From NCBI RefSeq assembly GCF_030506325.1, contig NZ_CP120683.1:3299001-3363000 (forward strand): a stretch of 64,000 bases of DNA. The letters run 5' to 3'. The stretch's first letter is position 1. Each line of letters begins with the position of its first letter. A model generated the notes under the pieces. That model made no database searches. It saw only the letters and a list, made by a program, of their open reading frames with translations, and was not told where the DNA came from. The translations under genes were made by a program, and so were the position numbers. Shown here in pieces: positions 1 through 64,000 of this stretch. The DNA is from Tunicatimonas pelagia (GTDB lineage Bacteria > Bacteroidota > Bacteroidia > Cytophagales > Cyclobacteriaceae).

Positions 1-100
1 GAGGCATATTGACCCTTTTGGTGAGCAAAATTTTTAGCTCATTGAGCTGGCTATCATACCCTATAATCACACAATCTATCGCTATTTTGAAATACATCAT
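1..100 (-). CDS. NUDIX-domain protein, N-terminus only (possible NrtR/AraR-type regulator)
   Basis: Only the first 33 codons are in the window; the gene runs off the left edge. Read on the minus strand from ATG at 100, it begins MMYFKIAIDCVIIGYD and continues with a KILLTKR segment. This is the first beta strand pattern of the NUDIX proteins used in Bacteroidota as sugar-responsive transcription factors (NrtR and AraR type), where a degenerate NUDIX domain is joined to a C-terminal winged helix. The DNA-binding half lies outside, so a plain NUDIX hydrolase is possible. It is divergent from the nucleoside hydrolase at 160, with a palindrome between the two starts, which suggests local control. 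Confidence 0.6.
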   Translation of the reverse strand, partial: MMYFKIAIDCVIIGYDSQLNELKILLTKRVNMP

Positions 101-118
101 TTTGTTTACGTATTTTTT

Positions 119-133
119 ACGCTAACTTAGCGT
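119..133. promoter_or_regulatory. Perfect palindrome in the divergent promoter region (candidate operator)
   Basis: ACGCTAACTTAGCGT is a 7-bp perfect inverted repeat around one central base. The hexamer TTTACG occurs three times in the same 60 bp (104, 116 and 137). The position between a NUDIX-type gene and a nucleoside hydrolase fits an operator, but no binding motif is known to me that matches it exactly. Confidence 0.45.
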
Positions 134-159
134 TATATTTACGCTTACATATTTTAAAG

Positions 160-1101
160 ATGAGAACTAAACCTGTTATTATGGATCACGACGGCTCGGC
201 CGACGATTTCCTTTCTTTGATTTTACTGCTACTGATGAGGCACGTTGATCTGCTTGGAGTTAGCATAACTCCCGCTGACTGTTACCTCGAGAATGCATTA
301 GAAACTACCCTAAAGCTACTTACGAAAGCCAAAAGAACCAATATTGAGATTGGAATTGGGCATGTTCACGGCATCAACGCCTTTCCGGCTGATTGGCGAG
401 CCCGTCCAAAAGTTTTAAATGCTCTTCCCGACTTAATTGGTATTGATACTAACTCAAGCCCATTAGATTTCCGAACTAGTCAGGAAATGATCATTGAAAA
501 ACTGCTAACTGCTCAAGAAGCGGTCACCGTACTAATGACCGGGCCGTGTTCTAACTTAGCCCACGCTATTGAGCGAGAACCGAAAATACTGAACCACATC
601 GCTGAAGTTATCTGGATGAGTGGAGCCTTTGACGTGCCCGGTAATGTATTGACCTATAATCACGATGGCACTGCCGAGTGGAATGTATTTTGGGATCCTA
701 TCTCCGCTAAATCATTACTAACACATCAAATACCCATTATTTTTATACCACTTGACGTAACCAACCACGTACCCGTAACCATTGATTTTTTAAAGAAACT
801 GGCGAATCAATCGTCTGATTCCTGGGCAAATTTAGCCGGACAATTTTGGGCCACTACCCTAGATACCATTCCCGCTTACGAGTACACCTATTTTATGTGG
901 GATGTGCTGGCGACCAGCTTTCTAAGTATTCCTGAAGCCTTTACGCTGGAGGAAGTAGAAGTTGATGTAGTAACTCAAGGTGCGTCGGCAGGAAGAACGT
1001 ACCGAAAAGCGAATTCTGGCTATCACGCTAAAGTCGCTACCGATGTTAACAAAAAGTTATTTTACGACTACCTGTTGGAGGTACTTTCTACTGCATGTTG
1101 A
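160..1101 (+). CDS. Nucleoside hydrolase, IunH/inosine-uridine preferring family
   Basis: Splits the N-glycosidic bond of ribonucleosides to give free base and ribose. The calcium-binding family signature is visible at residues 8-15 as MDHDGSADD, close to the standard DxDxxxDD. A second family segment, TGPCSNLAHAIE near residue 127, and the MSGAF strand near residue 154 are also present. Length, 313 residues, is normal for the family. There is no signal peptide, so it is cytosolic. Starts at ATG 160, just after an AT-rich divergent promoter region shared with a NUDIX-type gene, which may regulate it. The substrate (purine, pyrimidine or mixed) cannot be told from sequence alone. Confidence 0.9.
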   Translation: MRTKPVIMDHDGSADDFLSLILLLLMRHVDLLGVSITPADCYLENALETTLKLLTKAKRTNIEIGIGHVHGINAFPADWRARPKVLNALPDLIGIDTNSSPLDFRTSQEMIIEKLLTAQEAVTVLMTGPCSNLAHAIEREPKILNHIAEVIWMSGAFDVPGNVLTYNHDGTAEWNVFWDPISAKSLLTHQIPIIFIPLDVTNHVPVTIDFLKKLANQSSDSWANLAGQFWATTLDTIPAYEYTYFMWDVLATSFLSIPEAFTLEEVEVDVVTQGASAGRTYRKANSGYHAKVATDVNKKLFYDYLLEVLSTAC

Positions 1102-1170
1102 TACACTTAGCTTTTTCTACCGCTCTTCATTATTGGAGCAATTGTTTGCTCACTAGCTTACCACTTCTCT

Positions 1171-1638
1171 TTGTCTCAGGTCATTATCGTTATCAAAAAT
1201 GACCATAACCCAGCTGAAGTAAAGCAGCAGGCGGCGTACTACGCCCACGCCTTAGGCATTGATGCGAACGTATATATTCTGATTAGCTTTAGCCACCGAG
1301 TACCCCGAAATTTGGGAGGCTTCACCCGCTATCGGGATTCTCGACCTGAGGGAGGCGGACACTAAATACACATTACACTCAGCCGAAAGGCCGGACGTTC
1401 CTCTCAAATACATACGTTGGCACATGAGATGGTACACGCTCAACAACTTATTGAGGGACGCTTGGTACAGTGTGACCTAGCTCACTACCGTTGGAAAGAT
1501 CAGGCTTGTGAAAAAGTAGCTAATATAGCTTACCTTGATCGCCCCTGGGAAAAAGAAGCGATGGAGACCGGAGCAGCACTATACAACGCTTACCGGAGTA
1601 AATTTTTAGCCCTATCTCCTGTTCAGCTTCCGGAATAA
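1171..1638 (+). pseudogene. Broken gene for a small HExxH-containing protein (in-frame TAA)
   Basis: Two open segments lie in the same frame (1171-1362 and 1366-1638), separated by one TAA at 1363-1365. Read through, they give a continuous protein whose second part has LAHEMVHAQQ, a HExxH zinc-binding pattern, followed by YRWKDQACEK and a downstream glutamate-rich helix. This looks like a small metallopeptidase-like or SprT-like domain. Upstream, the same frame is open back to a stop at 1108 and encodes a hydrophobic stretch (LPLFIIGAIVCSLAYHF), but it lacks an ATG. The start therefore seems to be lost or frameshifted too. I read this as a decaying gene; the exact family is not recognised. 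Confidence 0.55.
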
Positions 1639-1794
1639 ATTCAAATGTTATTTTTCAAGCAGTCTAATCAATGCCTCTTTGGTATCCTGGTAACTCCCGT
1701 ATCTGCTTTTCAATGATTTCCAACTTTTTACTTAAACGCGGCATTTTTGTCTATGCACTGACCAGGACTAGCATCTCTTTGATCTAGAAGCTCT

Positions 1795-2055
1795 TTGCAC
1801 TCTTTCAACGTAGTTGAGTGGATGTTACCCTTCGGAATTTTGCAGCTAACCAGTACTGTTTTGTTTCTAGTGCCTAAAACCAGACGGATCGGATTTTTCC
1901 TTCTTTGCAGTTATCTAGGCGGAATAATTGCAACTCGAGCATTGCACGATGTCAATCATATAGGTATTGCACTGACTATTCTATTATGGATAGGAATGTA
2001 TTTTGAAGACAAAAAACTATTCAGCTTGGAAAATAATAAATCTGCCCAAATTTGA
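1795..2055 (+). pseudogene. DoxX-like membrane protein, C-terminal remnant
   Basis: Encodes 86 residues with three hydrophobic segments. The stretch LTSTVLFLVPKTRRIGFFLL followed by YLGGIIATRALHDVNH matches the second half of DoxX-like family proteins, which are usually about 120-130 residues with four membrane helices. The first helix and the initiator are missing: the only in-frame start is a TTG, and stops at 1759 and 1774 lie directly upstream in this frame. No frame upstream restores the N-terminus. It lies in the same decaying stretch as the broken gene before it. Confidence 0.55.
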
Positions 2056-2126
2056 GAACTCAGAACGCCTGATAACACTATCGTGGCTGATGATTTGGCA
2101 ATACATTGTTAAGAATAAGAACAGAG

Positions 2127-2210
2127 TGCTGAGGGCGGGAGTCGAACCCGCACGAGTGTTACCTCACACGCACCTGAAACGTGCGCGTCTACCAATTCCG
2201 CCACCCCAGC
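2127..2210 (-). tRNA. tRNA-Leu (anticodon CAG)
   Basis: Read on the minus strand, the acceptor arms GCTGGGG and CCTCAGC pair with one G-T wobble. The anticodon stem CACGT/GCGTG closes the loop TTCAGGT, giving anticodon CAG. The long variable arm expected of tRNA-Leu is present, and the T loop is TTCGACT. The discriminator is A and the CCA end is not encoded. Confidence 0.95.
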
Positions 2211-2253
2211 ATGAATTCAAAATTAGGGATTTCCTCTAGGATGCACAAAAGAT

Positions 2254-4059
2254 TTAGTTGCCAATCGCTATTCCCATCTTTTCCATCAGTTTGCTGGCGT
2301 TGAAGCTTTGACAAACTCCATCGTGTAGCTTATAATCAAAAATAATTTCATCACCCGCAATGGTGCTGGTAAAGTTATAATTCCGCAGATTGGGTAGTTC
2401 GTCGGCCAATTTTCCTAGTTCCAGGTCATGCGTTGAGACGAAACCAGAAGATACTAATTTTCCCAGCTGCTTAATCAGCGAGGCGGCTCCGTGGTGACGG
2501 TCGTGGGAGTTGGTTCCTTTCAGAATTTCATCCAGCATAAACAGCACGGGTAATTGGGGGGCTTCCAGCATGGTGAGTAACTGCCGCAACCGTTGCAATT
2601 CGGCGTAAAACGAAGACACATTTTCTTCCAGCGAATCTTGGGTACGCATACTGCTGAAGACCTGCATCACCGCTACTTCAAATTGCTGGGCGCAGACCGG
2701 AGCTCCGGTTAATGCCAGCACCATATTCGTTCCTACTGTTCGCAAAAAAGTACTTTTTCCCGACATGTTTGATCCGGTGATGATATTGATTGTGCCCCGC
2801 CCCTGCATAGCAAAATCGTTGCTGACTCGCTGCTGAGGGGGAATAAGGCAGTGCCCCATCGCTTCGGTACGAATATAGTGTCGCTCACCCGAAATGGCGG
2901 GAAACGTGAAGTCAGGCTGGGCGTAGGCAAAGCTGGCAATGCTATCCAAAGCTTCCACTTCACCCATGCTGTTGAGCCAGGCTTCAACATGATCTTTCGT
3001 TTGGGCTTTCCAGCGGTCAGCTCGTAGTAGCCAGTGCACATCCAACAGAAAGATAACATTTAAAATATGGTACATCATGTTACCTCGCGCATCGAAATTT
3101 GATAAGATATAGCTTAGCTCCTTTATCGAGGCCGAAGCCGATTTACCATCGCCCTTTAATTCATTCTGCAATGATTGTAGCTTTTCCGATTGAAAAGACT
3201 GTTGCTCTACGCCTTCCATCATATATCGATAGGCCTGTAGCGTAGTCACACTTTTATTAGTCTGCTGATGGACTTTCTCCGCTGCTTTAGCCGTGGTGCC
3301 AACGATGGCCATATTCACTAAAATGACAATCATTGGTATGTACCACTGTACCGTGGGCAGAACAAAAGCAGCCACAATTAAAAGAACTGCCAATGCACTG
3401 AAGGCGTACTGTACTATCTGATAAACCTTTTGGTTACTGACCGCCGGTGGAGAAGAAGCCCAAGCCAACAATTGTTGAATATCTTCTTGGGTAGTGTCTA
3501 CCTGTCGTCCGTGCGCTTGCTGAGCCTGTCGCCAGTCTAGTTGGTCTTTTAGCTCCGCTACGGCTGCCTGCCGAGCCTCAATTTCTGGTTTAGCTGCCGG
3601 TTGCCTCAGCCAATCCGCTAGAAAGTCTTTTCCCTTCCGGGTAGCACTGCGGTTAATAAGTTGGAACAAAGAATGTTCACCGAAAACATCTAAGTCACCG
3701 GAGTAGGGGTGGCGGGCATCTTGGTAGGTCTCGCCCGAATCAAATGAATGAAGCTGGTAATTTAGTCGGTGCAGTTCCTCTTGATTGATAGTAGATAACC
3801 GCTCGCTATGTTCGTATTTTTGCTTAATACGTTGATGCCAGCGAATAATCAACACAAACCCAACGACTGATACTACTAATGCAATGATAAACAAATCGGT
3901 AAGGCGAGCATTAGCCAAATAGACAATGCTGATAATGGCTACCACAAAGAATACGATTCTCAGTATAGAAACCTGGTTGTATTTTTTCTGTAGTATCTGA
4001 GCTTGCTGCTGAAATTCAGAAAGGCGACTTTGAAATATTTCTTCTACTGACTTCTTCAT
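2254..4059 (-). CDS. MutS-family ATPase with membrane segments
   Basis: A 601-residue protein of the membrane-anchored MutS-related group common in Bacteroidota, not the classical mismatch sensor. The C-terminal ATPase domain has a Walker A motif, TGSNMSGKST, near residue 428, a Walker B LFMLDE near residue 507, and the following GTNSHDRHHGA signature of MutS proteins. Hydrophobic pairs near residues 35-80 and 205-255 look like membrane helices. The N-terminal mismatch-recognition domain of MutS is absent. I chose ATG 4059 (MKKSVEEIF) rather than the longer frame to 4137, because the added residues are low-complexity translation of an AT-rich hairpin. The role is unknown; DNA repair should not be assumed. 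Confidence 0.85.
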   Translation of the reverse strand: MKKSVEEIFQSRLSEFQQQAQILQKKYNQVSILRIVFFVVAIISIVYLANARLTDLFIIALVVSVVGFVLIIRWHQRIKQKYEHSERLSTINQEELHRLNYQLHSFDSGETYQDARHPYSGDLDVFGEHSLFQLINRSATRKGKDFLADWLRQPAAKPEIEARQAAVAELKDQLDWRQAQQAHGRQVDTTQEDIQQLLAWASSPPAVSNQKVYQIVQYAFSALAVLLIVAAFVLPTVQWYIPMIVILVNMAIVGTTAKAAEKVHQQTNKSVTTLQAYRYMMEGVEQQSFQSEKLQSLQNELKGDGKSASASIKELSYILSNFDARGNMMYHILNVIFLLDVHWLLRADRWKAQTKDHVEAWLNSMGEVEALDSIASFAYAQPDFTFPAISGERHYIRTEAMGHCLIPPQQRVSNDFAMQGRGTINIITGSNMSGKSTFLRTVGTNMVLALTGAPVCAQQFEVAVMQVFSSMRTQDSLEENVSSFYAELQRLRQLLTMLEAPQLPVLFMLDEILKGTNSHDRHHGAASLIKQLGKLVSSGFVSTHDLELGKLADELPNLRNYNFTSTIAGDEIIFDYKLHDGVCQSFNASKLMEKMGIAIGN

Positions 4060-4165
4060 GATAATGATTAATGAGTAACGAATGATGATTAGTGAATAGT
4101 GGCAGTAATAATGGATTTTCTGATACCCATTAGTCATTACTCACTATTCATTAGTCATTATAATT
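4060..4165. repeat. AT-rich hairpin built of TAATGA-like units
   Basis: Both arms consist of degenerate repeats: TAATGATTAATGAGTAA at 4062 onward, and CATTAGTCATTACTCACTA near 4128, which is its approximate inverse. It fills the spacer between the divergent mutS-like gene and lysA. One comparable arm is seen at 42370-42393. Confidence 0.5.
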
Positions 4166-4238
4166 AGTGGTAAGTTTCTAAAATCCATCCGCTATTCCCA
4201 AATCTTATTGTATCTTCACGGTTCTGAATAATTGATTT

Positions 4239-5492
4239 ATGTCTTTTTCTAGCTCCACCACCGAAGCCATTCCTACTACTTTCTCTCCGCAGGGAGTAGA
4301 CCTTACGCAGGTTTGCCAGCAGTTTGGTACTCCACTTTACCTATACGATGCGGATGTTATTATCCGGCAGATTAATACGCTCAAAAACGCTTTTACCTAC
4401 TCTAAAGTAAAGTTCAAATACGCTGCCAAGGCACTGACCAACATCTCAGTACTAAAATTAATTCGCCAGCAAGGTATTGATCTGGATGTAGTTTCTATTC
4501 AGGAAGCCCACATTGGTTTGAAAGCGGGTTTTTCAGCCCAGCAAATTATGTACACTCCTAGCGGAGTGCCCTTTTCCGAAATTGATGAGGCGATTGCGCT
4601 GGGAGTGCAGATGAACGTAGATAGCTTACCGTTGCTACGCTATATCGGTGAACGTTACGGCAATACGGTTTCCTGCTGCCTTCGGCTAAACCCAGACATC
4701 CGAGCGGGTGGCCACGCCAAAATTTCGGTAGGGCATAACGAATCTAAGTTCGGTATTGCGCTATCGCAGCTAGATTTAGTAGTAGATGTGGTTAAGCAGT
4801 ACGGCATCACGATCAACGGACTGCACATTCACACCGGTTCTGATATTAAAGACCCCGAGGTATTTGCTCAGGGTGCCCAACGATTGTACGCGGCTGCCCA
4901 GCATTTTCCTGATTTGCAGTTTATTGATTTCGGTAGCGGCTTTAAAGTAGCTTATAAAGAAGGTGATGTGGCTACTGACATTCCTCAGTTGGCTCGCCTA
5001 ATGGAAGACTCGTTTCAGGAGTTTTGCCAGCAGTACGGAAGGGAACTAGAAATGTGGTTTGAACCGGGAAAGCTCATCGTTAGCGACTCCGGTTATTTGC
5101 TGGCTGAGGTCACGGTAGTCAAAGAAAACCCAGGGATTAACTTTGTCCACCTAGATACGGGACTAAATCATCTCATCCGCCCCATGATGTACGAAGCATA
5201 CCATGAAATTGTGAATGTGACTAATCCTGATGGAGATTTACAACCCTACCATGTAGTGGGTTACATTTGCGAAACTGATACTATCGCGGAAAACCGAATG
5301 CTACCACAAGTGCGACAGGGTGATATTGTGGCTATCAAAAATGCGGGTGCTTACGGTTTTAGTATGGCATCCAACTACAACGCCCGTCTACGACCTGCCG
5401 AAGTACTTATTCATCAAGGTGAAGCTAAGCTAATTCGCCAGCGGGAAACGATGGATGATATTCTACAGAATCAAATAGAAATATCGTTATGA
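4239..5492 (+). CDS. lysA: Diaminopimelate decarboxylase
   Basis: Catalyses the last step of lysine synthesis, meso-diaminopimelate to L-lysine plus carbon dioxide, with pyridoxal phosphate. The PLP lysine is K64 in KYAAKALTN. HIHTGSDIKD near residue 196 and the glycine-rich IDFGSGF near residue 230 are the family's phosphate-binding elements, and YICETDTIAENR near residue 341 carries the active-site cysteine. Length, 417 residues, is normal. ATG 4239 follows the hairpin-rich spacer. The stop codon overlaps the ATG of the next gene (ATGA at 5489), so the two are probably co-transcribed. Confidence 0.95.
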   Translation: MSFSSSTTEAIPTTFSPQGVDLTQVCQQFGTPLYLYDADVIIRQINTLKNAFTYSKVKFKYAAKALTNISVLKLIRQQGIDLDVVSIQEAHIGLKAGFSAQQIMYTPSGVPFSEIDEAIALGVQMNVDSLPLLRYIGERYGNTVSCCLRLNPDIRAGGHAKISVGHNESKFGIALSQLDLVVDVVKQYGITINGLHIHTGSDIKDPEVFAQGAQRLYAAAQHFPDLQFIDFGSGFKVAYKEGDVATDIPQLARLMEDSFQEFCQQYGRELEMWFEPGKLIVSDSGYLLAEVTVVKENPGINFVHLDTGLNHLIRPMMYEAYHEIVNVTNPDGDLQPYHVVGYICETDTIAENRMLPQVRQGDIVAIKNAGAYGFSMASNYNARLRPAEVLIHQGEAKLIRQRETMDDILQNQIEISL

Positions 5493-6499
5493 ACAGTTGT
5501 TCATTTTTAACGTTTTCTCTCAGCGATACACGAAAGAAAAGCCAGCGAGGGAAATCTCCTTCACTCGTTCCGCGGTGGCTCTTTTTAAAAAACGGAGAAA
5601 ACAAAACTGTATTCTCTTCCTTTGGGATAAAAGCATCGAGCAATTTTGAGAACGGAAGCAATTTCCCCTTAGAAAAAGGGGGTAAGGGAGATTTAAGGAA
5701 ATTATCTTACTACTGTTTATTAGTAACCTTTCTTGCTTTATCGTTCACCCCAACCCAAGCCCAAGAAAAATTTCGTTCGTTCAATATTGGATTTGGTTAT
5801 ACCTTACCGAAATTTCTCGACGAAAGCTTTTCGGTACAGCGCTACCAAGGTCACGCAGCTTCGGTGGTGGGTGGTTTTCACTTCCGTAAAGATAGTAGCA
5901 CACTTGAGCATATCGATTTACGGTTCGATTACGGGCAAATGTCCGCCTTTGCTTTTGAATTTGCTGATGTCAACTCCTTTCGCTTTGAGGGAAATTATAG
6001 TTATAAAAAGCGTATCAGTAACATTTGGGAAGACCGTCTTCAGTGGTTTGTGGGAGGTTCAGTCAATGGCCTTTATACGCTGTGGCAATTCACTAATTTT
6101 AGTAACAACTCATTCAATACCAGTCTGTACGTATCGCTTAGCCCCGCTACTTCACTAGCGTATCCCTTCAAACTCTGGAATCGACAATTTCGGGCATCAT
6201 ATTCGGCGTATTTGCCATTGTTAACTTTTGCGGTGCGTCCTTCTTACGGCACCACGCGCTTACCGGGCTTTCTGGATGATGAGCGGGACGAGCCTGTCGC
6301 CCAATTTTTTGAGAGCGGTTCGCTAACCAGCTTAAACAAGTTTTTTCGCTACAGCAACACCTGGTCTTTAGAGTACTTCCTATCGAATCGAAACCGCCTG
6401 CGCTTGAGCTATGAGTGGAATTATGTGCGCTACAGTGAACCTCGGCTGGTGCAATCGGCTTCGCATAATATAGTTATTGGAACCATGTTTAATTTTTAG
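5489..6499 (+). CDS. Putative outer-membrane beta-barrel protein with a repeat-derived N-terminal extension
   Basis: Not a named family. A normal signal peptide (KLSYYCLLVTFLALSFTPTQAQ) is visible only from about residue 72. The mature part is rich in aromatic residues and alternating strands, and ends in NIVIGTMFNF, typical of an outer-membrane barrel. The first 71 residues are arginine- and lysine-rich and partly translate a dispersed DNA repeat (NFPLEKGGKGDLR at 5662-5698). No other ATG, GTG or TTG exists in frame before the signal peptide, so the start at 5489, overlapping the lysA stop, is the only ordinary choice. Either the long leader is tolerated or the gene is mis-started or impaired. 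Confidence 0.65.
   Translation: MNSCSFLTFSLSDTRKKSQRGKSPSLVPRWLFLKNGENKTVFSSFGIKASSNFENGSNFPLEKGGKGDLRKLSYYCLLVTFLALSFTPTQAQEKFRSFNIGFGYTLPKFLDESFSVQRYQGHAASVVGGFHFRKDSSTLEHIDLRFDYGQMSAFAFEFADVNSFRFEGNYSYKKRISNIWEDRLQWFVGGSVNGLYTLWQFTNFSNNSFNTSLYVSLSPATSLAYPFKLWNRQFRASYSAYLPLLTFAVRPSYGTTRLPGFLDDERDEPVAQFFESGSLTSLNKFFRYSNTWSLEYFLSNRNRLRLSYEWNYVRYSEPRLVQSASHNIVIGTMFNF
5662..5698 (+). repeat. Dispersed G/C-run palindromic repeat, copy 1
   Basis: A run of C, then AAAAAGGGGGTAAGGGAG and ATTTA. It matches the inverse of 40319-40353 almost base for base. It lies in frame inside the 5489 gene. Confidence 0.7.
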
Positions 6500-6500
6500 C

Positions 6501-7574
6501 ATGATGAAGTTAGTAAATGGATTTCTGGTTGCGGTAATCGGCCTGCTGGCCTTTGCGTCTTGCGAAGAAGTTTTTATTCGGGAAGAGTACGACGATAATG
6601 CGGTGGATGTCTTTAACGCTATGTGGACGACGGTAGACGAAAATTACTCTTTCTTTAACTTTAAAGGAATTGACTGGGATGCAGTGTACGAGGCTAATCG
6701 CCCCCGGGTGGAAAACGGAATGCGCCGCGATTCGCTGTTTAATGTACTGGCCGATATGCTGTTTGTGCTGCGCGACGGACACGTTAATCTACAAGCGGGC
6801 TTCGACCTATCCCGCAATTGGGATTGGTACCTGGATTTTCCCCAAAATTTTGATTTCACCGTAATTGAGCGCAATTATCTGGCTGATGACTACGAAATTA
6901 CTGGACCATTTCTGCACCGAGCTATTGACTCAGTTGGTTATATTTACTACGAAAGTTTTGAAGATGATTTTAGTGAATCGGTTGTTGACTATTTGGTAAC
7001 GCTATACGCTAGCCGAGTAACCGGTAATGATGATACACTTATCTTTAAAGGACTAATTATTGACGTGCGAGACAACGGCGGCGGTAGCCTTGATAATGTT
7101 AATACCTTAGCTAGCCGATTTGCTGATGAACGCCGACACGTGCAAAATTGGCAGTACAAAGATGGACCAGGACATAACGACTTTACCGACCCAATAAAGA
7201 AATACATTGAGCCTGAAGGAGCGTTCCAATACAATGGCCCAGTAGTAGTACTAACCAATCGGTCGTGTTATAGTGCTACCAACTTCTTCGCGCAGATTAT
7301 GAAAAACTTTCCCAATGTAACTGTAATGGGGGATAGTACCGGAGGAGGGGGCGGACTACCCATCAATCGGGAGTTGCCCAACGGTTGGGTCTATCGTTTT
7401 TCGTCAACGGTAACTACCACGGTAGCCGGAGAAAACATTGAAGATGGAGTAGCCCCCGACATTCGGGTAGATATTACCGATGAAGATCGCGAAGCTGGTC
7501 GGGATACTATTTTAGAAGAAGCCCTTACAGAAGTTGATCGAATTTATAATGAACTATTCAATAGAGGAGCATAG
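6501..7574 (+). CDS. S41-family peptidase lipoprotein (C-terminal processing protease-like)
   Basis: A secreted serine peptidase of the tail-specific protease clan. It starts at ATG 6501 (MMKLVNGFLVAV), giving a lipoprotein signal with lipobox AFASC, C21. The N-terminal helical segment DVFNAMWTTVDENYSFF is the usual tri-helical region of S41 proteins. The core has DVRDNGGGSLDNV near residue 192 and NRSCYSATNFFAQ near residue 253, whose Ser258 is the likely nucleophile, then GDSTGGGGG near residue 279. No clear PDZ domain is seen. It begins two bases after the stop of the outer-membrane protein before it, so they may work together at the envelope. Confidence 0.85.
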   Translation: MMKLVNGFLVAVIGLLAFASCEEVFIREEYDDNAVDVFNAMWTTVDENYSFFNFKGIDWDAVYEANRPRVENGMRRDSLFNVLADMLFVLRDGHVNLQAGFDLSRNWDWYLDFPQNFDFTVIERNYLADDYEITGPFLHRAIDSVGYIYYESFEDDFSESVVDYLVTLYASRVTGNDDTLIFKGLIIDVRDNGGGSLDNVNTLASRFADERRHVQNWQYKDGPGHNDFTDPIKKYIEPEGAFQYNGPVVVLTNRSCYSATNFFAQIMKNFPNVTVMGDSTGGGGGLPINRELPNGWVYRFSSTVTTTVAGENIEDGVAPDIRVDITDEDREAGRDTILEEALTEVDRIYNELFNRGA

Positions 7575-7580
7575 AAATCA

Positions 7581-7650
7581 AAATATGAGACAAGAGATAT
7601 GAAATCTGAAAAATACTTTCTTACCTTCATATTTCACATCTCATATTTTA
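7581..7650. repeat. Hairpin of ATATGAGA-type units
   Basis: AAATATGAGA at 7581-7590 is the exact inverse of TCTCATATTT at 7639-7648. The 16-mer TCACATCTCATATTTT (7634-7649) recurs exactly at 32491 and 32528. It fills the spacer between the S41 peptidase gene and tRNA-Val. Confidence 0.6.
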
Positions 7651-7653
7651 TTT

Positions 7654-7728
7654 GGGTCGTTAGCTCAGTTGGTTTAGAGCGCTGCCTTGACAGGGCAGAG
7701 GTCACTGGTTCGAATCCAGTACGACTCA
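7654..7728 (+). tRNA. tRNA-Val (anticodon GAC)
   Basis: Acceptor GGGTCGT pairs with ACGACTC (one G-T). The D arm is GCTC-AGTTGGTTTA-GAGC. The anticodon stem CTGCC/GGCAG closes the loop TTGACAG, giving GAC, and the T loop is TTCGAAT. The discriminator is A; CCA is not encoded. Confidence 0.95.
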
Positions 7729-7769
7729 CTCCCTTCATGTTACTCTAGTATTTTCCTACTTCGCTACAG

Positions 7770-8327
7770 TCAACCTTTTATCTTTCTTATTCTACTAAGT
7801 GTTTCTTGACTAATACCTAAGAAAGTAGCAATATGACCTAAGTTTACTCGATTGACAATATCCGGATATTCATCTGTAAGTCTTTGGTATCTCTCATGTG
7901 CGGTATGAAACATCAACCCCTCAATCCGTTCGGCCAATTCAAAATAAATTACTTGGGTTAATTGCCTGGCTGACTTTTCATGATGAGGATTTTCAGATAG
8001 GAATTTTTCATACTGGTTGATATTGATCCTACTAACTTTTGCATCTTCAAGAACCTCTATATTGTATTTACTAGGCTTCCTAGTAACTAAGCTATCAATG
8101 GCTGATATGATCCCAAAGTCTACCACAAAATGTGAAGTGATGTCTAATCCATCTTTGTAATAGAAAGATCTACCTACGCCCTTATGAAAGATAAATAGGT
8201 CAAAGCATGTATAACCGCTCCTGTGCAGAAGTTGCCCTTTTTTATAGCACGCTGGCTGAATGAAGTATCTTGCCCCTTGCGCAAAATTCTCTAAATAGCT
8301 TTTTAAAGCTGCTGATTTCGGAGCCAT
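7770..8327 (-). CDS. Crp/Fnr-family transcriptional regulator
   Basis: A 185-residue regulator with an N-terminal cyclic-nucleotide-binding-type beta roll (about residues 15-115, including KGQLLHRSGY and LFIFHKGVGRSFYY) and a C-terminal helix-turn-helix (NLGHIATFLGISQETLSRIRK, residues 162-182). The effector phosphate-binding cassette is not conserved, as in most Bacteroidota members, so the ligand is unknown. No cysteines are arranged for an iron-sulfur cluster. It is divergent from a small membrane protein at 8416, and a TTTGA-N6-TCAAA palindrome lies between the two, so that gene is its most likely target. Confidence 0.88.
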   Translation of the reverse strand: MAPKSAALKSYLENFAQGARYFIQPACYKKGQLLHRSGYTCFDLFIFHKGVGRSFYYKDGLDITSHFVVDFGIISAIDSLVTRKPSKYNIEVLEDAKVSRININQYEKFLSENPHHEKSARQLTQVIYFELAERIEGLMFHTAHERYQRLTDEYPDIVNRVNLGHIATFLGISQETLSRIRKIKG

Positions 8328-8362
8328 ATTTTGAAGCCTCTATTTGAAAAATATTTTCCTTT

Positions 8363-8378
8363 TTTGATTAATGTCAAA
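8363..8378. promoter_or_regulatory. Candidate Crp/Fnr operator
   Basis: TTTGATTAATGTCAAA: 5-bp inverted repeats separated by six bases, the spacing of Crp/Fnr half-sites. It is 37 bp ahead of the membrane-protein gene and 35 bp ahead of the regulator. Binding is inferred from layout only. Confidence 0.4.
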
Positions 8379-8415
8379 GCAAATAACTATCACTTAGGCT
8401 TTCTTAGATGAAAAA

Positions 8416-8808
8416 ATGAAATCACTCATCCATAGAATCAGTATCAATAATATTTTTCTTATTGACTCAATTGGTGCATTATATACTTCCTTTGTCCTAC
8501 TATTTTTCCTGATCGTTATTCCTGATTTAATTGGTATTTCTACCAGCATTTTGTCACTGCTAGCTTTAATTGCTCTTGTTTTTGGAGTATTTTCTATGAT
8601 TTCACAACGGGTCGGTAACTCGCAAAAACTACAACTGTTAAGGATAATAATACTTGGAAACATAACTTACGTTCTGCTAACCACCTACATCTTAGTCTCC
8701 CACTTTAGCGTGATTCACTGGATTGGGAAAATTCATTTCACTCTAGAAGTTCTGACGATAGTAACACTTATCGTGATAGAGATTCGTATTGTCCAGAAAA
8801 GAATTTAA
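8416..8808 (+). CDS. Small four-helix membrane protein, unknown function
   Basis: A 130-residue protein with four hydrophobic helices (about residues 22-42, 45-65, 77-97 and 102-125) and basic loops. No family is recognised; the arrangement resembles small SdpI- or DUF-type membrane proteins often paired with a Crp/Fnr regulator in Bacteroidota. It starts at ATG 8416 and is divergent from the Crp/Fnr gene, with a candidate operator in between, so it is probably under that regulator's control. Confidence 0.65.
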   Translation: MKSLIHRISINNIFLIDSIGALYTSFVLLFFLIVIPDLIGISTSILSLLALIALVFGVFSMISQRVGNSQKLQLLRIIILGNITYVLLTTYILVSHFSVIHWIGKIHFTLEVLTIVTLIVIEIRIVQKRI

Positions 8809-8814
8809 TGAAAG

Positions 8815-8960
8815 TAAACTATCGTTCAATTCACTTTTACTACTTTTTAACTAATAGTTTTTGTAACCAGTAATAAGCGAGTAAACACACTATGCTTATC
8901 CTTTAGCAAATGGTAGACACAAAACAGTAGCACAAATATTACTTAAACTATCGTTCAATT
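8815..8960. repeat. Direct repeat of a 17-mer flanking a 112-bp spacer
   Basis: TAAACTATCGTTCAATT occurs at 8815-8831 and 8944-8960. Its inner 15 bases occur again at 11883-11897 inside a coding region. The right copy overlaps the stop codon of the TPR gene. No gene is seen in the spacer. Confidence 0.55.
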
Positions 8961-10790
8961 TATATTAAAATCTCCTCGTAGATTGCGGAAGCGTTTGCGA
9001 ACATCGGCTACGTAAATACTACCGGGATACTCTCGCATAAATTGGGTGTAGAGTTCCATTGCCTTTTCGGTATCTTTTAGCTGTTCTTCGTAGATGCGTC
9101 CCGTCATGAAAAGCGCATCATCACCCAAAATATCGTAATTATACGATTCTGTTATTTTTTCTAACCGACTTAGTGACTGATCAAAGTTCCCCAGCTGCAG
9201 CTGCACCTTGGCTACTAACCAATGTATTTCATCTTCCAACGGATGGCTTTGGTAGGTACTTAGCATACTATCTAACTTAGCTAGAGCTTCTTGCTGCCTA
9301 TTTTGAAACAAAAGCAACTCCGCATCGGCGTAGGCTTGCATCGCAGCACCAGACGTATCTAACGCTGTATTATTTTGAATGAGCAGGCTCAGCGACATAG
9401 CATCGTTGGCAATTTCGCGAGTAGTCGCTTCCTTTAGCACGTTCAAATGATCTTGCGCTAGTTGGAAGTCGCCTTTGTAGTACGACAGTTTGGCGTTACG
9501 TAATTTGGCTTCGTAGCCAACCGGTTCTTCTTTGTGCGCCTTTTCTACTTGAGCGTACAACAGCGTAGATTCCCACGATTGATTCATAAGCACGTAGATG
9601 TCACCCATATCCAGCTTGCTTTGTGCCTTAATTTCCCGACTTGCCTTCGGGTTACTAGTTACTTCCTGAAGAATGGTAATTGCCCGGTCTTTTTCGTTCA
9701 TGTAAAAAGCGTAGAGCAATGCCTGACTTCGCATCGCTTCTAGCGTAGCGGCACTTGGCCCAATGGGTGAGCCTTTACTCTCATCAATAAAATTTTGATA
9801 ATCTTGAATGAGTTTAATAATTTCCTCCTGCTGCACCGGAAATTGGTTTTTTACCAACTCTTCTCGAGCTTTAATCTTGTACCGCCGGGCCGAAACGTAG
9901 TTAGATGTGCGCGGATGACGCTCAATTACGTAATCGTACATTTTGAGCGCATTGTCATAATCTTGGTTTTCCAGCGCGATCTGAGCTACGTTCATTACTT
10001 CGTCGCCATCGGTACGCTGCCGACGATCTACCGCTCGGGCTTGCATAAACGCCCCGTAAAAGTTTTTCTGTTGTAAATTGATCCAGATGAGCAGTTCGCT
10101 ATACAACGGGTTATCAGCATCCTTCTGAATGCGATCTAGCAGCAAATTAGCCATGCTGTCCAAATCTTCATCTTCGGTCAGAATACTTTGCAACACATTT
10201 TTGACGTAGCTAACGCGAGACGGATCCTCATTAGCATAGCTAAGGTATTCTAGTACCATCTGATCCACTTTATTCAGTCGGCGGTATACATTGGCTAATT
10301 CCAGAGCGTAAAGGCTAGGGTCGCCACTGGTTTGCCTTCCTGCCATATAAATGCTCACCGCTCGCTCTATTAACTCATGTTTAATGAGATGGCCCGCCAC
10401 AATACGCACTTGGTAAGTGTCTGTTTTGGCTTTTTCAAATACTTGCGTAAAGTACTTTTCGGCTTCAGCATCTTCACCTTGCCGTAAGTGTACAATGCCC
10501 GCATCTAACTGGTACAAAATATTGGTAGGGTAGTGGCGCAAAGCTTTGGTAAGATATTTTTCCGCTTCGGTTAGATAGCCATTGTTTATTAGCAGCCGAA
10601 AGTAACGGTCGTGGATGATAGGAATGTTTTTCTTTTTCCCGACCAATTCATCGTAGAGCGTTTTTGCTTTTTCAATTTCGCCTTTATCATCGTATTGCTG
10701 CGCTAACTCTATTTGCTGCGTATTTTGCCCATAGGCAAGCATGTTAGCGTTTGTTAGTAAAATAATAACCCAGATTATCGTACGGATCAT
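8955..10790 (-). CDS. Secreted tetratricopeptide-repeat protein
   Basis: A long TPR solenoid with a signal peptide. Repeated units of 34 residues are visible, for example AEKYLTKALRHYPTNILYQL, AEAEKYFTQVFEKAKTD, YDNALKMYDYVIERHP, and the C-terminal KAMELYTQFMREYPGS. The last unit resembles outer-membrane assembly lipoproteins of the BamD/YbgF kind. I take ATG 10790 (MIRTIIWVIILLTNANMLAYGQ), which gives a clean signal peptide; an ATG at 10829 would add 13 polar residues before it. The partner is unknown; TPRs bind other proteins. The gene's 5' end faces the DnaA-box cluster. Confidence 0.8.
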   Translation of the reverse strand: MIRTIIWVIILLTNANMLAYGQNTQQIELAQQYDDKGEIEKAKTLYDELVGKKKNIPIIHDRYFRLLINNGYLTEAEKYLTKALRHYPTNILYQLDAGIVHLRQGEDAEAEKYFTQVFEKAKTDTYQVRIVAGHLIKHELIERAVSIYMAGRQTSGDPSLYALELANVYRRLNKVDQMVLEYLSYANEDPSRVSYVKNVLQSILTEDEDLDSMANLLLDRIQKDADNPLYSELLIWINLQQKNFYGAFMQARAVDRRQRTDGDEVMNVAQIALENQDYDNALKMYDYVIERHPRTSNYVSARRYKIKAREELVKNQFPVQQEEIIKLIQDYQNFIDESKGSPIGPSAATLEAMRSQALLYAFYMNEKDRAITILQEVTSNPKASREIKAQSKLDMGDIYVLMNQSWESTLLYAQVEKAHKEEPVGYEAKLRNAKLSYYKGDFQLAQDHLNVLKEATTREIANDAMSLSLLIQNNTALDTSGAAMQAYADAELLLFQNRQQEALAKLDSMLSTYQSHPLEDEIHWLVAKVQLQLGNFDQSLSRLEKITESYNYDILGDDALFMTGRIYEEQLKDTEKAMELYTQFMREYPGSIYVADVRKRFRNLRGDFNIN

Positions 10791-10829
10791 AGTTTGTGGT
10801 TTGACAGCGGATAACTTTTGAACTAACAT

Positions 10830-11212
10830 ACTACATTATTAATTAATTATTTTTCTTCGAAATTATTATTAATTATTACGCTGTGGATTTGTGAATAACT
10901 CCCGTCAAATAAGCCAATTATTGAGCTTTGTGAATAACTCCGATAATTATCTACAAATTACTAACACACTTATCCACAATTAATCAGTTGACTTACAAAC
11001 ACTTATACGTAAATTATTCATTTGTTAACTAATATGTGGATAACTATATGGATAATATTAAAAGTGCATAACACTGTGTATAACTTACGTTGAGGAGTGA
11101 ATAACCCCCCGAAATGGTGAAATTATTTGAGAGTAGTGAATAACAAGCTGTTTATTAACAAGTTATTGTTAGCTTTTCCACAGGTTATTCACTCGATAAT
11201 GTGGATAACTCC
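10830..11212. other. Cluster of DnaA boxes in AT-rich DNA: candidate chromosomal origin (oriC)
   Basis: Three exact DnaA boxes (TTATCCACA or its inverse TGTGGATAA) lie at 10970-10978, 11035-11043 and 11200-11208. Single-mismatch boxes lie at 10890-10898, 10929-10937, 10947-10955, 11047-11055, 11075-11083 and 11174-11182, with weaker ones at 11096 and 11135. The 13-mer TGTGRATAACTCC occurs three times (10890, 10929 and 11200). An A/T-only-looking stretch at 10835-10880 could serve as the unwinding element. The last boxes run into the 3' end of the next gene. There is no coding region otherwise. mnmG and a parS-like site are 3-6 kb away. Against it: neighbouring genes are not arranged as leading-strand genes on both sides, and dnaA itself is not here. 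Confidence 0.7.
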
Positions 11213-13254
11213 CCAATGATAATGTTGAGATCGCTACGTTCCCAGTTAGCCCGTAGATCAATAATCTCTTCTTCGGTGTAGAAGTAAACTGGTTCGGGTT
11301 CTTCCTGAGAAAGAATGCTACCGGCTTCCCATTCTCCGTCTTCATCGGCATCTACCAAAATTCGGATTTGGTATTTGCCGGGTGGTACCAGCTTGAATGA
11401 GAATTTTTGGGCATCTCTAATTTCTCGGATTAACTCAAACTGTTGGTTGAGTAGTTGCACAGTGTAGCGGGGGTATTCGGTGGTTACCGTGCCACTAATG
11501 GCTCCGTAATCTTCAGGATTTTTGAATGAGAATTTTTGGATGATTTGTTCACTGCTGTCGTTTTCTACACTCATAAAACTTCCTCCGCTCGCGTAAAAAT
11601 TGAAGGAGCGTAAATCGGTAGTAACTTCTTCTCGGTCGTAAGTTTTGGGTAAAAACTGTTGGTTAATCTGGGTGGTGTCTACATAACTTGTAAGTAAGGC
11701 GAGTTTAGCCTCTTCTTCCTCTAGCGATTTAATGCTATCGAGAACAGCTCGATCTGGATTTGCTTTCTTAGCTATTACAAATTGCTGTAGCCAACCGAGG
11801 CGGTTTTCTCCAGAAGCATCAGTTTCATTTTTCAGACTGTCTAAATAAACGGTTTGTTGGCGGACTCTATCTTTGTAAGATGAACTATCGTTCAATTTTA
11901 GGTAATAAATTACGCTATCCACAATCTGCGACTGATCTACGGGTACATCTAGTCCAACCTGATCGGAATGTTCGCTCCACTGGAGCGCTTGGCTATAATC
12001 GATGGGTAGATAAAATAGTGTATCGTAGCTCAATAAGATACTATCAGTATTTATTTGGGCAACGGGTTTAGAAAATACGAAAGTACCTGAGATAGTATCT
12101 GTAACTTCGTTGTCACCTGATATAAACTGAGTAGTGAAATCAGCAATCTTTCGGCGACTTTCAGTAAACTTCAAATAAAGCAGAGTATCGGGCAGTAATT
12201 GTTGAGCGGAGTCAGTAGCTGAAATAGTAATGGCTAAACTATCTTGCTTTAACGTATTGTAAATACGAACGACTTTTTGCTCATCTTGAAAATTGCTAAA
12301 CAGCACAATGCTAGTATCAGATAGATTGAATGCAACTGAATCTTTTAGAAAATCCAGCGTAGCCTGGCCAACCCGCTCGGCTGCTGAAAGCGAATAACTG
12401 TCTAGTGACTTATTGAATTTTATCTCAAAGTATTTTCCATTAACCCGAGCACTTTGCAACCGAATGGGGCGAATGTCTTGCCGTTGAATAACTAGGTCTC
12501 TGATTTTATTTAATGCGTAAACCGAGTCAGTAATAGTTATTGAATCGGCCTGAACCAACTTATTAATGTCGGTTCCTAAGTACACCGGTTCAGATTTAAA
12601 ACCGAAGGGTTCGTTATTTGAGTCAATTTTCAGGTTGCCATTTTCATCAACGTAGGCGTATATATTGTATAAGCCTTCCCGAATGTAGCGGATAGTATAG
12701 TCACCGCCTGTATCGGTTTTCGCTAAATACATGGGTGGGCCAGTGAAAGCATCTAACGTATCGTTCACATCATAAAGCGCAACCACCACATCCTCAACAG
12801 GCTGTTGGGTCATCAAAGCTCGAACGTTACCGCTTACCTGAAAGGAGTCAATTTCGGGCCCAGTACTAAACGCAACGATCAGATTTTCGGCAGGATTTTT
12901 TTCCGAAGCGTCTTTAATTCCCTCTCGGAAGTTAAAAGTATAGGTAGTGCTATCCCTCAGTTCTTCCTCAATTTCTAAAAAGAGCGTTCGTTTGCTTACG
13001 TAAAAACTATAATCCTCTATTGGTGGGGTGATAATAAGCTCTTGCTTTAGTTCGCGGCCTTCTATGTACTCGTCAAATTCTAGCTCAATCTTATCTTCAT
13101 CGAAATTAACGGTTTCTAACTCAGGGTACATTCTGACTAATTTGGGTGGGATAGAATCTTTTGGTCCACCAGTGGGAGTTCCTTGTCGGGCACACGATCC
13201 AACCATGATTAGCAAAACCCAAAGTGCGAGTAACCAACTGTATTGTTTTATCAT
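11185..13254 (-). CDS. Ig-like (Big_5/SbsA) domain lipoprotein
   Basis: A 689-residue exported lipoprotein with lipobox MVGSC, C20. The segment GTPTGGPKDSIPPKLVRMYP followed by FDEDKIELEFDEYIE (about residues 25-65) is the Ig-like Big_5 domain found at the N-terminus of many Bacteroidota lipoproteins. A CarboxypepD_reg- or SdrD-like beta domain follows around residues 140-215 (GLYNIYAYVDENGNLKIDS). The end carries a second such domain (VPPGKYQIRILVDADEDGEW). It is probably a surface or periplasmic structural protein. Its last codons contain a DnaA box, so its 3' end overlaps the candidate origin. Confidence 0.8.
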   Translation of the reverse strand: MIKQYSWLLALWVLLIMVGSCARQGTPTGGPKDSIPPKLVRMYPELETVNFDEDKIELEFDEYIEGRELKQELIITPPIEDYSFYVSKRTLFLEIEEELRDSTTYTFNFREGIKDASEKNPAENLIVAFSTGPEIDSFQVSGNVRALMTQQPVEDVVVALYDVNDTLDAFTGPPMYLAKTDTGGDYTIRYIREGLYNIYAYVDENGNLKIDSNNEPFGFKSEPVYLGTDINKLVQADSITITDSVYALNKIRDLVIQRQDIRPIRLQSARVNGKYFEIKFNKSLDSYSLSAAERVGQATLDFLKDSVAFNLSDTSIVLFSNFQDEQKVVRIYNTLKQDSLAITISATDSAQQLLPDTLLYLKFTESRRKIADFTTQFISGDNEVTDTISGTFVFSKPVAQINTDSILLSYDTLFYLPIDYSQALQWSEHSDQVGLDVPVDQSQIVDSVIYYLKLNDSSSYKDRVRQQTVYLDSLKNETDASGENRLGWLQQFVIAKKANPDRAVLDSIKSLEEEEAKLALLTSYVDTTQINQQFLPKTYDREEVTTDLRSFNFYASGGSFMSVENDSSEQIIQKFSFKNPEDYGAISGTVTTEYPRYTVQLLNQQFELIREIRDAQKFSFKLVPPGKYQIRILVDADEDGEWEAGSILSQEEPEPVYFYTEEEIIDLRANWERSDLNIIIGELSTLSSE

Positions 13255-13287
13255 GTTTTTAGTAGTTCGGTATTTATTACTAAACGC

Positions 13288-13991
13288 CTATTTGGAAGCT
13301 TTCTTTTGATTATTTATATACAGCACCGTAGAAATTGCTAGTATATTTCGATAAGAACCGCGTTGTCCTGAAAGGTGATACATCAGCCCGGTTTGTAATT
13401 TATACTGTCGGTTGAAAAACCAGCCAATTCCGGCAAACAACCGATTTTCGCCACTTCCTCCCGGTTAAATGACCATAAGTATTCATTTGTTACAATAGCG
13501 TAAAGTTCTCCTGGGTCAAGCTGCTCACCGTTAAGTGGGCTATCAAAACCTAATTGATACCGCAAGCGGTTGGTAAATCCTGAATCTCGAATACGTTGCT
13601 CCAGCTGTACCCAGCTAGCAATTCGTTTTCCTGCTAAGGCATAAATTACAAACGCAAATTGTTCCATAAACCGATGCTCACGAAAATTGCGGGATTCGGG
13701 AGAGCGTAATTGAAAAGCGTAACCGCCGCTGAGCTTCTTGTTCCCCCACAATTCGTAGGTAGCAAAAACCTGGGTTTCGTTGAGGTTCCACTGAAAATCA
13801 GTCTGATTTTCTTCATCTTGATATTCTACCATCGTTCCCCTTTGCTTGATGTTTACGTTGAGTGACCAGCGGCTTTGAAATTTCTGTGTAAACGATAACC
13901 CGGGTTTCCACTGAAGGAGAGTGCTGGATTGGGCTAAGCAGTAAACATTTGCTGAAATAGCTGCGATGAAGATGAAAAAAAATAAACGCAC
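13288..13991 (-). pseudogene. DUF2490 outer-membrane protein, frameshifted near the 3' end
   Basis: The open frame from ATG 13991 stops at 13383 after 202 residues and shows a signal peptide and the DUF2490 pattern (QWNLNETQVFATYELW, YAFQLRSPESRNFREHRFMEQ). The family's C-terminal part is not in this frame. It appears in another frame from about 13465 down to a TAG at 13288, reading ENRLFAGIGWFFNRQYKLQ and then LMYHLSGQRGSYRN. Adding one base near 13465-13470 (a CCGGGAGG context) would restore a protein of normal length. This is either a real single-base deletion or a sequencing error. Intact members are outer-membrane barrels of unknown function. Confidence 0.72.
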
Positions 13992-13998
13992 GATAAGG

Positions 13999-14574
13999 TT
14001 AATAGAGGAAATTATCGAGTAACCGACGTATAATCAATCGCTTTTGCTGAAGAACACTCTGAGAGTTGAATAACATTTCGTACGAATGGACTTCGGAACC
14101 TTCGTTTAAACTGACTTCTAGTTCGTAGTTCTGGGTATTTTCACTAGTTAGCTCTTGGTAATCGTCAGTTTGGTTAGGTAAAAACTGACGCTGAATCCGC
14201 TGTATAGTGTGTCGGCTATAACCATTAGTTAAGACTGAATCGGTGCGTAGACGGACTGAATCAGGAATTTCTTCAAAACGGGTTAGTTCTTCAATGTCCT
14301 GAAGTTTACCATCGTCATTAAACTCTATGTTAAACCTTCTTCTATTTCTTACTAATTTTGTTTCGTAACTCAAGTTTTTTCCGTCAGTTTCTCGGTAAAA
14401 CCGCTTTCTCCGGGATTCTTTCAACCAAATACTATCTAAATAATCTTGAGCAACTTTTGGTATTTCTTGCAGCTTGATCCGTTTTTCTTGCTCTTGCTTT
14501 ACATACTCTTGAGCACGACTCGGTACGAAGAACATCCCCATTAGCCCGGCGACAATTATGATACGATAGAGCAT
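13999..14574 (-). CDS. Secreted protein of unknown function, PepSY-like
   Basis: A 191-residue protein with a signal peptide (MLYRIIIVAGLMGMFFVPSRAQ). The rest is charged and mixed alpha/beta; segments such as IPKVAQDYLDSIWLKES and RRRFNIEFNDDGKLQDIEE resemble the PepSY-like fold of Bacteroidota periplasmic proteins. I do not recognise a precise family. It lies 7 bp downstream of the DUF2490 start on the upstream side and 6 bp after mnmG, so it is probably in an operon with both. Confidence 0.6.
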   Translation of the reverse strand: MLYRIIIVAGLMGMFFVPSRAQEYVKQEQEKRIKLQEIPKVAQDYLDSIWLKESRRKRFYRETDGKNLSYETKLVRNRRRFNIEFNDDGKLQDIEELTRFEEIPDSVRLRTDSVLTNGYSRHTIQRIQRQFLPNQTDDYQELTSENTQNYELEVSLNEGSEVHSYEMLFNSQSVLQQKRLIIRRLLDNFLY

Positions 14575-14580
14575 GAACCT

Positions 14581-16446
14581 CTATTTGCCGAGATAAATCA
14601 TAATGACTGACACATCTGCCGGAGACACGCCGCTAATCCGGGAAGCTTGACCAATCGTTTGTGGACGAATTTTTCCTAGCTTCTCACGTGCTTCAGTTGA
14701 CAATGCTTTTACGGTGTTGTAATCGAAGTCACCGGGAATTCGGTAATCTTCCAAACTTTCCACTCGCTCGGCGTGCTGGCGTTCTTTTTCCAAATAGCTT
14801 TCGTACTTGGTCAGAATTTCTACTTGTTCTTTTACCTCCTCGTCTATTGGCTGGAAGTATTTTTGTAAAGTAGAATCAAGTTTTACTAAAGTTTTAACCG
14901 TAATTTCGGGACGCTTTAGTAACTGATGAATACTTACTTTTTCTTTAATAGTAGCAGTCGATATTTCATCTAGCCCTTCGTTTATTTCCTGGGGAGCAGC
15001 TTTTCGTTGTTTAATTTCGGTCATTACTTCTTTAATAGCATTCCGCTTATCAAATACTTTTTCTAAACGCGAATTATCAATTAGCCCGAGCTGGTGCCCC
15101 TTTTCGGTAAGTCGTAGGTCAGCATTATCCTGCCGGAGCAACAGTCGAAACTCGGCTCGGGAAGTAAACATTCGGTAGGGCTCTTCGGTACCCTTATTAA
15201 TTAAATCATCAATTAGTACTCCAATGTAGGCTTCAGATCGGCGCAAAATGAGGGGTTCCTGCTCTTGAACCTTAAGGTGAGCGTTGATACCAGCCATCAG
15301 ACCTTGGCAAGCCGCTTCTTCGTAACCGGTAGTTCCATTAATTTGCCCAGCGAAAAATAGATTCTCAATCACTTTAGTTTCTAAACTTAGCGAAAGTTGC
15401 GTCGGTGGAAAATAGTCATATTCAATGGCGTAGCCGGGACGAAATAATTTAGCGTTCTCAAAACCAGGAATATGGCGGATGGCTTGGTGCTGTACTTCTT
15501 CGGGTAATGAAGTAGAAAACCCGTTAACGTATACTTCCACCGTATCCCAGCCTTCGGGTTCTACAAATATCTGGTGGCGTTCGCGCTCGGCAAATCGGTT
15601 AATTTTATCTTCAATCGACGGACAATATCGCGGACCTTGCGCCTGGATTCGTCCGTTAAACATGGGTGAACGATCAAACCCGCTTTCTAATACTTCGTGA
15701 ACAGTAGGGTTCGTATACGTAATATGGCAGCTTCGCTGATGCGTGAGTGGCTGAGTATCGGTAAACGAAAACTTACCAGGGTTTTCATCACCGGGCTGCT
15801 CTTCCATTTTGCTATAGTCTAGTGAGCGACCGTCTACTCGGGGTGGAGTCCCGGTTTTCATTCGTCCGGCCTCAAATTCCAAACTGATAAGTTGCTCGGT
15901 AATCCCTTTAGAAGCCCGCTCACCCGAACGCCCTCCGCCCATCTGCTTGTCACCAATATGGATTAAGCCATTCAGAAATGTACCATTGGTTAAGATAACG
16001 GTTTGGGATTTAATCTCCAGTCCGATACTGGTTTTCACTCCTACCACCTTCTCCCCTTCTACCAGAATTTCGGCCACCATTTCTTGCAGAAAGTCTAGGT
16101 TTGGAATTTTCTCCAATTGCATTCGCCAAGCCTCGGTGAAACGCGCCCGATCATTTTGGGTTCTTGGACTCCACATGGCCGGGCCTTTAGAGCGGTTTAG
16201 CATTCGAAACTGAATGGCTGATACATCAGTAACAATACCAGACAGTCCGCCCAGCGCATCAATTTCCCGAACAATTTGCCCTTTGGCTACACCACCCATT
16301 GCCGGATTACAAGACATCTGACCCATTTTGGCCATATCCATTGTGATAAGTAATGTTTTAGAACCCAAGTTTGCGGCAGCGGCGGCAGCCTCATTTCCAG
16401 CGTGCCCTGCTCCTACCACAACTACATCGTATTTTTCGAATAGCAT
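14581..16446 (-). CDS. mnmG: tRNA uridine-5-carboxymethylaminomethyl(34) synthesis enzyme MnmG
   Basis: An FAD enzyme that works with MnmE (GTPase) to modify the wobble uridine of several tRNAs. The N-terminal dinucleotide fold is VVVVGAGHAGNEAAAAAANLG (first glycine near residue 12). The family signature MSCNPAMGGVAKGQIVREIDALGG is at residues 45-68, and TGTPPRVDG near residue 200. Length, 621 residues, is standard. ATG 16446. mnmG (gidA) sits beside the replication origin in many bacteria. Here a parS-like site lies 259 bp upstream and a DnaA-box cluster 3.4 kb downstream. Confidence 0.97.
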   Translation of the reverse strand: MLFEKYDVVVVGAGHAGNEAAAAAANLGSKTLLITMDMAKMGQMSCNPAMGGVAKGQIVREIDALGGLSGIVTDVSAIQFRMLNRSKGPAMWSPRTQNDRARFTEAWRMQLEKIPNLDFLQEMVAEILVEGEKVVGVKTSIGLEIKSQTVILTNGTFLNGLIHIGDKQMGGGRSGERASKGITEQLISLEFEAGRMKTGTPPRVDGRSLDYSKMEEQPGDENPGKFSFTDTQPLTHQRSCHITYTNPTVHEVLESGFDRSPMFNGRIQAQGPRYCPSIEDKINRFAERERHQIFVEPEGWDTVEVYVNGFSTSLPEEVQHQAIRHIPGFENAKLFRPGYAIEYDYFPPTQLSLSLETKVIENLFFAGQINGTTGYEEAACQGLMAGINAHLKVQEQEPLILRRSEAYIGVLIDDLINKGTEEPYRMFTSRAEFRLLLRQDNADLRLTEKGHQLGLIDNSRLEKVFDKRNAIKEVMTEIKQRKAAPQEINEGLDEISTATIKEKVSIHQLLKRPEITVKTLVKLDSTLQKYFQPIDEEVKEQVEILTKYESYLEKERQHAERVESLEDYRIPGDFDYNTVKALSTEAREKLGKIRPQTIGQASRISGVSPADVSVIMIYLGK

Positions 16447-16704
16447 ATCTCTACGTAAGTTTCTCTTCTTCTTTACAAGTAAAATTAGTATTTCGTTTCC
16501 ACTTTTTCTGATTTCTATTGCCGAAATAATGAAGTCTTCTTTTTAAGGTGCTTTGCTGTATTACGGACACAGAAACGGTAGAAGGTGAAGAGTGAAAGGT
16601 AGCTAATCTTTGCAGAGAATCTTTATCGTGTATATTCTCTTTTAGATCTACTAGATGCCTCATTTCAAGTAGGTTACGTTACGGTTCGTGAAGTAAATTG
16701 TTAA

Positions 16705-16720
16705 TGTTCCACGTGGAACG
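16705..16720. promoter_or_regulatory. parS-like centromere site
   Basis: TGTTCCACGTGGAACG contains a perfect 14-bp palindrome, GTTCCACGTGGAAC. It matches the widely conserved ParB-binding consensus TGTTNCACGTGNAACA at all but the last base. parS sites cluster near origins. It lies in the roughly 300-bp non-coding stretch 16447-16743, in which I see no gene. Confidence 0.75.
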
Positions 16721-16743
16721 TGGGCGTGAAGCGGTTTGGGATA

Positions 16744-17184
16744 CTAAGAGAGGTGAAAATTCTGGAAGTAAAGGTTTACAAACTTATTCTCTAGGGAACG
16801 CATTTCTAACTTCTCGGCATCGGTAGAATCTTTGAATCCGAGTAAGTGGAGAATGCCGTGAACAATCACTCGTAGAAATTCAGATAGAAACGAAGCACTC
16901 AATTGATGGGCATTTTCCCTAACCCGGTCGATACTAATAAAAATATCACCTTCTAAAGACTGATTAATATCGTCGCGATTATCAAAGGTAATAATATCAG
17001 TATAATAATCATGAGAAAGATACTGCTGGTTAATGCTGAGAAGATACTCATCTGAACAGAAAATATAGTTGATTTCCTGAACAGACTGGTTGTGTTGACT
17101 AACAACTTCGAGCAACCAATCTGGAGTGGGAACAAGAAGGTTTTGAGGGTCAAAGTCTATATCCTCTACGAAAAATTGAATCAC
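16744..17184 (-). CDS. ybeY: Endoribonuclease YbeY, 16S rRNA maturation factor
   Basis: A zinc-dependent RNase needed for 16S rRNA 3'-end processing and ribosome quality control. The metal motif is visible near the C-terminus as VHGILHLLGFKDSTD; the third histidine of the textbook HGxLHLxGYDH is replaced by K-D, as is common in Bacteroidota. EYLLSINQQYLSHDYYTDIITF is the other conserved block. I take GTG 17184, which overlaps the TAG stop of the upstream gene (TAGTG), and not the TTG at 17217, because homologues begin at this IQFFVED strand. It is translationally coupled to the ATPase gene before it. Confidence 0.92.
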   Translation of the reverse strand: MIQFFVEDIDFDPQNLLVPTPDWLLEVVSQHNQSVQEINYIFCSDEYLLSINQQYLSHDYYTDIITFDNRDDINQSLEGDIFISIDRVRENAHQLSASFLSEFLRVIVHGILHLLGFKDSTDAEKLEMRSLENKFVNLYFQNFHLS

Positions 17185-17585
17185 TAATTGATGTAAAAAA
17201 TAAGCTCTACTGTACAACCTTCATCTCGGAAGTTTACTTCGTCGGAAAGGTGCTTCATTAAAAAAATTCCTCGCCCACCCGGTTTGTCAATATTCTCGGG
17301 AGCGGTGGGATCAGGCAAGTTGGTGTGGTCAAAACCATCACCTTCGTCTTTCACCCAAAAAATAATAGAGCCATCGTTAAGCTTCAAGGAAAGGTTAACA
17401 TTCTTATGTGAATCGCCTTTGTTGCCGTGGCGGATGGCGTTATTCACCGACTCGGTGACGGCAATCATGATGTTACCGTATATGTCATCGTTCAAACTGA
17501 ACTGTTCTTTAGCATTGTCGATAAAACTTTCTATCATCCGAATATTCTCGGATAACGAAGGAACAGAAATGCTGATTGAATTCAT
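17184..17585 (-). CDS. RsbW-like anti-sigma/serine kinase-type ATPase
   Basis: A 133-residue stand-alone HATPase_c_2 domain. The GHKL motifs are visible: N box ESVNNAIRHGN near residue 49, G1 WVKDEGDGFD near residue 77, and G2 GGRGIFLMKHLSDEV near residue 103. Proteins of this kind phosphorylate anti-anti-sigma factors or bind sigma factors. No STAS-domain partner, SpoIIE phosphatase or matching sigma is adjacent, so its partner is elsewhere. It is sandwiched in a tight operon between the DUF4175 gene (4 bp) and ybeY (overlap). Confidence 0.88.
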   Translation of the reverse strand: MNSISISVPSLSENIRMIESFIDNAKEQFSLNDDIYGNIMIAVTESVNNAIRHGNKGDSHKNVNLSLKLNDGSIIFWVKDEGDGFDHTNLPDPTAPENIDKPGGRGIFLMKHLSDEVNFRDEGCTVELIFYIN

Positions 17586-17589
17586 ATTG

Positions 17590-20500
17590 CTAGTTTAAAC
17601 GCTTAAAGTATTTATTAGCCTCAGTTTTATAGTAAGGATTAAGCTTGAGAGGCACGGTTTTTAGAAGCTCAATCTCCTGTTTTTTCAATTGAATGTATTC
17701 ATCAAATCGCTGAGCCGCTTGTTTCTCGTAAGAGTCTTTAGCAGTTTCCCCTTTACGCTTTTGATCAAGCTCTTGCTCTCGGTCTGATTTTTCAACATCT
17801 AATAAACGGGTTAGAATTTGTTTCTGTCGTTCAATCAACTCGTTTGAAAGCTTTTTGTTGACCAAATCGGTTTCAGTTTCTTCCATTTCTTTAGCAAGTT
17901 GATCTCCGGTTCCTCCTCCCCCATCTTCTTCTGAATCCATTTCTTCCAGTGCTTTCCGAATCTTCTCTTGCTGCTGGGCTAGCTTGGATAATTCTTCGGA
18001 TAACGCCCGCCCTGATTTCCCACTTTTCTGTAGGTTTTGAATCTGCTCATTGAGTTGCTTCTGCAATTCACTCAGGTTCATGTTTTGTTGAGAGTCGCCT
18101 GGGTTTTGCTGCGGGTTCCCCATCGCATCAGCCATTTGCTGTTGCATCTGGCTAAGCACATCGTTTAAAAGAAGTGCTAGGTTGTTAATGGAAGTCATAG
18201 CAAACTGTTGCTGACTAATGGCCTTGTACTGCTGCCGCTCGCGCAATGATTCCATGCTTTCATCCATGTATTTGTTCATGTCTTTCACCTCCCGGGTAAC
18301 AAACGACTGAATCTGGAATACTCGTTCAGCCAGAGCAAGCAAGCTGTCTTCAATGATTTGGGAATCATCCCGTAGTTTAAGCTGTTCTTGTGAAAGATCG
18401 ATAAAGCGGGGGTCATTTTGTTTTACTTCACGAAAATCCTTCATTACGGTTTCTTGGTCGAAGGAAAGAGTAATCAAATTGTCCAGAATATTCCGAAGGT
18501 TATCCATGTTCTCTTGCAGCATTTCCATTTCCATGCTCTGCTGCATCTGCTGCATTTTTTGCGCCATTTGTTTCATTTGCTGGGCACTCTTCTGCTGAGA
18601 TTTTTGGGCTTTCTTCCGCTGGTTTTTTTCTAATGCTTCCTGAGCTTTTTGCTGCTCCTGTTGAGTTTGCTGTTGCTCCTGCTTCATGTCTTGCATAGGA
18701 GATGGATTCTTTAGGTCTTGGTTCATCTCATTGAGTTCTTCCATTTCCTTTTGAAGCTGTTCGAAGTCTTCATTCATCTGCTCTTGTTGCTCACTCAGTT
18801 CTTCAGTATCATTTTCTTTGTTCTCGGTTTCTTCAGCTAGCTTTTGTTGCTCTTCCGCTTTTTGCTCCATTTGCTGCTGCACATCTTCTAGCTTCGAGTC
18901 GAACTTCATTCGCTTAAATAGCTCTAAAGTGCGTTCCAGTTCTTCCTCCAGATTTTCTTCTTGATCGTTGATCTTCTGAAGCTGATCGCGCATTTTATCC
19001 ATGTCTAGTTGCTCATCCAGTAGTTTTTGCAACTCTTCGTACATCTTCTTAGTCTCTTCATCCAGCAATTCGTCCATGAGTTGCTGCAATTGATCAATTT
19101 GCTCCTTCATCTTCTCACTTTGTTCACCAAATTGCTCTTGCTGCATTTTGCTGGCTTGACTTTGTTCTTTTAATTGCTCCAACTGTTTTTCCAAATCCTG
19201 GCGTTGCTTCACAATGTCTTCCAGCAGTTTTTTGTCTTGCCAGGTTAAATCTTTTTTCCCCCGTAGCCGCTTCTCCACCTCCTCAATATCTTGCTTCAAT
19301 TGTTCGGCTTGTTGTACGGTTTTGCTAATTTGACTTTGAGTTTCTGCGGTTGACTTTTCTATATTTTCGCGAATTGTTTCTCGGTCAGGAATGCTGAATA
19401 CGTAGGAAGATGTTTGCGACGATTTGTAACCGTTCACGGCATCATTGTCCCACACTTTTAAGAAGTAGCGGATTTTATTACCTGGGTTTAGCCCGAGTGT
19501 ATCCACGTTCCACTGGTAGTAGTAGCTTTGGTTGTTCTGCTTAGAGTCAAGGGGCAATTTCATTTTTCGGTACTTCTCTTTGCTTTCACCTTCTTCCAAA
19601 GATTCAAACTTGTAAAAAAGGGCGAGTTGCGTGAGTCCGTAATCGTCAGATACATTTCCACCTAGCACTAAAAATTGGTAGAGAGTAGTATCCTGAAATT
19701 GCTCCAGGCTAATCTGCGGTTCCTGATCAGGAATAACATCCAGGTAGTAGCGAATATCTTGCTTGTTGCTACTGTATTCATTCACCAAATTAATTTGGTA
19801 AGTAGCCGATTCCAGGGCTTGCTTTTCTAGCGAAAATGCTCCGTTGGAGTCTGGCTCTAATCGGTAATTCTCCTCCTGCTCTACAAAAAGCAGTTGCATA
19901 CTGTCGGCTGCCAGTGCGCTAAACTGCCAAGTGATATTGGTTCCTGCGGGTACTTGCAAGTTGCCGATGTTATCCAGTCGCTGATCTTCTCGCGAAAGAT
20001 AGCTGGGGTAATCAAGATAGACGCTGAAGTTTTTAAGGTTAGGACGGTCTACTACCCGAATAGTACGAGATACAGAATTGAATCCAGCCGCTTCTATGTA
20101 GAAAGGAGTATCCCGCTGAATATTTTGAAAAGAGAACTGTAATATTCCTTCTTTATTGGAAGTCATGCGGAACCGTCGCCCGGAAGCCACTAAGTAGGCT
20201 TTGTCCGGAATAGCACTTCCTACTAAATCTACATCAACGGTAAAGTCTTCATTCTTGAATGCGATGAGCGATTCGTTTCCAAGATTAAATGAGAAAGGAG
20301 CTTCGGGAACATACTCTTTATTGAAGTTCACAATTCGGCGCGTACCTTCCGAGAAAAACTGAGGAACAAATAATAAAACGACGATCATAACTCCTACCGG
20401 AACTGCTAGATACTTTAGATGACGTAGATTCTTACGAAGGTCAATAGCAATTGGGAAGCGCACTACCGCGAGGTGCTTAGTTTTCTGAGCGATACTAGCC

Positions 20501-20892
20501 GCCAGTAGTGCCCCTTGGTCGCTATTGGTCCGGTTGAGCTGAATCAGGTTCAACAGCTTATCCTGCACCTCCGGAAAATACGTGCCGATTTGCCGGGCAG
20601 CTTCCTCATCGCTAATCTGCTGCTTGTTATTGTACAGCCGAACGAGTGGGTCAATCACCCACTTAACCAGAATAAAAAGGAATAATAATAAAAAGCTGAA
20701 AAATAATACACCACGCCATAGGCTACCAAGTCGGGCAGTATATTCAATAGAATTGAACAGAAGGTAGACTGATAGAACAATGGCTCCGAAGAAGATACTC
20801 CCCCTAACGAGCTTGTTCAGATAATACTTTCGCTTGTACTGCTGAAGCTGCTTGATAACGCTACTGAAGTGAGTGTCGGTTGACATAAGCAT
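17590..20892 (-). CDS. DUF4175-family membrane protein with very long coiled coil
   Basis: An 1100-residue protein of the DUF4175 type found across Bacteroidota. Membrane helices are near residues 30-50, 62-82 and 158-178. A beta-rich region follows (about residues 190-480), then roughly 500 residues of extremely Q/E/K/M-rich coiled coil (residues 500-1000; repeated QQMQQ- and EELQK-like units). The function is not established; the build suggests an envelope-spanning structural protein. It starts MLMSTDTHF; ATG at 20886 is also possible. It heads an operon with the RsbW-like ATPase and ybeY. Confidence 0.82.
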   Translation of the reverse strand: MLMSTDTHFSSVIKQLQQYKRKYYLNKLVRGSIFFGAIVLSVYLLFNSIEYTARLGSLWRGVLFFSFLLLFLFILVKWVIDPLVRLYNNKQQISDEEAARQIGTYFPEVQDKLLNLIQLNRTNSDQGALLAASIAQKTKHLAVVRFPIAIDLRKNLRHLKYLAVPVGVMIVVLLFVPQFFSEGTRRIVNFNKEYVPEAPFSFNLGNESLIAFKNEDFTVDVDLVGSAIPDKAYLVASGRRFRMTSNKEGILQFSFQNIQRDTPFYIEAAGFNSVSRTIRVVDRPNLKNFSVYLDYPSYLSREDQRLDNIGNLQVPAGTNITWQFSALAADSMQLLFVEQEENYRLEPDSNGAFSLEKQALESATYQINLVNEYSSNKQDIRYYLDVIPDQEPQISLEQFQDTTLYQFLVLGGNVSDDYGLTQLALFYKFESLEEGESKEKYRKMKLPLDSKQNNQSYYYQWNVDTLGLNPGNKIRYFLKVWDNDAVNGYKSSQTSSYVFSIPDRETIRENIEKSTAETQSQISKTVQQAEQLKQDIEEVEKRLRGKKDLTWQDKKLLEDIVKQRQDLEKQLEQLKEQSQASKMQQEQFGEQSEKMKEQIDQLQQLMDELLDEETKKMYEELQKLLDEQLDMDKMRDQLQKINDQEENLEEELERTLELFKRMKFDSKLEDVQQQMEQKAEEQQKLAEETENKENDTEELSEQQEQMNEDFEQLQKEMEELNEMNQDLKNPSPMQDMKQEQQQTQQEQQKAQEALEKNQRKKAQKSQQKSAQQMKQMAQKMQQMQQSMEMEMLQENMDNLRNILDNLITLSFDQETVMKDFREVKQNDPRFIDLSQEQLKLRDDSQIIEDSLLALAERVFQIQSFVTREVKDMNKYMDESMESLRERQQYKAISQQQFAMTSINNLALLLNDVLSQMQQQMADAMGNPQQNPGDSQQNMNLSELQKQLNEQIQNLQKSGKSGRALSEELSKLAQQQEKIRKALEEMDSEEDGGGGTGDQLAKEMEETETDLVNKKLSNELIERQKQILTRLLDVEKSDREQELDQKRKGETAKDSYEKQAAQRFDEYIQLKKQEIELLKTVPLKLNPYYKTEANKYFKRLN

Positions 20893-20970
20893 AAGCGTTC
20901 ATTCGTGGTTTTTAACTTAGAGAGTTATCTTAAAAAATACGGAAATTCTGTCAATAAAGTATGTTTTCGG

Positions 20971-21735
20971 TTAGGCTATTTCCAAAACTATCGGACAATG
21001 ATCGGAATGATGGGCTTGAGGTAAGATAGCAGCATTTTTTAGTCGGCCTTTCAATGCATCGCTCGCCATATGATAATCAATGCGCCATCCTAAATTTTTT
21101 TGCCGTGCTCCGGCTCGGTAGCTCCACCAAGTGTAGTGATTTGGCTCCTGATTAAAGAACCGAAACGTATCAATAAATCCCGATTCAATAAAACCTGATA
21201 CCCACTCCCGCTCTTCGGGCAGAAAGCCAGTAGAGTTTTTGTTTCTTACCGGATCGTGAATGTCAATTGGGCGGTGGCAAATGTTGTAGTCCCCACTAAT
21301 AATTAAATTTTCTTTTTCTTGTTTAAGTTCGTTAATGTAAGACTGAAAGTCAGCAAGCCACTGCATCTTAAAAGCTTGGCGGACATCGCCCATAGTGCCC
21401 GATGGCATGTATACGCTCATTACTGAGAAATCTTCATAATCAGCTCGGATCACCCTTCCCTCCTGATCGTATTTGTCGATACCAATTCCGTAATCAACAT
21501 GCTTTGGAGTAGGCTTGGAAAAAATAGCTACTCCACTGTATCCCTTTTTGATAGTAGAAGTTTCCCAGAAAGTCTGATAACCCAATGCTTCAATATCTGA
21601 AACGGGTACCTGGTCGGGAGTAGCTTTTGTCTCTTGTAAACATACAACGTCGGGTTTCTCTTCACTCAGCCATTCCAAAAAGCCTTTTCGGATGGCCGCC
21701 CGGATTCCGTTTACATTGTAGGAGATAATCTTCAT
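20971..21735 (-). CDS. xth: Exodeoxyribonuclease III
   Basis: An AP endonuclease and 3'-5' exonuclease of base excision repair, EEP superfamily. Conserved blocks: MKIISYNVNGIRAAIRKGF at the start (metal-binding N), VVCLQETKA with the metal glutamate near residue 36, SGDYNICH near residue 145 (catalytic D and N), and the terminal HHSDHCPIVLEI (D-H). Length, 254 residues, is normal. It is cytosolic and starts at ATG 21735, 6 bp after the stop of the gene upstream, so co-transcription is likely. Confidence 0.95.
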   Translation of the reverse strand: MKIISYNVNGIRAAIRKGFLEWLSEEKPDVVCLQETKATPDQVPVSDIEALGYQTFWETSTIKKGYSGVAIFSKPTPKHVDYGIGIDKYDQEGRVIRADYEDFSVMSVYMPSGTMGDVRQAFKMQWLADFQSYINELKQEKENLIISGDYNICHRPIDIHDPVRNKNSTGFLPEEREWVSGFIESGFIDTFRFFNQEPNHYTWWSYRAGARQKNLGWRIDYHMASDALKGRLKNAAILPQAHHSDHCPIVLEIA

Positions 21736-21741
21736 GTAGTA

Positions 21742-22101
21742 TTAAATAGCAATGCCTAACTCTTGTTCAAAATACTCGATAACGTGCATTTTTAGAAGCT
21801 TCTCTTGCTCTAGCAAATCGAAGTGCGGTAATTTTTTTTGCAACTTCCAGTGAGGCCAACCATCCTGATCTATTCCTTCTAACGTATAAAATCCCGATAG
21901 TGACAGTACTTTACAGATGGCAATGTGCATCAAATCTTGCTTTTCTTCTTTAGAGAAATGCTGGGCTCCCCTACCCAACTCCTGCACCCCTACTAAAAAG
22001 AGGACGGCATTCAGGTCGGCGGGCCGTTTACCTATTTGTTGCTCAACGGTAGCTAATAGGCTTTGCCACCTTCGTTCCAGTACTAAATCTTTTTGATACA
22101 T
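21742..22101 (-). CDS. Conserved hypothetical protein
   Basis: A 119-residue cytosolic protein, mostly helical, with no membrane segment or signal. Distinct blocks are LNAVLFLVGVQELGRGAQHF, followed by KEEKQDLMHIAICKVLSL, then a WPHW cluster. I believe I have seen this architecture next to xth in Cytophagales but cannot name a family. It starts at ATG 22101, and the stop lies 6 bp from the xth start. Confidence 0.7.
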   Translation of the reverse strand: MYQKDLVLERRWQSLLATVEQQIGKRPADLNAVLFLVGVQELGRGAQHFSKEEKQDLMHIAICKVLSLSGFYTLEGIDQDGWPHWKLQKKLPHFDLLEQEKLLKMHVIEYFEQELGIAI

Positions 22102-22205
22102 GCTGAGAAAAGGATCGGAAAAATTACGTCAGTAGGGTTACAATTTCTATTGCATGGGGCGTAAACAATTGTCACCGTATCTTGTGTGTTTCTATACGTA
22201 CTAGA

Positions 22206-22883
22206 ATGCTAAAGGATTTCTTATCACTCATATTTCCCCGAACTTGTATAATATCGCAAGTGCCGCTGGCAAAAGGCGAGCAGTTAATCGCCACCCAGAC
22301 GATTGTCAGCTTGCCGAGGTTTGACTTAAACGAAGAAAATACGAGTCTGGTAAGAAGAGTATTCAGCTTTGCTCCGGTGAGCCAGGCTTGGGCTTACTAC
22401 AAATTTTCTAAGCATGGTAAGGTGCAGAGGTTATTGCACGTCCTAAAATACCAAAACCATCCTGAAATTGGTGAAATGACGGGTAAGTGGTTCGGCCACG
22501 CTTTGCAGGAAAATGCAGAAGTAGCCGAAATTGACTTAATTGTTCCGCTTCCAATGCACAAAAAGAAGCAGAAAAAGCGAGGCTATAATCAGTGCGATTA
22601 TATTGTGTGGGGATTATCGGAAGTGCTGGCAATTCCTTGGTCTACGCAAGTGTTAGTAAAAATTGAGAATACTGATTCGCAAACTCGTAAAAACCGGATA
22701 GAGCGCTACCGCAACAGTTATCGCGCCTACGCCATTCGGAAAGATGCTAACATTCGAGGAAAGCATATCTTATTAGTAGACGATGTAGTGACCACCGGTG
22801 CTACGCTAGGAGCCTGTGTCAGTTTACTACTAGCGGGTGGCTGCCGAGCGGTTAGCGTAGCCGCACTAGCCTCACCGGAGTAA
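22206..22883 (+). CDS. ComF-family phosphoribosyltransferase-like protein, zinc finger lost
   Basis: A member of the ComF/GntX family, linked to DNA uptake in naturally competent species. The C-terminal PRTase motif ILLVDDVVTTGATLGAC (about residues 188-204) is intact, as are VPLPMHKKKQKKRGYNQ and DSQTRKNRIERYRN. The N-terminal zinc ribbon usual in this family (two CxxC pairs) is reduced to one cysteine (PRTCIISQVP). I take ATG 22206 (MLKDFLSLIFPR), where homologues begin, over GTG 22182. The stop codon lies inside a 28-bp palindrome. Confidence 0.88.
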   Translation: MLKDFLSLIFPRTCIISQVPLAKGEQLIATQTIVSLPRFDLNEENTSLVRRVFSFAPVSQAWAYYKFSKHGKVQRLLHVLKYQNHPEIGEMTGKWFGHALQENAEVAEIDLIVPLPMHKKKQKKRGYNQCDYIVWGLSEVLAIPWSTQVLVKIENTDSQTRKNRIERYRNSYRAYAIRKDANIRGKHILLVDDVVTTGATLGACVSLLLAGGCRAVSVAALASPE

Positions 22884-22907
22884 GAACTTGATTAATCAAG
22901 TTCTTAC
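22880..22907. repeat. Perfect 28-bp palindrome overlapping the comF stop (REP-like family)
   Basis: Arms GTAAGAACTTGATT and AATCAAGTTCTTAC are exact inverses with no loop. The same GTRxG-N-GATTAATC layout is seen at 53681-53712 and 60826-60870. It could also act as a terminator-like hairpin for the plus-strand gene, though it lacks a T run. Confidence 0.65.
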
Positions 22908-22960
22908 AGTTTCCTCTGACTATGGTATAACTTGGCTAACTGAAAAATAACCTTGATAAC

Positions 22961-22992
22961 AAAAAGGGCTTCGTTGTTTAGACGAAGCCCTT
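22961..22992 (-). terminator. Rho-independent terminator of the GldJ-like gene
   Basis: A 10-bp perfect stem, AAGGGCTTCG/CGAAGCCCTT, with a 9-base loop. On the minus strand it is followed by a T run (the A run at 22961-22965). It lies 39 bp beyond the stop of the 23031 gene. Confidence 0.85.
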
Positions 22993-23030
22993 AATTTATA
23001 GATGAACCTATACTATAACGTATCTAAATT

Positions 23031-24245
23031 CTAGTAATTCGTTCCCGCGCGAATCATGGCGCAACGGAAGCCGATTGTAGCGGTAGCAGAATCTTGCTCT
23101 AAGTAACGACGGGTTCCCGGTGATAACCAGTAAGCCACATCGGCCCAAGAACCACCTTTATATACTCTTAACTCATTAGTGACTAGTGAGTTAAACTCAC
23201 CTTGGAAGTTAGGAAACTTCTCATTATCATATTCTTCCTCTCGATCAATGGTACCATCCCGACGGATTGGGTTCAGATCGTTAAAATCCTGATAAGAAAG
23301 CGGACGGTACACATCGAGTACCCACTCGTTTACGTTACCGGCCATGTTATACAGCCCAAAATCGTTGGGAGGATATTCGTAGATGTAGTCAGTAATCATG
23401 GCACCATCGTTTAGCTTACCAGCAATACCGGCATAATCACCACGACCTCGCTTAAAGTTTGCTAACATACTACCCATTTGCTTACCATAAGGGTTTCGGG
23501 TGGCGTGACCATCCCACGGATAAATACGAGAATGCGTTTGATTTTCATCCAGGTACTGGGTACCAATCAATGCCTTAGCGGCATATTCCCACTCGGCCTC
23601 GGTAGGTAAGCGAAAATCAGGTAGCACTACTCCACTCTCCAGTGGAATACGTCCTCCTTCGGGAACATCTACTTCAGAGCCTGATTCCTCGATGAGTTTT
23701 TCGTTTACCACGGAAGTACGCCACTTACAGTAATCATTAGCCTGTCGCCAGGTAACTCCTACTACCGGGAAGAAACGGAATCCCGGATAACGAAGGTAGT
23801 GATCTTCGTAGGGATCATTGAACGCTAGAGAACGCCGCCATACCGTAGTATCGGGTAAGGCCGACTCATAAAATTCAGTGGTAGAATCTTGGCGAATATC
23901 AAATAGATACTCCAGCCAGTTGATATTGGCGATCTCAGTTTTATCCATGTAAAATGAAGCTACTGTAACAGTACGCTCCAAATTATCGCGGGTACCCATG
24001 AGATCTTCTTCAAAACTACCCATAACAAAACGCCCACCTTCAATGTACACCATGTTGGGGGCTTCGGGCTGACCTTGGTATTCGTCTAAGGTGAAATTTC
24101 CTTCCACGTTATACTCAATACCAGTGACATTACTCGATTCACCAGGATTCATACTGGTGGGTTGACTTTTGCTGCAGGCAGCAAGCACGGCAGCACATAA
24201 CACAAACTGCCAAGCTCGGGGGACTTGGTTGACCAATTGCTTCAT
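23031..24245 (-). CDS. gldJ: SUMF1/formylglycine-fold lipoprotein, GldJ-like (gliding motility/type IX secretion)
   Basis: A 404-residue lipoprotein (lipobox VLAAC, C24) with a FGE-sulfatase domain. Conserved pieces are MVYIEGGRFVMGS near residue 65, YMDKTEIANINWLEYLF, ALPDTTVWRRSLAFNDPY, PVVGVTWRQANDYCKWR, LPTEAEWEYAAK, NMAGNVNEWVLDVYRP and the final IGFRCAM. The ALPDTTVWR and YLRYPGF stretches are typical of GldJ, needed with GldK for gliding and type IX secretion. It is shorter than Flavobacterium GldJ, so GldK or an orphan paralogue is possible. It stands alone between a terminator and mfd, with a 245-bp AT-rich upstream spacer in which I see no other gene. Confidence 0.75.
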   Translation of the reverse strand: MKQLVNQVPRAWQFVLCAAVLAACSKSQPTSMNPGESSNVTGIEYNVEGNFTLDEYQGQPEAPNMVYIEGGRFVMGSFEEDLMGTRDNLERTVTVASFYMDKTEIANINWLEYLFDIRQDSTTEFYESALPDTTVWRRSLAFNDPYEDHYLRYPGFRFFPVVGVTWRQANDYCKWRTSVVNEKLIEESGSEVDVPEGGRIPLESGVVLPDFRLPTEAEWEYAAKALIGTQYLDENQTHSRIYPWDGHATRNPYGKQMGSMLANFKRGRGDYAGIAGKLNDGAMITDYIYEYPPNDFGLYNMAGNVNEWVLDVYRPLSYQDFNDLNPIRRDGTIDREEEYDNEKFPNFQGEFNSLVTNELRVYKGGSWADVAYWLSPGTRRYLEQDSATATIGFRCAMIRAGTNY

Positions 24246-24490
24246 AACCTGTTTTATTAACTCTTAGAAAGCTGTTTTAGACGAATAACACAAACTGTTT
24301 TATAAATGATACTGCTAATTTGCACACATTCTCATAATATTAATAACGAATACTAGAAAAAATTATATGTATGTAAGTTACAGTATGAAATAAACAAGAA
24401 ATAGCAAAGTTCAATGCGAATACTACGATAGTAACGAATTAAAGAATTCAAAATTATCTTGCTACAGACAATTTTAACACCTGCTCATTA

Positions 24491-27400
24491 CTACAGTGAA
24501 CTAATATCATCTAGTGTGCTAATGGCTTGTTGGGTATTCTCGGTTCTTTCTATGGACAAGATTGGTCGCTTTTTAGTTTCTTTAATACGGCACCGCTTCG
24601 GATGCTGCTGCACGTACTGAATAATTTTCCCAAAGGTTTCTGATTTGAAGTAGGACTCATTATCTAATCCTACGATGTAGCATTTCATCAACCCATTTTT
24701 CAGTGTAAGCTTTTCAAAGCCTAGCTGTTCGGCCTTCCAGCGTAACCGTACGGTAGACATCAACTCGTGAACGGGTTCGGGAATTTCGCCGAAGCGATCT
24801 TCTAGCATTTTTTTGAATTCCTGAAGCTGCTCTTCATCTTTAATATTATCCAGCCGGGAGTACAGGCGCAAGCGCTCAGTAGTATTGGCCACGTAATCTT
24901 CGGGAATAAGTACTTCCAGGTCAGTTTCAATGCTGCAATCTTGGACGAGCGGTTTAACTACTTCACTCAACTCGCGAGTAAAAAGGTCTTTAAACTCTGT
25001 TTCTTTTAGCTCCTGAACGGCTTCATCCAGAATTTTATGGTACATCTCAAACCCTAAATCAGTGATGAAACCAGTTTGCTCAGCTCCCAGCAAGTTGCCC
25101 GCCCCGCGAATATCCAGATCGCGCATAGCTACTTTAAATCCATCGCCTAACTCAGAATACTCTTCTAAGGTAGAAAGCCGCTTGCGCGCATCGGACGTAA
25201 GGCCGGAAGAAGGAGGAGAGAGCAAGTAGCAAAACGCTTTACGGTTTGAGCGGCCTACCCTACCCCGCATCTGGTGCAGGTCGGATAATCCGAACATATG
25301 CGCGTTATTAATCAAAATAGTATTGGCGTTGGGAATATCCAGCCCCGACTCAATAATATTAGTGGAAACTAGTACATCGTATTCGCCCTCAATAAACCGG
25401 AGCATGGTTTTTTCCAGCTTCGCCCCGTCCATTTGTCCGTGGGCTACGGCGACCCGAGCGTTGGGAACCAGTCGTAAAATAATGTTAGCGACTTCTTCAA
25501 TATTGCCCACGCGATTATGGACAAAGAAAACCTGTCCGCCCCGCTTCAGTTCAAAGCTGACCGCATCACGAATAATGCTTTCGTTGAAAGTATGAATTTC
25601 GGTAGTAACCGGACGACGGTTGGGAGGTGGAGTGGCGATGATGCTCAAATCGCGCGCGCCCATCAGCGAAAACTGCAAGGTTCGGGGAATGGGAGTGGCG
25701 GTGAGGGTTAGCACATCGACGTTCACCCGCATTTCTTTTAACCGCTCTTTTACCTTCACTCCAAACTTTTGCTCTTCGTCAACAATTAGTAAGCCCAAAT
25801 CCTTAAATTCAACATCTTTGTTCACAATGCGGTGCGTACCGATCAGAATATTGACTTCTCCGGCTTTTGCCTCCTTCAGAATTTCTTTAATGTTTTTGGT
25901 AGACTTAAAGCGGTTGATATAATCTACTCGCACCGGAAAATCAGCCAAACGATTATTAAACGTATGGTAGTGCTGCATAGCCAAAATAGTGGTGGGTACC
26001 AGCACCGCCACTTGCTTGCCTTCAGTTACCGCTTTAAACGCTGCTCGAATGGCTATTTCGGTTTTTCCAAAACCTACATCACCGCAAATAAGGCGATCCA
26101 TGGGATGACTTAGCTGCATATCGCGTTTTACATCTTCGGTGGCAGTAGCCTGGTCGGGAGTATCTTCAAACATGAACGAAGATTCTAATTCAGCTTGCAA
26201 GAAGCTATCGGGCTGGTAGGTAAAACCGGGAGCCGACTTACGTTTGGCGTATAGGTCAATCAGGTCTTTAGCAATATCCTGCACCTTTCTCTTCGCCCGC
26301 TTCTTTTTGTTTTCCCACTCGGGGGAACCTAATTTGCTGATGGCGGGCGGACCTTCTTCTTTCCCGCTGTACTTAGAAATTTTGTGTAGCGAATGTACAC
26401 TGACGTACAGTAGATCATCGTCGCGATAAACCAAGCGGATAGATTCCTGCTCCCGACCGCCCATATCCATTTTCTCCATTCCTGCAAAACGACCAATGCC
26501 GTGGTCGATATGCACTACGTAGTCACCCACTTTGAGGGAACGTAGCTCCTTGAGGGTAATAGCCTTCGACTTGGCTCGAATACCTTTGGTTTTGTACCGA
26601 TGAAAACGGTCAAAAAGTTGGTGGTCGGTGTAGCAAGCAACGTTCAGGGTTTTATCAACAAAGCCCTCCCGTAGCGAAGTGTACAGTGAGTTGAAAGCTA
26701 CTTCAGAATCAAGCTCATCAAAAATTTTGTGGAGTCGCTCAATCTGTTGCTCCGAATCGGAGACAATAAAATTGGTAATGTTGCGGTCCTTATTCTCGTG
26801 CAGATTAGCCGCTAGCAATTCAAAATTTTTGTTGAACGAAGGCTGTGGCTGACTTTTAATGGTGAAAACTTGATTGGTAGAAAAAGAGAACCGATGACCA
26901 AACTCTACTTGCGTAAACGGTACCAAACTTTCTAAAAAGCTAGCCTTAGTCTCGAATAGCATATCCGGGCTAAAAACTACTTGCGTTCCGTTAGACTCGA
27001 CCATTAGGGATTCAAAGTTCTCGCTGGCCTCTACGTAGTAGCGGTTCACTACATCTTCCGCCGCCTCTATATCTTTCCACCAAATTTGGGTATTATCGGT
27101 GGGTAAAAAACTGATGAACGATTGCCGCTCTTCTTCCAGCAGTTTAGTCTGCACATTAGGGATAATGCTCACCTGATTTACTTCTTCTTGCGAAAGTTGA
27201 GAAGTGATTTCAAAGGTGCGAATGCTCTCTACTTCATCGCCGAAGAGTTCAATTCGGTAGGGTAACTCGTGGGCGTAGGAGTAAATATCAATGATACCGC
27301 CTCGTACGGCAAACTGCCCTGGTTCGTACACAAAGTCACTTTTCTCAAAATCGTAGGTAGTAAGTAACTCCGCAATAAACTGAGTGTCTAGTCGCTCGCC

Positions 27401-27853
27401 CGCTTTAATAAAGAATGTATTTTCTCGAAGCGAACGCTGGTTAATTACTTTCTCGGCTAGCGCATCGGGGTAGGTAACAATTAAATGCCCGTGAGTGGGA
27501 GTATTACTGATAATGTTTAGAATCTCGGCCCGCATTAGTACGTTGGCATTCTCGGTTTCATCTAACTGGTAGGGCTTTTTGTATGAAGCCGGAAATAGGT
27601 GAATTTCTCGCGAGGGATTTAAATTCTGAAGATCATTCTGAAAGTAGGCAGCAGCTTCCTGATCCGAAAGTACGAACAGCATCAGTTGCGGATTTATCCG
27701 GTACAAAGCACTTGCCAGCACCGCATCCAAACTACCTGTTACTCCCTTTAGCTGGGCTTGTGGTGCAGTACTAAGTTGGGTGGCTAGCGTTTGTATGAAA
27801 CTATCGTCAGCGTATTGTTTAATAAATTGGGTGGGCTGCACAGAGTGGTACAA
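24491..27853 (-). CDS. mfd: Transcription-repair coupling factor
   Basis: A DNA translocase that removes stalled RNA polymerase from lesions and recruits UvrA. 1120 residues, normal. In order: UvrB-homology region (residues 1-330, including YEPGQFAVRGGIIDIYSY), RNA-polymerase-interacting CarD-like domain (about 450-550, GDYVVHIDHGIGRFAGMEK), RecG-like helicase with Walker A GDVGFGKTEIA near 590 and the DEEQKFGVKVKERL box near 690, helicase C domain (NIIESGLDIPNANTI, QMRGRVGRS), and the TRCF C-terminal domain (about 970-1080). Only the annotated start gives the full N-terminus. Divergent from the oxidase gene at 27967. Confidence 0.97.
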   Translation of the reverse strand: MYHSVQPTQFIKQYADDSFIQTLATQLSTAPQAQLKGVTGSLDAVLASALYRINPQLMLFVLSDQEAAAYFQNDLQNLNPSREIHLFPASYKKPYQLDETENANVLMRAEILNIISNTPTHGHLIVTYPDALAEKVINQRSLRENTFFIKAGERLDTQFIAELLTTYDFEKSDFVYEPGQFAVRGGIIDIYSYAHELPYRIELFGDEVESIRTFEITSQLSQEEVNQVSIIPNVQTKLLEEERQSFISFLPTDNTQIWWKDIEAAEDVVNRYYVEASENFESLMVESNGTQVVFSPDMLFETKASFLESLVPFTQVEFGHRFSFSTNQVFTIKSQPQPSFNKNFELLAANLHENKDRNITNFIVSDSEQQIERLHKIFDELDSEVAFNSLYTSLREGFVDKTLNVACYTDHQLFDRFHRYKTKGIRAKSKAITLKELRSLKVGDYVVHIDHGIGRFAGMEKMDMGGREQESIRLVYRDDDLLYVSVHSLHKISKYSGKEEGPPAISKLGSPEWENKKKRAKRKVQDIAKDLIDLYAKRKSAPGFTYQPDSFLQAELESSFMFEDTPDQATATEDVKRDMQLSHPMDRLICGDVGFGKTEIAIRAAFKAVTEGKQVAVLVPTTILAMQHYHTFNNRLADFPVRVDYINRFKSTKNIKEILKEAKAGEVNILIGTHRIVNKDVEFKDLGLLIVDEEQKFGVKVKERLKEMRVNVDVLTLTATPIPRTLQFSLMGARDLSIIATPPPNRRPVTTEIHTFNESIIRDAVSFELKRGGQVFFVHNRVGNIEEVANIILRLVPNARVAVAHGQMDGAKLEKTMLRFIEGEYDVLVSTNIIESGLDIPNANTILINNAHMFGLSDLHQMRGRVGRSNRKAFCYLLSPPSSGLTSDARKRLSTLEEYSELGDGFKVAMRDLDIRGAGNLLGAEQTGFITDLGFEMYHKILDEAVQELKETEFKDLFTRELSEVVKPLVQDCSIETDLEVLIPEDYVANTTERLRLYSRLDNIKDEEQLQEFKKMLEDRFGEIPEPVHELMSTVRLRWKAEQLGFEKLTLKNGLMKCYIVGLDNESYFKSETFGKIIQYVQQHPKRCRIKETKKRPILSIERTENTQQAISTLDDISSL

Positions 27854-27966
27854 TTATGGGACAATTAAAAAATAACAAGTCTGGAAAATAATCGTTTTGA
27901 AAGATAGCTAGAACTAAAAGCTCCCGGATATGTTTCTTTGATTAGGTATCAGAATAGATTTGGTGA

Positions 27967-28602
27967 ATGATGCAAAACTACCATAAAAACACTGAAAAAG
28001 CCGAACGCGACAACGCAATTACTCGCTTAGAAAAGCTACACCCCCACAAAACATTGTTGTATCTGGCTATTTTTGGTAGTAGTTTGGTCTTCGTGTTTAT
28101 GGTGGTATCCTACACCATGAGTCAGCGTAGCCCCGATGTTTTTATCGATTTTGAATTTCCTAAAGCATTCGTGGTAAGTTTAGTGCTACTGATGTATTCT
28201 AGCTACACCATGACTCGGGTAGTGCCTGCCTTTTTAAAGGATGATTTAAAATCAGTAAAAAATTCCTTGGGTATTACACTACTGTTGGGAGTTGCGTTCA
28301 CTATCTCTCAGTATGTAGGCTGGTCAGAATTATATCGCTCTGGTATTTATCTTTCGGGCGAAGCATCAGGGGCGTATTTATACGTTATTTCAGGCTTGCA
28401 TGTGCTTCACTTGGCAGCCGGGCTAGTAGTGCTCACGGTGATGTACACCCAGATAAGCACTATTTCTCGCGACCCGGTAAAAATGCTGATTCTGGTAACC
28501 AATCCTTATCAAAAGATTAAGTTGGAGATGCTGGCCACGTACTGGCATTTTGTAGATGCCCTCTGGCTAATTCTCTTTTTCTACTTCCTGTTTAGCTTCT
28601 AA
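27967..28602 (+). CDS. Heme-copper oxidase subunit III
   Basis: A membrane subunit of a cytochrome c or quinol oxidase. 211 residues with five helices, as in the short subunit III of Bacteroidota. HPHKTLLYLAIFGSSLVF begins helix 1, GLHVLHLAAGLVVL near residue 140 is the conserved H-x-x-H helix, and the C-terminal ATYWHFVDALWLILFFYFLF is the strongest signature. No subunit I or II is adjacent, so this copy is detached from the main oxidase operon. The 3' end overlaps the convergent ribD-like gene by 11 bp. Confidence 0.92.
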   Translation: MMQNYHKNTEKAERDNAITRLEKLHPHKTLLYLAIFGSSLVFVFMVVSYTMSQRSPDVFIDFEFPKAFVVSLVLLMYSSYTMTRVVPAFLKDDLKSVKNSLGITLLLGVAFTISQYVGWSELYRSGIYLSGEASGAYLYVISGLHVLHLAAGLVVLTVMYTQISTISRDPVKMLILVTNPYQKIKLEMLATYWHFVDALWLILFFYFLFSF

Positions 28603-29554
28603 AGTAAGTTGTTAACTGATCTTCACTCACCCGTTCTTCGGCTACCAAGTATTTTTCTTCAACAGTTGGTGCAGTAATTCCCTCACCGAAGGTGGTTTTA
28701 CTGCTAAATACCCGAGCCTCGTCCCACCAGCCTTGCTGAATCAGAAACGATAAAAACTGCGAGCCACCTTCTATAAAAACTGAGACAGCTTGCCGTCGGT
28801 ACAAATCAGTCAGCACATAAGCAATACGCTGCGGCCAATTGGCAGTATCAGGAAGTGAGGTAAATTCTAAATTGGATACGCTGAGTGGTGGCCGATGGGT
28901 GTAGCAAAGCGTAGGTTGGCTTTGGTCGAATACGTTTAGCTGCTTATCTAACGTTTGGTCGGGATCAACCACAATGCGAAGCGGGTTTTCGCCCGACCAA
29001 TCCCGCACGTTTAATTGAGGGTTATCGTAACGATAGGTGTTCTTGCCCACCCAAATAGCTGCTTCCTGCGAACGCCACCGATGCACCAGCTTTCGAGCGT
29101 GAACCCCGCTAATCCACTTGGAGTCATAGTTGGAGCGAGCTACCAAGCCATCAGCCGTTTGCGCCCATTTTAAAACGATGTAGGGGCGCTTTTTTTGGTA
29201 AAATGTGTAAACCCGTCGGTTAACCGACCATTCTGCTGAGCGAAGAAAATCATCGAACTCTCTGGCAATCTGTACCTCTTTTATTCCAGATTGGTCGGCA
29301 AACGCGTGAAGTTCGGCCGAGTTTTCAAAAGGGTTGGTACTCACAAACAGCGTAGAGTTAACCGGAAACGTAATTTCTTTCAAGCAGTCTGCAAGCTGAT
29401 TTTGGTACGGCAAATCAGGGTTCAACCATCCTTCGGCTACTATCTGCTGCTGAGCTACCACCCACCCTATCTGCGGGTGAATAGAGACCTTTTGAAATCT
29501 GGAACGGGCTAAGTCAATGCTTCTTTGGGCGAGAAGTCGGCGATTTTGAACCAT
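28592..29554 (-). CDS. ribD: RibD-like protein: intact reductase half, degenerate deaminase half
   Basis: Riboflavin pathway. RibD normally has an N-terminal zinc deaminase and a C-terminal NADPH reductase acting on the pyrimidine intermediate. Here the reductase half (about residues 125-320) is clear: RPYIVLKWAQTADGLVA, WISGVHARKLVHRWRSQ, AIWVGKNTYRYDNPQLNVR, and VFIEGGSQFLSFLI. The N-terminal half keeps the fold (ARSRFQKVSIHPQIGWVV) but lacks both the HAE motif and the PC-x(n)-C zinc cysteines. The deaminase should be inactive. A separate deaminase must exist elsewhere, or this is a reductase-only paralogue. Confidence 0.85.
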   Translation of the reverse strand: MVQNRRLLAQRSIDLARSRFQKVSIHPQIGWVVAQQQIVAEGWLNPDLPYQNQLADCLKEITFPVNSTLFVSTNPFENSAELHAFADQSGIKEVQIAREFDDFLRSAEWSVNRRVYTFYQKKRPYIVLKWAQTADGLVARSNYDSKWISGVHARKLVHRWRSQEAAIWVGKNTYRYDNPQLNVRDWSGENPLRIVVDPDQTLDKQLNVFDQSQPTLCYTHRPPLSVSNLEFTSLPDTANWPQRIAYVLTDLYRRQAVSVFIEGGSQFLSFLIQQGWWDEARVFSSKTTFGEGITAPTVEEKYLVAEERVSEDQLTTYFRS

Positions 29555-29589
29555 CTTGCGTAGCTTTGTGCCAAGTTACAAAGTTTATA

Positions 29590-30453
29590 ATGCTAATTAG
29601 TGCCCGCAAACTATATAATCAGCTACAGGATCAACTGTCTGACACGCTCAAGAAACACTACTCAACTCGAGAAATCGATACCGTGCTACGTTGGTTACTG
29701 GAACATACGCTATCTCTAACCCAGACCGATATATTGGTAGACAAAGAAACAGCACTATTGGACGTTCAGCAAAAGCAGTTGCACCACTACGTAGAGCGGT
29801 TGAATCAAGAAGAGCCAATTCAGTATGTTTTGGGCGAATGTGAGTTTTACGGGAGAACATTTGCGGTAAACCCTCAGGTGCTTATTCCCCGACCAGAGAC
29901 TGAGGAACTGGTACAACTAATTGTTCAGCAGCACTCAAAGGCTGAAAATTTAAAGATACTCGATATTGGCACTGGCAGTGGCTGCATCGCAATCACGCTA
30001 GATAAAGAGCTACCTCAATCTACCGTCTGGGCATTAGATAACAGTCCGGATGCTTTAGCCATTACCCGGCAGAACGCTCACCGTTTGCAGTCATCAGTAG
30101 AATTTGTAGAGATGGATATCCTGGCTAATACGCCAAACATAGAGCAATTAGAGATGATAGTGAGTAACCCACCCTACGTACTCCAGTCGGAAAGAATGAA
30201 TATGCGCCAGAATGTGCTAAAATATGAGCCGCAAACCGCTCTTTTTGTAGAAGATACTAATCCGCTTCTATTTTACCGTCGAATTTCGGAGCTTTGCACC
30301 CAACAACTAACCCGTGTGAAATGGGTATATTTGGAGATACATGAGAAATTTGCACCTGAAATTAAAGCTTTACTGACCCAGGGTGGCTTTGTAGCTGTGC
30401 GTACGGTAAAAGATATGCAGGGTAAAGATCGATTTATAGTTGCCAGTCGCTGA
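29590..30453 (+). CDS. prmC: Peptide chain release factor N5-glutamine methyltransferase
   Basis: Methylates the GGQ glutamine of RF1 and RF2 with S-adenosylmethionine. The SAM-binding motif is ILDIGTGSGCIAITL near residue 117. The catalytic NPPY is in IVSNPPYVLQSE near residue 190. RPETEELVQLIV near residue 95 is also typical. The helical N-terminal domain is complete. I take ATG 29590 (MLISARKLYNQL), as the extra eight codons from GTG 29566 have no counterpart in the family. It is divergent from ribD, with only 35 bp between starts, so the two promoters must overlap. Confidence 0.93.
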   Translation: MLISARKLYNQLQDQLSDTLKKHYSTREIDTVLRWLLEHTLSLTQTDILVDKETALLDVQQKQLHHYVERLNQEEPIQYVLGECEFYGRTFAVNPQVLIPRPETEELVQLIVQQHSKAENLKILDIGTGSGCIAITLDKELPQSTVWALDNSPDALAITRQNAHRLQSSVEFVEMDILANTPNIEQLEMIVSNPPYVLQSERMNMRQNVLKYEPQTALFVEDTNPLLFYRRISELCTQQLTRVKWVYLEIHEKFAPEIKALLTQGGFVAVRTVKDMQGKDRFIVASR

Positions 30454-30513
30454 GAACCAAATTTTTATCATGTGATACACGCATTCTTTTGCGAAGGATA
30501 TAATTTTAGATAA

Positions 30514-31104
30514 TTGAATAACATATACCCTATTTTTGACACTATTCTAGGCCAAGCCGATAAGGAGGCCTTGTTGAAGCAACGAGGCAAAGTAATTTGG
30601 ATGGTAGGCTTATCGGGTTCGGGAAAAAGCACATTGGCGCGAGCCGCCGAAAACGCTCTACACCAGCAAGGAAAAGTAACCATGCTGTTAGATGGTGACA
30701 ACCTTCGAACGGGAGTAAACAATAATTTAGGCTTTAGTCAGGATGACCGTCGGGAGAATATTCGTCGGGCTGCCGAACTTGCCAAGCTTTTTTCGCAGTG
30801 CGGTATCATTACAATCTGCTCGCTTATTAGTCCCACCGATAGTATTCGCCAGATGGCAAAGAAAATAATTGGCGACAACTACTTTGAGGTATTCATTCAC
30901 TGTCCGCTGGCGGTATGTGAAGAACGCGATGTGAAAGGTTTATACGCCAAAGCCCGTCGGGGCGAAATCAAAGACTTTACCGGAATCTCTTCTCCCTTTG
31001 AGGAGCCTCAGCAACCCAATTTAAAAATTAGTACTCACCAACAATCTATTGAAGAAAGCCATCAGTTGCTAGTCAGTAAGATTTTAGAAACGACCTCTTA
31101 TTAA
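30514..31104 (+). CDS. cysC: Adenylylsulfate kinase
   Basis: Phosphorylates APS to PAPS in sulfate assimilation. Walker A GLSGSGKSTLA at residues 32-42, then LLDGDNLRTGVNNNLGF (APS-binding), the DRRENIRR helix, and CDS-type VKGLYAKARRGEIKDFTGI near residue 140, all diagnostic. Length, 196 residues, is normal. The start appears to be TTG at 30514; no ATG is available before the Walker motif. First gene of cysC-cysD-cysN; cysD follows after 19 bp. Confidence 0.93.
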   Translation: MNNIYPIFDTILGQADKEALLKQRGKVIWMVGLSGSGKSTLARAAENALHQQGKVTMLLDGDNLRTGVNNNLGFSQDDRRENIRRAAELAKLFSQCGIITICSLISPTDSIRQMAKKIIGDNYFEVFIHCPLAVCEERDVKGLYAKARRGEIKDFTGISSPFEEPQQPNLKISTHQQSIEESHQLLVSKILETTSY

Positions 31105-31123
31105 TTCTGAAAATCAGTCAGTT

Positions 31124-32026
31124 ATGAAATATAGCCTAACCCATTTACGGCAATTAGAATCGGAAGCTATCTTTATTATGCGGGAGGTAGCCTCGCAGTT
31201 TGAAAAACCGGTACTGCTTTTTTCCGGGGGAAAAGATTCTATCGTGATGGTTCACTTAGCTCAGAAAGCCTTCTGGCCGGCTAAAATTCCGTTTCCACTC
31301 ATGCATATTGATACCGGGCATAATTTCCCGGAAACGATTGAATTTCGTGATCGGCTGGTAGACGAATTGGGTGCTAAGCTGATTGTGCGCTACGTGCAAG
31401 ATTCTATCGACCAGGGAAAAGCGGTGGAAGAGAAAGGAGCTAACCCCAGCCGGAACGGTTTACAAACCATCACGCTGCTAGATGCCATTGAAGAGCTAAA
31501 GTTTGATGCGGCTTTTGGTGGTGCCCGGCGCGATGAAGAAAAAGCCCGAGCGAAAGAGCGTTTTTTCTCTCACCGCGATGAATTTGGTCAGTGGGACCCG
31601 CGCAACCAACGCCCGGAACTCTGGAATCTATTCAACGGAAAGAAGACGTTGGGTGAGCACTTTCGGGTATTTCCGCTGAGTAACTGGACTGAAATGGATG
31701 TATGGCAATACATTGCGGCGGAGAACCTGGATATTCCCAAAATCTACTTCTCTCACCAGCGCGAAGTAGTGAAGCGCGATGGAGTTTTGTTAGCCAAATC
31801 GGAATTTATCACCTTATTAGAAGGAGAGTCTTACGAAGAACGCCAAATCCGCTTCCGCACCGTAGGCGACATGACTTGTACCGGATCGGTAGAATCTCCA
31901 GCCAATACACTGGAGGCAATCATTCAGGAAGTGGCTGCTGCTAAAGTTACCGAACGCGGTGGCCGAGCCGATGATAAACGCTCCGAAGCCGCTATGGAAG
32001 ATCGGAAGAAGCAAGGTTACTTTTAA
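31124..32026 (+). CDS. cysD: Sulfate adenylyltransferase subunit 2
   Basis: The catalytic PP-loop subunit that makes APS from ATP and sulfate with the GTPase CysN. The PP-loop is LLFSGGKDSIVMVHLA near residue 29. MHIDTGHNFPETIEFRD, AFGGARRDEEKARAKERFFS and the C-terminal GGRADDKRSEAAMEDRKKQGYF are all family signatures. 300 residues, complete. ATG 31124. It would normally be followed directly by cysN, but here 519 bp containing a broken gene and repeats separate the two. Confidence 0.97.
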   Translation: MKYSLTHLRQLESEAIFIMREVASQFEKPVLLFSGGKDSIVMVHLAQKAFWPAKIPFPLMHIDTGHNFPETIEFRDRLVDELGAKLIVRYVQDSIDQGKAVEEKGANPSRNGLQTITLLDAIEELKFDAAFGGARRDEEKARAKERFFSHRDEFGQWDPRNQRPELWNLFNGKKTLGEHFRVFPLSNWTEMDVWQYIAAENLDIPKIYFSHQREVVKRDGVLLAKSEFITLLEGESYEERQIRFRTVGDMTCTGSVESPANTLEAIIQEVAAAKVTERGGRADDKRSEAAMEDRKKQGYF

Positions 32027-32043
32027 GATGTGAAATATGAAAT

Positions 32044-32451
32044 GTGAGCCGGGTCGCTGGGCGATATGAAAAATCACAAAAGCGAAAAATAGAAAAAGAG
32101 GAGTATGAAGGAGGGGATTTGAAGCAGAGGACGAAAGATTTTGCATCAAGCATTATTAAATTGAGCAATAGTATAGCTAAAAATGAAGCAGGAAGAATTA
32201 TTAAAAGACAATTGTTGAGATCGGCAACTTCAGTTGGCGCAAATACCCGAGCAGCATTCCGGAGTAGAAGCCGAAAAGAATTTGTTGCTAAGCTAGGAAT
32301 AGTCATTGAAGAGGCTGACGAAAGTTGATACTGGCTAGAGTTGTTAATTGAAGGAAACATGATGAGCAAAAACGATACAGTTGAAGCACTAATGAAAGAA
32401 CCCGCAGAACTCACAGCTATTTTTGTTTCAATCAAACAGCGTTACAAAACC
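32044..32451 (+). pseudogene. Four-helix-bundle (S23/IVP-type) protein broken by an in-frame TGA, lodged between cysD and cysN
   Basis: The first 94 codons end at a TGA (32326-32328). The same frame then continues YWLELLIEGN to a TAG at 32449-32451. Together they read as a four helix bundle protein of the 23S rRNA intervening-sequence family: LKQRTKDFASSIIKLSNSI, the conserved RQLLRSATSVGANTRAAF, and EEADES-x-YWLELL. In intact members the TGA position is an ordinary residue before the YWLE motif. The start is probably the GTG at 32044 or has been lost. Short repeats flank the gene on both sides. Its function, even when intact, is unknown. Confidence 0.78.
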
Positions 32452-32490
32452 TAGCTTCCACATACTAGAACAGGTTTCGTATTTCAAATT

Positions 32491-32546
32491 TCACATCTCA
32501 TATTTTCTAAATTTCTCATTTTACATCTCACATCTCATATTTTCTA
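32491..32546. repeat. Tandem ATCTCATATTTT repeats abutting the cysN start
   Basis: TCACATCTCATATTTTCTA is present twice exactly, at 32491-32509 and 32528-32546; the last base is the A of the cysN ATG. The inverse type (GATGTGAAATATGAAATG) lies just after cysD, at 32028. The 16-base core also occurs at 7634-7649. Confidence 0.7.
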
Positions 32547-33835
32547 TGGATTCTCAATTACCAGACATACAAACCAGTGAGCAGTATTTGAGCATGGACT
32601 TGCTGCGGTTCACTACGGCCGGCAGTGTAGACGATGGCAAAAGTACCCTGATTGGTCGTCTGCTCTACGACAGTAAAGCCATTTTTGAAGATCAGCTCGA
32701 TGCGGTAGAGCAAGCGAGCACCAATGCCGGTGACGAAAACGTAAACTTGGCGTTGCTCACCGATGGGTTGCGCGATGAGCGGGAACAGGGGATTACAATT
32801 GATGTAGCCTATCGTTATTTTGCTACACCTAAGCGTAAATTCATAATAGCGGATACTCCTGGCCATATTCAGTACACTCGTAATATGGTGACCGGAGCTT
32901 CTACCGCTAATCTCGCCATTATTTTGGTGGATGCGCGCCACGGAGTAGTAGAACAAACCTGTCGTCATGCTTTCATTGCTTCCCTCCTACGGATTCAGCA
33001 CCTAATTTTGTGTGTAAATAAGATGGACTTAGTGGACTACGCACAGGATCAGTTTGAAAAAATCCAGCAAGAATTTAAGGCGTTTAGCTCTAAACTAGAC
33101 ATTCCGGATATTCGCTACATTCCGATTAGTGCGCTGAAGGGCGATAATGTAGTCCATAAATCAGAAAGCACGCCTTGGTACGAAGGTGGGAGTTTACTCT
33201 ACACACTAGAAACAGTACAGATTTCTAGCGACTATAATTTTGTAGACAGTCGGTTCCCAGTGCAACGGGTAATTCGTCCGCAGTCGGATACCTATCACGA
33301 TTACCGAGGCTACGCCGGAAGAGTAGCAGGTGGAGTGTTCAAGCCGGGCGATGAAGTAATTGTGCTTCCATCCGGGCTTACATCTAAGATAACGTCCATT
33401 GCTACCATTGACGGAGAGTTAGAAGAAGCCTTCCCACCCATGTCGGTTTCCATGACCTTAGAAGATGATATTGACACCACTCGCGGAGATATGATTGCTA
33501 AGCCGGATAACCAACCTAAAGTAGGGCAAGATATTGATTTAATGATCTGCTGGCTCAATGAAAAGAAGCTAACCCCCCGCGGAAAATACGCCATAAAGCA
33601 TACCACCAAAGATGCCCGCTGCATTGTGAAAGAAGTAAAGTACAAAGTGAACATCAATACGCTGCACCGCTTAGAAGATGACCTGGAAATTGGGCTAAAT
33701 GACATTGGGCGAATCAGCATTCGCACCACCACGCCTCTGTTATACGACAGTTACAAATTGAACCGTGCCACGGGAAGTGTAATTCTGATAGACGAATTTA
33801 CCAACGAAACCGTTGGTGCTGGAATGATTATCTAA
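32546..33835 (+). CDS. cysN: Sulfate adenylyltransferase subunit 1 (GTPase)
   Basis: A regulatory GTPase whose hydrolysis drives APS formation by CysD. An EF-Tu-like G domain: P-loop GSVDDGKSTLIGR near residue 27, REQGITIDVAYRYF switch I, DTPGH switch II near residue 107, and NKMD near residue 161. Beta-barrel domains follow (GRVAGGVFKPGDEVIVLPSG). 429 residues. I take ATG 32546 (MDSQLPDIQTSEQYLSMD); the open frame upstream to 32423 only translates repeats. No CysC fusion is attached, in line with the separate cysC upstream. Confidence 0.96.
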   Translation: MDSQLPDIQTSEQYLSMDLLRFTTAGSVDDGKSTLIGRLLYDSKAIFEDQLDAVEQASTNAGDENVNLALLTDGLRDEREQGITIDVAYRYFATPKRKFIIADTPGHIQYTRNMVTGASTANLAIILVDARHGVVEQTCRHAFIASLLRIQHLILCVNKMDLVDYAQDQFEKIQQEFKAFSSKLDIPDIRYIPISALKGDNVVHKSESTPWYEGGSLLYTLETVQISSDYNFVDSRFPVQRVIRPQSDTYHDYRGYAGRVAGGVFKPGDEVIVLPSGLTSKITSIATIDGELEEAFPPMSVSMTLEDDIDTTRGDMIAKPDNQPKVGQDIDLMICWLNEKKLTPRGKYAIKHTTKDARCIVKEVKYKVNINTLHRLEDDLEIGLNDIGRISIRTTTPLLYDSYKLNRATGSVILIDEFTNETVGAGMII

Positions 33836-33987
33836 CTTTTTCTGCTAACCTGTGGCTAGGGTGCGATTGCATATGACACGGATGGCACGGTGTTTATGAC
33901 CATAATATCATAGGCATTTGGAGGAGGAAATACGAAACAATGGATGATAATGCTTATTGATACTTTAATCAAACTCAACTTTAAAAT

Positions 33988-34719
33988 ATGATATTGAGGA
34001 TCACTGTTGCCATCGTAGTATGCTTGTTGGGATGTTCCCCGCCCTCCAATAACTCGGAAGAAGTTACCAAAGAAAAACAAGCGACCACCTCTTCAGAAGA
34101 GTGGCAGTTTCTGTTCAACGGGGATGACCTTTCTGGATGGGAAGTGTTGGGAGGCGACGCCAACTTTTACGTGGAAGACGGCATGATTGTAGGGCTAACT
34201 GAAAAAGGTCTACCCAACTGCTTTTTAGCTACCCAGGGCGAATACGATGACTTCGTTCTTGAGGTAGAATTCAAAATTGATTCGGCTATAAATTCAGGCG
34301 TTCAGATTAGGAGTGCTACCTATGAGAGGGATACTACTATTGCCTATATTAATGGTAAACTGGAAGAAGGCTCGCGAGATTGGGAGGCCGGTCGTGTCTA
34401 TGGTTACCAGGTTGAGATCGATCCTTCTGAGCGAGCTTGGACGGGTGGTTTCTACGAAGAAGGTGGTCGGGGATGGCTAGTTCCTCTAACAGGTCAGCCG
34501 AAAGCCCAAGAAGCATTTAGGGCAGGTGACTGGAATCGCTTTAAGATACGAGCAGAAGGTAACACCTTCAAAACCTGGATTAACGATGTAGAGGCAGTAC
34601 AAACTACCGACGAACAGCATAGTAAAGGGTTCATCGCATTGCAACTACACGGTGCTGGAAGAGAAGAACAAGTAGGACAGAAAGTGTATTACCGAAACAT
34701 CAGGATCAAAGAACTATAG
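33988..34719 (+). CDS. DUF1080 (3-keto-disaccharide hydrolase-type) lipoprotein
   Basis: A 243-residue exported lipoprotein (lipobox LLGC, C16) with one DUF1080 jelly-roll domain. It begins at LFNGDDLSGWEVLG near residue 41 and ends with VYYRNIRIKEL. Catalytic-site features of the family, such as NSGVQIRS and GYQVEID, are present. DUF1080 proteins have been shown in Bacteroidota to hydrolyse 3-keto-glycosides after oxidation of the sugar at C3. It is the first gene of a sugar-catabolism region that continues to 42.2 kb. A terminator follows. The 152 bp upstream hold nothing I can identify. Confidence 0.85.
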   Translation: MILRITVAIVVCLLGCSPPSNNSEEVTKEKQATTSSEEWQFLFNGDDLSGWEVLGGDANFYVEDGMIVGLTEKGLPNCFLATQGEYDDFVLEVEFKIDSAINSGVQIRSATYERDTTIAYINGKLEEGSRDWEAGRVYGYQVEIDPSERAWTGGFYEEGGRGWLVPLTGQPKAQEAFRAGDWNRFKIRAEGNTFKTWINDVEAVQTTDEQHSKGFIALQLHGAGREEQVGQKVYYRNIRIKEL

Positions 34720-34810
34720 CAGAATTTAGACAAAGACACCGGTCTTATTTCTGGAAGCTTAACAAGACTTCATTGATGATTTTGCGTCACTCCTATTAAA
34801 AAAGACTAAG

Positions 34811-34845
34811 AAGCTGGAATCATTTAGTTGGTTCTGGCTTTTTTG
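34811..34845 (+). terminator. Rho-independent terminator after the DUF1080 gene
   Basis: An 11-bp stem, AAGCTGGAATC/GGTTCTGGCTT, with three G-T pairs and an 8-base loop, followed by a run of T. Confidence 0.7.
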
Positions 34846-34875
34846 TTTAAGAACTACATGCAACTTTTTTAACCT

Positions 34876-35451
34876 ATGGTAAAAATTGAAAAAGAACTGA
34901 GGCAGGCAATTATTGAAATGCCCGAAAAGGAGAAAGATAAATTACTGCTTCGGCTAATTGCTAAAGATTTAAATCTACTCAACCAGCTACAGTTTAAGCT
35001 GCTGGAAGGTGAAGGAGCTACGCAAGAACGTAAAGAAGAGGTAAAAGACTATATTCAGCGGAAGGCAGAGTACTATCCTGCGTACTATTACAGCCCAGGG
35101 TATTTGATGATGGAGATGCGAGATTGTAGCGGAACAATTAATGAGTACCGCAGTATTACCAAAGATAAGATTGGCGAAATTGAGCTTCAGCTCGATATGC
35201 TCATTTCGCTACTCAAACCTAACATGAAGAAACTGACAAGTGCCCCACCCAGAAAAATGCTGAAGTTCACTCCGTATGTAGTGAAAAGAGCGGGGAAAAT
35301 TATTGGTATGATAGAAAAACTTCATGAAGATTATCACTTGGAATTCATGGATGATTTGAAGCGACTAGGCGAACTAATTAAACAACTAGACCCTGAAATG
35401 AAAGTAGCTAGAATAAATGACGTAGATATTCAGTTGCTGTATGATAGCTGA
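34876..35451 (+). CDS. Conserved hypothetical cytosolic helical protein
   Basis: A 191-residue, highly charged, almost all-helical protein without signal or membrane segments. It begins KIEKELRQAIIEMPEKEKDK, and a central KLTSAPPRKMLKFTPYVVKR segment breaks the helices. It may belong to a DUF6155-like group of Bacteroidota, but I cannot confirm that. It lies after a terminator on its own promoter and is convergent with the DUF4038 gene; there is no sign that it belongs to the sugar cluster around it. Confidence 0.65.
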   Translation: MVKIEKELRQAIIEMPEKEKDKLLLRLIAKDLNLLNQLQFKLLEGEGATQERKEEVKDYIQRKAEYYPAYYYSPGYLMMEMRDCSGTINEYRSITKDKIGEIELQLDMLISLLKPNMKKLTSAPPRKMLKFTPYVVKRAGKIIGMIEKLHEDYHLEFMDDLKRLGELIKQLDPEMKVARINDVDIQLLYDS

Positions 35452-35483
35452 TAATCAAATCAGCGTAACTGAGCTTGGAGAAA

Positions 35484-36803
35484 TTATTGGGCATTACTCA
35501 GCAAAATCCAATCCTGCTGATCGGGCGTAGCAATAGTTGGTTTGGCGGGTAAAGAAGAAGTTTCAATAATCGTAGTCTCGCCACTGCGTGGGTTGAACCA
35601 AGAGAGTTCTATCGCTTCACTAGAAAGTATTGATAAATCAACTTGCAGTTCTCGACCGGAGGGAACGTAGGTAATAGCCTGGGAAGAATCAGTTGAAAAG
35701 GCAGTAACGGCATAGTCGTTAGTAGCATAACCGCCGTCTTCCCGTATGATAAATGTTCCTAGCCAATCGGGTTGTAAATGAGGCCAGCCGAATGATTGCA
35801 TGAGTGGTGGTAAATGCTTTAAACTTTCCGCTCCCGGGAATTGCAGCACCTCGCGCCAATCATCCCGAAGGTGCCAGTTGGGTGAACCGTAGGCGTGACC
35901 AGTAGCACCCGAAAGTACGGCCCAATAGGCTTGCTTTCTAGCCTGAAGTGCCGAACCCCAGTTATCGTGTTCTCCTTCGTAGGTGGATTCGCCCAGAAAA
36001 AACGGGAGGGCGGGAGTTTTTTGGTATTCGTCGTAGCATACCTCGTATACATCCGGCTGAATTTTATTCCAGGCCTTGTTAAACCCTCGGAAGTAGGTAT
36101 ATACCATAGATACGTCTAGCCAATCGGCATCAGGAAAGACATCGGTACTACTGTGGGTGGAGGAAGCGTGGTAGGTAAATAGCTGGTTATTAGAAGTTTG
36201 GTGTAAACCCTCGGCCATCGCCTCAATTTCTTCCAGTGCATTGAATGGGTCGTTGTCGCCACCCAGTACCCACATAATATGATCGTAATTGCCGTAGCGG
36301 TTCCCGACCCACTCGCCGTAGGCTCGGGCTTTTTCTACTCCGTTCCGGTTGAGCGGTAACGGATTGCCTTCGCTGTCTTGCCCAGCATAATCTTCGCGAC
36401 AGCAACCCGACCACAGTGGTACTATGGCTAATAACAGGTTTTGCTGTTGAGCTTCTACTACGATACTGTCTACTCGCTGAAAGAATTTTTCGTTAGGCTG
36501 AGCTAAGTCATAATTGTTATCAAAAGGCAGCTCACCGTAGATGTTTTCTAAATCCTTCCCGCCAGTCAGCATGATCTGTAGCGTATTAAAACCCTGCGCT
36601 TTTCGGGCTAGCATGTATTCCTTCACCTCGGGCATAGTAAGTTTAAAAAACAGAAACCAGGGAGTATCGGCCTGATACAGAAACGGGGTTTCTTCGGCAT
36701 TAACCAAATAGCGTTGATTTTCGCTAATAGATAGTGGGAAAACAGTTTGAGCGATGCCTTGCGCTGACAGAAAAAAAGCAAATAGAAAAAATAGAGGTTG
36801 CAT
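35484..36803 (-). CDS. DUF4038 / GH140-like secreted glycoside hydrolase
   Basis: A 439-residue TIM-barrel enzyme with signal peptide (MQPLFFLFAFFLSAQGIAQ). The DUF4038 pattern is clear: FLYQADTPWFLFFKLTMPEV near residue 41, YLARKAQGFNTLQ, HIMWVLGGDNDPF near residue 175, and FFLGESTYEGEHDNW near residue 275. The D and E in the last two are candidate catalytic acids. The PF12904-like collagen-binding-type C-terminal sheet follows. Characterised relatives (GH140) remove apiose from rhamnogalacturonan II; the substrate here is unknown. It lies 99 bp downstream of the dehydrogenase fusion, past that gene's terminator. Confidence 0.82.
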   Translation of the reverse strand: MQPLFFLFAFFLSAQGIAQTVFPLSISENQRYLVNAEETPFLYQADTPWFLFFKLTMPEVKEYMLARKAQGFNTLQIMLTGGKDLENIYGELPFDNNYDLAQPNEKFFQRVDSIVVEAQQQNLLLAIVPLWSGCCREDYAGQDSEGNPLPLNRNGVEKARAYGEWVGNRYGNYDHIMWVLGGDNDPFNALEEIEAMAEGLHQTSNNQLFTYHASSTHSSTDVFPDADWLDVSMVYTYFRGFNKAWNKIQPDVYEVCYDEYQKTPALPFFLGESTYEGEHDNWGSALQARKQAYWAVLSGATGHAYGSPNWHLRDDWREVLQFPGAESLKHLPPLMQSFGWPHLQPDWLGTFIIREDGGYATNDYAVTAFSTDSSQAITYVPSGRELQVDLSILSSEAIELSWFNPRSGETTIIETSSLPAKPTIATPDQQDWILLSNAQ

Positions 36804-36844
36804 GAGATGAAATTAGGCTAAGGAAATTGGTAAATGCAAGTTTA

Positions 36845-36878
36845 GAAAAAAGCCGAGACCAATTTAATGACCTCGGCT
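36845..36878 (-). terminator. Rho-independent terminator of the dehydrogenase fusion gene
   Basis: Read on the minus strand, stem AGCCGAGG.../...CTCGGCT with a central AT loop and a T run (A run at 36845-36850). It is 25 bp past the stop of the 36903 gene. Confidence 0.8.
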
Positions 36879-36902
36879 AAAGATATAAAGATAGTTGCTC
36901 GC

Positions 36903-39900
36903 TTAGCGACTAGCAACCCGCGAGTCGACCTCACTGTTCTGAAAATAAATCCAGTCAACGGAGGCTTTGGCCGAGTTATCATCAGAAGCACGGGTTACGA
37001 AGTAAAGCGTGTGCGTTTCTTTTGGGTTACGCTGAATGGGTAAATCAATTGTTGTCCATTCGGTAGCTCCGCCTGTAGCGGGAATAGCTGTTTCAGCAAC
37101 CACATCGCCATCGACAGCATCTAACCGAACTTCCAACGTGATTCCTGCTTGGTTGGCTGCTACTCTGGTTTGCAGCATATCGATTCCTTGTAGATTAAAG
37201 TTCTCGAAGGTAAAGTAGCTACCATCGCGCATATCAGTCATAAAGGCATAATTAGTCTGGCTGGGCTGCCGAGGGCGACACTGGTACCGTTCATCGTGCA
37301 ATTCTGCTTCTACTTTTGGGTTACGTAACATAATCGTCTTTTCCCGAGTCAGCGAACCCACCGGATCACCACCTTGGTCTTTATACTTCACGGTTAGCTC
37401 GTAGGTACCGCTTCCGGTCACCAAGTGCTGATCGGCTACGAAACTGCCTTGCAACGGTAATAATGAGGCTTCATCAATAGACAAGATATAATCGACGATG
37501 TTTTCGGCTTCTTCGCGAGAAACGGCCTGAGCAGGCATGGCTCGGTCGCCCCAGTTACCCATTCCACCTTGAAGAATTTTGTTAACTAGCATAGTAGTTA
37601 CTTCTTCACTACGTTCGTAGCGTTCGGCTACGGCGTTGTAAGCGGGGCCAACCGATTGCTTTTCAAAACCGTGGCAGGCTTTGCAACCACTATTTTCAAT
37701 CAGCGATAATCCGTCTACTACCATTTTGTGCCCCATATCATCTTCACTACCCGTCGCGGCACCCGGAACAAAGTTGAACGCAAAGTTGACGTTTTGAGGA
37801 TCAATACCACTCTGAAGGCTACCGTCTTCCTGATCTTCTACCACTACTTGATACGCTATGGGAGCGTTATCCCAGTAAAAAGTCTGATTAGAAGCGAGCT
37901 GAATATCAACTGCTGGCGGTTGATTGCCCACCTGTATTTCAATGTCTTTACTGGTTGACTCGCCTTTATCGTCTAGAGTAGTCAGTTTGACCGAATAAAT
38001 ACCTGGCGCATCAAAAGTAAAACTAGGATTTGCCTCTTCGGATTGCACATTATCGGCATCGGTGAAGTGCCATTGATACGATAGTTGATCTTCTTCATCA
38101 TAATCGAAAGAACCCTCACTAGAAAAATTGACAGTGAGCGGAGCAGCACCTACGGTCTCATCGGCGGCGATTTGCACCACCGGGGCCCGGTTTCCCTCGA
38201 AGTAATCTATTTTGGAAAGGGAAGCATCAGGGTTCTTGGCAAACCAGTCGGTACCGTATTCTAGCAGGTAGATGCTACCGTCGGGGCCCATTTCCATATC
38301 AATAATTTTCACGAATTTTGTAGAATCCAAGAAAGGTTCTAAACGTACCAGGTCGCCGTTATTGTCTAGCGTGACTGCAATAATCCAGTTCCGCATCCAG
38401 TCGTAGATAAACAACTTCTCGTCGTAGTACTTAGGAAGCTTAGTGTCGCTGTGGGGGAAATGATCGTAGTGATACACCGGGCCAGCCATAGCATTCCGGC
38501 CACCTTTACCCAAAATAGGAAACTCAGGAGAGTCGTCGTAAGGGTACCAGATTAGTGCCTTCTTGAAAGGTGGTAAAACCTTAGTTCCCGTATTGTTAGG
38601 TGAATTATTGACCGGAGCGTTAAAATCAAAGTACTCGCCAATTTCTCCGGTAGCAAAATCGTAGTCGGGGTAAGCTCGGTTTCCCCGGAAATGAGGCCAG
38701 CCGTGGTTACCGGCTTCTTTGGCCTGATTAATTTCATCGTATCCTTTCGGTCCTCGTTCACTATCAACTCGGGCATCGTTACCTACATCGCCCCAGTAAA
38801 GCCAACCCGTTTTCTGGTCTATACTGATGCGGTAAGAGTTCCGCGTTCCCATCGTATAAATCTCGGGTCGCCCGACCGAACCATCTTTAGGAAATAAATT
38901 ATTGTCAGGAATGGAGTAAGTAGCGTCATCATTCACTCGGATACGAAGTACTTTCCCGCGCAGATCGTTAGAGTTTCCGGATGAACCTTGGGCATCAAAC
39001 GGTGCCCGCCCCGGCCGCTCGTCAATCGGTGCATAACCATCAGACTGGAAGGGGTTGGTATCGTCTCCGGTGGAAAGATACAATAAACCGTTGGGGCCAA
39101 AAGCAATAGAACCACCCGTATGGCAGCATTCATCGCGCTGTACGTCTACTTCCATAATGAGCTTTTCCGATGACATAATCAGACTATCGCCTAGCAATAA
39201 AAATCGGGAAAGATGCTGAACTGGCTTATCTCCTACTGGAGAATAATACAGATAAATCCAGTTGTTATGGTAAAAATCGGGATCTTTGGCGATACCCATC
39301 AGTCCATCTTCAAACTTAGTATGTACATCTAGCTGAGCAATGGTTTTATAGCTCTCTGTTTCGGGGAAATACATTTTAACGGCTCCCTTTCGCTCGGTGA
39401 ATACCACTTTACCATCAGGTAAGATAGTGAGTTCGGTAGGCTCATTCAGTGGGCCGGGAATGAGTACTTTTTTGACGAAACGATTATCTTCCGGCACGGG
39501 TAATGAGCGAGCAACCGCGTAATTCAATTGATTATCGCCAATAGCAAACTCGATACCTTCCAGCACAGTAGCTTGTAATTGATCACTTTCCAATCCGGTA
39601 GAAATATCCTGACCCCCTAAGTAAAAAAACTGACCCCCATCGTAAGGGCGTTTAATTTGCTTTGATGCAGATTGATTTTCAGCTTTATCAGACACTGAGG
39701 TAAGCTCTACCGGAGTCTGTTGATACTCAGGATTCTCGATAACTTCGGGCTGACTTTTAAGTACGCTTTCGTACCAAGGCCAGGTATATTTGGCTTGAAT
39801 AGGCGCATTGATAGCCACTAATCCACCTCCGGCCTGTACTAGTCGTTCAACATTTGTTTGAACTTGTACCGATAGGGTATCGGTAGGAAGACCAAGCAAC

Positions 39901-40136
39901 AAAACCGCACTGTACTGCTGGAGCTGCTCTTCGGATATCTGATTGAATTGACTGGTGGTATCTACCTTAAAGTTTTGATTTTCGCCCAGTTGGCGAAGAA
40001 TACTGATACCCTGAGAAGCTTGGGGATTCGTTTGCTCAAATAGTACTAAAATCTGACGATCGCGGGATTCGCTGCATCCGTTCAGAAAAAAAAGGCCAAA
40101 GACAGAGACACAAAGTAGCTGTAGAAAAACTCGCAT
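36903..40136 (-). CDS. ThuA / PQQ-type sugar dehydrogenase / PKD / cytochrome c / CBM multidomain lipoprotein
   Basis: A 1077-residue lipoprotein (FFLNGC, C21). In order: ThuA-like domain (about 28-195), soluble glucose/sorbosone dehydrogenase beta-propeller (about 205-640; TELTILPDGKVVFTERKGAV, HTGGSIAFGPNGLLYLSTGD), PKD domain (about 655-750; FSSEGSFDYDEEDQLSYQW), monohaem cytochrome c (about 790-875; CKACH at 818-822), and a C-terminal CBM6-like carbohydrate-binding domain (about 945-1068). The arrangement suggests periplasmic oxidation of a bound sugar, with electrons passing from the propeller's cofactor to the attached haem. It is upstream of the DUF4038 gene and downstream of a DUF1080 gene on the same strand. 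Confidence 0.88.
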   Translation of the reverse strand: MRVFLQLLCVSVFGLFFLNGCSESRDRQILVLFEQTNPQASQGISILRQLGENQNFKVDTTSQFNQISEEQLQQYSAVLLLGLPTDTLSVQVQTNVERLVQAGGGLVAINAPIQAKYTWPWYESVLKSQPEVIENPEYQQTPVELTSVSDKAENQSASKQIKRPYDGGQFFYLGGQDISTGLESDQLQATVLEGIEFAIGDNQLNYAVARSLPVPEDNRFVKKVLIPGPLNEPTELTILPDGKVVFTERKGAVKMYFPETESYKTIAQLDVHTKFEDGLMGIAKDPDFYHNNWIYLYYSPVGDKPVQHLSRFLLLGDSLIMSSEKLIMEVDVQRDECCHTGGSIAFGPNGLLYLSTGDDTNPFQSDGYAPIDERPGRAPFDAQGSSGNSNDLRGKVLRIRVNDDATYSIPDNNLFPKDGSVGRPEIYTMGTRNSYRISIDQKTGWLYWGDVGNDARVDSERGPKGYDEINQAKEAGNHGWPHFRGNRAYPDYDFATGEIGEYFDFNAPVNNSPNNTGTKVLPPFKKALIWYPYDDSPEFPILGKGGRNAMAGPVYHYDHFPHSDTKLPKYYDEKLFIYDWMRNWIIAVTLDNNGDLVRLEPFLDSTKFVKIIDMEMGPDGSIYLLEYGTDWFAKNPDASLSKIDYFEGNRAPVVQIAADETVGAAPLTVNFSSEGSFDYDEEDQLSYQWHFTDADNVQSEEANPSFTFDAPGIYSVKLTTLDDKGESTSKDIEIQVGNQPPAVDIQLASNQTFYWDNAPIAYQVVVEDQEDGSLQSGIDPQNVNFAFNFVPGAATGSEDDMGHKMVVDGLSLIENSGCKACHGFEKQSVGPAYNAVAERYERSEEVTTMLVNKILQGGMGNWGDRAMPAQAVSREEAENIVDYILSIDEASLLPLQGSFVADQHLVTGSGTYELTVKYKDQGGDPVGSLTREKTIMLRNPKVEAELHDERYQCRPRQPSQTNYAFMTDMRDGSYFTFENFNLQGIDMLQTRVAANQAGITLEVRLDAVDGDVVAETAIPATGGATEWTTIDLPIQRNPKETHTLYFVTRASDDNSAKASVDWIYFQNSEVDSRVASR

Positions 40137-40275
40137 ATTGATTGATTTGAACCTACCTTATTGCAGGCAGTGTGAAAATTACAAGTGATACGGATAAATA
40201 ACTAGAATCAACTAAGAATAAGTTTCCTGCTGAAGTTCTGCTTACGAAAATAGTAAAATTCCAAGTTGGTCTTCG

Positions 40276-40306
40276 TAAAAAAAGCACCAGCGAACGCCAG
40301 TGCTTT
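40276..40306 (-). terminator. Rho-independent terminator of the second DUF1080 gene
   Basis: On the minus strand, an 11-bp stem AAAGCACTGGC/GCTGGTGCTTT (two G-T pairs), loop GTTC, and a long T run. Confidence 0.85.
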
Positions 40307-40318
40307 AAGATCATAAGA

Positions 40319-40353
40319 GGAGATCCCCCTAACCCCCTTTTTAAAAGGGGGAA
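40319..40353 (-). repeat. Dispersed G/C-run palindromic repeat, copy 2
   Basis: On the minus strand: a C run, TTTTAAAAAGGGGG, TTAGGGGGATCT. It is the same element as 5662-5698. It lies between the DUF1080 stop and its terminator, so it is transcribed. Confidence 0.7.
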
Positions 40354-40366
40354 CAAAAAGAAATGG

Positions 40367-41095
40367 CTATATCTCCCGAATACGAATATTACGGAACCAG
40401 ACCTTGTCGCCGTGGTCTTGCAAAGCAATGTGCCCTTGATCAGCTTTACCGTACATGGGTAGTTCGCCAAATTTACTGGCAGCAACCGAATCTTGCCACG
40501 CAGGAGAACCCAACTCGTATTCAACGACTTTCTCACCGTTCAGATAGTGCTCCACCTGATCGCCGTTAACGACTAAGCGAGTGGTATTCCACTCTCCGGC
40601 GGGCTTTACGGTTTCTACGGTCGACTGTTGAACATCGTAGTTATCACCAGCTCGGTGCTTGCGAATTTGGGCATCCTGATGGCGTTCGTTGTCTAGTAAT
40701 TGATACTCCGGACCTGAGTGCCAGGCTGGGCCAACTTCGTCAGTCTCAATGACATTAAAGAATAAACCGCTGTTGCCACCTTCGGATATTTTCCACTCCA
40801 TTTCCAGTTCAAAGTTGTCGTACTCCTCTTTAGTAACAATGGTTCCGCCACCCTTCTCTACCAGAGTAATGGCTTCGCCCTCCATCTTCCATTTTTCGGA
40901 CAGCGTATCAGCTTTGTAGTTGCGCCAAGCTTCTAGCGATGATAAATCTTGCCATTCATTGGCCATAGTTTCTGTCTCAACCACTTCCGGTTCAGCTTCA
41001 GTGGTGGCTTCTTCTGAAGATGACTCCCCGGAAGAGCAAGCGGTAAATACTGCGAACGCTAATCCGCTAAGAATTAATAAAATACGTTGGTTCAT
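40367..41095 (-). CDS. DUF1080 (3-keto-disaccharide hydrolase-type) lipoprotein
   Basis: A 242-residue lipoprotein (AVFTAC, C20) with an acidic linker (residues 22-46) and one DUF1080 domain. Features are WKMEGEAITLVEKGGGTIVT, FELEMEWKISEGGNSGLFF, the paired GPEYQLLDNERHQDA segment, and the terminal VWFRNIRIREI. The GPEYQ-x(3)-N motif is the usual active-site edge. Only about a third of positions agree by eye with the other DUF1080 protein at 33988, so the two may differ in substrate. It lies 89 bp after the isomerase/epimerase gene on the same strand. Confidence 0.88.
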   Translation of the reverse strand: MNQRILLILSGLAFAVFTACSSGESSSEEATTEAEPEVVETETMANEWQDLSSLEAWRNYKADTLSEKWKMEGEAITLVEKGGGTIVTKEEYDNFELEMEWKISEGGNSGLFFNVIETDEVGPAWHSGPEYQLLDNERHQDAQIRKHRAGDNYDVQQSTVETVKPAGEWNTTRLVVNGDQVEHYLNGEKVVEYELGSPAWQDSVAASKFGELPMYGKADQGHIALQDHGDKVWFRNIRIREI

Positions 41096-41184
41096 AGTTA
41101 AGTGTGTTATAGTGTTCAGGTGATATTGTGTTGAAGTGTTACAGTAGTGTGATGCTTGTTGCTACCAACTACAACGCTGTAATA

Positions 41185-42243
41185 CTAATTCTTTATTCCT
41201 AAAATCTTTTTGTTGGCTTCATCATCGGCACCGCTGTCAGCGAAATCATCAAAGGCTTTTTCGGTTACGCGGATGATGTGGTCACTGACGAAAGGTGCTC
41301 CTTCGGCGGCTCCTTGTTCAGGATGCTTCAGAGCACATTCCCATTCTACGACGGCCCAACCATCGTAATCGTACTGCGCCAGTTTGCTGAACACGGCACT
41401 AAAATCTACCTGACCATCACCTAGCGAACGGAACCGTCCCGGGCGATCAACCCAACCTTGGTAACCACCGTACACGCCCGAACGACCAGTGGGATTAAAC
41501 TCGGCATCCTTCACGTGGAACATATTGATATGCTCGTGATAAATATCAATGTAATCCAGATAATCCAGTTGTTGCAGAACAAAGTGGCTGGGATCGTACA
41601 GAATTTTTACCCGCTTATGATTGCCCGTAGCTTCCAGGAATTTTTCAAACGTAATTCCGTCGTGCAAATCTTCACCGGGATGAATTTCGTAGCAAACGTC
41701 TACGCCTTGCTCATCAAATTCGTTCAGAATGGGTGTCCAACGATCAGCTAGTTCTTTAAAAGCCATTTCTACCAACCCCGCTGGGCGTTGGGGCCAGGGG
41801 TACATAAACGGCCAAGCCAATGCTCCCGAAAAGGTAGCGTGAACATCGATCCCGAAATTACGGCTGGCTTTAGCCGCCAGTTTCATTTGGTTCACCGCCC
41901 ACTCGGTGCGAGCTTTCGGATTACCGTGAACTTCTGCCGGGGCGAAACCATCGAACATGGCATCGTAAGCGGGATGAACCGCTACCAACTGTCCTTGCAA
42001 ATGCGTAGAAAGCTCGGTGACTTCTACTCCAGCTTCCTGGCAGATGCCCTTAATTTCGTCGCAATAATCTTTGCTTTCGGCAGCTTTGGCCAGATCAATG
42101 CAGCGGGGATCAAACGTAGGAATCTGTACGCCTTTGTATCCAACCGAAGCCATCCACTTACAGGCACTTTCTAGGGTATTGAAGGGAGCGTCATCGCTCA
42201 TAAACTGCGCTAAAAATATAGCGGGGCCTTTCATTGTTTTCAT
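41185..42243 (-). CDS. Sugar phosphate isomerase/epimerase-type TIM barrel protein
   Basis: A 352-residue cytosolic AP-endonuclease-2/xylose-isomerase-like barrel. Metal-site segments are visible: VCYEIHPGEDLHDG near residue 200 (E, H), KILYDPSHFVLQQLD near residue 235 (D, H), MFHVKDAEF near residue 263 (H, D) and WAVVEWECALKHPEQGA near residue 297 (E). Relatives encoded with DUF1080 and ThuA genes act on 3-keto sugars or inosose-like compounds rather than phosphorylated sugars. ATG 42243; ATG 42234 is equally possible. It heads the leftward cluster with DUF1080 and the dehydrogenase fusion. Confidence 0.85.
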   Translation of the reverse strand: MKTMKGPAIFLAQFMSDDAPFNTLESACKWMASVGYKGVQIPTFDPRCIDLAKAAESKDYCDEIKGICQEAGVEVTELSTHLQGQLVAVHPAYDAMFDGFAPAEVHGNPKARTEWAVNQMKLAAKASRNFGIDVHATFSGALAWPFMYPWPQRPAGLVEMAFKELADRWTPILNEFDEQGVDVCYEIHPGEDLHDGITFEKFLEATGNHKRVKILYDPSHFVLQQLDYLDYIDIYHEHINMFHVKDAEFNPTGRSGVYGGYQGWVDRPGRFRSLGDGQVDFSAVFSKLAQYDYDGWAVVEWECALKHPEQGAAEGAPFVSDHIIRVTEKAFDDFADSGADDEANKKILGIKN

Positions 42244-42401
42244 AAATTGTCAGGTTGTAAAGTTTGTCAAAAAATTCGATGAGGCACTAAAATAGGGCTT
42301 ATTTCAGCTTTCTCAAAGAAAGTATTGTTGCGGATACCGTTGCCCGCTGCGAACGGTAAGTGAGCGGAATAGTCAGTGAGTGATGATTAGTGTTAAGTGG
42401 A

Positions 42402-42779
42402 TTAAATTTGTTGTTGGATAGCATCCAGAAAATTACGGACTGGTTTAAGGAGAGGTAGTACTTGTTCTTCGGTGAAGTCGAACATATCGCCGTAATCACC
42501 CTTCTGCCGCTAGCCAAAAAGCTGTAAGTAGAGGGCATTATGAGTTTCGTTTATCTTTCCGGTTTTGACAAAGTGCAAACCAAATTGCCGTTTGGCACCT
42601 TCGTGAGTCTTTGGAGTAATATTATGCTTGAGTAGTAGCGCGATGGCAGCATAAAAGCAAGTGTAGTACAGCCGATTAATACAGAAGTTCCAGTACTTAT
42701 TGTCAGCCATTAACTGGGCAGCTTGGTAGCTTTCTTCGGCCCTTTGTAGACGATACTTTATCTGCTCTTCTTTTATCAT
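42402..42779 (-). pseudogene. HEPN-domain toxin gene interrupted by an amber codon
   Basis: Open from ATG 42779 to a TAG at 42510-42512 (89 residues). Beyond the TAG the same frame continues RQKGDYGDMFDFTEEQVLPL and ends at TAA 42402-42404. The whole reads as a standard HEPN protein of about 125 residues, with AEESYQAAQLMADNKYWN and NRLYYTCFYAAIALL. The R-x4-6-H of toxic HEPNs is not clearly placed, but this group pairs with MNT antitoxins. The missing C-terminal helix probably impairs folding, though the truncated form could be made. Its ATG overlaps the MNT stop (ATGA). Confidence 0.8.
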
Positions 42780-43093
42780 AATGTTAGTCCTTCTCGCTCA
42801 ATATCATCGTAGAGTGGTGTGTCTTTTAGAATTTGTTGCCAGTAGTCTTTCTCGTAAATTATTACAGATAATACTTCTTCAGTAGCTAACTCCACTTTAC
42901 CTATCAAACGGTATATTTTCTGCTCACGAGCTAATGTAACCTTCCCATCCAGTAACACCAGCACGTCCCAGTCGGAGTCGGGGCGGGCGTCGCCGCGGGC
43001 GCGGGAGCCAAATAGGATAATCTCGGCGTTGGGTTCGGCCCGGCGCACCGCTTGGCCGATTTGGGTGATGATGGAAGCAGAAATCTTCGTCAT
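42776..43093 (-). CDS. MNT-type minimal nucleotidyltransferase (antitoxin of HEPN/MNT pair)
   Basis: A 105-residue nucleotidyltransferase with the core motif EIILFGSRARGDARPDSDWDVLV (GSxARG at residues 29-34, catalytic D-x-D near 41-43). Such MNT proteins AMPylate or otherwise neutralise the paired HEPN toxin. I take ATG 43093 (MTKISASIITQIG); the open frame further up to 43204 has no family counterpart and overlaps the divergent gene at 43191. It is the first gene of a two-gene operon, with a four-base overlap to the HEPN gene. Confidence 0.87.
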   Translation of the reverse strand: MTKISASIITQIGQAVRRAEPNAEIILFGSRARGDARPDSDWDVLVLLDGKVTLAREQKIYRLIGKVELATEEVLSVIIYEKDYWQQILKDTPLYDDIEREGLTL

Positions 43094-43190
43094 GACCCCC
43101 TCAATATACGATTTTCGTTGATTTGACAAACGTGGCAGGACGTTTTTCGGCTGAGAAAACCTAATACCGGCTTTTGGGTACCTTACCAAC

Positions 43191-43706
43191 ATGAAAGTAA
43201 TCAAACTACTGTTTACCGTATTAGCACTAGGAGTTACTCTTCAAGCATCGGCGCAGTCGGGTGGAGAACAATATACTGCATTGGCACCTGGCGACGTGGA
43301 TAAATTTTTAGAAACATTTAAGCCTATGACTGATGATCTTGAGGCACTGGAAGATAAGCTCAATGAAAATGGTGAGCTGGACGAGATGAAAGCAGCGTAC
43401 AGTGAAACGGGCGATATGAGCGAGTGGCAGGAGTTGTATGATAAACCAGAAGTAAAGGCAATTCTCGATAAATACGGTTGGGACGAGCAGTATTACGAGA
43501 AAATGCGAACGATAATTACGGGCTTCGGGGTAATTCATTTGGAGAAAGAAATGGAGGAGCAGGCAGATGAAATAGAAGCTGAAGAAAAAGCTACAAGGCA
43601 AAGGCTGCTTAACGAGCAAAGGGAAAAAGTAGATGATGCTAGCCTATCTATGATCGAGGCTAGAGCTAATGATCTTTTACTGCTATTTGAAGCAGATCAA
43701 GAGTAG
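43191..43706 (+). CDS. Secreted acidic helical protein, unknown
   Basis: A 171-residue protein with signal peptide (MKVIKLLFTVLALGVTLQASAQ). The mature part is mostly helical and strongly acidic, with a charged coiled coil near residues 118-150 (HLEKEMEEQADEIEAEEKAT). No family is recognised. It starts 97 bp from the MNT start, in divergent orientation, and is followed after 78 bp by the M1-fusion gene on the same strand; no terminator is seen between them. Confidence 0.7.
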   Translation: MKVIKLLFTVLALGVTLQASAQSGGEQYTALAPGDVDKFLETFKPMTDDLEALEDKLNENGELDEMKAAYSETGDMSEWQELYDKPEVKAILDKYGWDEQYYEKMRTIITGFGVIHLEKEMEEQADEIEAEEKATRQRLLNEQREKVDDASLSMIEARANDLLLLFEADQE

Positions 43707-43784
43707 AAGCATAAAATAAATTTCTAGCTCCCGACCCCAGTAATCGCATCAACAATAATTACTTGACTGAAATGTTGATACGGT

Positions 43785-46583
43785 ATGAAACCTCTCCTCA
43801 CAATTTGCTTCGCCCTTATCTCTATCAGTCTAGCTGCTCAGAATTTTATAACGATAAGCGGTAAAATCACCAATGCCAACTCAGCACAACCGCTTCCCTT
43901 CTGCTCAGTTTTTATCAAAGGAAAATCGGTTGGCACGATAACCAATGTGGAAGGAGCGTTCAAACTGAATATTCCCGAAAGTTTGCGCGAAGATACGCTG
44001 GCGGTAACCTACGTAGGATTCAAGAATTTCTATCAGCCGGTCAGTGATCTTCCAGAAGCCATAACCATAGAATTGGAAGAAGCAATAGTGAATTTGGAGG
44101 AGGTAGCGGTGGAAACTAAGCGTATTTCTGCCGACGAAATTTTTGAGCGGGTGCTGGAAAAAGTTCATCAGGAAGTGGGCTACCCGACCAGCGATTTTAA
44201 GCTGAGCGGTTTTTACCGAGAAATTCATTCTAGTGAGAGCCAGCAAACCGGAGTGCTAGAATGTGCTATCAATATTTTTGATGATCGGCTAACTCGCGAC
44301 TTTAAGGAAATAGACATTACCAATTTCCGAAAAATCTACAATCGCCAGCAAAATACCGATCAGTTTATTAAAGCGAAAGAAGGGCACAACCATCTTTTGT
44401 TGCTACTGAACGGTGGCATTAATCTGATACCAATAGGCAGCCAATACAAGAGGTCTATCTGGAAATTATCGCTAGAAATTGAGAAGGTTACCTATTTTAA
44501 TGATCGTTTGGTCTACGTGCTATCCAATAAATCCTACGGACGGGAATTGAGACTGCTGGTGGATACGGAAAATTATTCGGTGTATAAGAATGAACTGATT
44601 ATGCAAGTGGATGAGACCGATCACGAAAATTATGCTTGGCGAACGGTGAATCCACAGGGAGAAAAATGTGGGGCGATGCTGGATCATCAAGGGTATGAGT
44701 ACCGAGAAATGAACGGAAAACTGTTTCCCTACTACTTCTTCCGAAGGTTTGATTACCGCTGCTACGATCTGAAAACTGACACTATTTCGGCGAAATCTGC
44801 TTTTTCTACCGAGCTGTTAATCAATCAAGTGGAAGAGAGTGTAGTAGCTACCTCGGTGGATAAGCTAAGAAGAAAGAAAGGGCTAATTAACCGTAATGAA
44901 CCCTATGACTCGGCTTTTTGGCAGTACTTCAACGACATTCAGGAGGTTGACTTTGAGAAGAAGTTGATTGATGAGAAACTGGAATACGTAGCAACTACTA
45001 ATTCTACGCTACCGACGAAGCAGGTGAAGGAGTACGACCGAACGTTAAGAATTGGTAATCATACTACCCGGGAGTTCACTCGAGCTGACACGCTCTACGG
45101 TACATTAACTCCTGAGTTGGCTTGCTACGATGTCAATTACTACGATCTCACACTAGACATTGATCCCGGCGAAGAATGGGTAAAAGGCAGTTCAGCCACT
45201 CACTTTACAGTAGTGGAAGCGACGAACAGAATCAGAATTGACCTGCTCGAGTATTTAAAAATCAATTCTATCCAATTTGGAGGAACAGGTTTAGCGTTTG
45301 AGCGAGATTTGGATGCGGTGTACATTTCGTTACCTGACACACTGAAAACTGGAACAGATGCTAAAATTCTGGTAAGCTACGAAGGACACCCACTGGATGC
45401 TGATTTTGATATTTGGGCGAGTGGCTTTCTGTGGCAAGAGGATAGTGAAGGTCAACCATTTGCTCAGTCGCTATGCCAAGGCTACGGAGCCAAAGCCTGG
45501 TGGCCGGTAAAAAACCATTTGTCCGATGAACCCGATAGTGCTTCGGTTCACGTTACCGTTCCTGAAGAATTAGTTGCTGTTTCTAACGGAAATTTGGCTG
45601 AAACCGAGACATCAGACGGGAAGAGTACCTACCACTGGAAAGTGCAGCATCCGATTAATAATTACAACCTTGCCGTACACATTGGGAATTACGAAAACGT
45701 GCGTAGTGAATACGTGAATCAGAGCAGGGATACACTGACACTGGACTACTACTTTCTTCCGCAAGATCAAGAATTGGCGGAAAAGAAGCTACCAATGGTG
45801 CCCAAAATGCTGGCGGTTTACGAAAAGTATTTCGGCCCGTACCCTTTCGGCAACGATGGTTTCAAAATAGTCCAGTCTCCTTATCCGATGGAACATCAGA
45901 GCTGCGTAGCCGTTGGGCAATATTTTGATGAGCAATTGATTCTACACGAAACCGCTCACGAATGGTGGGGGAACAGCGTTAGCATAACCGACAATGCTGA
46001 CGTCTGGATTCACGAAGCCTTCGCTACCTACGCCGAATCGCTGTACATTGAAGAAGTGCTAGGCTACAAATTGGGGCAGGAACACCTGAACGCCCGCAAA
46101 AGCGAAATACTCAACGATCATCCCATTGTTGGCGCAGAAGGCGTAAATCACTTCCACTATCGAATTGAAGACAAATACTTCAAAGGGGCACTCATGCTCA
46201 ACACATTGCGTCACGCGGTGAATGATGATCCGCTATGGTTTTCTGTACTGAAAGATATTCAAACTAATTTCCGACATTCCTTCATTGATACCAAGACACT
46301 CCTAAACTACTTCAACACCAAACTCGGTACAGATTACTCGTCATTTTTTAATCAGTATTTGCGTACCACTAAAATTCCTGTTCTGGAGGTTAAGAAAAGC
46401 GCAGAAGGGTTTGAGAATCGGTGGAGTGATACCTCATCTGAATTTACTATGCCAATAAAAATCAACGAAGCTGTAATAAGCCCCAGCAATCAATGGCAAA
46501 AAACAGATGTCACATTTACAGATGAAATCATAGGTCAATTAAAAGGTAGGTATTTAATAAAAGTAAACACAATAGCGTTCTAA
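43785..46583 (+). CDS. Secreted CarboxypepD_reg / M1-family metallopeptidase fusion
   Basis: A 932-residue exported protein (signal MKPLLTICFALISISLAAQ). Residues 22-108 are a CarboxypepD_reg-like beta domain (ISGKITNANSAQPLPFCSVF, TNVEGAFKLNIPE), commonly found on TonB-dependent receptors. Residues 110-400 form a region shared with Bacteroidota carboxypeptidase-like proteins, without a named function. From about 430 an M1 aminopeptidase fold begins (NYYDLTLDIDPGEEWVKG), with zinc motif HETAHEWWG at 721-729 and the third ligand E744 in WIHEAFATYAES. The exopeptidase GAMEN motif appears only as a weak EHQSC segment near 704, so true aminopeptidase activity is uncertain. Confidence 0.85.
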   Translation: MKPLLTICFALISISLAAQNFITISGKITNANSAQPLPFCSVFIKGKSVGTITNVEGAFKLNIPESLREDTLAVTYVGFKNFYQPVSDLPEAITIELEEAIVNLEEVAVETKRISADEIFERVLEKVHQEVGYPTSDFKLSGFYREIHSSESQQTGVLECAINIFDDRLTRDFKEIDITNFRKIYNRQQNTDQFIKAKEGHNHLLLLLNGGINLIPIGSQYKRSIWKLSLEIEKVTYFNDRLVYVLSNKSYGRELRLLVDTENYSVYKNELIMQVDETDHENYAWRTVNPQGEKCGAMLDHQGYEYREMNGKLFPYYFFRRFDYRCYDLKTDTISAKSAFSTELLINQVEESVVATSVDKLRRKKGLINRNEPYDSAFWQYFNDIQEVDFEKKLIDEKLEYVATTNSTLPTKQVKEYDRTLRIGNHTTREFTRADTLYGTLTPELACYDVNYYDLTLDIDPGEEWVKGSSATHFTVVEATNRIRIDLLEYLKINSIQFGGTGLAFERDLDAVYISLPDTLKTGTDAKILVSYEGHPLDADFDIWASGFLWQEDSEGQPFAQSLCQGYGAKAWWPVKNHLSDEPDSASVHVTVPEELVAVSNGNLAETETSDGKSTYHWKVQHPINNYNLAVHIGNYENVRSEYVNQSRDTLTLDYYFLPQDQELAEKKLPMVPKMLAVYEKYFGPYPFGNDGFKIVQSPYPMEHQSCVAVGQYFDEQLILHETAHEWWGNSVSITDNADVWIHEAFATYAESLYIEEVLGYKLGQEHLNARKSEILNDHPIVGAEGVNHFHYRIEDKYFKGALMLNTLRHAVNDDPLWFSVLKDIQTNFRHSFIDTKTLLNYFNTKLGTDYSSFFNQYLRTTKIPVLEVKKSAEGFENRWSDTSSEFTMPIKINEAVISPSNQWQKTDVTFTDEIIGQLKGRYLIKVNTIAF

Positions 46584-46590
46584 GGCGAGT

Positions 46591-46627
46591 AGTACGTATC
46601 ACTGAAGGTTATTACGTCGTACTTTTT
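46591..46627 (+). terminator. Possible terminator after the M1-fusion gene
   Basis: AGTACG and CGTACT pair across a long loop that may form further pairs (TACGT), followed by TTTTT. The stem is short, so the call is tentative. Confidence 0.45.
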
Positions 46628-46682
46628 CTGCTAAAATACTTCAGTAAAAAAGGCCAATTGTAACTAATGTTGCCTCGTAACG

Positions 46683-49600
46683 ATGTTGATTATGAGGCAT
46701 GTTCTATTAGCGTTTGCTTTACTATATCACTTTCCTCTCTCTTTATTCGCGCAGTGTGAAGATCGATCTAGTAAGATCATCCCAGATCGTCATTTTTCGC
46801 AAGATCAAGGTTTTGGTGGATCGGTATCGCTGTCGGGAGATTTTATGGCGGTGGGTGATCCTATACACGATACCTTAGCATACGACGGTGGTGCGGTTTT
46901 TCTATACCAGCGGCAGTCTACCGAGTGGAAGCATATTGCTACCTTTTTGCCATCTGATCCGGTAGAACAAGCCCGCTTTGGTGAAGTAGTATCCCTTACT
47001 GAAAATTATTTGTTTGTCAGCTCCCGGCTCAAACCACACGTTTACGTATACGCGCGGGGCTCCCAATGGGAAAGTGGTACAGAAGGCCAGCGCATTACTG
47101 CTCCAGATGCTTCACCCAATTTCGGTTGGGCAATGGAAGTTCGGCCTGACGAGGAGAAATTACTAATTAGCGATATATCGACGCGGGACGGGGTGGTTTA
47201 CATTTACTCCAAGCCCCCCACTGGCTGGACGGCTGATTCTCCATCTTTCCTAACATTAGAACCACCAGTGGTACCATCTGGTAATTCGCAGGAATTTGGA
47301 CGAGCGTTGGCGTTAGAGGAAGATTTGTTAGCAGTAGGTGCCCCCGGTTCTGACGGTGGCAGTGGGTCGGTGTATGTGTATCGCGACCAGAGTGGTGGGA
47401 ACTTGAGTAGCTGGGGTTTGCCGGCTCAGCTTCATCCCTCGTTAGTTTCCATGCGTGGTAGTGGTTTTGGAGGAAGAGTCCGTTTAATGTACGGCAACGT
47501 TTTAGCGCAGTCGCATTACACTGAGGTCGATCATATTTTTCAGTATAAACCGCGAAGCACCTGGAGCGATACTACCGAAGATGTAGTGTACGACGTAGAT
47601 GGCTCCAGCCATCGAGGATATACCAGTATAATAACAACCTACGATAGTTCGCTAATTACGGTAGGCAGTGGGTCAAATAATTTAGCCTACGCCTATTCTT
47701 ACACCCTAAATTCGCAAGACTCCTTAGTTCAGCATCCTACCGACACCTTATATTCCCTGGAAAACTTCCCGTATCTTCCTGGCAGTGCAGCAGTAGGCAC
47801 GGATGGCACACTAGCCATTGGGGTGTATCAGGATGCTCATCATCGGCAACAGGGAGGGGCGGTTTGGATCGTACCACACTCCGCTAATCGCTGGGTTCTG
47901 TCGCAACGTAAGAAAGTATTCCGTGGCTACTACAATACCTCGAACGACTTCTTTGGGCTAGAAGTGCACCGATCGGGTGAATATTTGTTTGTCGGAGCCC
48001 CCTTCGATCGGCGTAACTCGACAACTCCCTCACTAAGTGCGTTTGCAAACATGCCTAGTCATTCTGGAGGAGGCTCGTCGGTTACCTCTGGCTCAGTGCA
48101 GATATACCGAAGAAGAGACGAGGGCTGGCAAAAGGTGCATGAGCTGGTAGCAGATGACACCGTAGTTAACTTCGGTCGCGAAATACAGCTTCAAGGGGAT
48201 ATCCTTTATGTTGGTGCCAACAACGCCAAAATACTGCGCTTCAAACGAGGGACGACTGATCAAGATTGGGAGCCAATGCCAGCCATTTCTCCCCCGAACG
48301 AGCTTACCGCTAGTGGTTTTGGTAGTCATTTTCTGATTAGAGATTCAATTATGGTGGTAATGAGCTATCTTAAAACTGATGAAGGGAATGAAGTTGCCCT
48401 CTTTGTGTACGAGAAATTGGGGGATACTTGGCAATACCAGTCAGTTATCCCTTTGGGAATAAGTGCGTTACTAAATACTTTTTCCCAGCCAGTTGACATC
48501 TACGAACAGACCATTCTGGTAACCGGAGCGCGTAGTCATATTATCGAGAAAAGCAGCATCGGTAATTGGGGAATCGTAGCCACCCTGACCGGAAGTGATA
48601 ATCTAAATCCATCCGTATTTCAGGGGAAGTCGGCAGTACTGTTAGAAGACCGGGCAATTATTGGTTACCCTTATGTACCTAGGCCATATTTTAAGAGCGA
48701 GGGGGAAGTTTATATCTTCCATCGTACTGATTCCTCATGGCAAGACACCGGGGAGCATCAGCGGCTGCTCGCCAGTACCCCTTCATACCTTCCCAGCTTT
48801 GGATCCTCATTGGCGGTAGTAGAAAATACATTGTTTGTTGGTGCGCCCCGCTATAGAACCTGGCTTGATAATGGTCAGGAATTAGCCCCCGGCTCGGTTT
48901 ATGTGTTTCAGGCGACAGACACTAGTGCAGAATACTTCACGGAAGTAGCTGAAATCCAGGGCGATAAAAATACTCCAGGTGATTTGTACGGAACCTCTTT
49001 GGTAGTTGAAGAGGGCGAGCTGATAGTAGGTGCTCCCGCTGACGACCACCAAAATGGACGGTGGAGCGGAGCGGTGTACACTAAGCCAATTTCGGAATTG
49101 TTGACAGCAAGCAGTTTAGCAGTATGTGTCAGTGACTCAAGCTACCAACTCTCGGTGGAAGAGGAAGGAGGTAAGTGGATGGGACCAGGAGTCGTAGACG
49201 AGCAGGCCGGAACATTCAGTCCTGCGTTGGCGGGTATAGGTAATCATCTACTGCACTACCAAAAGTCAGGATGCTCATTATTGACCCCCCAGCTCATTGA
49301 GGTTGTGGGTATTGCTGAGATTCGCGTAAAGAACGAAGAAGGAGAGTACATTCACAGCCCTGATGAATCTGTTACTCTCTCTGCTAATGAGATCGATGGG
49401 GGGCAGTACGAATGGTTTTATCAATCTGACGAAGAATTGTCACCAATTGTGGTAGGGCAAAATTCTTCTCAGATAGAAGCAAGCTCACCCGGGCAATACT
49501 GGGTAACAGTTAGTATGAAAAGCTGCCATCGTACTTCCGATACGGTCTGGGTTTATCAATGCCAGGATGCTGACATTACGGTATACGACTATTTATCAAC

Positions 49601-50336
49601 TTGCTCCTCTTTTGCAGAAGTACAAATCCACAACTACCAAGCGTCCAACCAATATTCTCTAATCAAGATAGGTGAACTTGGGGACACTACTTCGCTCGCT
49701 TCCATCGAAACTACGCCAATAGTGATTAAACAGGCGGGTAAGTATCAGATGCGGATGGTTAGTCCTACTTGCCAATGGCTATCCGATACGCTCGATATTC
49801 AAATTCCTACTAAAAACTGGAAGGTACTACCAGAGCCTCCCACGCTTTTTGTATGTTCTTCAGAGCAAAACCTAATGGGGCCGCTGTTGGAAGGTGCCCA
49901 ATATGCGTGGTACTTTTACGAGTCCGGGCAGGTTCCGAGTTTGATAAGTACTGAGACCAATTTTGCCGCTACTAAAACGGGGTATTACCAATTGGTGATT
50001 CGCTACGCGCAATGCGAATGGCATTCACCCCCCAAGTACCTGAAATTCCATGAGCCAGTGTACCTAGAAGAATTACCTAATGTATTTACGCCCAACGGAG
50101 ACGGTGTAAACGATACATTTGGCATTCCCCTCTCCAACGTTACCCAATATCACTTAACCATTTTTGATCGCCACGGGAAGCTGCTCTACCAAAGTAACGA
50201 TCCGAGCGATAGCTGGGGTGGTGGAAAGGCCCCGGCAGCGGTTTACTTTTGGTCATTACGTTATCAAGATGAATGTGATACTTCAACGAAGACTAAGAAG
50301 GGGCGAGTAAGTTTAATCAGGACACGCACGAATTGA
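46683..50336 (+). CDS. FG-GAP beta-propeller protein with CHU_C (type IX secretion) C-terminal domain
   Basis: A 1217-residue secreted protein (signal near residues 4-23). Residues 30-800 hold repeated FG-GAP-like propeller blades, each with a core like FGGSVSLSGDFMAVGDP, FGRALALEEDLLAVGAPG or FGSSLAVVENTLFVGAPR. Several Ig-like beta domains follow (about 815-1120). The last 85 residues are the CHU_C/type B sorting domain: LPNVFTPNGDGVNDTFGI, then YHLTIFDRHGKLLYQS. CHU_C proteins are exported by the type IX system and attached or released at the surface. It is convergent with the next gene, 13 bp apart. Confidence 0.9.
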   Translation: MLIMRHVLLAFALLYHFPLSLFAQCEDRSSKIIPDRHFSQDQGFGGSVSLSGDFMAVGDPIHDTLAYDGGAVFLYQRQSTEWKHIATFLPSDPVEQARFGEVVSLTENYLFVSSRLKPHVYVYARGSQWESGTEGQRITAPDASPNFGWAMEVRPDEEKLLISDISTRDGVVYIYSKPPTGWTADSPSFLTLEPPVVPSGNSQEFGRALALEEDLLAVGAPGSDGGSGSVYVYRDQSGGNLSSWGLPAQLHPSLVSMRGSGFGGRVRLMYGNVLAQSHYTEVDHIFQYKPRSTWSDTTEDVVYDVDGSSHRGYTSIITTYDSSLITVGSGSNNLAYAYSYTLNSQDSLVQHPTDTLYSLENFPYLPGSAAVGTDGTLAIGVYQDAHHRQQGGAVWIVPHSANRWVLSQRKKVFRGYYNTSNDFFGLEVHRSGEYLFVGAPFDRRNSTTPSLSAFANMPSHSGGGSSVTSGSVQIYRRRDEGWQKVHELVADDTVVNFGREIQLQGDILYVGANNAKILRFKRGTTDQDWEPMPAISPPNELTASGFGSHFLIRDSIMVVMSYLKTDEGNEVALFVYEKLGDTWQYQSVIPLGISALLNTFSQPVDIYEQTILVTGARSHIIEKSSIGNWGIVATLTGSDNLNPSVFQGKSAVLLEDRAIIGYPYVPRPYFKSEGEVYIFHRTDSSWQDTGEHQRLLASTPSYLPSFGSSLAVVENTLFVGAPRYRTWLDNGQELAPGSVYVFQATDTSAEYFTEVAEIQGDKNTPGDLYGTSLVVEEGELIVGAPADDHQNGRWSGAVYTKPISELLTASSLAVCVSDSSYQLSVEEEGGKWMGPGVVDEQAGTFSPALAGIGNHLLHYQKSGCSLLTPQLIEVVGIAEIRVKNEEGEYIHSPDESVTLSANEIDGGQYEWFYQSDEELSPIVVGQNSSQIEASSPGQYWVTVSMKSCHRTSDTVWVYQCQDADITVYDYLSTCSSFAEVQIHNYQASNQYSLIKIGELGDTTSLASIETTPIVIKQAGKYQMRMVSPTCQWLSDTLDIQIPTKNWKVLPEPPTLFVCSSEQNLMGPLLEGAQYAWYFYESGQVPSLISTETNFAATKTGYYQLVIRYAQCEWHSPPKYLKFHEPVYLEELPNVFTPNGDGVNDTFGIPLSNVTQYHLTIFDRHGKLLYQSNDPSDSWGGGKAPAAVYFWSLRYQDECDTSTKTKKGRVSLIRTRTN

Positions 50337-50349
50337 CACTAATACCCAG

Positions 50350-51378
50350 CTAAAGCCCAAAATCTGCCCGAAGGTGCTGGAGGTGGTTACGGAGGGCATC
50401 TTGCCAGCGGGGAGCGGCATCCCAGGTATTGCCGAGGTAGACATCGCCGGTGTAGATGTGTTTTATGTAGTATTTGTAAACGGAAGAGCCGTTATTGGTG
50501 GCTTCGCTGGTAGACTCTTCGTAGCCCAGCATAGTACGTAGATTTTCTTCGGAAGATTGCAAGCGCATGAGAATAAAGGGGTAGCCACCCTGGCGAATTT
50601 CGTCTTCTTCCTGGGCGGGGTCAACCAAGCCGTATTCAAAGGGATAGCCTCGCATAATTTGGGCGATGACGGTGCTGCTATCCGCTAACATTTGGGCAGT
50701 ATCATTACTGGCAATGGGTGAGGTAGAAAAATATTCCTCATGACGCGGAAGGGCTAATTTATCCAGTTTCAAATCTTGGGCAAAACCTTCCGCTCGGCGG
50801 CCTTTTATTACGTTACCGGCTCCAGTGAAAAACTCGGGCAAATCACTGATGAGGAAGTTTCGGGTTTCGTACTGGTTCAGTAGCATATACTTCTGAAACT
50901 GATCCATCATAGCTTGCCAATCATTACCTGTCATTATGTAGGCTGACTGGTCAGTTCCAACAAAGGATGCTTTCTCGTTAAAAGTAGTAATCAGTAGACC
51001 ACAACGTGAGTTACTCTGTTGGGGGTTGTAAGTTAGCAGTATCACATTTTTAATGTTCCTACCGACTAATTGTCCGGTAAGTAACTTGGAAACATCGCGA
51101 CCGGCGCGGGCATCTTGCAGATGATAGTAGGCTACGGCATCAATCCCTACTTCCTGAAAGGCTCGGTGAGCCGTTTCGGCAAAGGTTTGCCAGGTTTCAT
51201 CGGGGCTAATCACCATGGGGGCATCTACTAAGACCATCGTTTTGGTGTACATTGCCGTTTCGGGCAATTCATTTACCGGAGTAAGATCGCGGAACGGGGC
51301 AGGAAAGACGGAAGTGTCCTGACTGTAGACCGAACCTACGATGAGCGCGAAGAGAACCGTAAGGGTAGTATGCTTCAT
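50350..51378 (-). CDS. Secreted protein of unknown function
   Basis: A 342-residue protein with signal peptide (MKHTTLTVLFALIVGSVYSQ). An alternating alpha/beta segment near residues 70-160 (NIKNVILLTYNPQQSNSRCG) resembles a small Rossmann-like fold, followed by helices rich in charged residues. I recognise no catalytic motif or family. It probably acts in the periplasm. Its own promoter lies in the 107 bp upstream, after the Spy-like gene. Confidence 0.7.
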   Translation of the reverse strand: MKHTTLTVLFALIVGSVYSQDTSVFPAPFRDLTPVNELPETAMYTKTMVLVDAPMVISPDETWQTFAETAHRAFQEVGIDAVAYYHLQDARAGRDVSKLLTGQLVGRNIKNVILLTYNPQQSNSRCGLLITTFNEKASFVGTDQSAYIMTGNDWQAMMDQFQKYMLLNQYETRNFLISDLPEFFTGAGNVIKGRRAEGFAQDLKLDKLALPRHEEYFSTSPIASNDTAQMLADSSTVIAQIMRGYPFEYGLVDPAQEEDEIRQGGYPFILMRLQSSEENLRTMLGYEESTSEATNNGSSVYKYYIKHIYTGDVYLGNTWDAAPRWQDALRNHLQHLRADFGL

Positions 51379-51485
51379 GAAGTAGACGAACCGTTGGGCT
51401 AGTAGTGCAACGCAGCAGGGCGTTGGTTCATTATCCCGAAGTACTTTTTTCTCGGGAAGTTCGCCGTAAAGATAAAAAGTTTAGG

Positions 51486-52124
51486 CTATCGTTGTATACC
51501 CCGACGACCTTCGCCACGCCGTCGTTCACCCAGCTTGCGTAGCACCATCCGCTGAAAGTCGGCTTCCGCTCGGATGAGTTGTAGCATTTGGGTGGAAGAA
51601 AGCACTTCAGATAACTCTTCTGCCATCGTTTTTTCTAAATCTAGCTGCCGTTCTTTGAGTGAGAAGTATTCATCAATATGCTGTTGAGCCACTTCATCGT
51701 TTAGTTCATCAGTTCTTGTTGAGCGGCGCATTCTAAATTCCTCTTTTTTTAGTTCTCGCCGTTCTTTATCAAACTGATTGTAGACTGGCCAAAACTGCTG
51801 AGCTGTTTCGGGTGTAAGCGACAAACGTTCGGTTAAGAAGGCAATCCGGGCAGTTTCAATTTTCTCCGAGGGGCGTTGGGCTGAGGCGTTTACGAAGATA
51901 CCCAAGCAAAGCAATAGCACCACAAAACCTGTTCTAATAATTCTAGGATGCGGAGTCCGGAACCGCGTCCATGGTAGCCTGGAGACCGGAAACCGAAAAT
52001 TATGCTGATAATCAGTTAATTTTGCTTTAGACTTCGGACTCCAGTCCCGGCGGCTCCGGTCTCCGGTCTCCAATATATTCCTTAAACGGAAATCAAAATG
52101 ATATTTAATGATGCGGTTTTTCAT
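51486..52124 (-). CDS. Spy/CpxP-like periplasmic protein with repeat-derived leader
   Basis: The mature part is a small helical periplasmic protein: residues 85-205 have RIAFLTERLSLTPETAQQFW and repeated E/R-rich helices, in the manner of Spy/CpxP chaperone-like or LTxxQ proteins. The signal peptide (GFVVLLLCLGIFVNASAQ) starts only at about residue 66. The preceding 65 residues are arginine- and proline-rich and translate a GGAGACCGG-type DNA repeat (51944-52075). As no ATG lies between, translation would have to begin at 52124 or at a GTG just before the signal core. It is the third gene after an ECF sigma and a putative anti-sigma. Confidence 0.72.
   Translation of the reverse strand: MKNRIIKYHFDFRLRNILETGDRSRRDWSPKSKAKLTDYQHNFRFPVSRLPWTRFRTPHPRIIRTGFVVLLLCLGIFVNASAQRPSEKIETARIAFLTERLSLTPETAQQFWPVYNQFDKERRELKKEEFRMRRSTRTDELNDEVAQQHIDEYFSLKERQLDLEKTMAEELSEVLSSTQMLQLIRAEADFQRMVLRKLGERRRGEGRRGIQR
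51944..52075. repeat. GGAGTCCGG/GGAGACCGG repeats with inverted arms
   Basis: The left arm has CGGAGTCCGGAAC and GGAGACCGGAAACCG; the right arm has CTCCGGTCTCCGGTCTCC, the inverse type. A short AT-rich loop lies between. All of it is within the 5' part of the Spy-like gene. Confidence 0.6.
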
Positions 52125-52130
52125 AATGTG

Positions 52131-52592
52131 CTATAAGTATTCTTCCAGTAAATAATCAGTATCGAGGTAGTATTCTTCCGGAAGATCATAAGATTCTAAT
52201 TCTGCTTCCAGCAGGTCTTCCTGCTCATCTTCAGTAAGCAATACGGTAGAGATTACGTCTACTGAACCCAATTGAATAAAATCAATCAATTCCTGCTCAC
52301 TCACGTCAGCTAATAAGGTTTGTACTTCCTCCTGCTCGACTTCAGCTACTGGCGTAGTGCTTGTCTGGAAAGGGTTGGTAAGCCAAACGGCTACTACTAA
52401 AACGGCTATGGCTGCCGCCGCATAATACCAGCGAGAAGAAATTGAGACTACTTTACCTTCTTCAGTTTTAGTATCCTCAATACGTTGCTGCATACGCTGT
52501 GAGAAATCGTTGAAGTAGCCTTTAGGAGCGGGGAACGGGTCTTGGTTCAATCCCCTCTTCTTCAGTTCGTCTAAATTTATCTTGTTAGCCAT
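52131..52592 (-). CDS. Putative anti-sigma-like single-pass membrane protein
   Basis: A 153-residue protein with a cytosolic N-terminus (KINLDELKKRGLNQDPFPAP), one membrane helix near residues 53-70 (WYYAAAAIAVLVVAVWL), and a very acidic periplasmic tail (residues 78-153). No zinc-binding HxxxCxxC of classical anti-sigmas is seen. Its position directly after an ECF sigma gene (4-bp gap) and before a Spy-like gene (6-bp gap) is the usual Bacteroidota layout for an envelope-stress sigma and its membrane regulator. Confidence 0.72.
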   Translation of the reverse strand: MANKINLDELKKRGLNQDPFPAPKGYFNDFSQRMQQRIEDTKTEEGKVVSISSRWYYAAAAIAVLVVAVWLTNPFQTSTTPVAEVEQEEVQTLLADVSEQELIDFIQLGSVDVISTVLLTEDEQEDLLEAELESYDLPEEYYLDTDYLLEEYL

Positions 52593-52596
52593 ATCG

Positions 52597-53178
52597 CTAA
52601 ATAGTTTCCAATTGTAAAATTGCTTCTATCTTCTTTACTGCCAAGTGGTAACTAGCCTTAAGTCCTCCTATACTAGTACCCGTAATTTCGGCAATTGCTT
52701 CGTACTTTAGGTCTTCAAAATATTTCAGATTGAAGACTAACCGTTGCTTATCCGGCAGTTGAAGCAACGCTTTTTGTAGTCGCCGTTGAATCTCATCACC
52801 GTCTAACGATGGCGAGTGATCAATTTTATCAGCTAATTCTTGATTAGCGTCACCCATTGGTAGAAAGAAGCGTCGTTTTTTCTTTTCCAAAAAGCGTAAA
52901 CATTCGTTGGTTGCAATCCGGTACAGCCAGGTATATAACTGCGAGTCGCCCTGAAATTTTCCCAGATTACGCCAGACCTTCACAAAAGTTTCCTGCATCA
53001 CATCGTCGGCATCATCATGGTCAATGACCATCTTTCGGATAATAGCGTACATTCGCTCCTGGTAGGTATGCACCAGTAGCTGAAACGCTTCCTGCTGCCC
53101 GTCTGCCTCTTTAAACCTACGAAGTATGTACTGATCCTGATCTTTCAAACGTATATTCGGCGATACTACTGCAACCAA
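52597..53178 (-). CDS. ECF RNA polymerase sigma factor
   Basis: A sigma-70 family factor of the extracytoplasmic function group. Region 2 is at about residues 28-95 (YQERMYAIIRKMV, DADDVMQETFVKVWRNL, LYTWLYRIATNECLRFL). Region 4 is at about 130-185 (LQLPDKQRLVFNLKYFED, then a helix-turn-helix with GTSIGGLKASYHLAVKKI). No ATG fits: the frame opens with TTG 53178, while TTG 53148 (reading MKDQDQYILRRF) matches the usual length better. It heads the sigma / anti-sigma-like / Spy-like operon, which it probably autoregulates. Confidence 0.9.
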   Translation of the reverse strand: MVAVVSPNIRLKDQDQYILRRFKEADGQQEAFQLLVHTYQERMYAIIRKMVIDHDDADDVMQETFVKVWRNLGKFQGDSQLYTWLYRIATNECLRFLEKKKRRFFLPMGDANQELADKIDHSPSLDGDEIQRRLQKALLQLPDKQRLVFNLKYFEDLKYEAIAEITGTSIGGLKASYHLAVKKIEAILQLETI

Positions 53179-53254
53179 ACTAGCAAATCTTTTCGTTTTC
53201 TATTTAGATACGTAGTCGCCGGAAAGGTTTAATTGTATCCGTAAAACAATAGAA

Positions 53255-53628
53255 ATGTATGAGTTAAAACTTACTCCAAAACTTCAACAGCGGGTTCGTG
53301 AAGAATTTTTTGAATTATGTCAGGTAAACGGCGAATTAAGGCTTGAACTTACCAAAGAGGGAATCGCTGGGACGCGCTATCTGAAGCCGAAGAGAAACAG
53401 TTTCCACCCTTGTGTCCGGATTTTGTGATTGAACTAATGTCAGAAACAGATTCGCTAGTGCCTGCTCAAAGAAAAATGGAAGAGTAAGTGGAAAACGGTG
53501 CGCGATTAGGTTGGCTATTCTTCCCCAATGATGAGAAGGTGTTTATCTATCGCTCTGATAAACCTGTAGAGGAAATTAGTAGTTACAGCCGTACTTTATC
53601 TGGAGAAGACGTTTTACCTTCGATTTGA
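53255..53628 (+). pseudogene. Uma2-family (DUF820) endonuclease, heavily degraded
   Basis: Starts MYELKLTPKLQQRVREEFFE in one frame, then jumps near 53371 to another frame reading RWDALSEAEEKQF and PPLCPDFVIELMSETDSLVP. That frame has a TAA after QRKMEE (53487-53489) and continues VENGARLGWLFFPNDEKVFI to TGA 53626-53628. The second half is plain Uma2 family. Roughly 60 central residues are missing, so there is an internal deletion, a frameshift and a nonsense codon. Intact Uma2 proteins are PD-(D/E)XK-fold nuclease-like proteins of unknown role, very common in Cytophagales and Cyanobacteria. Confidence 0.8.
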
Positions 53629-53639
53629 ATGTCTTGAAA

Positions 53640-53674
53640 TAAAAAATGCACCGATGGAATTTCACCGATGCATT
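53640..53674 (-). terminator. Rho-independent terminator of the susC-susD operon
   Basis: On the minus strand, stem AATGCATCGGTG/CATCGGTGCATT with G-T pairs, loop AAATTC, followed by TTTTTATTT. It is about 40 bp past the susD stop. Confidence 0.8.
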
Positions 53675-53680
53675 CTGTAT

Positions 53681-53712
53681 GTGTAGGCACGTGATTAATC
53701 ATGTGCCTACAC
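53681..53712. repeat. 32-bp near-perfect palindrome (REP-like family)
   Basis: Arms GTGTAGGCACGTGATT and AATCATGTGCCTACAC differ from exact inverses at one base. It shares the GTAGG-N-CGTGATTAATC layout with 60826-60870. It lies between the susD stop and the terminator. Confidence 0.7.
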
Positions 53713-53713
53713 A

Positions 53714-55186
53714 TTATTGATAAATAGTCATGTTCTCTAACGGGCCAGGTACAGGGTCAGGGGCGTTTGGGTTACCGTTAATTTCGTCTAGGGAATATAC
53801 AAAACGCCAAGGCAATTCGGTGCCTGCGTTAGGAGTGAGTGGAATTCCTTCTACGCTACCCCGGGTGCGCCGCTCGTCGTTCCAAGCAATGGTTTGCCCG
53901 TAAAACGTTACGTAGCGTTCTTCCACAATTTCTCTTAGCAGGGCATCATTGTCGAAAATGTTATCCATATTTTCCATGCCCCCCGCCGCAAAATCTTCCG
54001 CGATGTAAGGCTCATAGACTAATGTAAAATGCTCCTGATAAGTATCATCAATATACCCTCCTTCGCTTAAAAACGCCCGGTATTCATTGAGGTGCATCAG
54101 TCCTGCGTCAAAATCTCCCATCCGAACCGAAGTTTCAGCTAAGGTTAAGATGTTTTCCTGATAAGTAATAAGTGGGAAAGATGCATTTTGAGCAAACATG
54201 CCATTTAGTGTATCTCCCTGCGATAAGGAAAGCGTATTAGGTTCAATAGTACCTGGAGTATTTAAAGCCTGATCCGCCCCCAGATAGTAGTAGTTGAAGC
54301 GAGCTGCTTCATCAGTTTTAGCATTTCCCCGGTAATTTTCATTAGCTGGGTCTAGCAACGTAACTAAATAAGCTTCGCCTTGAGCATCGGCTGCTGCAAT
54401 ATCACCCGCCCGTGAGGTTGTGAGGAAGTCCCAATAGAAGTTCTGATCAACATCGTTGGTAGTTCCATGCTCTAAATACATTGAGCCGTCAAAGCTAGAA
54501 ATACCATCTTCTGCTGCCTGAAGGGCGAGGTCATACTGCTTAGTATCCAGATAATACCGGGCTTTCAACGTGTAAGCGGCGGCTGTCCAAGAAGCTTTAT
54601 CGGCATTATAGTAAATGTCAGTACCGCTGATGGGTATATCTGTTCCTTCCGCCAAATCGGCAATGCCTTCATCCAATAGGCTTTGTAGTGAAGCGTAGAT
54701 ATCCATCTGATTATCAAATAGGGGAAACTCAAATTGCTCGATTTGAGCGGCTTCCGTGAACGGAATGTCGCCCCACAACGAAGTAGCATTACCGATGCAA
54801 TGGGCCTGGGTTACTTTCGTCATACCGGCAACAACTCTAAAACCTTGGGGCTCTACTTTGTCTAACACAATGCGAGAATTACGCAACGTGCCGTAGTACA
54901 CCTGATCCCACATGGTGGTAAAGTTAGAGGTGCCTACGTTATATACCTGAAAATCGCCCCACTGGCGATCAACGCCCTTCATTTGTCCGGTCCACATAGC
55001 GGTTAACCGAGCGGTTAATCCGGTATGGGTGGTGGCATTGGCTAGTTGCATTCCGGTAAAAATCAATTCTGCCGGAGAATCGGAGGCGTTATTAGGATCA
55101 TCGTTTAAATCTTCTACTAAACCTTCGCAAGCAGATAGCGAAAAGATGAATAGCGTTAGTAAGCTATAGTTCAATACTATTTTCAT
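53714..55186 (-). CDS. SusD/RagB-type nutrient-binding outer-membrane lipoprotein
   Basis: A surface lipoprotein (LFIFSLSAC, C20) that caps the SusC channel and binds the ligand. 490 residues, of the SusD-like_2 group: ELIFTGMQLANATTHTGLTA, WTGQMKGVDRQWGDFQVY, and a helical TPR-like scaffold. The C-terminal LREIVEERYVTFYGQTIAWND is the group's signature. These SusD-like_2 proteins often serve peptides or unknown ligands rather than glycans. It follows susC by 10 bp. No glycoside hydrolase or peptidase gene is adjacent, so the substrate cannot be inferred. Confidence 0.93.
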   Translation of the reverse strand: MKIVLNYSLLTLFIFSLSACEGLVEDLNDDPNNASDSPAELIFTGMQLANATTHTGLTARLTAMWTGQMKGVDRQWGDFQVYNVGTSNFTTMWDQVYYGTLRNSRIVLDKVEPQGFRVVAGMTKVTQAHCIGNATSLWGDIPFTEAAQIEQFEFPLFDNQMDIYASLQSLLDEGIADLAEGTDIPISGTDIYYNADKASWTAAAYTLKARYYLDTKQYDLALQAAEDGISSFDGSMYLEHGTTNDVDQNFYWDFLTTSRAGDIAAADAQGEAYLVTLLDPANENYRGNAKTDEAARFNYYYLGADQALNTPGTIEPNTLSLSQGDTLNGMFAQNASFPLITYQENILTLAETSVRMGDFDAGLMHLNEYRAFLSEGGYIDDTYQEHFTLVYEPYIAEDFAAGGMENMDNIFDNDALLREIVEERYVTFYGQTIAWNDERRTRGSVEGIPLTPNAGTELPWRFVYSLDEINGNPNAPDPVPGPLENMTIYQ

Positions 55187-55196
55187 GATACTTGAA

Positions 55197-58100
55197 TTAG
55201 TAATTAATGGCGATTGAGAAAATGTAGGATTTAGTACCCGGATTATTGAAGTAGTCCTGTCCTCTAGCGTTGGTAGCTCCGTCTAGTGAGGTTTCGGGAT
55301 CAATACCAACTACATCCGTCCATAAAATGAGGTTTCGACCGCGTAGTGAGAAATCAATGCTTTGCAGCTTAGTCCTTTCGCGGAATTTTTGGGAAGTGAG
55401 GCTATACGAAAGGGATACTTCGCGCAGACGAGTCCAACTACCGTCTACAATAAATTGCTCCTGCAAGTTGCTAAAGCCCTGTCCCAATGTAGTGTACCAA
55501 GCCTCATCTAGTAATACCGAACCGCCTCCGAAGTCTCGAATGTTACCCCGAACAGTAGTTCCAGCCGCAACAGTTTCTCCGGCGTAGTTTACTAACCCCC
55601 CAGCGGGTACTACTACTTCGTTGCCAGTATCAGCGTGCTTTCCAAAGTTGTACAGTACTGACTTAGTGTTAGGGGCAAAGTCGCTACCCTGGAAGGTTTC
55701 AAATAGAGCGTAGAGTGAAAGGTTTTTCCAGGATATGGTACCGCCGATACCACCACGCCAAAGAGGGTTAGGGTCGCCAATCACTCCGAAATCAGAAGCT
55801 ACTCTAGGGAAATTATTTTCATCTAACTCTAGCGAACCATTTTCATTACGAAGATATACTCCGCCGAATAGTGCGGATAAGGGTTCGCCTACCGTAGCTA
55901 CGGAACTAGTGAGTGTACTAAACCCTCCTAACGGAATTCTATCGCTTCTGCCAATGTCAGTTACTTCGTTAATGTTTTGGTTAGCGTTGGCAAAAAGGTC
56001 GATATTCCAGTTTTGGTTAGAGAAAACGGTGAGACCCAGGTCAACCTCCCAACCTTTGTTCTCCATAGCTCCCGCATTGGTATAGACGGTCTCAAAGCCT
56101 ACTGAGGGTGCCACCGCTAATTCTAGTAACAGATCGTTAATTTCGTTCTGGTAATAGGTGAAACCAGCTCGCAAGCGATCGTTGAAGAATCGTAAGTCGG
56201 TGCCTACTTCCCATTCGGTCTTTATTTCTGGCCTTAATTCCGGTTCCCCTCTCTGTTCTCCTTGTACAACGGCTCCATTGCCATAACCTACTCCCGAAAG
56301 AGCAGCTCCCCAACTTGTGAATAATACATCATCTACTGCTACAAAATCAGTAGTAGTGCGGTGCGGATCAGGCTGAACCCCTACTTGTCCGTATCCAGCC
56401 CGGAGCTTACCAAAACTCAACAGTGAACCGCCATCCAGCACTTCAGTGAACTGCCAAGCCACGTCCGCTGAGGGATAGAAGAATGTCTTGTCTTCTCCGA
56501 AGGAAGAGGCTGACTCTAATGCACTAGTGGCGTTAATGTACAGTTGGTCAAAAAAACCAAAATTAGCCGTGGCGTAGGTTCGCGTACTTCTAACGATAGT
56601 TTCCGTATCATCTGGAAAGCGATTAGCCCCTACTGCGTTAGAAAAATCGAGTGGCCCATCGGGGATTAGAAAGTTCTGCATTACTCCGCCTACCCGATTG
56701 TAGTTACGTTGGTTAATATTCCAACCTAGATTCACACTGCTGGAAATATCGGGGGAAAGTGCAAATGAGAAGCGACCAATCGCATCAAAGTTTAGTTGGG
56801 TTTCACCGAAGACAAACTCCTCGTACCGTCCGGCATTGTTGGCTCCTGCCGAAAATACCGGGAAATAGGTCTGGCGCTGATCTTCGTAGGTATCAGCTCC
56901 ACCGCGAGCAATAAACTCGAACCAATTTACTGGTTTAATACCAATCTCGGCACTCATGATAAAGCGGTTCACAATGGTTGAATTCTGTAGCTCGTTGATT
57001 GTCCACAGCGGATTGTTGTAGGTTGGTTGGGAGGTGTTACCTAGATAGCGACGGTACGATCGGTGTCGGTTTAAAATAGGAGCCGCTTCGGGCGAGGCAA
57101 AGTAGCTACCGATGTAATCCTCGCTATTAAAATCGGGGGCAGCCCGTAGCATACCAAGGTATAGGCCATTTACGTTTGATCCGGTCTGAATTCGGTTAGA
57201 GGTAGTCCGGGCAAACGTAGCGTTACTCGATACCCGAACAATGTCACTGAACTTACGATTAGCATTCAGGCGAATAGTACTACGATCGTAGTCGCTTACG
57301 CCCCGGTAGATTCCTTCCTGGGTCATATGCCCCATACTAAGCATAAAATTCCCGTTTTCGTTACCACCACTTAGGCTCAAGTAATTATCAACAAAATATC
57401 CGGTCTGAAATACTTGATCTTCCCGGTTATCATTAAATGTTTCCCGGGAGTTTTTTCCCCCGTTGGGGTCATCAGCACTACCAGCCGGAATGGCGTAGTA
57501 ACGGTTACCGTCCCGAGCTTCAAAGAAGCCAGCATAACGTGGATCAGCAGGGTCAGTAATTTGTTCATCAGCTCCATCGGGTCGGTCAGCAATTCTATCG
57601 CCAAAAGAGCGGGAATCCGTCGGGCTATATATTCCCCCTCGTCCCTGTCCAAACTTGTTTTGTAACGGGTGTAGCACATTTACTTGGTCGAGTGATACGG
57701 TAGAACGAAAGGTAACATCCAGTTTATCGGCATCGCGCCCCTTCTTAGTGGTAATTAAAATTACCCCATTGGCCGCGCGGGAACCCCACAATGCGGCGGC
57801 AGAAGCACCCTTCAAAATTTGCAGGTCTTTAATATCCGAGGGGTTAATATCGTTCATCCGCGACTGCTGACGAACTCCGCCGGTACCTTCCCCACTATTG
57901 GCCAAGTCGGCATTGGGGGCACCCACGGTATTACTGACTGGAATACCATCTACTACGATCAGTGGTTGCGATTCGCCAGTAATCGTATTCTGACCCCGAA
58001 TCTGAATATAGGCTGCTGCACCGGGATCACCGCTAGAGCGGGATATTTGTACTCCGGCTGCTTTTCCGCTCAGGCTGTTAATTAGGGTATTTTCTCCCGA

Positions 58101-58541
58101 ACGGGCGATAGATTCACCTTCCACTTTAGAGAAGGCAATCCCTCGGCTATCCGCGTCTTCTTCAAAACCTAGTGCGGTTACCACTACTTCGGATAGTTGC
58201 TTGGTATCATCGGAGAGTTCTACGTTCAGGGTAGACTGGTTACCAATGGCTACCTCTTTGGTTACTAGGCCGATGAAGGAAAATACCAGTGTTTCGGCAT
58301 CTTCGCCTACGGAGAGACGGTAGTTACCGTCGATGTCAGAGATTGTTCCGTTGGTAGTGCCCTTCACCACTACGTTGACTCCCGGTAGCGGTTCGCCCTG
58401 ATCTACTGAAGTAATTTTACCGGAAAGTGTCCTCTCTTGGGCTAGTGCTAACGTAGAGGTAAATCCCAAAATGACGAGCACCGCCAGCAATTTGTCGCGC
58501 CGACGAATGTTGATGGATAAATAAGTAAATAGGTTTCTCAT
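55197..58541 (-). CDS. SusC/RagA-type TonB-dependent outer-membrane transporter
   Basis: An 1114-residue TonB-linked channel. Signal peptide (VLVILGFTSTLALAQ), CarboxypepD_reg domain at about 37-120 (GKITSVDQGEPLPGVNVVVK), the SusC plug with SRSSGDPGAAAYIQIRGQNT near 165 and NPSDIKDLQILKGASAAALWG near 235, then a 22-strand barrel ending in YIFSIAINY. No anti-sigma-interacting STN domain precedes the plug, so it is not a signalling transducer. First gene of the susC-susD operon; the upstream region 58542-58870 is AT-rich and probably holds its promoter. Confidence 0.96.
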   Translation of the reverse strand: MRNLFTYLSINIRRRDKLLAVLVILGFTSTLALAQERTLSGKITSVDQGEPLPGVNVVVKGTTNGTISDIDGNYRLSVGEDAETLVFSFIGLVTKEVAIGNQSTLNVELSDDTKQLSEVVVTALGFEEDADSRGIAFSKVEGESIARSGENTLINSLSGKAAGVQISRSSGDPGAAAYIQIRGQNTITGESQPLIVVDGIPVSNTVGAPNADLANSGEGTGGVRQQSRMNDINPSDIKDLQILKGASAAALWGSRAANGVILITTKKGRDADKLDVTFRSTVSLDQVNVLHPLQNKFGQGRGGIYSPTDSRSFGDRIADRPDGADEQITDPADPRYAGFFEARDGNRYYAIPAGSADDPNGGKNSRETFNDNREDQVFQTGYFVDNYLSLSGGNENGNFMLSMGHMTQEGIYRGVSDYDRSTIRLNANRKFSDIVRVSSNATFARTTSNRIQTGSNVNGLYLGMLRAAPDFNSEDYIGSYFASPEAAPILNRHRSYRRYLGNTSQPTYNNPLWTINELQNSTIVNRFIMSAEIGIKPVNWFEFIARGGADTYEDQRQTYFPVFSAGANNAGRYEEFVFGETQLNFDAIGRFSFALSPDISSSVNLGWNINQRNYNRVGGVMQNFLIPDGPLDFSNAVGANRFPDDTETIVRSTRTYATANFGFFDQLYINATSALESASSFGEDKTFFYPSADVAWQFTEVLDGGSLLSFGKLRAGYGQVGVQPDPHRTTTDFVAVDDVLFTSWGAALSGVGYGNGAVVQGEQRGEPELRPEIKTEWEVGTDLRFFNDRLRAGFTYYQNEINDLLLELAVAPSVGFETVYTNAGAMENKGWEVDLGLTVFSNQNWNIDLFANANQNINEVTDIGRSDRIPLGGFSTLTSSVATVGEPLSALFGGVYLRNENGSLELDENNFPRVASDFGVIGDPNPLWRGGIGGTISWKNLSLYALFETFQGSDFAPNTKSVLYNFGKHADTGNEVVVPAGGLVNYAGETVAAGTTVRGNIRDFGGGSVLLDEAWYTTLGQGFSNLQEQFIVDGSWTRLREVSLSYSLTSQKFRERTKLQSIDFSLRGRNLILWTDVVGIDPETSLDGATNARGQDYFNNPGTKSYIFSIAINY

Positions 58542-58871
58542 AGGTAGATTATTTACGTTGTAAATGAATTGAATCAGCCTGAAATAATAGATGGCGGAGA
58601 AGCGATAATTATCTGGGATTGTTGCGAGGAAGAGGTAAGAAAAAATTAAATTTTACTTACATAAGAAATTGCAAAATAAAAGTGATATAAATACAAAGCA
58701 ACTCTAACAAATAATTTTCTGCAATTATTCTTGATGACGGTTTTATATTTTGATTTTCACAAAATACACCGTCCGATGAAGTATATTTTTGAAAAATTAA
58801 TGATGATTTTTGGTGAGAGTAGAATTAGAAGAAAATAGTGAAAAGTAAAAAAATTGAAGGAATATATTTCT
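58542..58871. other. AT-rich non-coding leader of the susC-susD operon
   Basis: About 330 bp with very high A+T and no open frame I can support. It should hold the operon's promoter and untranslated leader, but I cannot place a promoter with confidence. Confidence 0.4.
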
Positions 58872-59040
58872 GATTAGTAATTAGCTTAGTAGTTAGTTCA
58901 CCCAAAGCCGGGGTGTGCTTAAAGGCATGACCGGAACCACTTTCTAGTATTCAGATATTAGGTACGTTAGGATAGCGACCCATGATAAAGTGTTTGTCAA
59001 ATGTATCGGTATGCTATCAAACACGAGATTCTAGCAAAGG
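58872..59040 (-). pseudogene. FAD-dependent oxidoreductase (sarcosine/N-methyl-amino-acid oxidase type), C-terminal remnant
   Basis: Read on the minus strand, the frame from about 59040 gives PLLESRV, two stops, then DTFDKHFIMGRYPNVPNI, a stop, and ESGSGHAFKHTPALGE. This closely resembles the C-terminal flavin-binding part of DAO-family oxidases (the SRVC-x-Y-T, H-x-x-YPN and GSGHxFKxxPxLGE blocks). At least three stop codons and the loss of all upstream domains make it a dead fragment. The adjoining 59041-59315 shows no further recognisable coding sequence. Confidence 0.7.
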
Positions 59041-59315
59041 CACTGAGTGATCGGGTGATAAGGCAATTGCTAGATTAGTACCTTCTCGCAGTACAACTTC
59101 AATTTAACTTTCTGCGGATTCCGTGTCCGGCTTAGGATTGGTACAGGATAGAAGAATAGATAATAAGATAGAAAGTGCCTCAACGTCAAAATAAAAATCT
59201 AATAGTTAACCAGAGTGCATCAGTGGTATAAATCTCACTTCAAGCTAATTTTTTATCTGATTAAACCTTTGACTGGCACTACGGTCTAAAACCTGTAACA
59301 AATAAATTATGTGAC

Positions 59316-59729
59316 ATGATGAAGAAAATAGTAAATCTCAGCCTAGCACTTATTTTAATGTTTGGAACCATGGTTTGGGCTCAATCTGGTAGAGGAAACA
59401 GAGGTGGAGACCCAACTGAGCGGGCTGAAAGGCTAACAGCCTCTATGACTGAATTACTGAACCTAGATGACAGCCAGCAAGATCAGGTAGGCGACTTAAA
59501 CTTAGAGTATGCCATGAAAATGCAGGAAAACCGAAAGGAAATCCAAGGTGATCGGGAAGCGATGCGCGAAATGATGGTAGCCCTCAATCAAGAGAAGGAA
59601 GAAAAGCTGTCAGCTATACTTAGTGAAGAGCAGATGCAACTGTACCACGAGAAGAAAGAAGAATTTAGAAAGAATTCCCGCGAACGGCGCGATAAACGTC
59701 GAGCAAGAAGAGAGTCGGCTAGCGAATAA
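59316..59729 (+). CDS. Spy-like periplasmic protein
   Basis: A 137-residue protein with signal peptide (MMKKIVNLSLALILMFGTMVWAQ). Mature part: TERAERLTASMTELLNLDDSQ then Q/E/R/K-rich helices (DREAMREMMVALNQEKEEKL, SAILSEEQMQLYHEKKEEF), in the pattern of Spy/CpxP and Bacteroidota LTxxQ-like proteins. The C-terminal 20 residues are almost all basic. It is probably a periplasmic chaperone-like or metal-binding stress protein. Monocistronic: a strong terminator follows. The Spy-like protein at 51486 is a distant paralogue. Confidence 0.8.
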   Translation: MMKKIVNLSLALILMFGTMVWAQSGRGNRGGDPTERAERLTASMTELLNLDDSQQDQVGDLNLEYAMKMQENRKEIQGDREAMREMMVALNQEKEEKLSAILSEEQMQLYHEKKEEFRKNSRERRDKRRARRESASE

Positions 59730-59748
59730 TGTTTTATATTTTCCTTCT

Positions 59749-59783
59749 AAAAAAGCGATGAGCGGACTGTTCATCGCTTTTTT
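59749..59783 (+). terminator. Rho-independent terminator of the Spy-like gene
   Basis: A 13-bp perfect stem, AAAAAAGCGATGA/TCATCGCTTTTTT, with a 9-base loop GCGGACTGT. It is nearly symmetric, so it may also serve the convergent operon ending at 59801. Confidence 0.88.
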
Positions 59784-59800
59784 ATTGAGTTATGTTTTTC

Positions 59801-60025
59801 TCAAACTCTCGCAATTCTACTTACTAAATTGTAGGTAAACCGCATCAGAGCCAGCGCAAATAAAACATCAAATAGTTTGATGAAGGTGCTCTCTTTCATA
59901 ACATCTTGAAGGAAAGAATTATACAAGGAAGTGGGAACCAGATTAAACGCATTAGGCGAAGTCAGTGCCGAGTATAAGAAAACTCCGGAAACTATTAGGG
60001 AAATTATCAATGGTAGAAGTTTCAT
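59801..60025 (-). CDS. Small two-helix membrane protein, unknown
   Basis: 74 residues: a hydrophobic N-terminal helix (LLPLIISLIVSGVFLYSAL) and a second weaker one near residues 50-68 (FDVLFALALMRFTYNLV). It begins three bases after the stop of the cytochrome c gene, which is the main support for it being real; there is no family match. It might be an accessory protein of the cytochrome. Confidence 0.55.
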   Translation of the reverse strand: MKLLPLIISLIVSGVFLYSALTSPNAFNLVPTSLYNSFLQDVMKESTFIKLFDVLFALALMRFTYNLVSRIARV

Positions 60026-60028
60026 AAG

Positions 60029-60472
60029 CTACTCTGTCTCATCCCGTACGGCTTTCACCTCAGCGAAAGTGACTGCCTCACCTTCATTGCCCCAACTATT
60101 GCGGACGTAATTGAGTACGTGGGCAACTTCTTCATCGGATAGTGGCTGGGGTGGCATCATGCCATTATAGGTTTCCCCGTTTACCACCATCTCCCCTTCC
60201 GAACCGTGCATCACTTGCTGAATAGAGCGGATTTTATCGGCCATCAAATAATCAGATTTAGCCAACGGAGGAAATGCTCCCGGCAGTCCTTCACCTTCAC
60301 TCATATGACAAGCCAGACAGTAGCCTTGGTAAATTTCCTCTCCGAGCTTGATACTTTCTTCCAGATCCGGTTCAGTCTGCTGAGGGCGGTTGGCTTCTCT
60401 GAAATCAGAGCGGATGGAAAAAATGGAAGAGATGTAAATAGCAGCGCTTAAGGCTACGTAAGAATAGGTCAT
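60029..60472 (-). CDS. Monohaem c-type cytochrome, membrane-anchored
   Basis: A 147-residue electron carrier. An N-terminal hydrophobic anchor (YSYVALSAAIYISSIF) is followed by a class I cytochrome c domain: haem-binding YCLACHMSEGEGLPGAFPPL near residue 52 and the distal methionine in YNGMMPPQPLSDEEVAHVLNY near residue 102. I take ATG 60472 (MTYSYVALS); the frame further up to 60607 crosses the 3' end of the transposase remnant and has no family match. The natural partner could be a molybdenum dehydrogenase or an oxidase; a MobA-like gene is close by. Confidence 0.88.
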   Translation of the reverse strand: MTYSYVALSAAIYISSIFSIRSDFREANRPQQTEPDLEESIKLGEEIYQGYCLACHMSEGEGLPGAFPPLAKSDYLMADKIRSIQQVMHGSEGEMVVNGETYNGMMPPQPLSDEEVAHVLNYVRNSWGNEGEAVTFAEVKAVRDETE

Positions 60473-60567
60473 TGTCGTAATTACTGATTGTGTGAAGCTT
60501 GCAAAGATACTAAAGATTAACCTACTTTGCTGCGATAGGCGAATCTCCGCGGAAATTACCATTGTTA

Positions 60568-60888
60568 TCAACTCTTGGTTTTGGGGGAGAACATATCTTG
60601 ATGCCACTTTAAAGGGTTATCTCGAATATACTGGCGGATATTTTCTAAAGAACGTCTGTTACGGATGATATGATCGTAGAATCGTGCCTGCCAACCAAAA
60701 TCTATTTTTTGTTTGCGACATTCATAAGATACCCGACCCTTGTACCAGCGTATTATTTTACCGATGGTGTTTTGAGGTAATTCCGTTGGATTATTCGGAA
60801 TACCGGATTTCGTGGGAAATTGATTCGTAGGAACGTGATTAATCGCGCGACAAACCGTCACGTTCCTACGACAGAAATCATGCAACAT
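60568..60888 (-). pseudogene. REP-associated tyrosine transposase (RAYT, Y1_Tnp/IS200-like), C-terminal remnant
   Basis: The last 70 residues match RAYT proteins: TIGKIIRWYKGRVSYECRK, then FGWQARFYDHIIRNRRSLEN with the probable catalytic tyrosine in FYDHIIR, and IRQYIRDNPLKWHQD. The N-terminal half with the HUH metal motif is absent; the frame begins right at the stop of the MobA-like gene. The first 30 codons run through a 45-bp hairpin (60826-60870) of the type found elsewhere in the window. RAYTs process such palindromes. This copy cannot be active. Confidence 0.8.
60826..60870. repeat. REP-like hairpin inside the RAYT remnant
   Basis: Perfect 13-bp arms, CGTAGGAACGTGA and TCACGTTCCTACG, around a 19-base loop that begins TTAATCGCGCG. 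It is related to the palindromes at 22880 and 53681. Confidence 0.75.
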
Positions 60889-60889
60889 C

Positions 60890-61483
60890 CTACAATCCCT
60901 TCAGCCTTTCCTTTATCCGGGCAAAATCATTGGGGGTATCTACATCATAAATACCTTCAGGAAAGTCAACTGAAGCAATCTGTGAAGCGTAGCGGGTGAT
61001 GATGGATTTGGCTCCCGCCCGCCCATCGAGTTGAAGCAGTTCGGGAAACAATGCCTCACCAAACAGTGCTGGAACCCCTGCGGTATTGTGGTAGACCGAA
61101 GCAACCAAAGTTTTGCCAAGGTGCCGATAAGCAGTAACCAATTGTTCTAACAATGACGGACTAGCTAGCGGTTGATCGCACAACATAACGATGATAGCAT
61201 TGGGCAAAGGAGTGACCGACATTATTTGCTGAATACCTGCTCGGATAGACGAACCCATCCCCGTTTGCCATTGAGGGTTATGAACGAAATGAACCTTCTC
61301 TGAAGAGAGGTTTTCCTGAATCTGGTCAGCGTAAGCTCCGGTGACCACAATGATCTCATCGCTAACCGTTTGGGCAGTTTGTACGGCTCGCTGCACCAGC
61401 GATTTTCCGTCAAGCTGCATCAGTTGCTTGGGTTGGCCCATACGGCTCGCTTCACCCGCTGCGAGTACAATTGTTGTAATCAT
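60890..61483 (-). CDS. MobA-like nucleotidyltransferase
   Basis: A 197-residue NTP transferase of the MobA/MocA group that attaches a nucleotide to molybdopterin. N-terminal IVLAAGEASRMGQPKQLM (residues 4-21) is the nucleotide-binding loop, VMLCDQPLASPSLLEQL near residue 103 carries the metal aspartate, and the C-terminal GIYDVDTPNDFARIKE is typical of MocA (CTP:molybdopterin). I take ATG 61483 (MITTIVLAAGE), which overlaps the TGA of the DUF3667 gene (ATGA). MocA-type proteins serve xanthine dehydrogenase-like enzymes; none is in the window, though a small cytochrome c is downstream. Confidence 0.9.
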   Translation of the reverse strand: MITTIVLAAGEASRMGQPKQLMQLDGKSLVQRAVQTAQTVSDEIIVVTGAYADQIQENLSSEKVHFVHNPQWQTGMGSSIRAGIQQIMSVTPLPNAIIVMLCDQPLASPSLLEQLVTAYRHLGKTLVASVYHNTAGVPALFGEALFPELLQLDGRAGAKSIITRYASQIASVDFPEGIYDVDTPNDFARIKERLKGL

Positions 61484-62187
61484 CCTTCTGTACCAGATAA
61501 TGCTTTGAAAGCGATACCAACAACTCCTGCCACCAGCATGATAGCCAGAAAGTAAAGGATATTGATCATTACCGAAATACCCATGGCTTTCCATTTTTTC
61601 TCGGGAAAAAAAGATACGATTGCCCAAGTAAAGTAAACAAACCATACAAGTTGAACCATGCTATTGAATAGAGCAGGATAATAGTACAACCCAAAAGTGG
61701 CTAACAGATACAGCAGAGTATACTCGGCTGTTACAAACGCTGCGAGTGTTAGGTGTTCAGCGTAATTGTAGCCTCTGCGGCGGAAAAATGCGTGAGTTAT
61801 GAGTGCTAGTAGGGGAACCGTTAAAAAACCAATGATATTGTAATACTGATAGACAAACGCTATAGCTTCTTGTTGCGCTTGCTGGGCACGTTCATCACCG
61901 CTCGCTAATATATCTTCTCTGAGGGCACGCCCTATTAGATCGAGCTTGATTACAACGAAGCTGGCGAGTGCTGTAGCAAACACCAGGAAACGAATCGGGT
62001 TAGAATACCGCTTTCGCTCACCAGCTATATACTCTCGGATAGCAGCACCCGGATTGATTAAGAGCTGCTTACAAGTGAAAAACAATCCTTTGTCCCAGCT
62101 CAGAGTACTGAGTATTTCTTGCCAAAGATAGTGAAGAGTGATTCGGGGGGCAGTTCTGGTACTCTGTTCAACAGTGCTACGCTTCAT
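61480..62187 (-). CDS. DUF3667 membrane protein lacking the zinc ribbon
   Basis: A 235-residue protein with four or five membrane helices. SWDKGLFFTCKQLLINPGAAIREYIAGERKRYSNPIRFLVF (from about residue 30) is the DUF3667 core. The usual N-terminal CxxC zinc ribbon is missing, as in some members. The function is unknown. It is translationally coupled to the MobA-like gene (ATGA overlap), though any functional link is doubtful. Confidence 0.82.
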   Translation of the reverse strand: MKRSTVEQSTRTAPRITLHYLWQEILSTLSWDKGLFFTCKQLLINPGAAIREYIAGERKRYSNPIRFLVFATALASFVVIKLDLIGRALREDILASGDERAQQAQQEAIAFVYQYYNIIGFLTVPLLALITHAFFRRRGYNYAEHLTLAAFVTAEYTLLYLLATFGLYYYPALFNSMVQLVWFVYFTWAIVSFFPEKKWKAMGISVMINILYFLAIMLVAGVVGIAFKALSGTEG

Positions 62188-62310
62188 ATATCGTCAGATT
62201 CGTCCCATTTTGGGAAAATTTTCTAAATATTGGAAAGTGAGTAGGTTGCTACCCAGATTTATTGGTTTATTAGTCTAATCGTTTCTAATTTATTACAAAA
62301 AAAACGGACT

Positions 62311-63483
62311 ATGCAATCTGCTACCACCACTATTGCTAATCAAAAAAGCTTGTTCTCTCTTCCGCCTGATATTACGTATCTGAATTGCTCATACATGGCT
62401 CCTTTGTTAAAATCAGTGGAAGAAGCAGGTATTGAAGGTTTGCGAAAGAAGCAGCTACCCACTCAGTATGGTCATTACGAGTTTTTTCATGAAGTAGATC
62501 ACGTCAGAAAACAATTCTCTCAACTAGTTAATAATGCTGATTATCAGCGAGTTGCTATTCTCCCTTCGGTATCTTACGGTATGGCAATAATTGCTAAAAA
62601 TCTGTCTGTTCAGCGAGGCGATAATATCGTAGTAGCGGGTGAGCAGTTCCCGAGTAATGTGTACCCCTGGCGTAAATTGGTAGCGAAAGCCGGAGCCGAG
62701 TTGCGTACCGTAGCTGCTCCAACTAATTTTGAAAGACGGGGGCAACGTTGGAATGAACATCTACTAGAATCCATTGACAATCAGACGTGTATGGTAGCAG
62801 TAGCGCACACGCACTGGGCAGATGGTACCCGGTTCGATTTGAAAGCAATTCGGCAGAGAACTCGTGATGTGGGAGCTTTACTGGTGGTAGATGGCACCCA
62901 GTCAGTTGGGGCAATGCCCTTTGATGTAGTTGATATTCAGCCAGATGCGCTTATCTGCGCTGGATACAAATGCTTGATGGGTCCTTATGGCGTTACACTT
63001 GCCTATTTTAGCGAATACTTTGATGGCGGAGAACCCTTAGAAGAAGGATGGGTAACGCGCCATAAAAGTGAAGATTTTACTAATTTAGTCAATTATCAGG
63101 ATCAGTATCAGCCCAAAGCAATACGCTATGATATGGGCGAACGCAGTAACTTTATTCTTATTCCCATGATGGGAAAAGCCCTGGAACAAGTTTTGGAATG
63201 GCAACCCGAGCGAATTCAAGAGTATTGTCACAGTATTTCAGCAACCGCTATTGAAAAGATAAGAAAATTAGGCTTTTGGATAGAAGAGGAAACCTACCGT
63301 GGGCATCACCTTTTTGGAATACGTATTCCCGGCGAAATATCGCTAGAAAGGCTGCAAAACACCCTTGAACAGGCTAAAATAGTTGTTTCTGTGCGAGGGA
63401 GATCAATGCGGGTATCACCTAATATGTACAACGGAGAAGATGATTTAAGCCGTCTAGTAGATTGTTTGCAGGGTTTAAAATAG
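62311..63483 (+). CDS. Class V aminotransferase (cysteine desulfurase/epimerase-like)
   Basis: A 390-residue PLP enzyme. The Schiff-base lysine is K220 in ICAGYKCLMGPYG. The ring-nitrogen aspartate and stacking residue lie in VDGTQSVGAM (D194, Q197) and HTHWADGTRFD precedes them. No cysteine-bearing loop for a persulfide is visible near residue 340, so desulfurase activity is doubtful. Relatives include isopenicillin-N epimerase-like and kynureninase-like enzymes; the substrate is unknown. ATG 62311. Monocistronic, with 123 bp of AT-rich DNA upstream. Confidence 0.85.
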   Translation: MQSATTTIANQKSLFSLPPDITYLNCSYMAPLLKSVEEAGIEGLRKKQLPTQYGHYEFFHEVDHVRKQFSQLVNNADYQRVAILPSVSYGMAIIAKNLSVQRGDNIVVAGEQFPSNVYPWRKLVAKAGAELRTVAAPTNFERRGQRWNEHLLESIDNQTCMVAVAHTHWADGTRFDLKAIRQRTRDVGALLVVDGTQSVGAMPFDVVDIQPDALICAGYKCLMGPYGVTLAYFSEYFDGGEPLEEGWVTRHKSEDFTNLVNYQDQYQPKAIRYDMGERSNFILIPMMGKALEQVLEWQPERIQEYCHSISATAIEKIRKLGFWIEEETYRGHHLFGIRIPGEISLERLQNTLEQAKIVVSVRGRSMRVSPNMYNGEDDLSRLVDCLQGLK

Positions 63484-63514
63484 AAAAACCCCGAATGCAA
63501 TTAAGCACTCGGGG
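63484..63514 (-). terminator. Hairpin with T run facing the minus strand
   Basis: CCCCGAATGC/GCACTCGGGG with one mismatch. The T run follows the stem only on the minus strand (A run at 63484-63488), directly after the stop of a plus-strand gene. Confidence 0.5.
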
Positions 63515-63677
63515 CCAACTATCAACCTTAAACAAACGCTAAGAAAAAAATCCTTGCGCGTTTAGTTTAATACAAATGTTGTGCCAATATTCTCATACAA
63601 TTTCTTAAAATAGTTATTTATTATATTTTTAGTTAACCATTGGCTTTGGTAGTAGTTATGAATTCATATAACACGCT

Positions 63678-64000
63678 ATGAATACCTTTCTGCCCTTATT
63701 TCCCCTGAAGCTGGTAGCCTTTCCGGGTGAGCAACTTAACTTACATATATTTGAGGAGCGTTACAAACAGCTAATTAACGAGTGCATAAACGAAAGTAAG
63801 CGGTTTGGAATCCCAGCTTATCTTAATAATCAAATAGAATATGGTACTGAGATCAGCGTAGAGCGTGTAGGCAAAGCCTACGCTGATGGTCAAATGGATA
63901 TTGTAACAATAGCCCATCGGGTGTTTAGGGTGATTGAATTTTATCGGGTGGCTCCGGGTAAGCTGTACGCTGGGGGTGATGTTGTTTTTTTAGATAATAT
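63678..64000 (+). CDS. Lon N-terminal (substrate-binding) domain protein, N-terminus only
   Basis: The first 107 codons of a gene that continues past the window. It begins MNTFLPLFPLKLVAFPGEQL, then LHIFEERYKQLINECI, the standard opening of the LON substrate-binding domain found as a stand-alone protein of about 200 residues in many bacteria. No AAA module can be seen within the window. ATG 63678, preceded by about 160 bp of AT-rich DNA. Role unknown; perhaps a protein-quality-control adaptor. Confidence 0.88.
   Translation, partial: MNTFLPLFPLKLVAFPGEQLNLHIFEERYKQLINECINESKRFGIPAYLNNQIEYGTEISVERVGKAYADGQMDIVTIAHRVFRVIEFYRVAPGKLYAGGDVVFLDN

Follow-up and report, generated by a model that had tools for sequence, protein, structure and literature searches.

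The predicted replication origin region of Tunicatimonas pelagia is located in a window of 64,000 nucleotides (C1:3299001-3363000), which is the whole stretch of DNA analysed here. The genome of 7.29 Mb comprises four contigs, of which C1 has 7,171,967 bp. In the window, a cluster of DnaA boxes is situated between a gene encoding a TPR-repeat protein and a gene encoding a bacterial Ig-like protein, and extends into the last codons of the latter (Table 1). The gene mnmG (gidA), whose identity is given by a TIGR00136 match above the cut-off, lies at a distance of 3.37 kb from the cluster, in agreement with the 3.4 kb of the original prediction, which was made from the sequence alone. The homology of the TPR protein begins about 13-20 residues past the annotated ATG (window 10787-10829); translation may therefore begin at a downstream ATG, which would make the intergenic origin region slightly longer. 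In addition, at loci L089 and L090 (genomes G017 and G033) and also in G059 and G117, the TPR match falls into two parts that share an open frame, which suggests that some members of the family carry an insertion around residue 520. An Rfam bacterial SSU search of the T. pelagia genome (99.89% complete) found no 16S gene, the same search being positive in 9 of 14 control genomes.

Table 1. Features of the predicted origin region and its flanks (window coordinates)
Feature	Position	Strand	Basis
TPR-repeat protein gene flanking the predicted oriC	8955..10829	-	ORF, Pfam TPR families
Least stable 50-mer, putative DNA unwinding element	10829..10878		nearest-neighbour stability, rank 1 of 63951
Predicted oriC, DnaA-box cluster between TPR and Ig-like genes	10830..11212		9 boxes and skew switch
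Conserved putative unwinding element: A/T tract, short G/C spacer, tandem boxes	10854..10899	+	EM motif
Triplet tract TTATTATTAATTATTAC	10863..10879	+	sequence; three-base periodicity in relatives
Weak DnaA box TGTGGATTT, two mismatches	10882..10890	-	tract-proximal member of tandem pair; conserved position
DnaA box TTATTCACA	10890..10898	-	one mismatch
DnaA box TTATTCACA	10929..10937	-	one mismatch
DnaA box TTATCTACA	10947..10955	+	one mismatch
DnaA box, exact TTATCCACA	10970..10978	+	pattern scan
DnaA box, exact TTATCCACA	11035..11043	-	pattern scan
DnaA box TTATCCATA	11047..11055	-	one mismatch
DnaA box TTATACACA	11075..11083	-	one mismatch
DnaA box TTTTCCACA	11174..11182	+	one mismatch
Bacterial Ig-like (Big_5) protein gene flanking the predicted oriC	11185..13254	-	ORF, PF13205
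DnaA box, exact TTATCCACA	11200..11208	-	within 3' end of Ig-like gene
mnmG (gidA)	14581..16446	-	TIGR00136 above cut-off

The cluster consists of nine DnaA boxes in 383 bp, three of which are exact copies of TTATCCACA and six of which deviate by one mismatch; the pattern scan recovered all the boxes of the original prediction, and its 13-mer in three copies was found as TGTGRATAACTCC at 10890, 10929 and 11200. Some boxes of the cluster are spaced at 39-40 bp. The weak box at 10882-10890 and the box next to it share base 10890, and the core is one box longer than in the earlier listing. Dinucleotide shuffles of the segment (n=2000) contained 0.18 boxes on average and never more than 3, compared to the nine observed. 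For exact boxes, the same shuffles gave a mean of 0.006 and a maximum of 1, compared to the three observed, which bears out the claim that three exact copies so close together are most unlikely to be random. In shuffles of the whole window (n=100), no stretch of 330 bp contained more than three boxes, against nine here. The total of 20 boxes in the window (up to one mismatch), reached by 13 of the 100 shuffles, is not unusual; as this total is ordinary and the local density extreme, it is the clustering that goes beyond chance. The chance rate of a 9-mer had been given per strand, whereas about one per 131 kb holds for both strands together. Genome-wide, 60 exact boxes were found in 7.29 Mb, and only at this cluster do three of them fall inside 250 bp; the relaxed box pattern TTATNCACA occurs at no fewer than 100 places in the genome.

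An inverted box pair (GTTATTCAC-TCGATAAT-GTGGATAAC) lies across the stop codon of the Ig-like gene at 11184-11209. This block is identical in the window and its three closest relatives except for one base (T or C), and the adjoining coding sequence has diverged among the four. The pair is possibly a second conserved origin module.

Strand-composition skew was sampled in 40 spread stretches of 20 kb and then in 20 more, 17 of them between 3.14 and 3.82 Mb, which together cover about 18% of the 7.17-Mb contig, more densely near the candidate. The raw cumulative skew of the 40 stretches is weak, with a minimum at 4.24 Mb and a plateau from about 3.2 Mb. As gene orientation confounds the raw skew, fourfold-degenerate sites were counted separately for the genes of each strand. 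Corrected in this way for orientation, the skew is for the most part below zero as far as 3.20 Mb and above zero from 3.40 Mb onward; the stretches at 1.90, 2.98, 3.70, 4.06 and 6.40 Mb, as well as that at 3.42 Mb and parts of others, run against the fit. A two-switch likelihood fit that used no dif site placed the origin at 3.30 Mb (60-kb grid); the runner-up, 3.24 Mb, trails by 3.9 units once the log-likelihood is divided by the overdispersion of 2.35, and an origin placed at dnaA lowers the log-likelihood by about 89 units before this division. When the terminus was set to the dif-like site described below, a 5-kb grid placed the switch at 3,310,000 (support set 3.290-3.320 Mb), and the cluster (C1:3,309,830-3,310,212) is located inside this set.

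The skew analysis proposed along with the original prediction, run on the sampled stretches, supports it after correction: the orientation-corrected switch lies on the cluster, whereas the raw cumulative minimum disagrees at 4.24 Mb. The true origin might be sought elsewhere on the skew plateau of 3.2-4.3 Mb, with the cluster as a former or secondary origin, in keeping with this raw minimum and with the negative stretches at 3.70 and 4.06 Mb. However, the likelihood after orientation correction points to 3.29-3.32 Mb, and between 3.3 and 4.3 Mb neither an exact-box cluster nor an element of equal quality was found, so that we regard such a displacement as highly improbable. Elsewhere in the genome, likewise, neither an equally good exact-box cluster, the kind of competitor that the original prediction had allowed for, nor an equally good unwinding element was found. 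Gene orientation, which was noted not to flip around the cluster, carries little weight as an objection because its bias is weak across the sampled genome.

The fitted terminus is at about 6.8 Mb (200-kb grid), roughly opposite the cluster. Near it, at C1:6845347-6845370 on the minus strand, lies a dif-like 24-mer ending TTATGTTAAAT; its position, its inner symmetry and its location between convergent ORFs speak for this candidate. This candidate is 3.535 Mb from the cluster, compared to 3.586 Mb for the exact opposite point. With two mismatches allowed, the dif-like pattern occurs at four places and a reversed control pattern at three, so the match alone is not above chance. The gene dnaA (C1:25-1413), at which the contig record begins, and the cluster are 3.31 Mb apart, a distance that amounts to about 92% of the half-circle; from dnaA to the dif-like site it is about 0.33 Mb. 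No box cluster is present in the 20 kb from dnaA onward, which contain four boxes and never two within 330 bp. The absence of dnaA near the cluster had been raised against the original prediction; the gene is indeed absent, but this weighs little, given that a large distance between oriC and dnaA is common in Bacteroidetes according to the available text of PMC4755523.

All eight family genomes examined have the TPR locus and dnaA on one contig, at least 0.85 Mb apart. In one-contig family genomes, with the TPR locus taken as the origin and the contigs taken as circles, the distance is about 0.90 Mb in G036, 0.86 Mb in G030, 0.96 Mb in G028 and 2.41 Mb in G012. In the last of these, a 70% relative, dnaA is at 88% of the half-circle; together with the 92% of T. 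pelagia, this places dnaA far towards the terminus in the window's own genome and in one close relative. Contig C1 of both G012 and G030 also carries several short DnaA-like AAA matches (about 100 aa, below the cut-off) in repeated copies, which are perhaps IstB-like transposon helper ATPases.

By the TPR gene, the nearest named relatives are an uncultured Flammeovirgaceae MAG (85%) and Catalimonadaceae bacterium JC749 (70%). A TPR-gene match was found in 29 of 41 family genomes, T. pelagia included. Among the 28 relatives, the best 400-bp box cluster, small in some of them, is wholly upstream of the TPR match in 24 and straddles its start in three, and in the remaining one (L065) the locus is cut by a contig end. 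Of 80 named loci, 54 have a box score of at least 5 in 500 bp within the upstream stretch, 68 have mnmG and 76 have a match to the Ig-like gene. Ten of the 12 loci without mnmG have less than 3 kb of upstream sequence, ended by a contig end; the other two, L149 and L163, have full flanks, lack both mnmG and the Ig-like gene, and contain 0 and 1 box, respectively.

Motif analysis by EM of 99 regions preceding the TPR gene revealed one element, shared by 97 of them, that of the window included. It consists of an A/T tract ending TTATTATTATTTATTA(G), two to three bases, and then TGTGGATAnGTGGATAA. The 99 regions were obtained from 109 (80 named and 29 of the family, with T. pelagia) after removal of three that were too short and seven duplicates, and some near-identical relatives remain among them. 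The two misses are L149 and L163, and the copies of L153 (9.5 bits) and L088 (11.6 bits) are weak. The window copy scores 33.0 bits, compared to 8.0 bits for the best competing site in 78 named-locus regions; with a matrix built without the window and the 85% relative, it scores 32.9 bits and the next best site 10.2 bits (about 1.26 Mb, both strands). The suggested search for the same box cluster beside the TPR and mnmG genes of relatives showed the element at the same gene in most of the relatives examined. Among the order loci, taken from 88 matching genomes other than T. pelagia as the 29 with the highest scores, 16 score at least 10 bits upstream of the TPR gene, L194 and L190 weakly, and in L193 and L194 the element is 0.5-0.8 kb from the TPR gene. 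The element is absent upstream of the TPR gene in the other 13 order loci, which counts against the reading as an origin. Eleven of these have 0-1 boxes, and therefore the origin has probably moved in some families; L185 and L189 have 16-17 boxes.

The A/T-rich stretch predicted at 10835-10880 coincides largely with the least stable 50-mer of the window, which begins at 10829; in a stability scan of 100-mers, the best of the region ranks 67 of 63901 in the window. Read 3' to 5' from the boxes, the triplets of the tract are CAT TAT TAA and, after a one-base slip, TAT TAT TAA, which are trio-like (3'-NAN-5'). The basal unwinding system (BUS), known from B. subtilis and others, is described in the available text of PMC8287927 and PMC6669920 as DnaA boxes, a spacer and DnaA-trios. 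The run CAT TAT TAA at 10879-10871 provides the three or more 3'-NAN-5' triplets no more than 16 bp from a DnaA box by which a BUS is recognized, and sits two bases from the weak box at 10882-10890. The commonest triplet, 3'-GAT-5', is not beside the box in the window copy, where CAT is found instead. Judged by its sequence, the element with its triplets fits the BUS pattern as published in the available text of PMC8287927.

Further analysis of the relatives revealed runs of at least three triplets near a box in 61 of 97 family elements (24.7 in shuffles) and in 19 of 24 elements from other lineages (8.6 in shuffles). In the 24 nt beside the boxes, the three-base periodicity at lag 3 is 0.502 compared to 0.354 (z 15.5) over the 97 family elements, which are related to one another and aligned by the same motif. 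For other lineages, z is 6.5 over 24 elements found with the model, 5 of 29 loci having been left out as belonging to the same family or order. The family elements are also periodic, though more weakly (0.388 compared to 0.321, z 7.5), in a control tract at a distance of 36-60 nt; the A/T-rich flank in general therefore accounts for part of the signal. The tandem boxes of the 97 family elements have a pitch of 8 bp in 76, 9 in 14, 10 in 5 and 11 in 2, counts that lean towards 8 because the EM was seeded with a double box and the model R1 was built from pitch-8 elements. Tandem DnaA boxes overlapping by one base are possibly a new feature; in the available text of the literature on the BUS, no description of such an arrangement was found.

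The model R1 has 34 rows including the window; alignment A2 contains 33 of 54 selected loci and the window. In the T. pelagia genome, where 150 of 2607 first-look candidates were scored, the window copy has an E-value of 1.9e-9, and two others appear at E<=10 (0.42 and 8.3). Across the phylum, R1 matches 46 of 296 genomes, T. pelagia included, at E<=0.01, in a search under stricter filters such that lack of a match is not evidence of another mechanism. In 20 R1-matching genomes, the neighbours of the element include dnaA in four (G225, G170, G369 and G342) and none of the query genes in 12, and mnmG is 4-7 kb from the element in four (G152, G412, G176 and G394). In G225 and G170, distant members of the phylum and the two checked of the four with dnaA, the element lies between dnaA and dnaN. 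Other neighbours in the phylum are the genes for priA, seryl-tRNA synthetase and D-Tyr-tRNA deacylase. Moreover, the place of the element was compared with the skew of four one-contig genomes (ten stretches each), by the TPR locus in G036 and G030 of the family and by the R1 match in G394 and G420 of other families. Plain GC skew gave this place as the best origin in all four, and the orientation-corrected skew agreed in three, with the best position in G036 one tenth of the genome away.

These neighbourhoods bear on two other explanations of the cluster. As most named loci have the element immediately before the TPR match, the region might serve as a DnaA-regulated promoter of the TPR gene, unrelated to the start of replication. 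This is barely credible, however, since elsewhere the element stands beside the other genes listed above, and in G394 and G420 the skew follows it although no TPR match was found in the 18 kb examined. Clusters of DnaA boxes are also carried by loci such as datA or DARS of E. coli, and a role in DnaA titration or DnaA recycling, instead of an origin, is conceivable on that ground. We consider this very unlikely: the skew switch falls at the cluster, the element adjoins a triplet-periodic A/T tract and in other lineages lies between dnaA and dnaN, and no better cluster was found in the genome that could act as the origin. Both datA and DARS are named for E. coli in the available text of PMC13036160.

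Altogether, the corrected skew switch on the cluster, the unique exact-box cluster and the occurrence of the element at the same gene in most relatives uphold the original prediction, and we identify the region 10830-11212 as the chromosomal replication origin (oriC) with a probability of about 0.94. The boxes, the skew switch and the conservation of the element and its neighbours are observations of this analysis, and DnaA binding, opening and helicase loading are inferred. DnaA from the distant gene would bind the box array, and at its left edge the two tandem boxes facing the A/T tract would seed a DnaA filament. This filament may capture the triplet-periodic strand at 10863-10879 and open the least stable DNA of the window; helicases would then load, and two forks leave towards the terminus near 6.8 Mb. 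Opening at this oriC probably works in the way of a BUS. More broadly, there is an even chance that boxes sharing one base and a triplet tract form a portable opening module across Bacteroidota, which was kept through the separation of oriC from dnaA and moved among neighbourhoods, with dnaA here near the terminus, the place of lowest gene dosage. In the available text of the literature on DnaA-trios and on replication origins in Bacteroidetes and Cytophagales, no description of the conserved element was found, and Bacteroidetes go unmentioned in the main text of PMC8287927, as far as available.

The assignment places the origin of a 7.2-Mb chromosome far from dnaA, where its record starts; for this genome, estimating growth or plotting skew on the assumption of an origin at dnaA would lead to wrong results. 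In a phylum whose origins cannot be located by means of dnaA, the conserved element offers a simple way of testing for them by sequence, and the role of the overlapping boxes can now be tested in vitro.

The oriC of E. coli resembles that of T. pelagia in that it lies apart from dnaA and near mnmG (gidA), with an A/T-rich element on one side of the box array. The BUS score of E. coli is relatively weak, and separation from dnaA is coupled with a weak BUS in the available text of PMC8287927; by contrast, a BUS-like module is kept here despite the distant dnaA, which suggests that such a module can survive this separation. Compared to the B. subtilis-type BUS, the element has the same order of tandem boxes, short spacer and 3'-NAN-5' triplets, but its two boxes share one base (pitch 8 bp), whereas the published search permits up to 3 bp between boxes (PMC8287927, available text). 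The window copy also differs in having CAT, TAT and TAA with no GAT, and its oriC and dnaA are apart; the form of the BUS given as the commonest, though not a required one, has 3'-GAT-5' adjoining the box (PMC8287927, available text).

Within Bacteroidota, the skew switch of Prevotella intermedia OMA14 is likewise remote from dnaA and carries multiple DnaA boxes (PMC4755523). In Mariniflexile litorale (PMC11278836) and Algorimicrobium bowmanii KMM 8389 (PMC12843772), both Flavobacteriaceae, oriC was placed by Ori-Finder and skew at mnmG, the gene that also neighbours the origin described here. As both are published for Bacteroidota in the available text of these three papers, the location at mnmG and the separation from dnaA are not new in kind. 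The TPR and Ig-like flanks and the element, in contrast, are not described in that text for the three origins, and a further difference from the published remote origins of Bacteroidota is the distance to dnaA, which here corresponds to about 92% of the half-circle.
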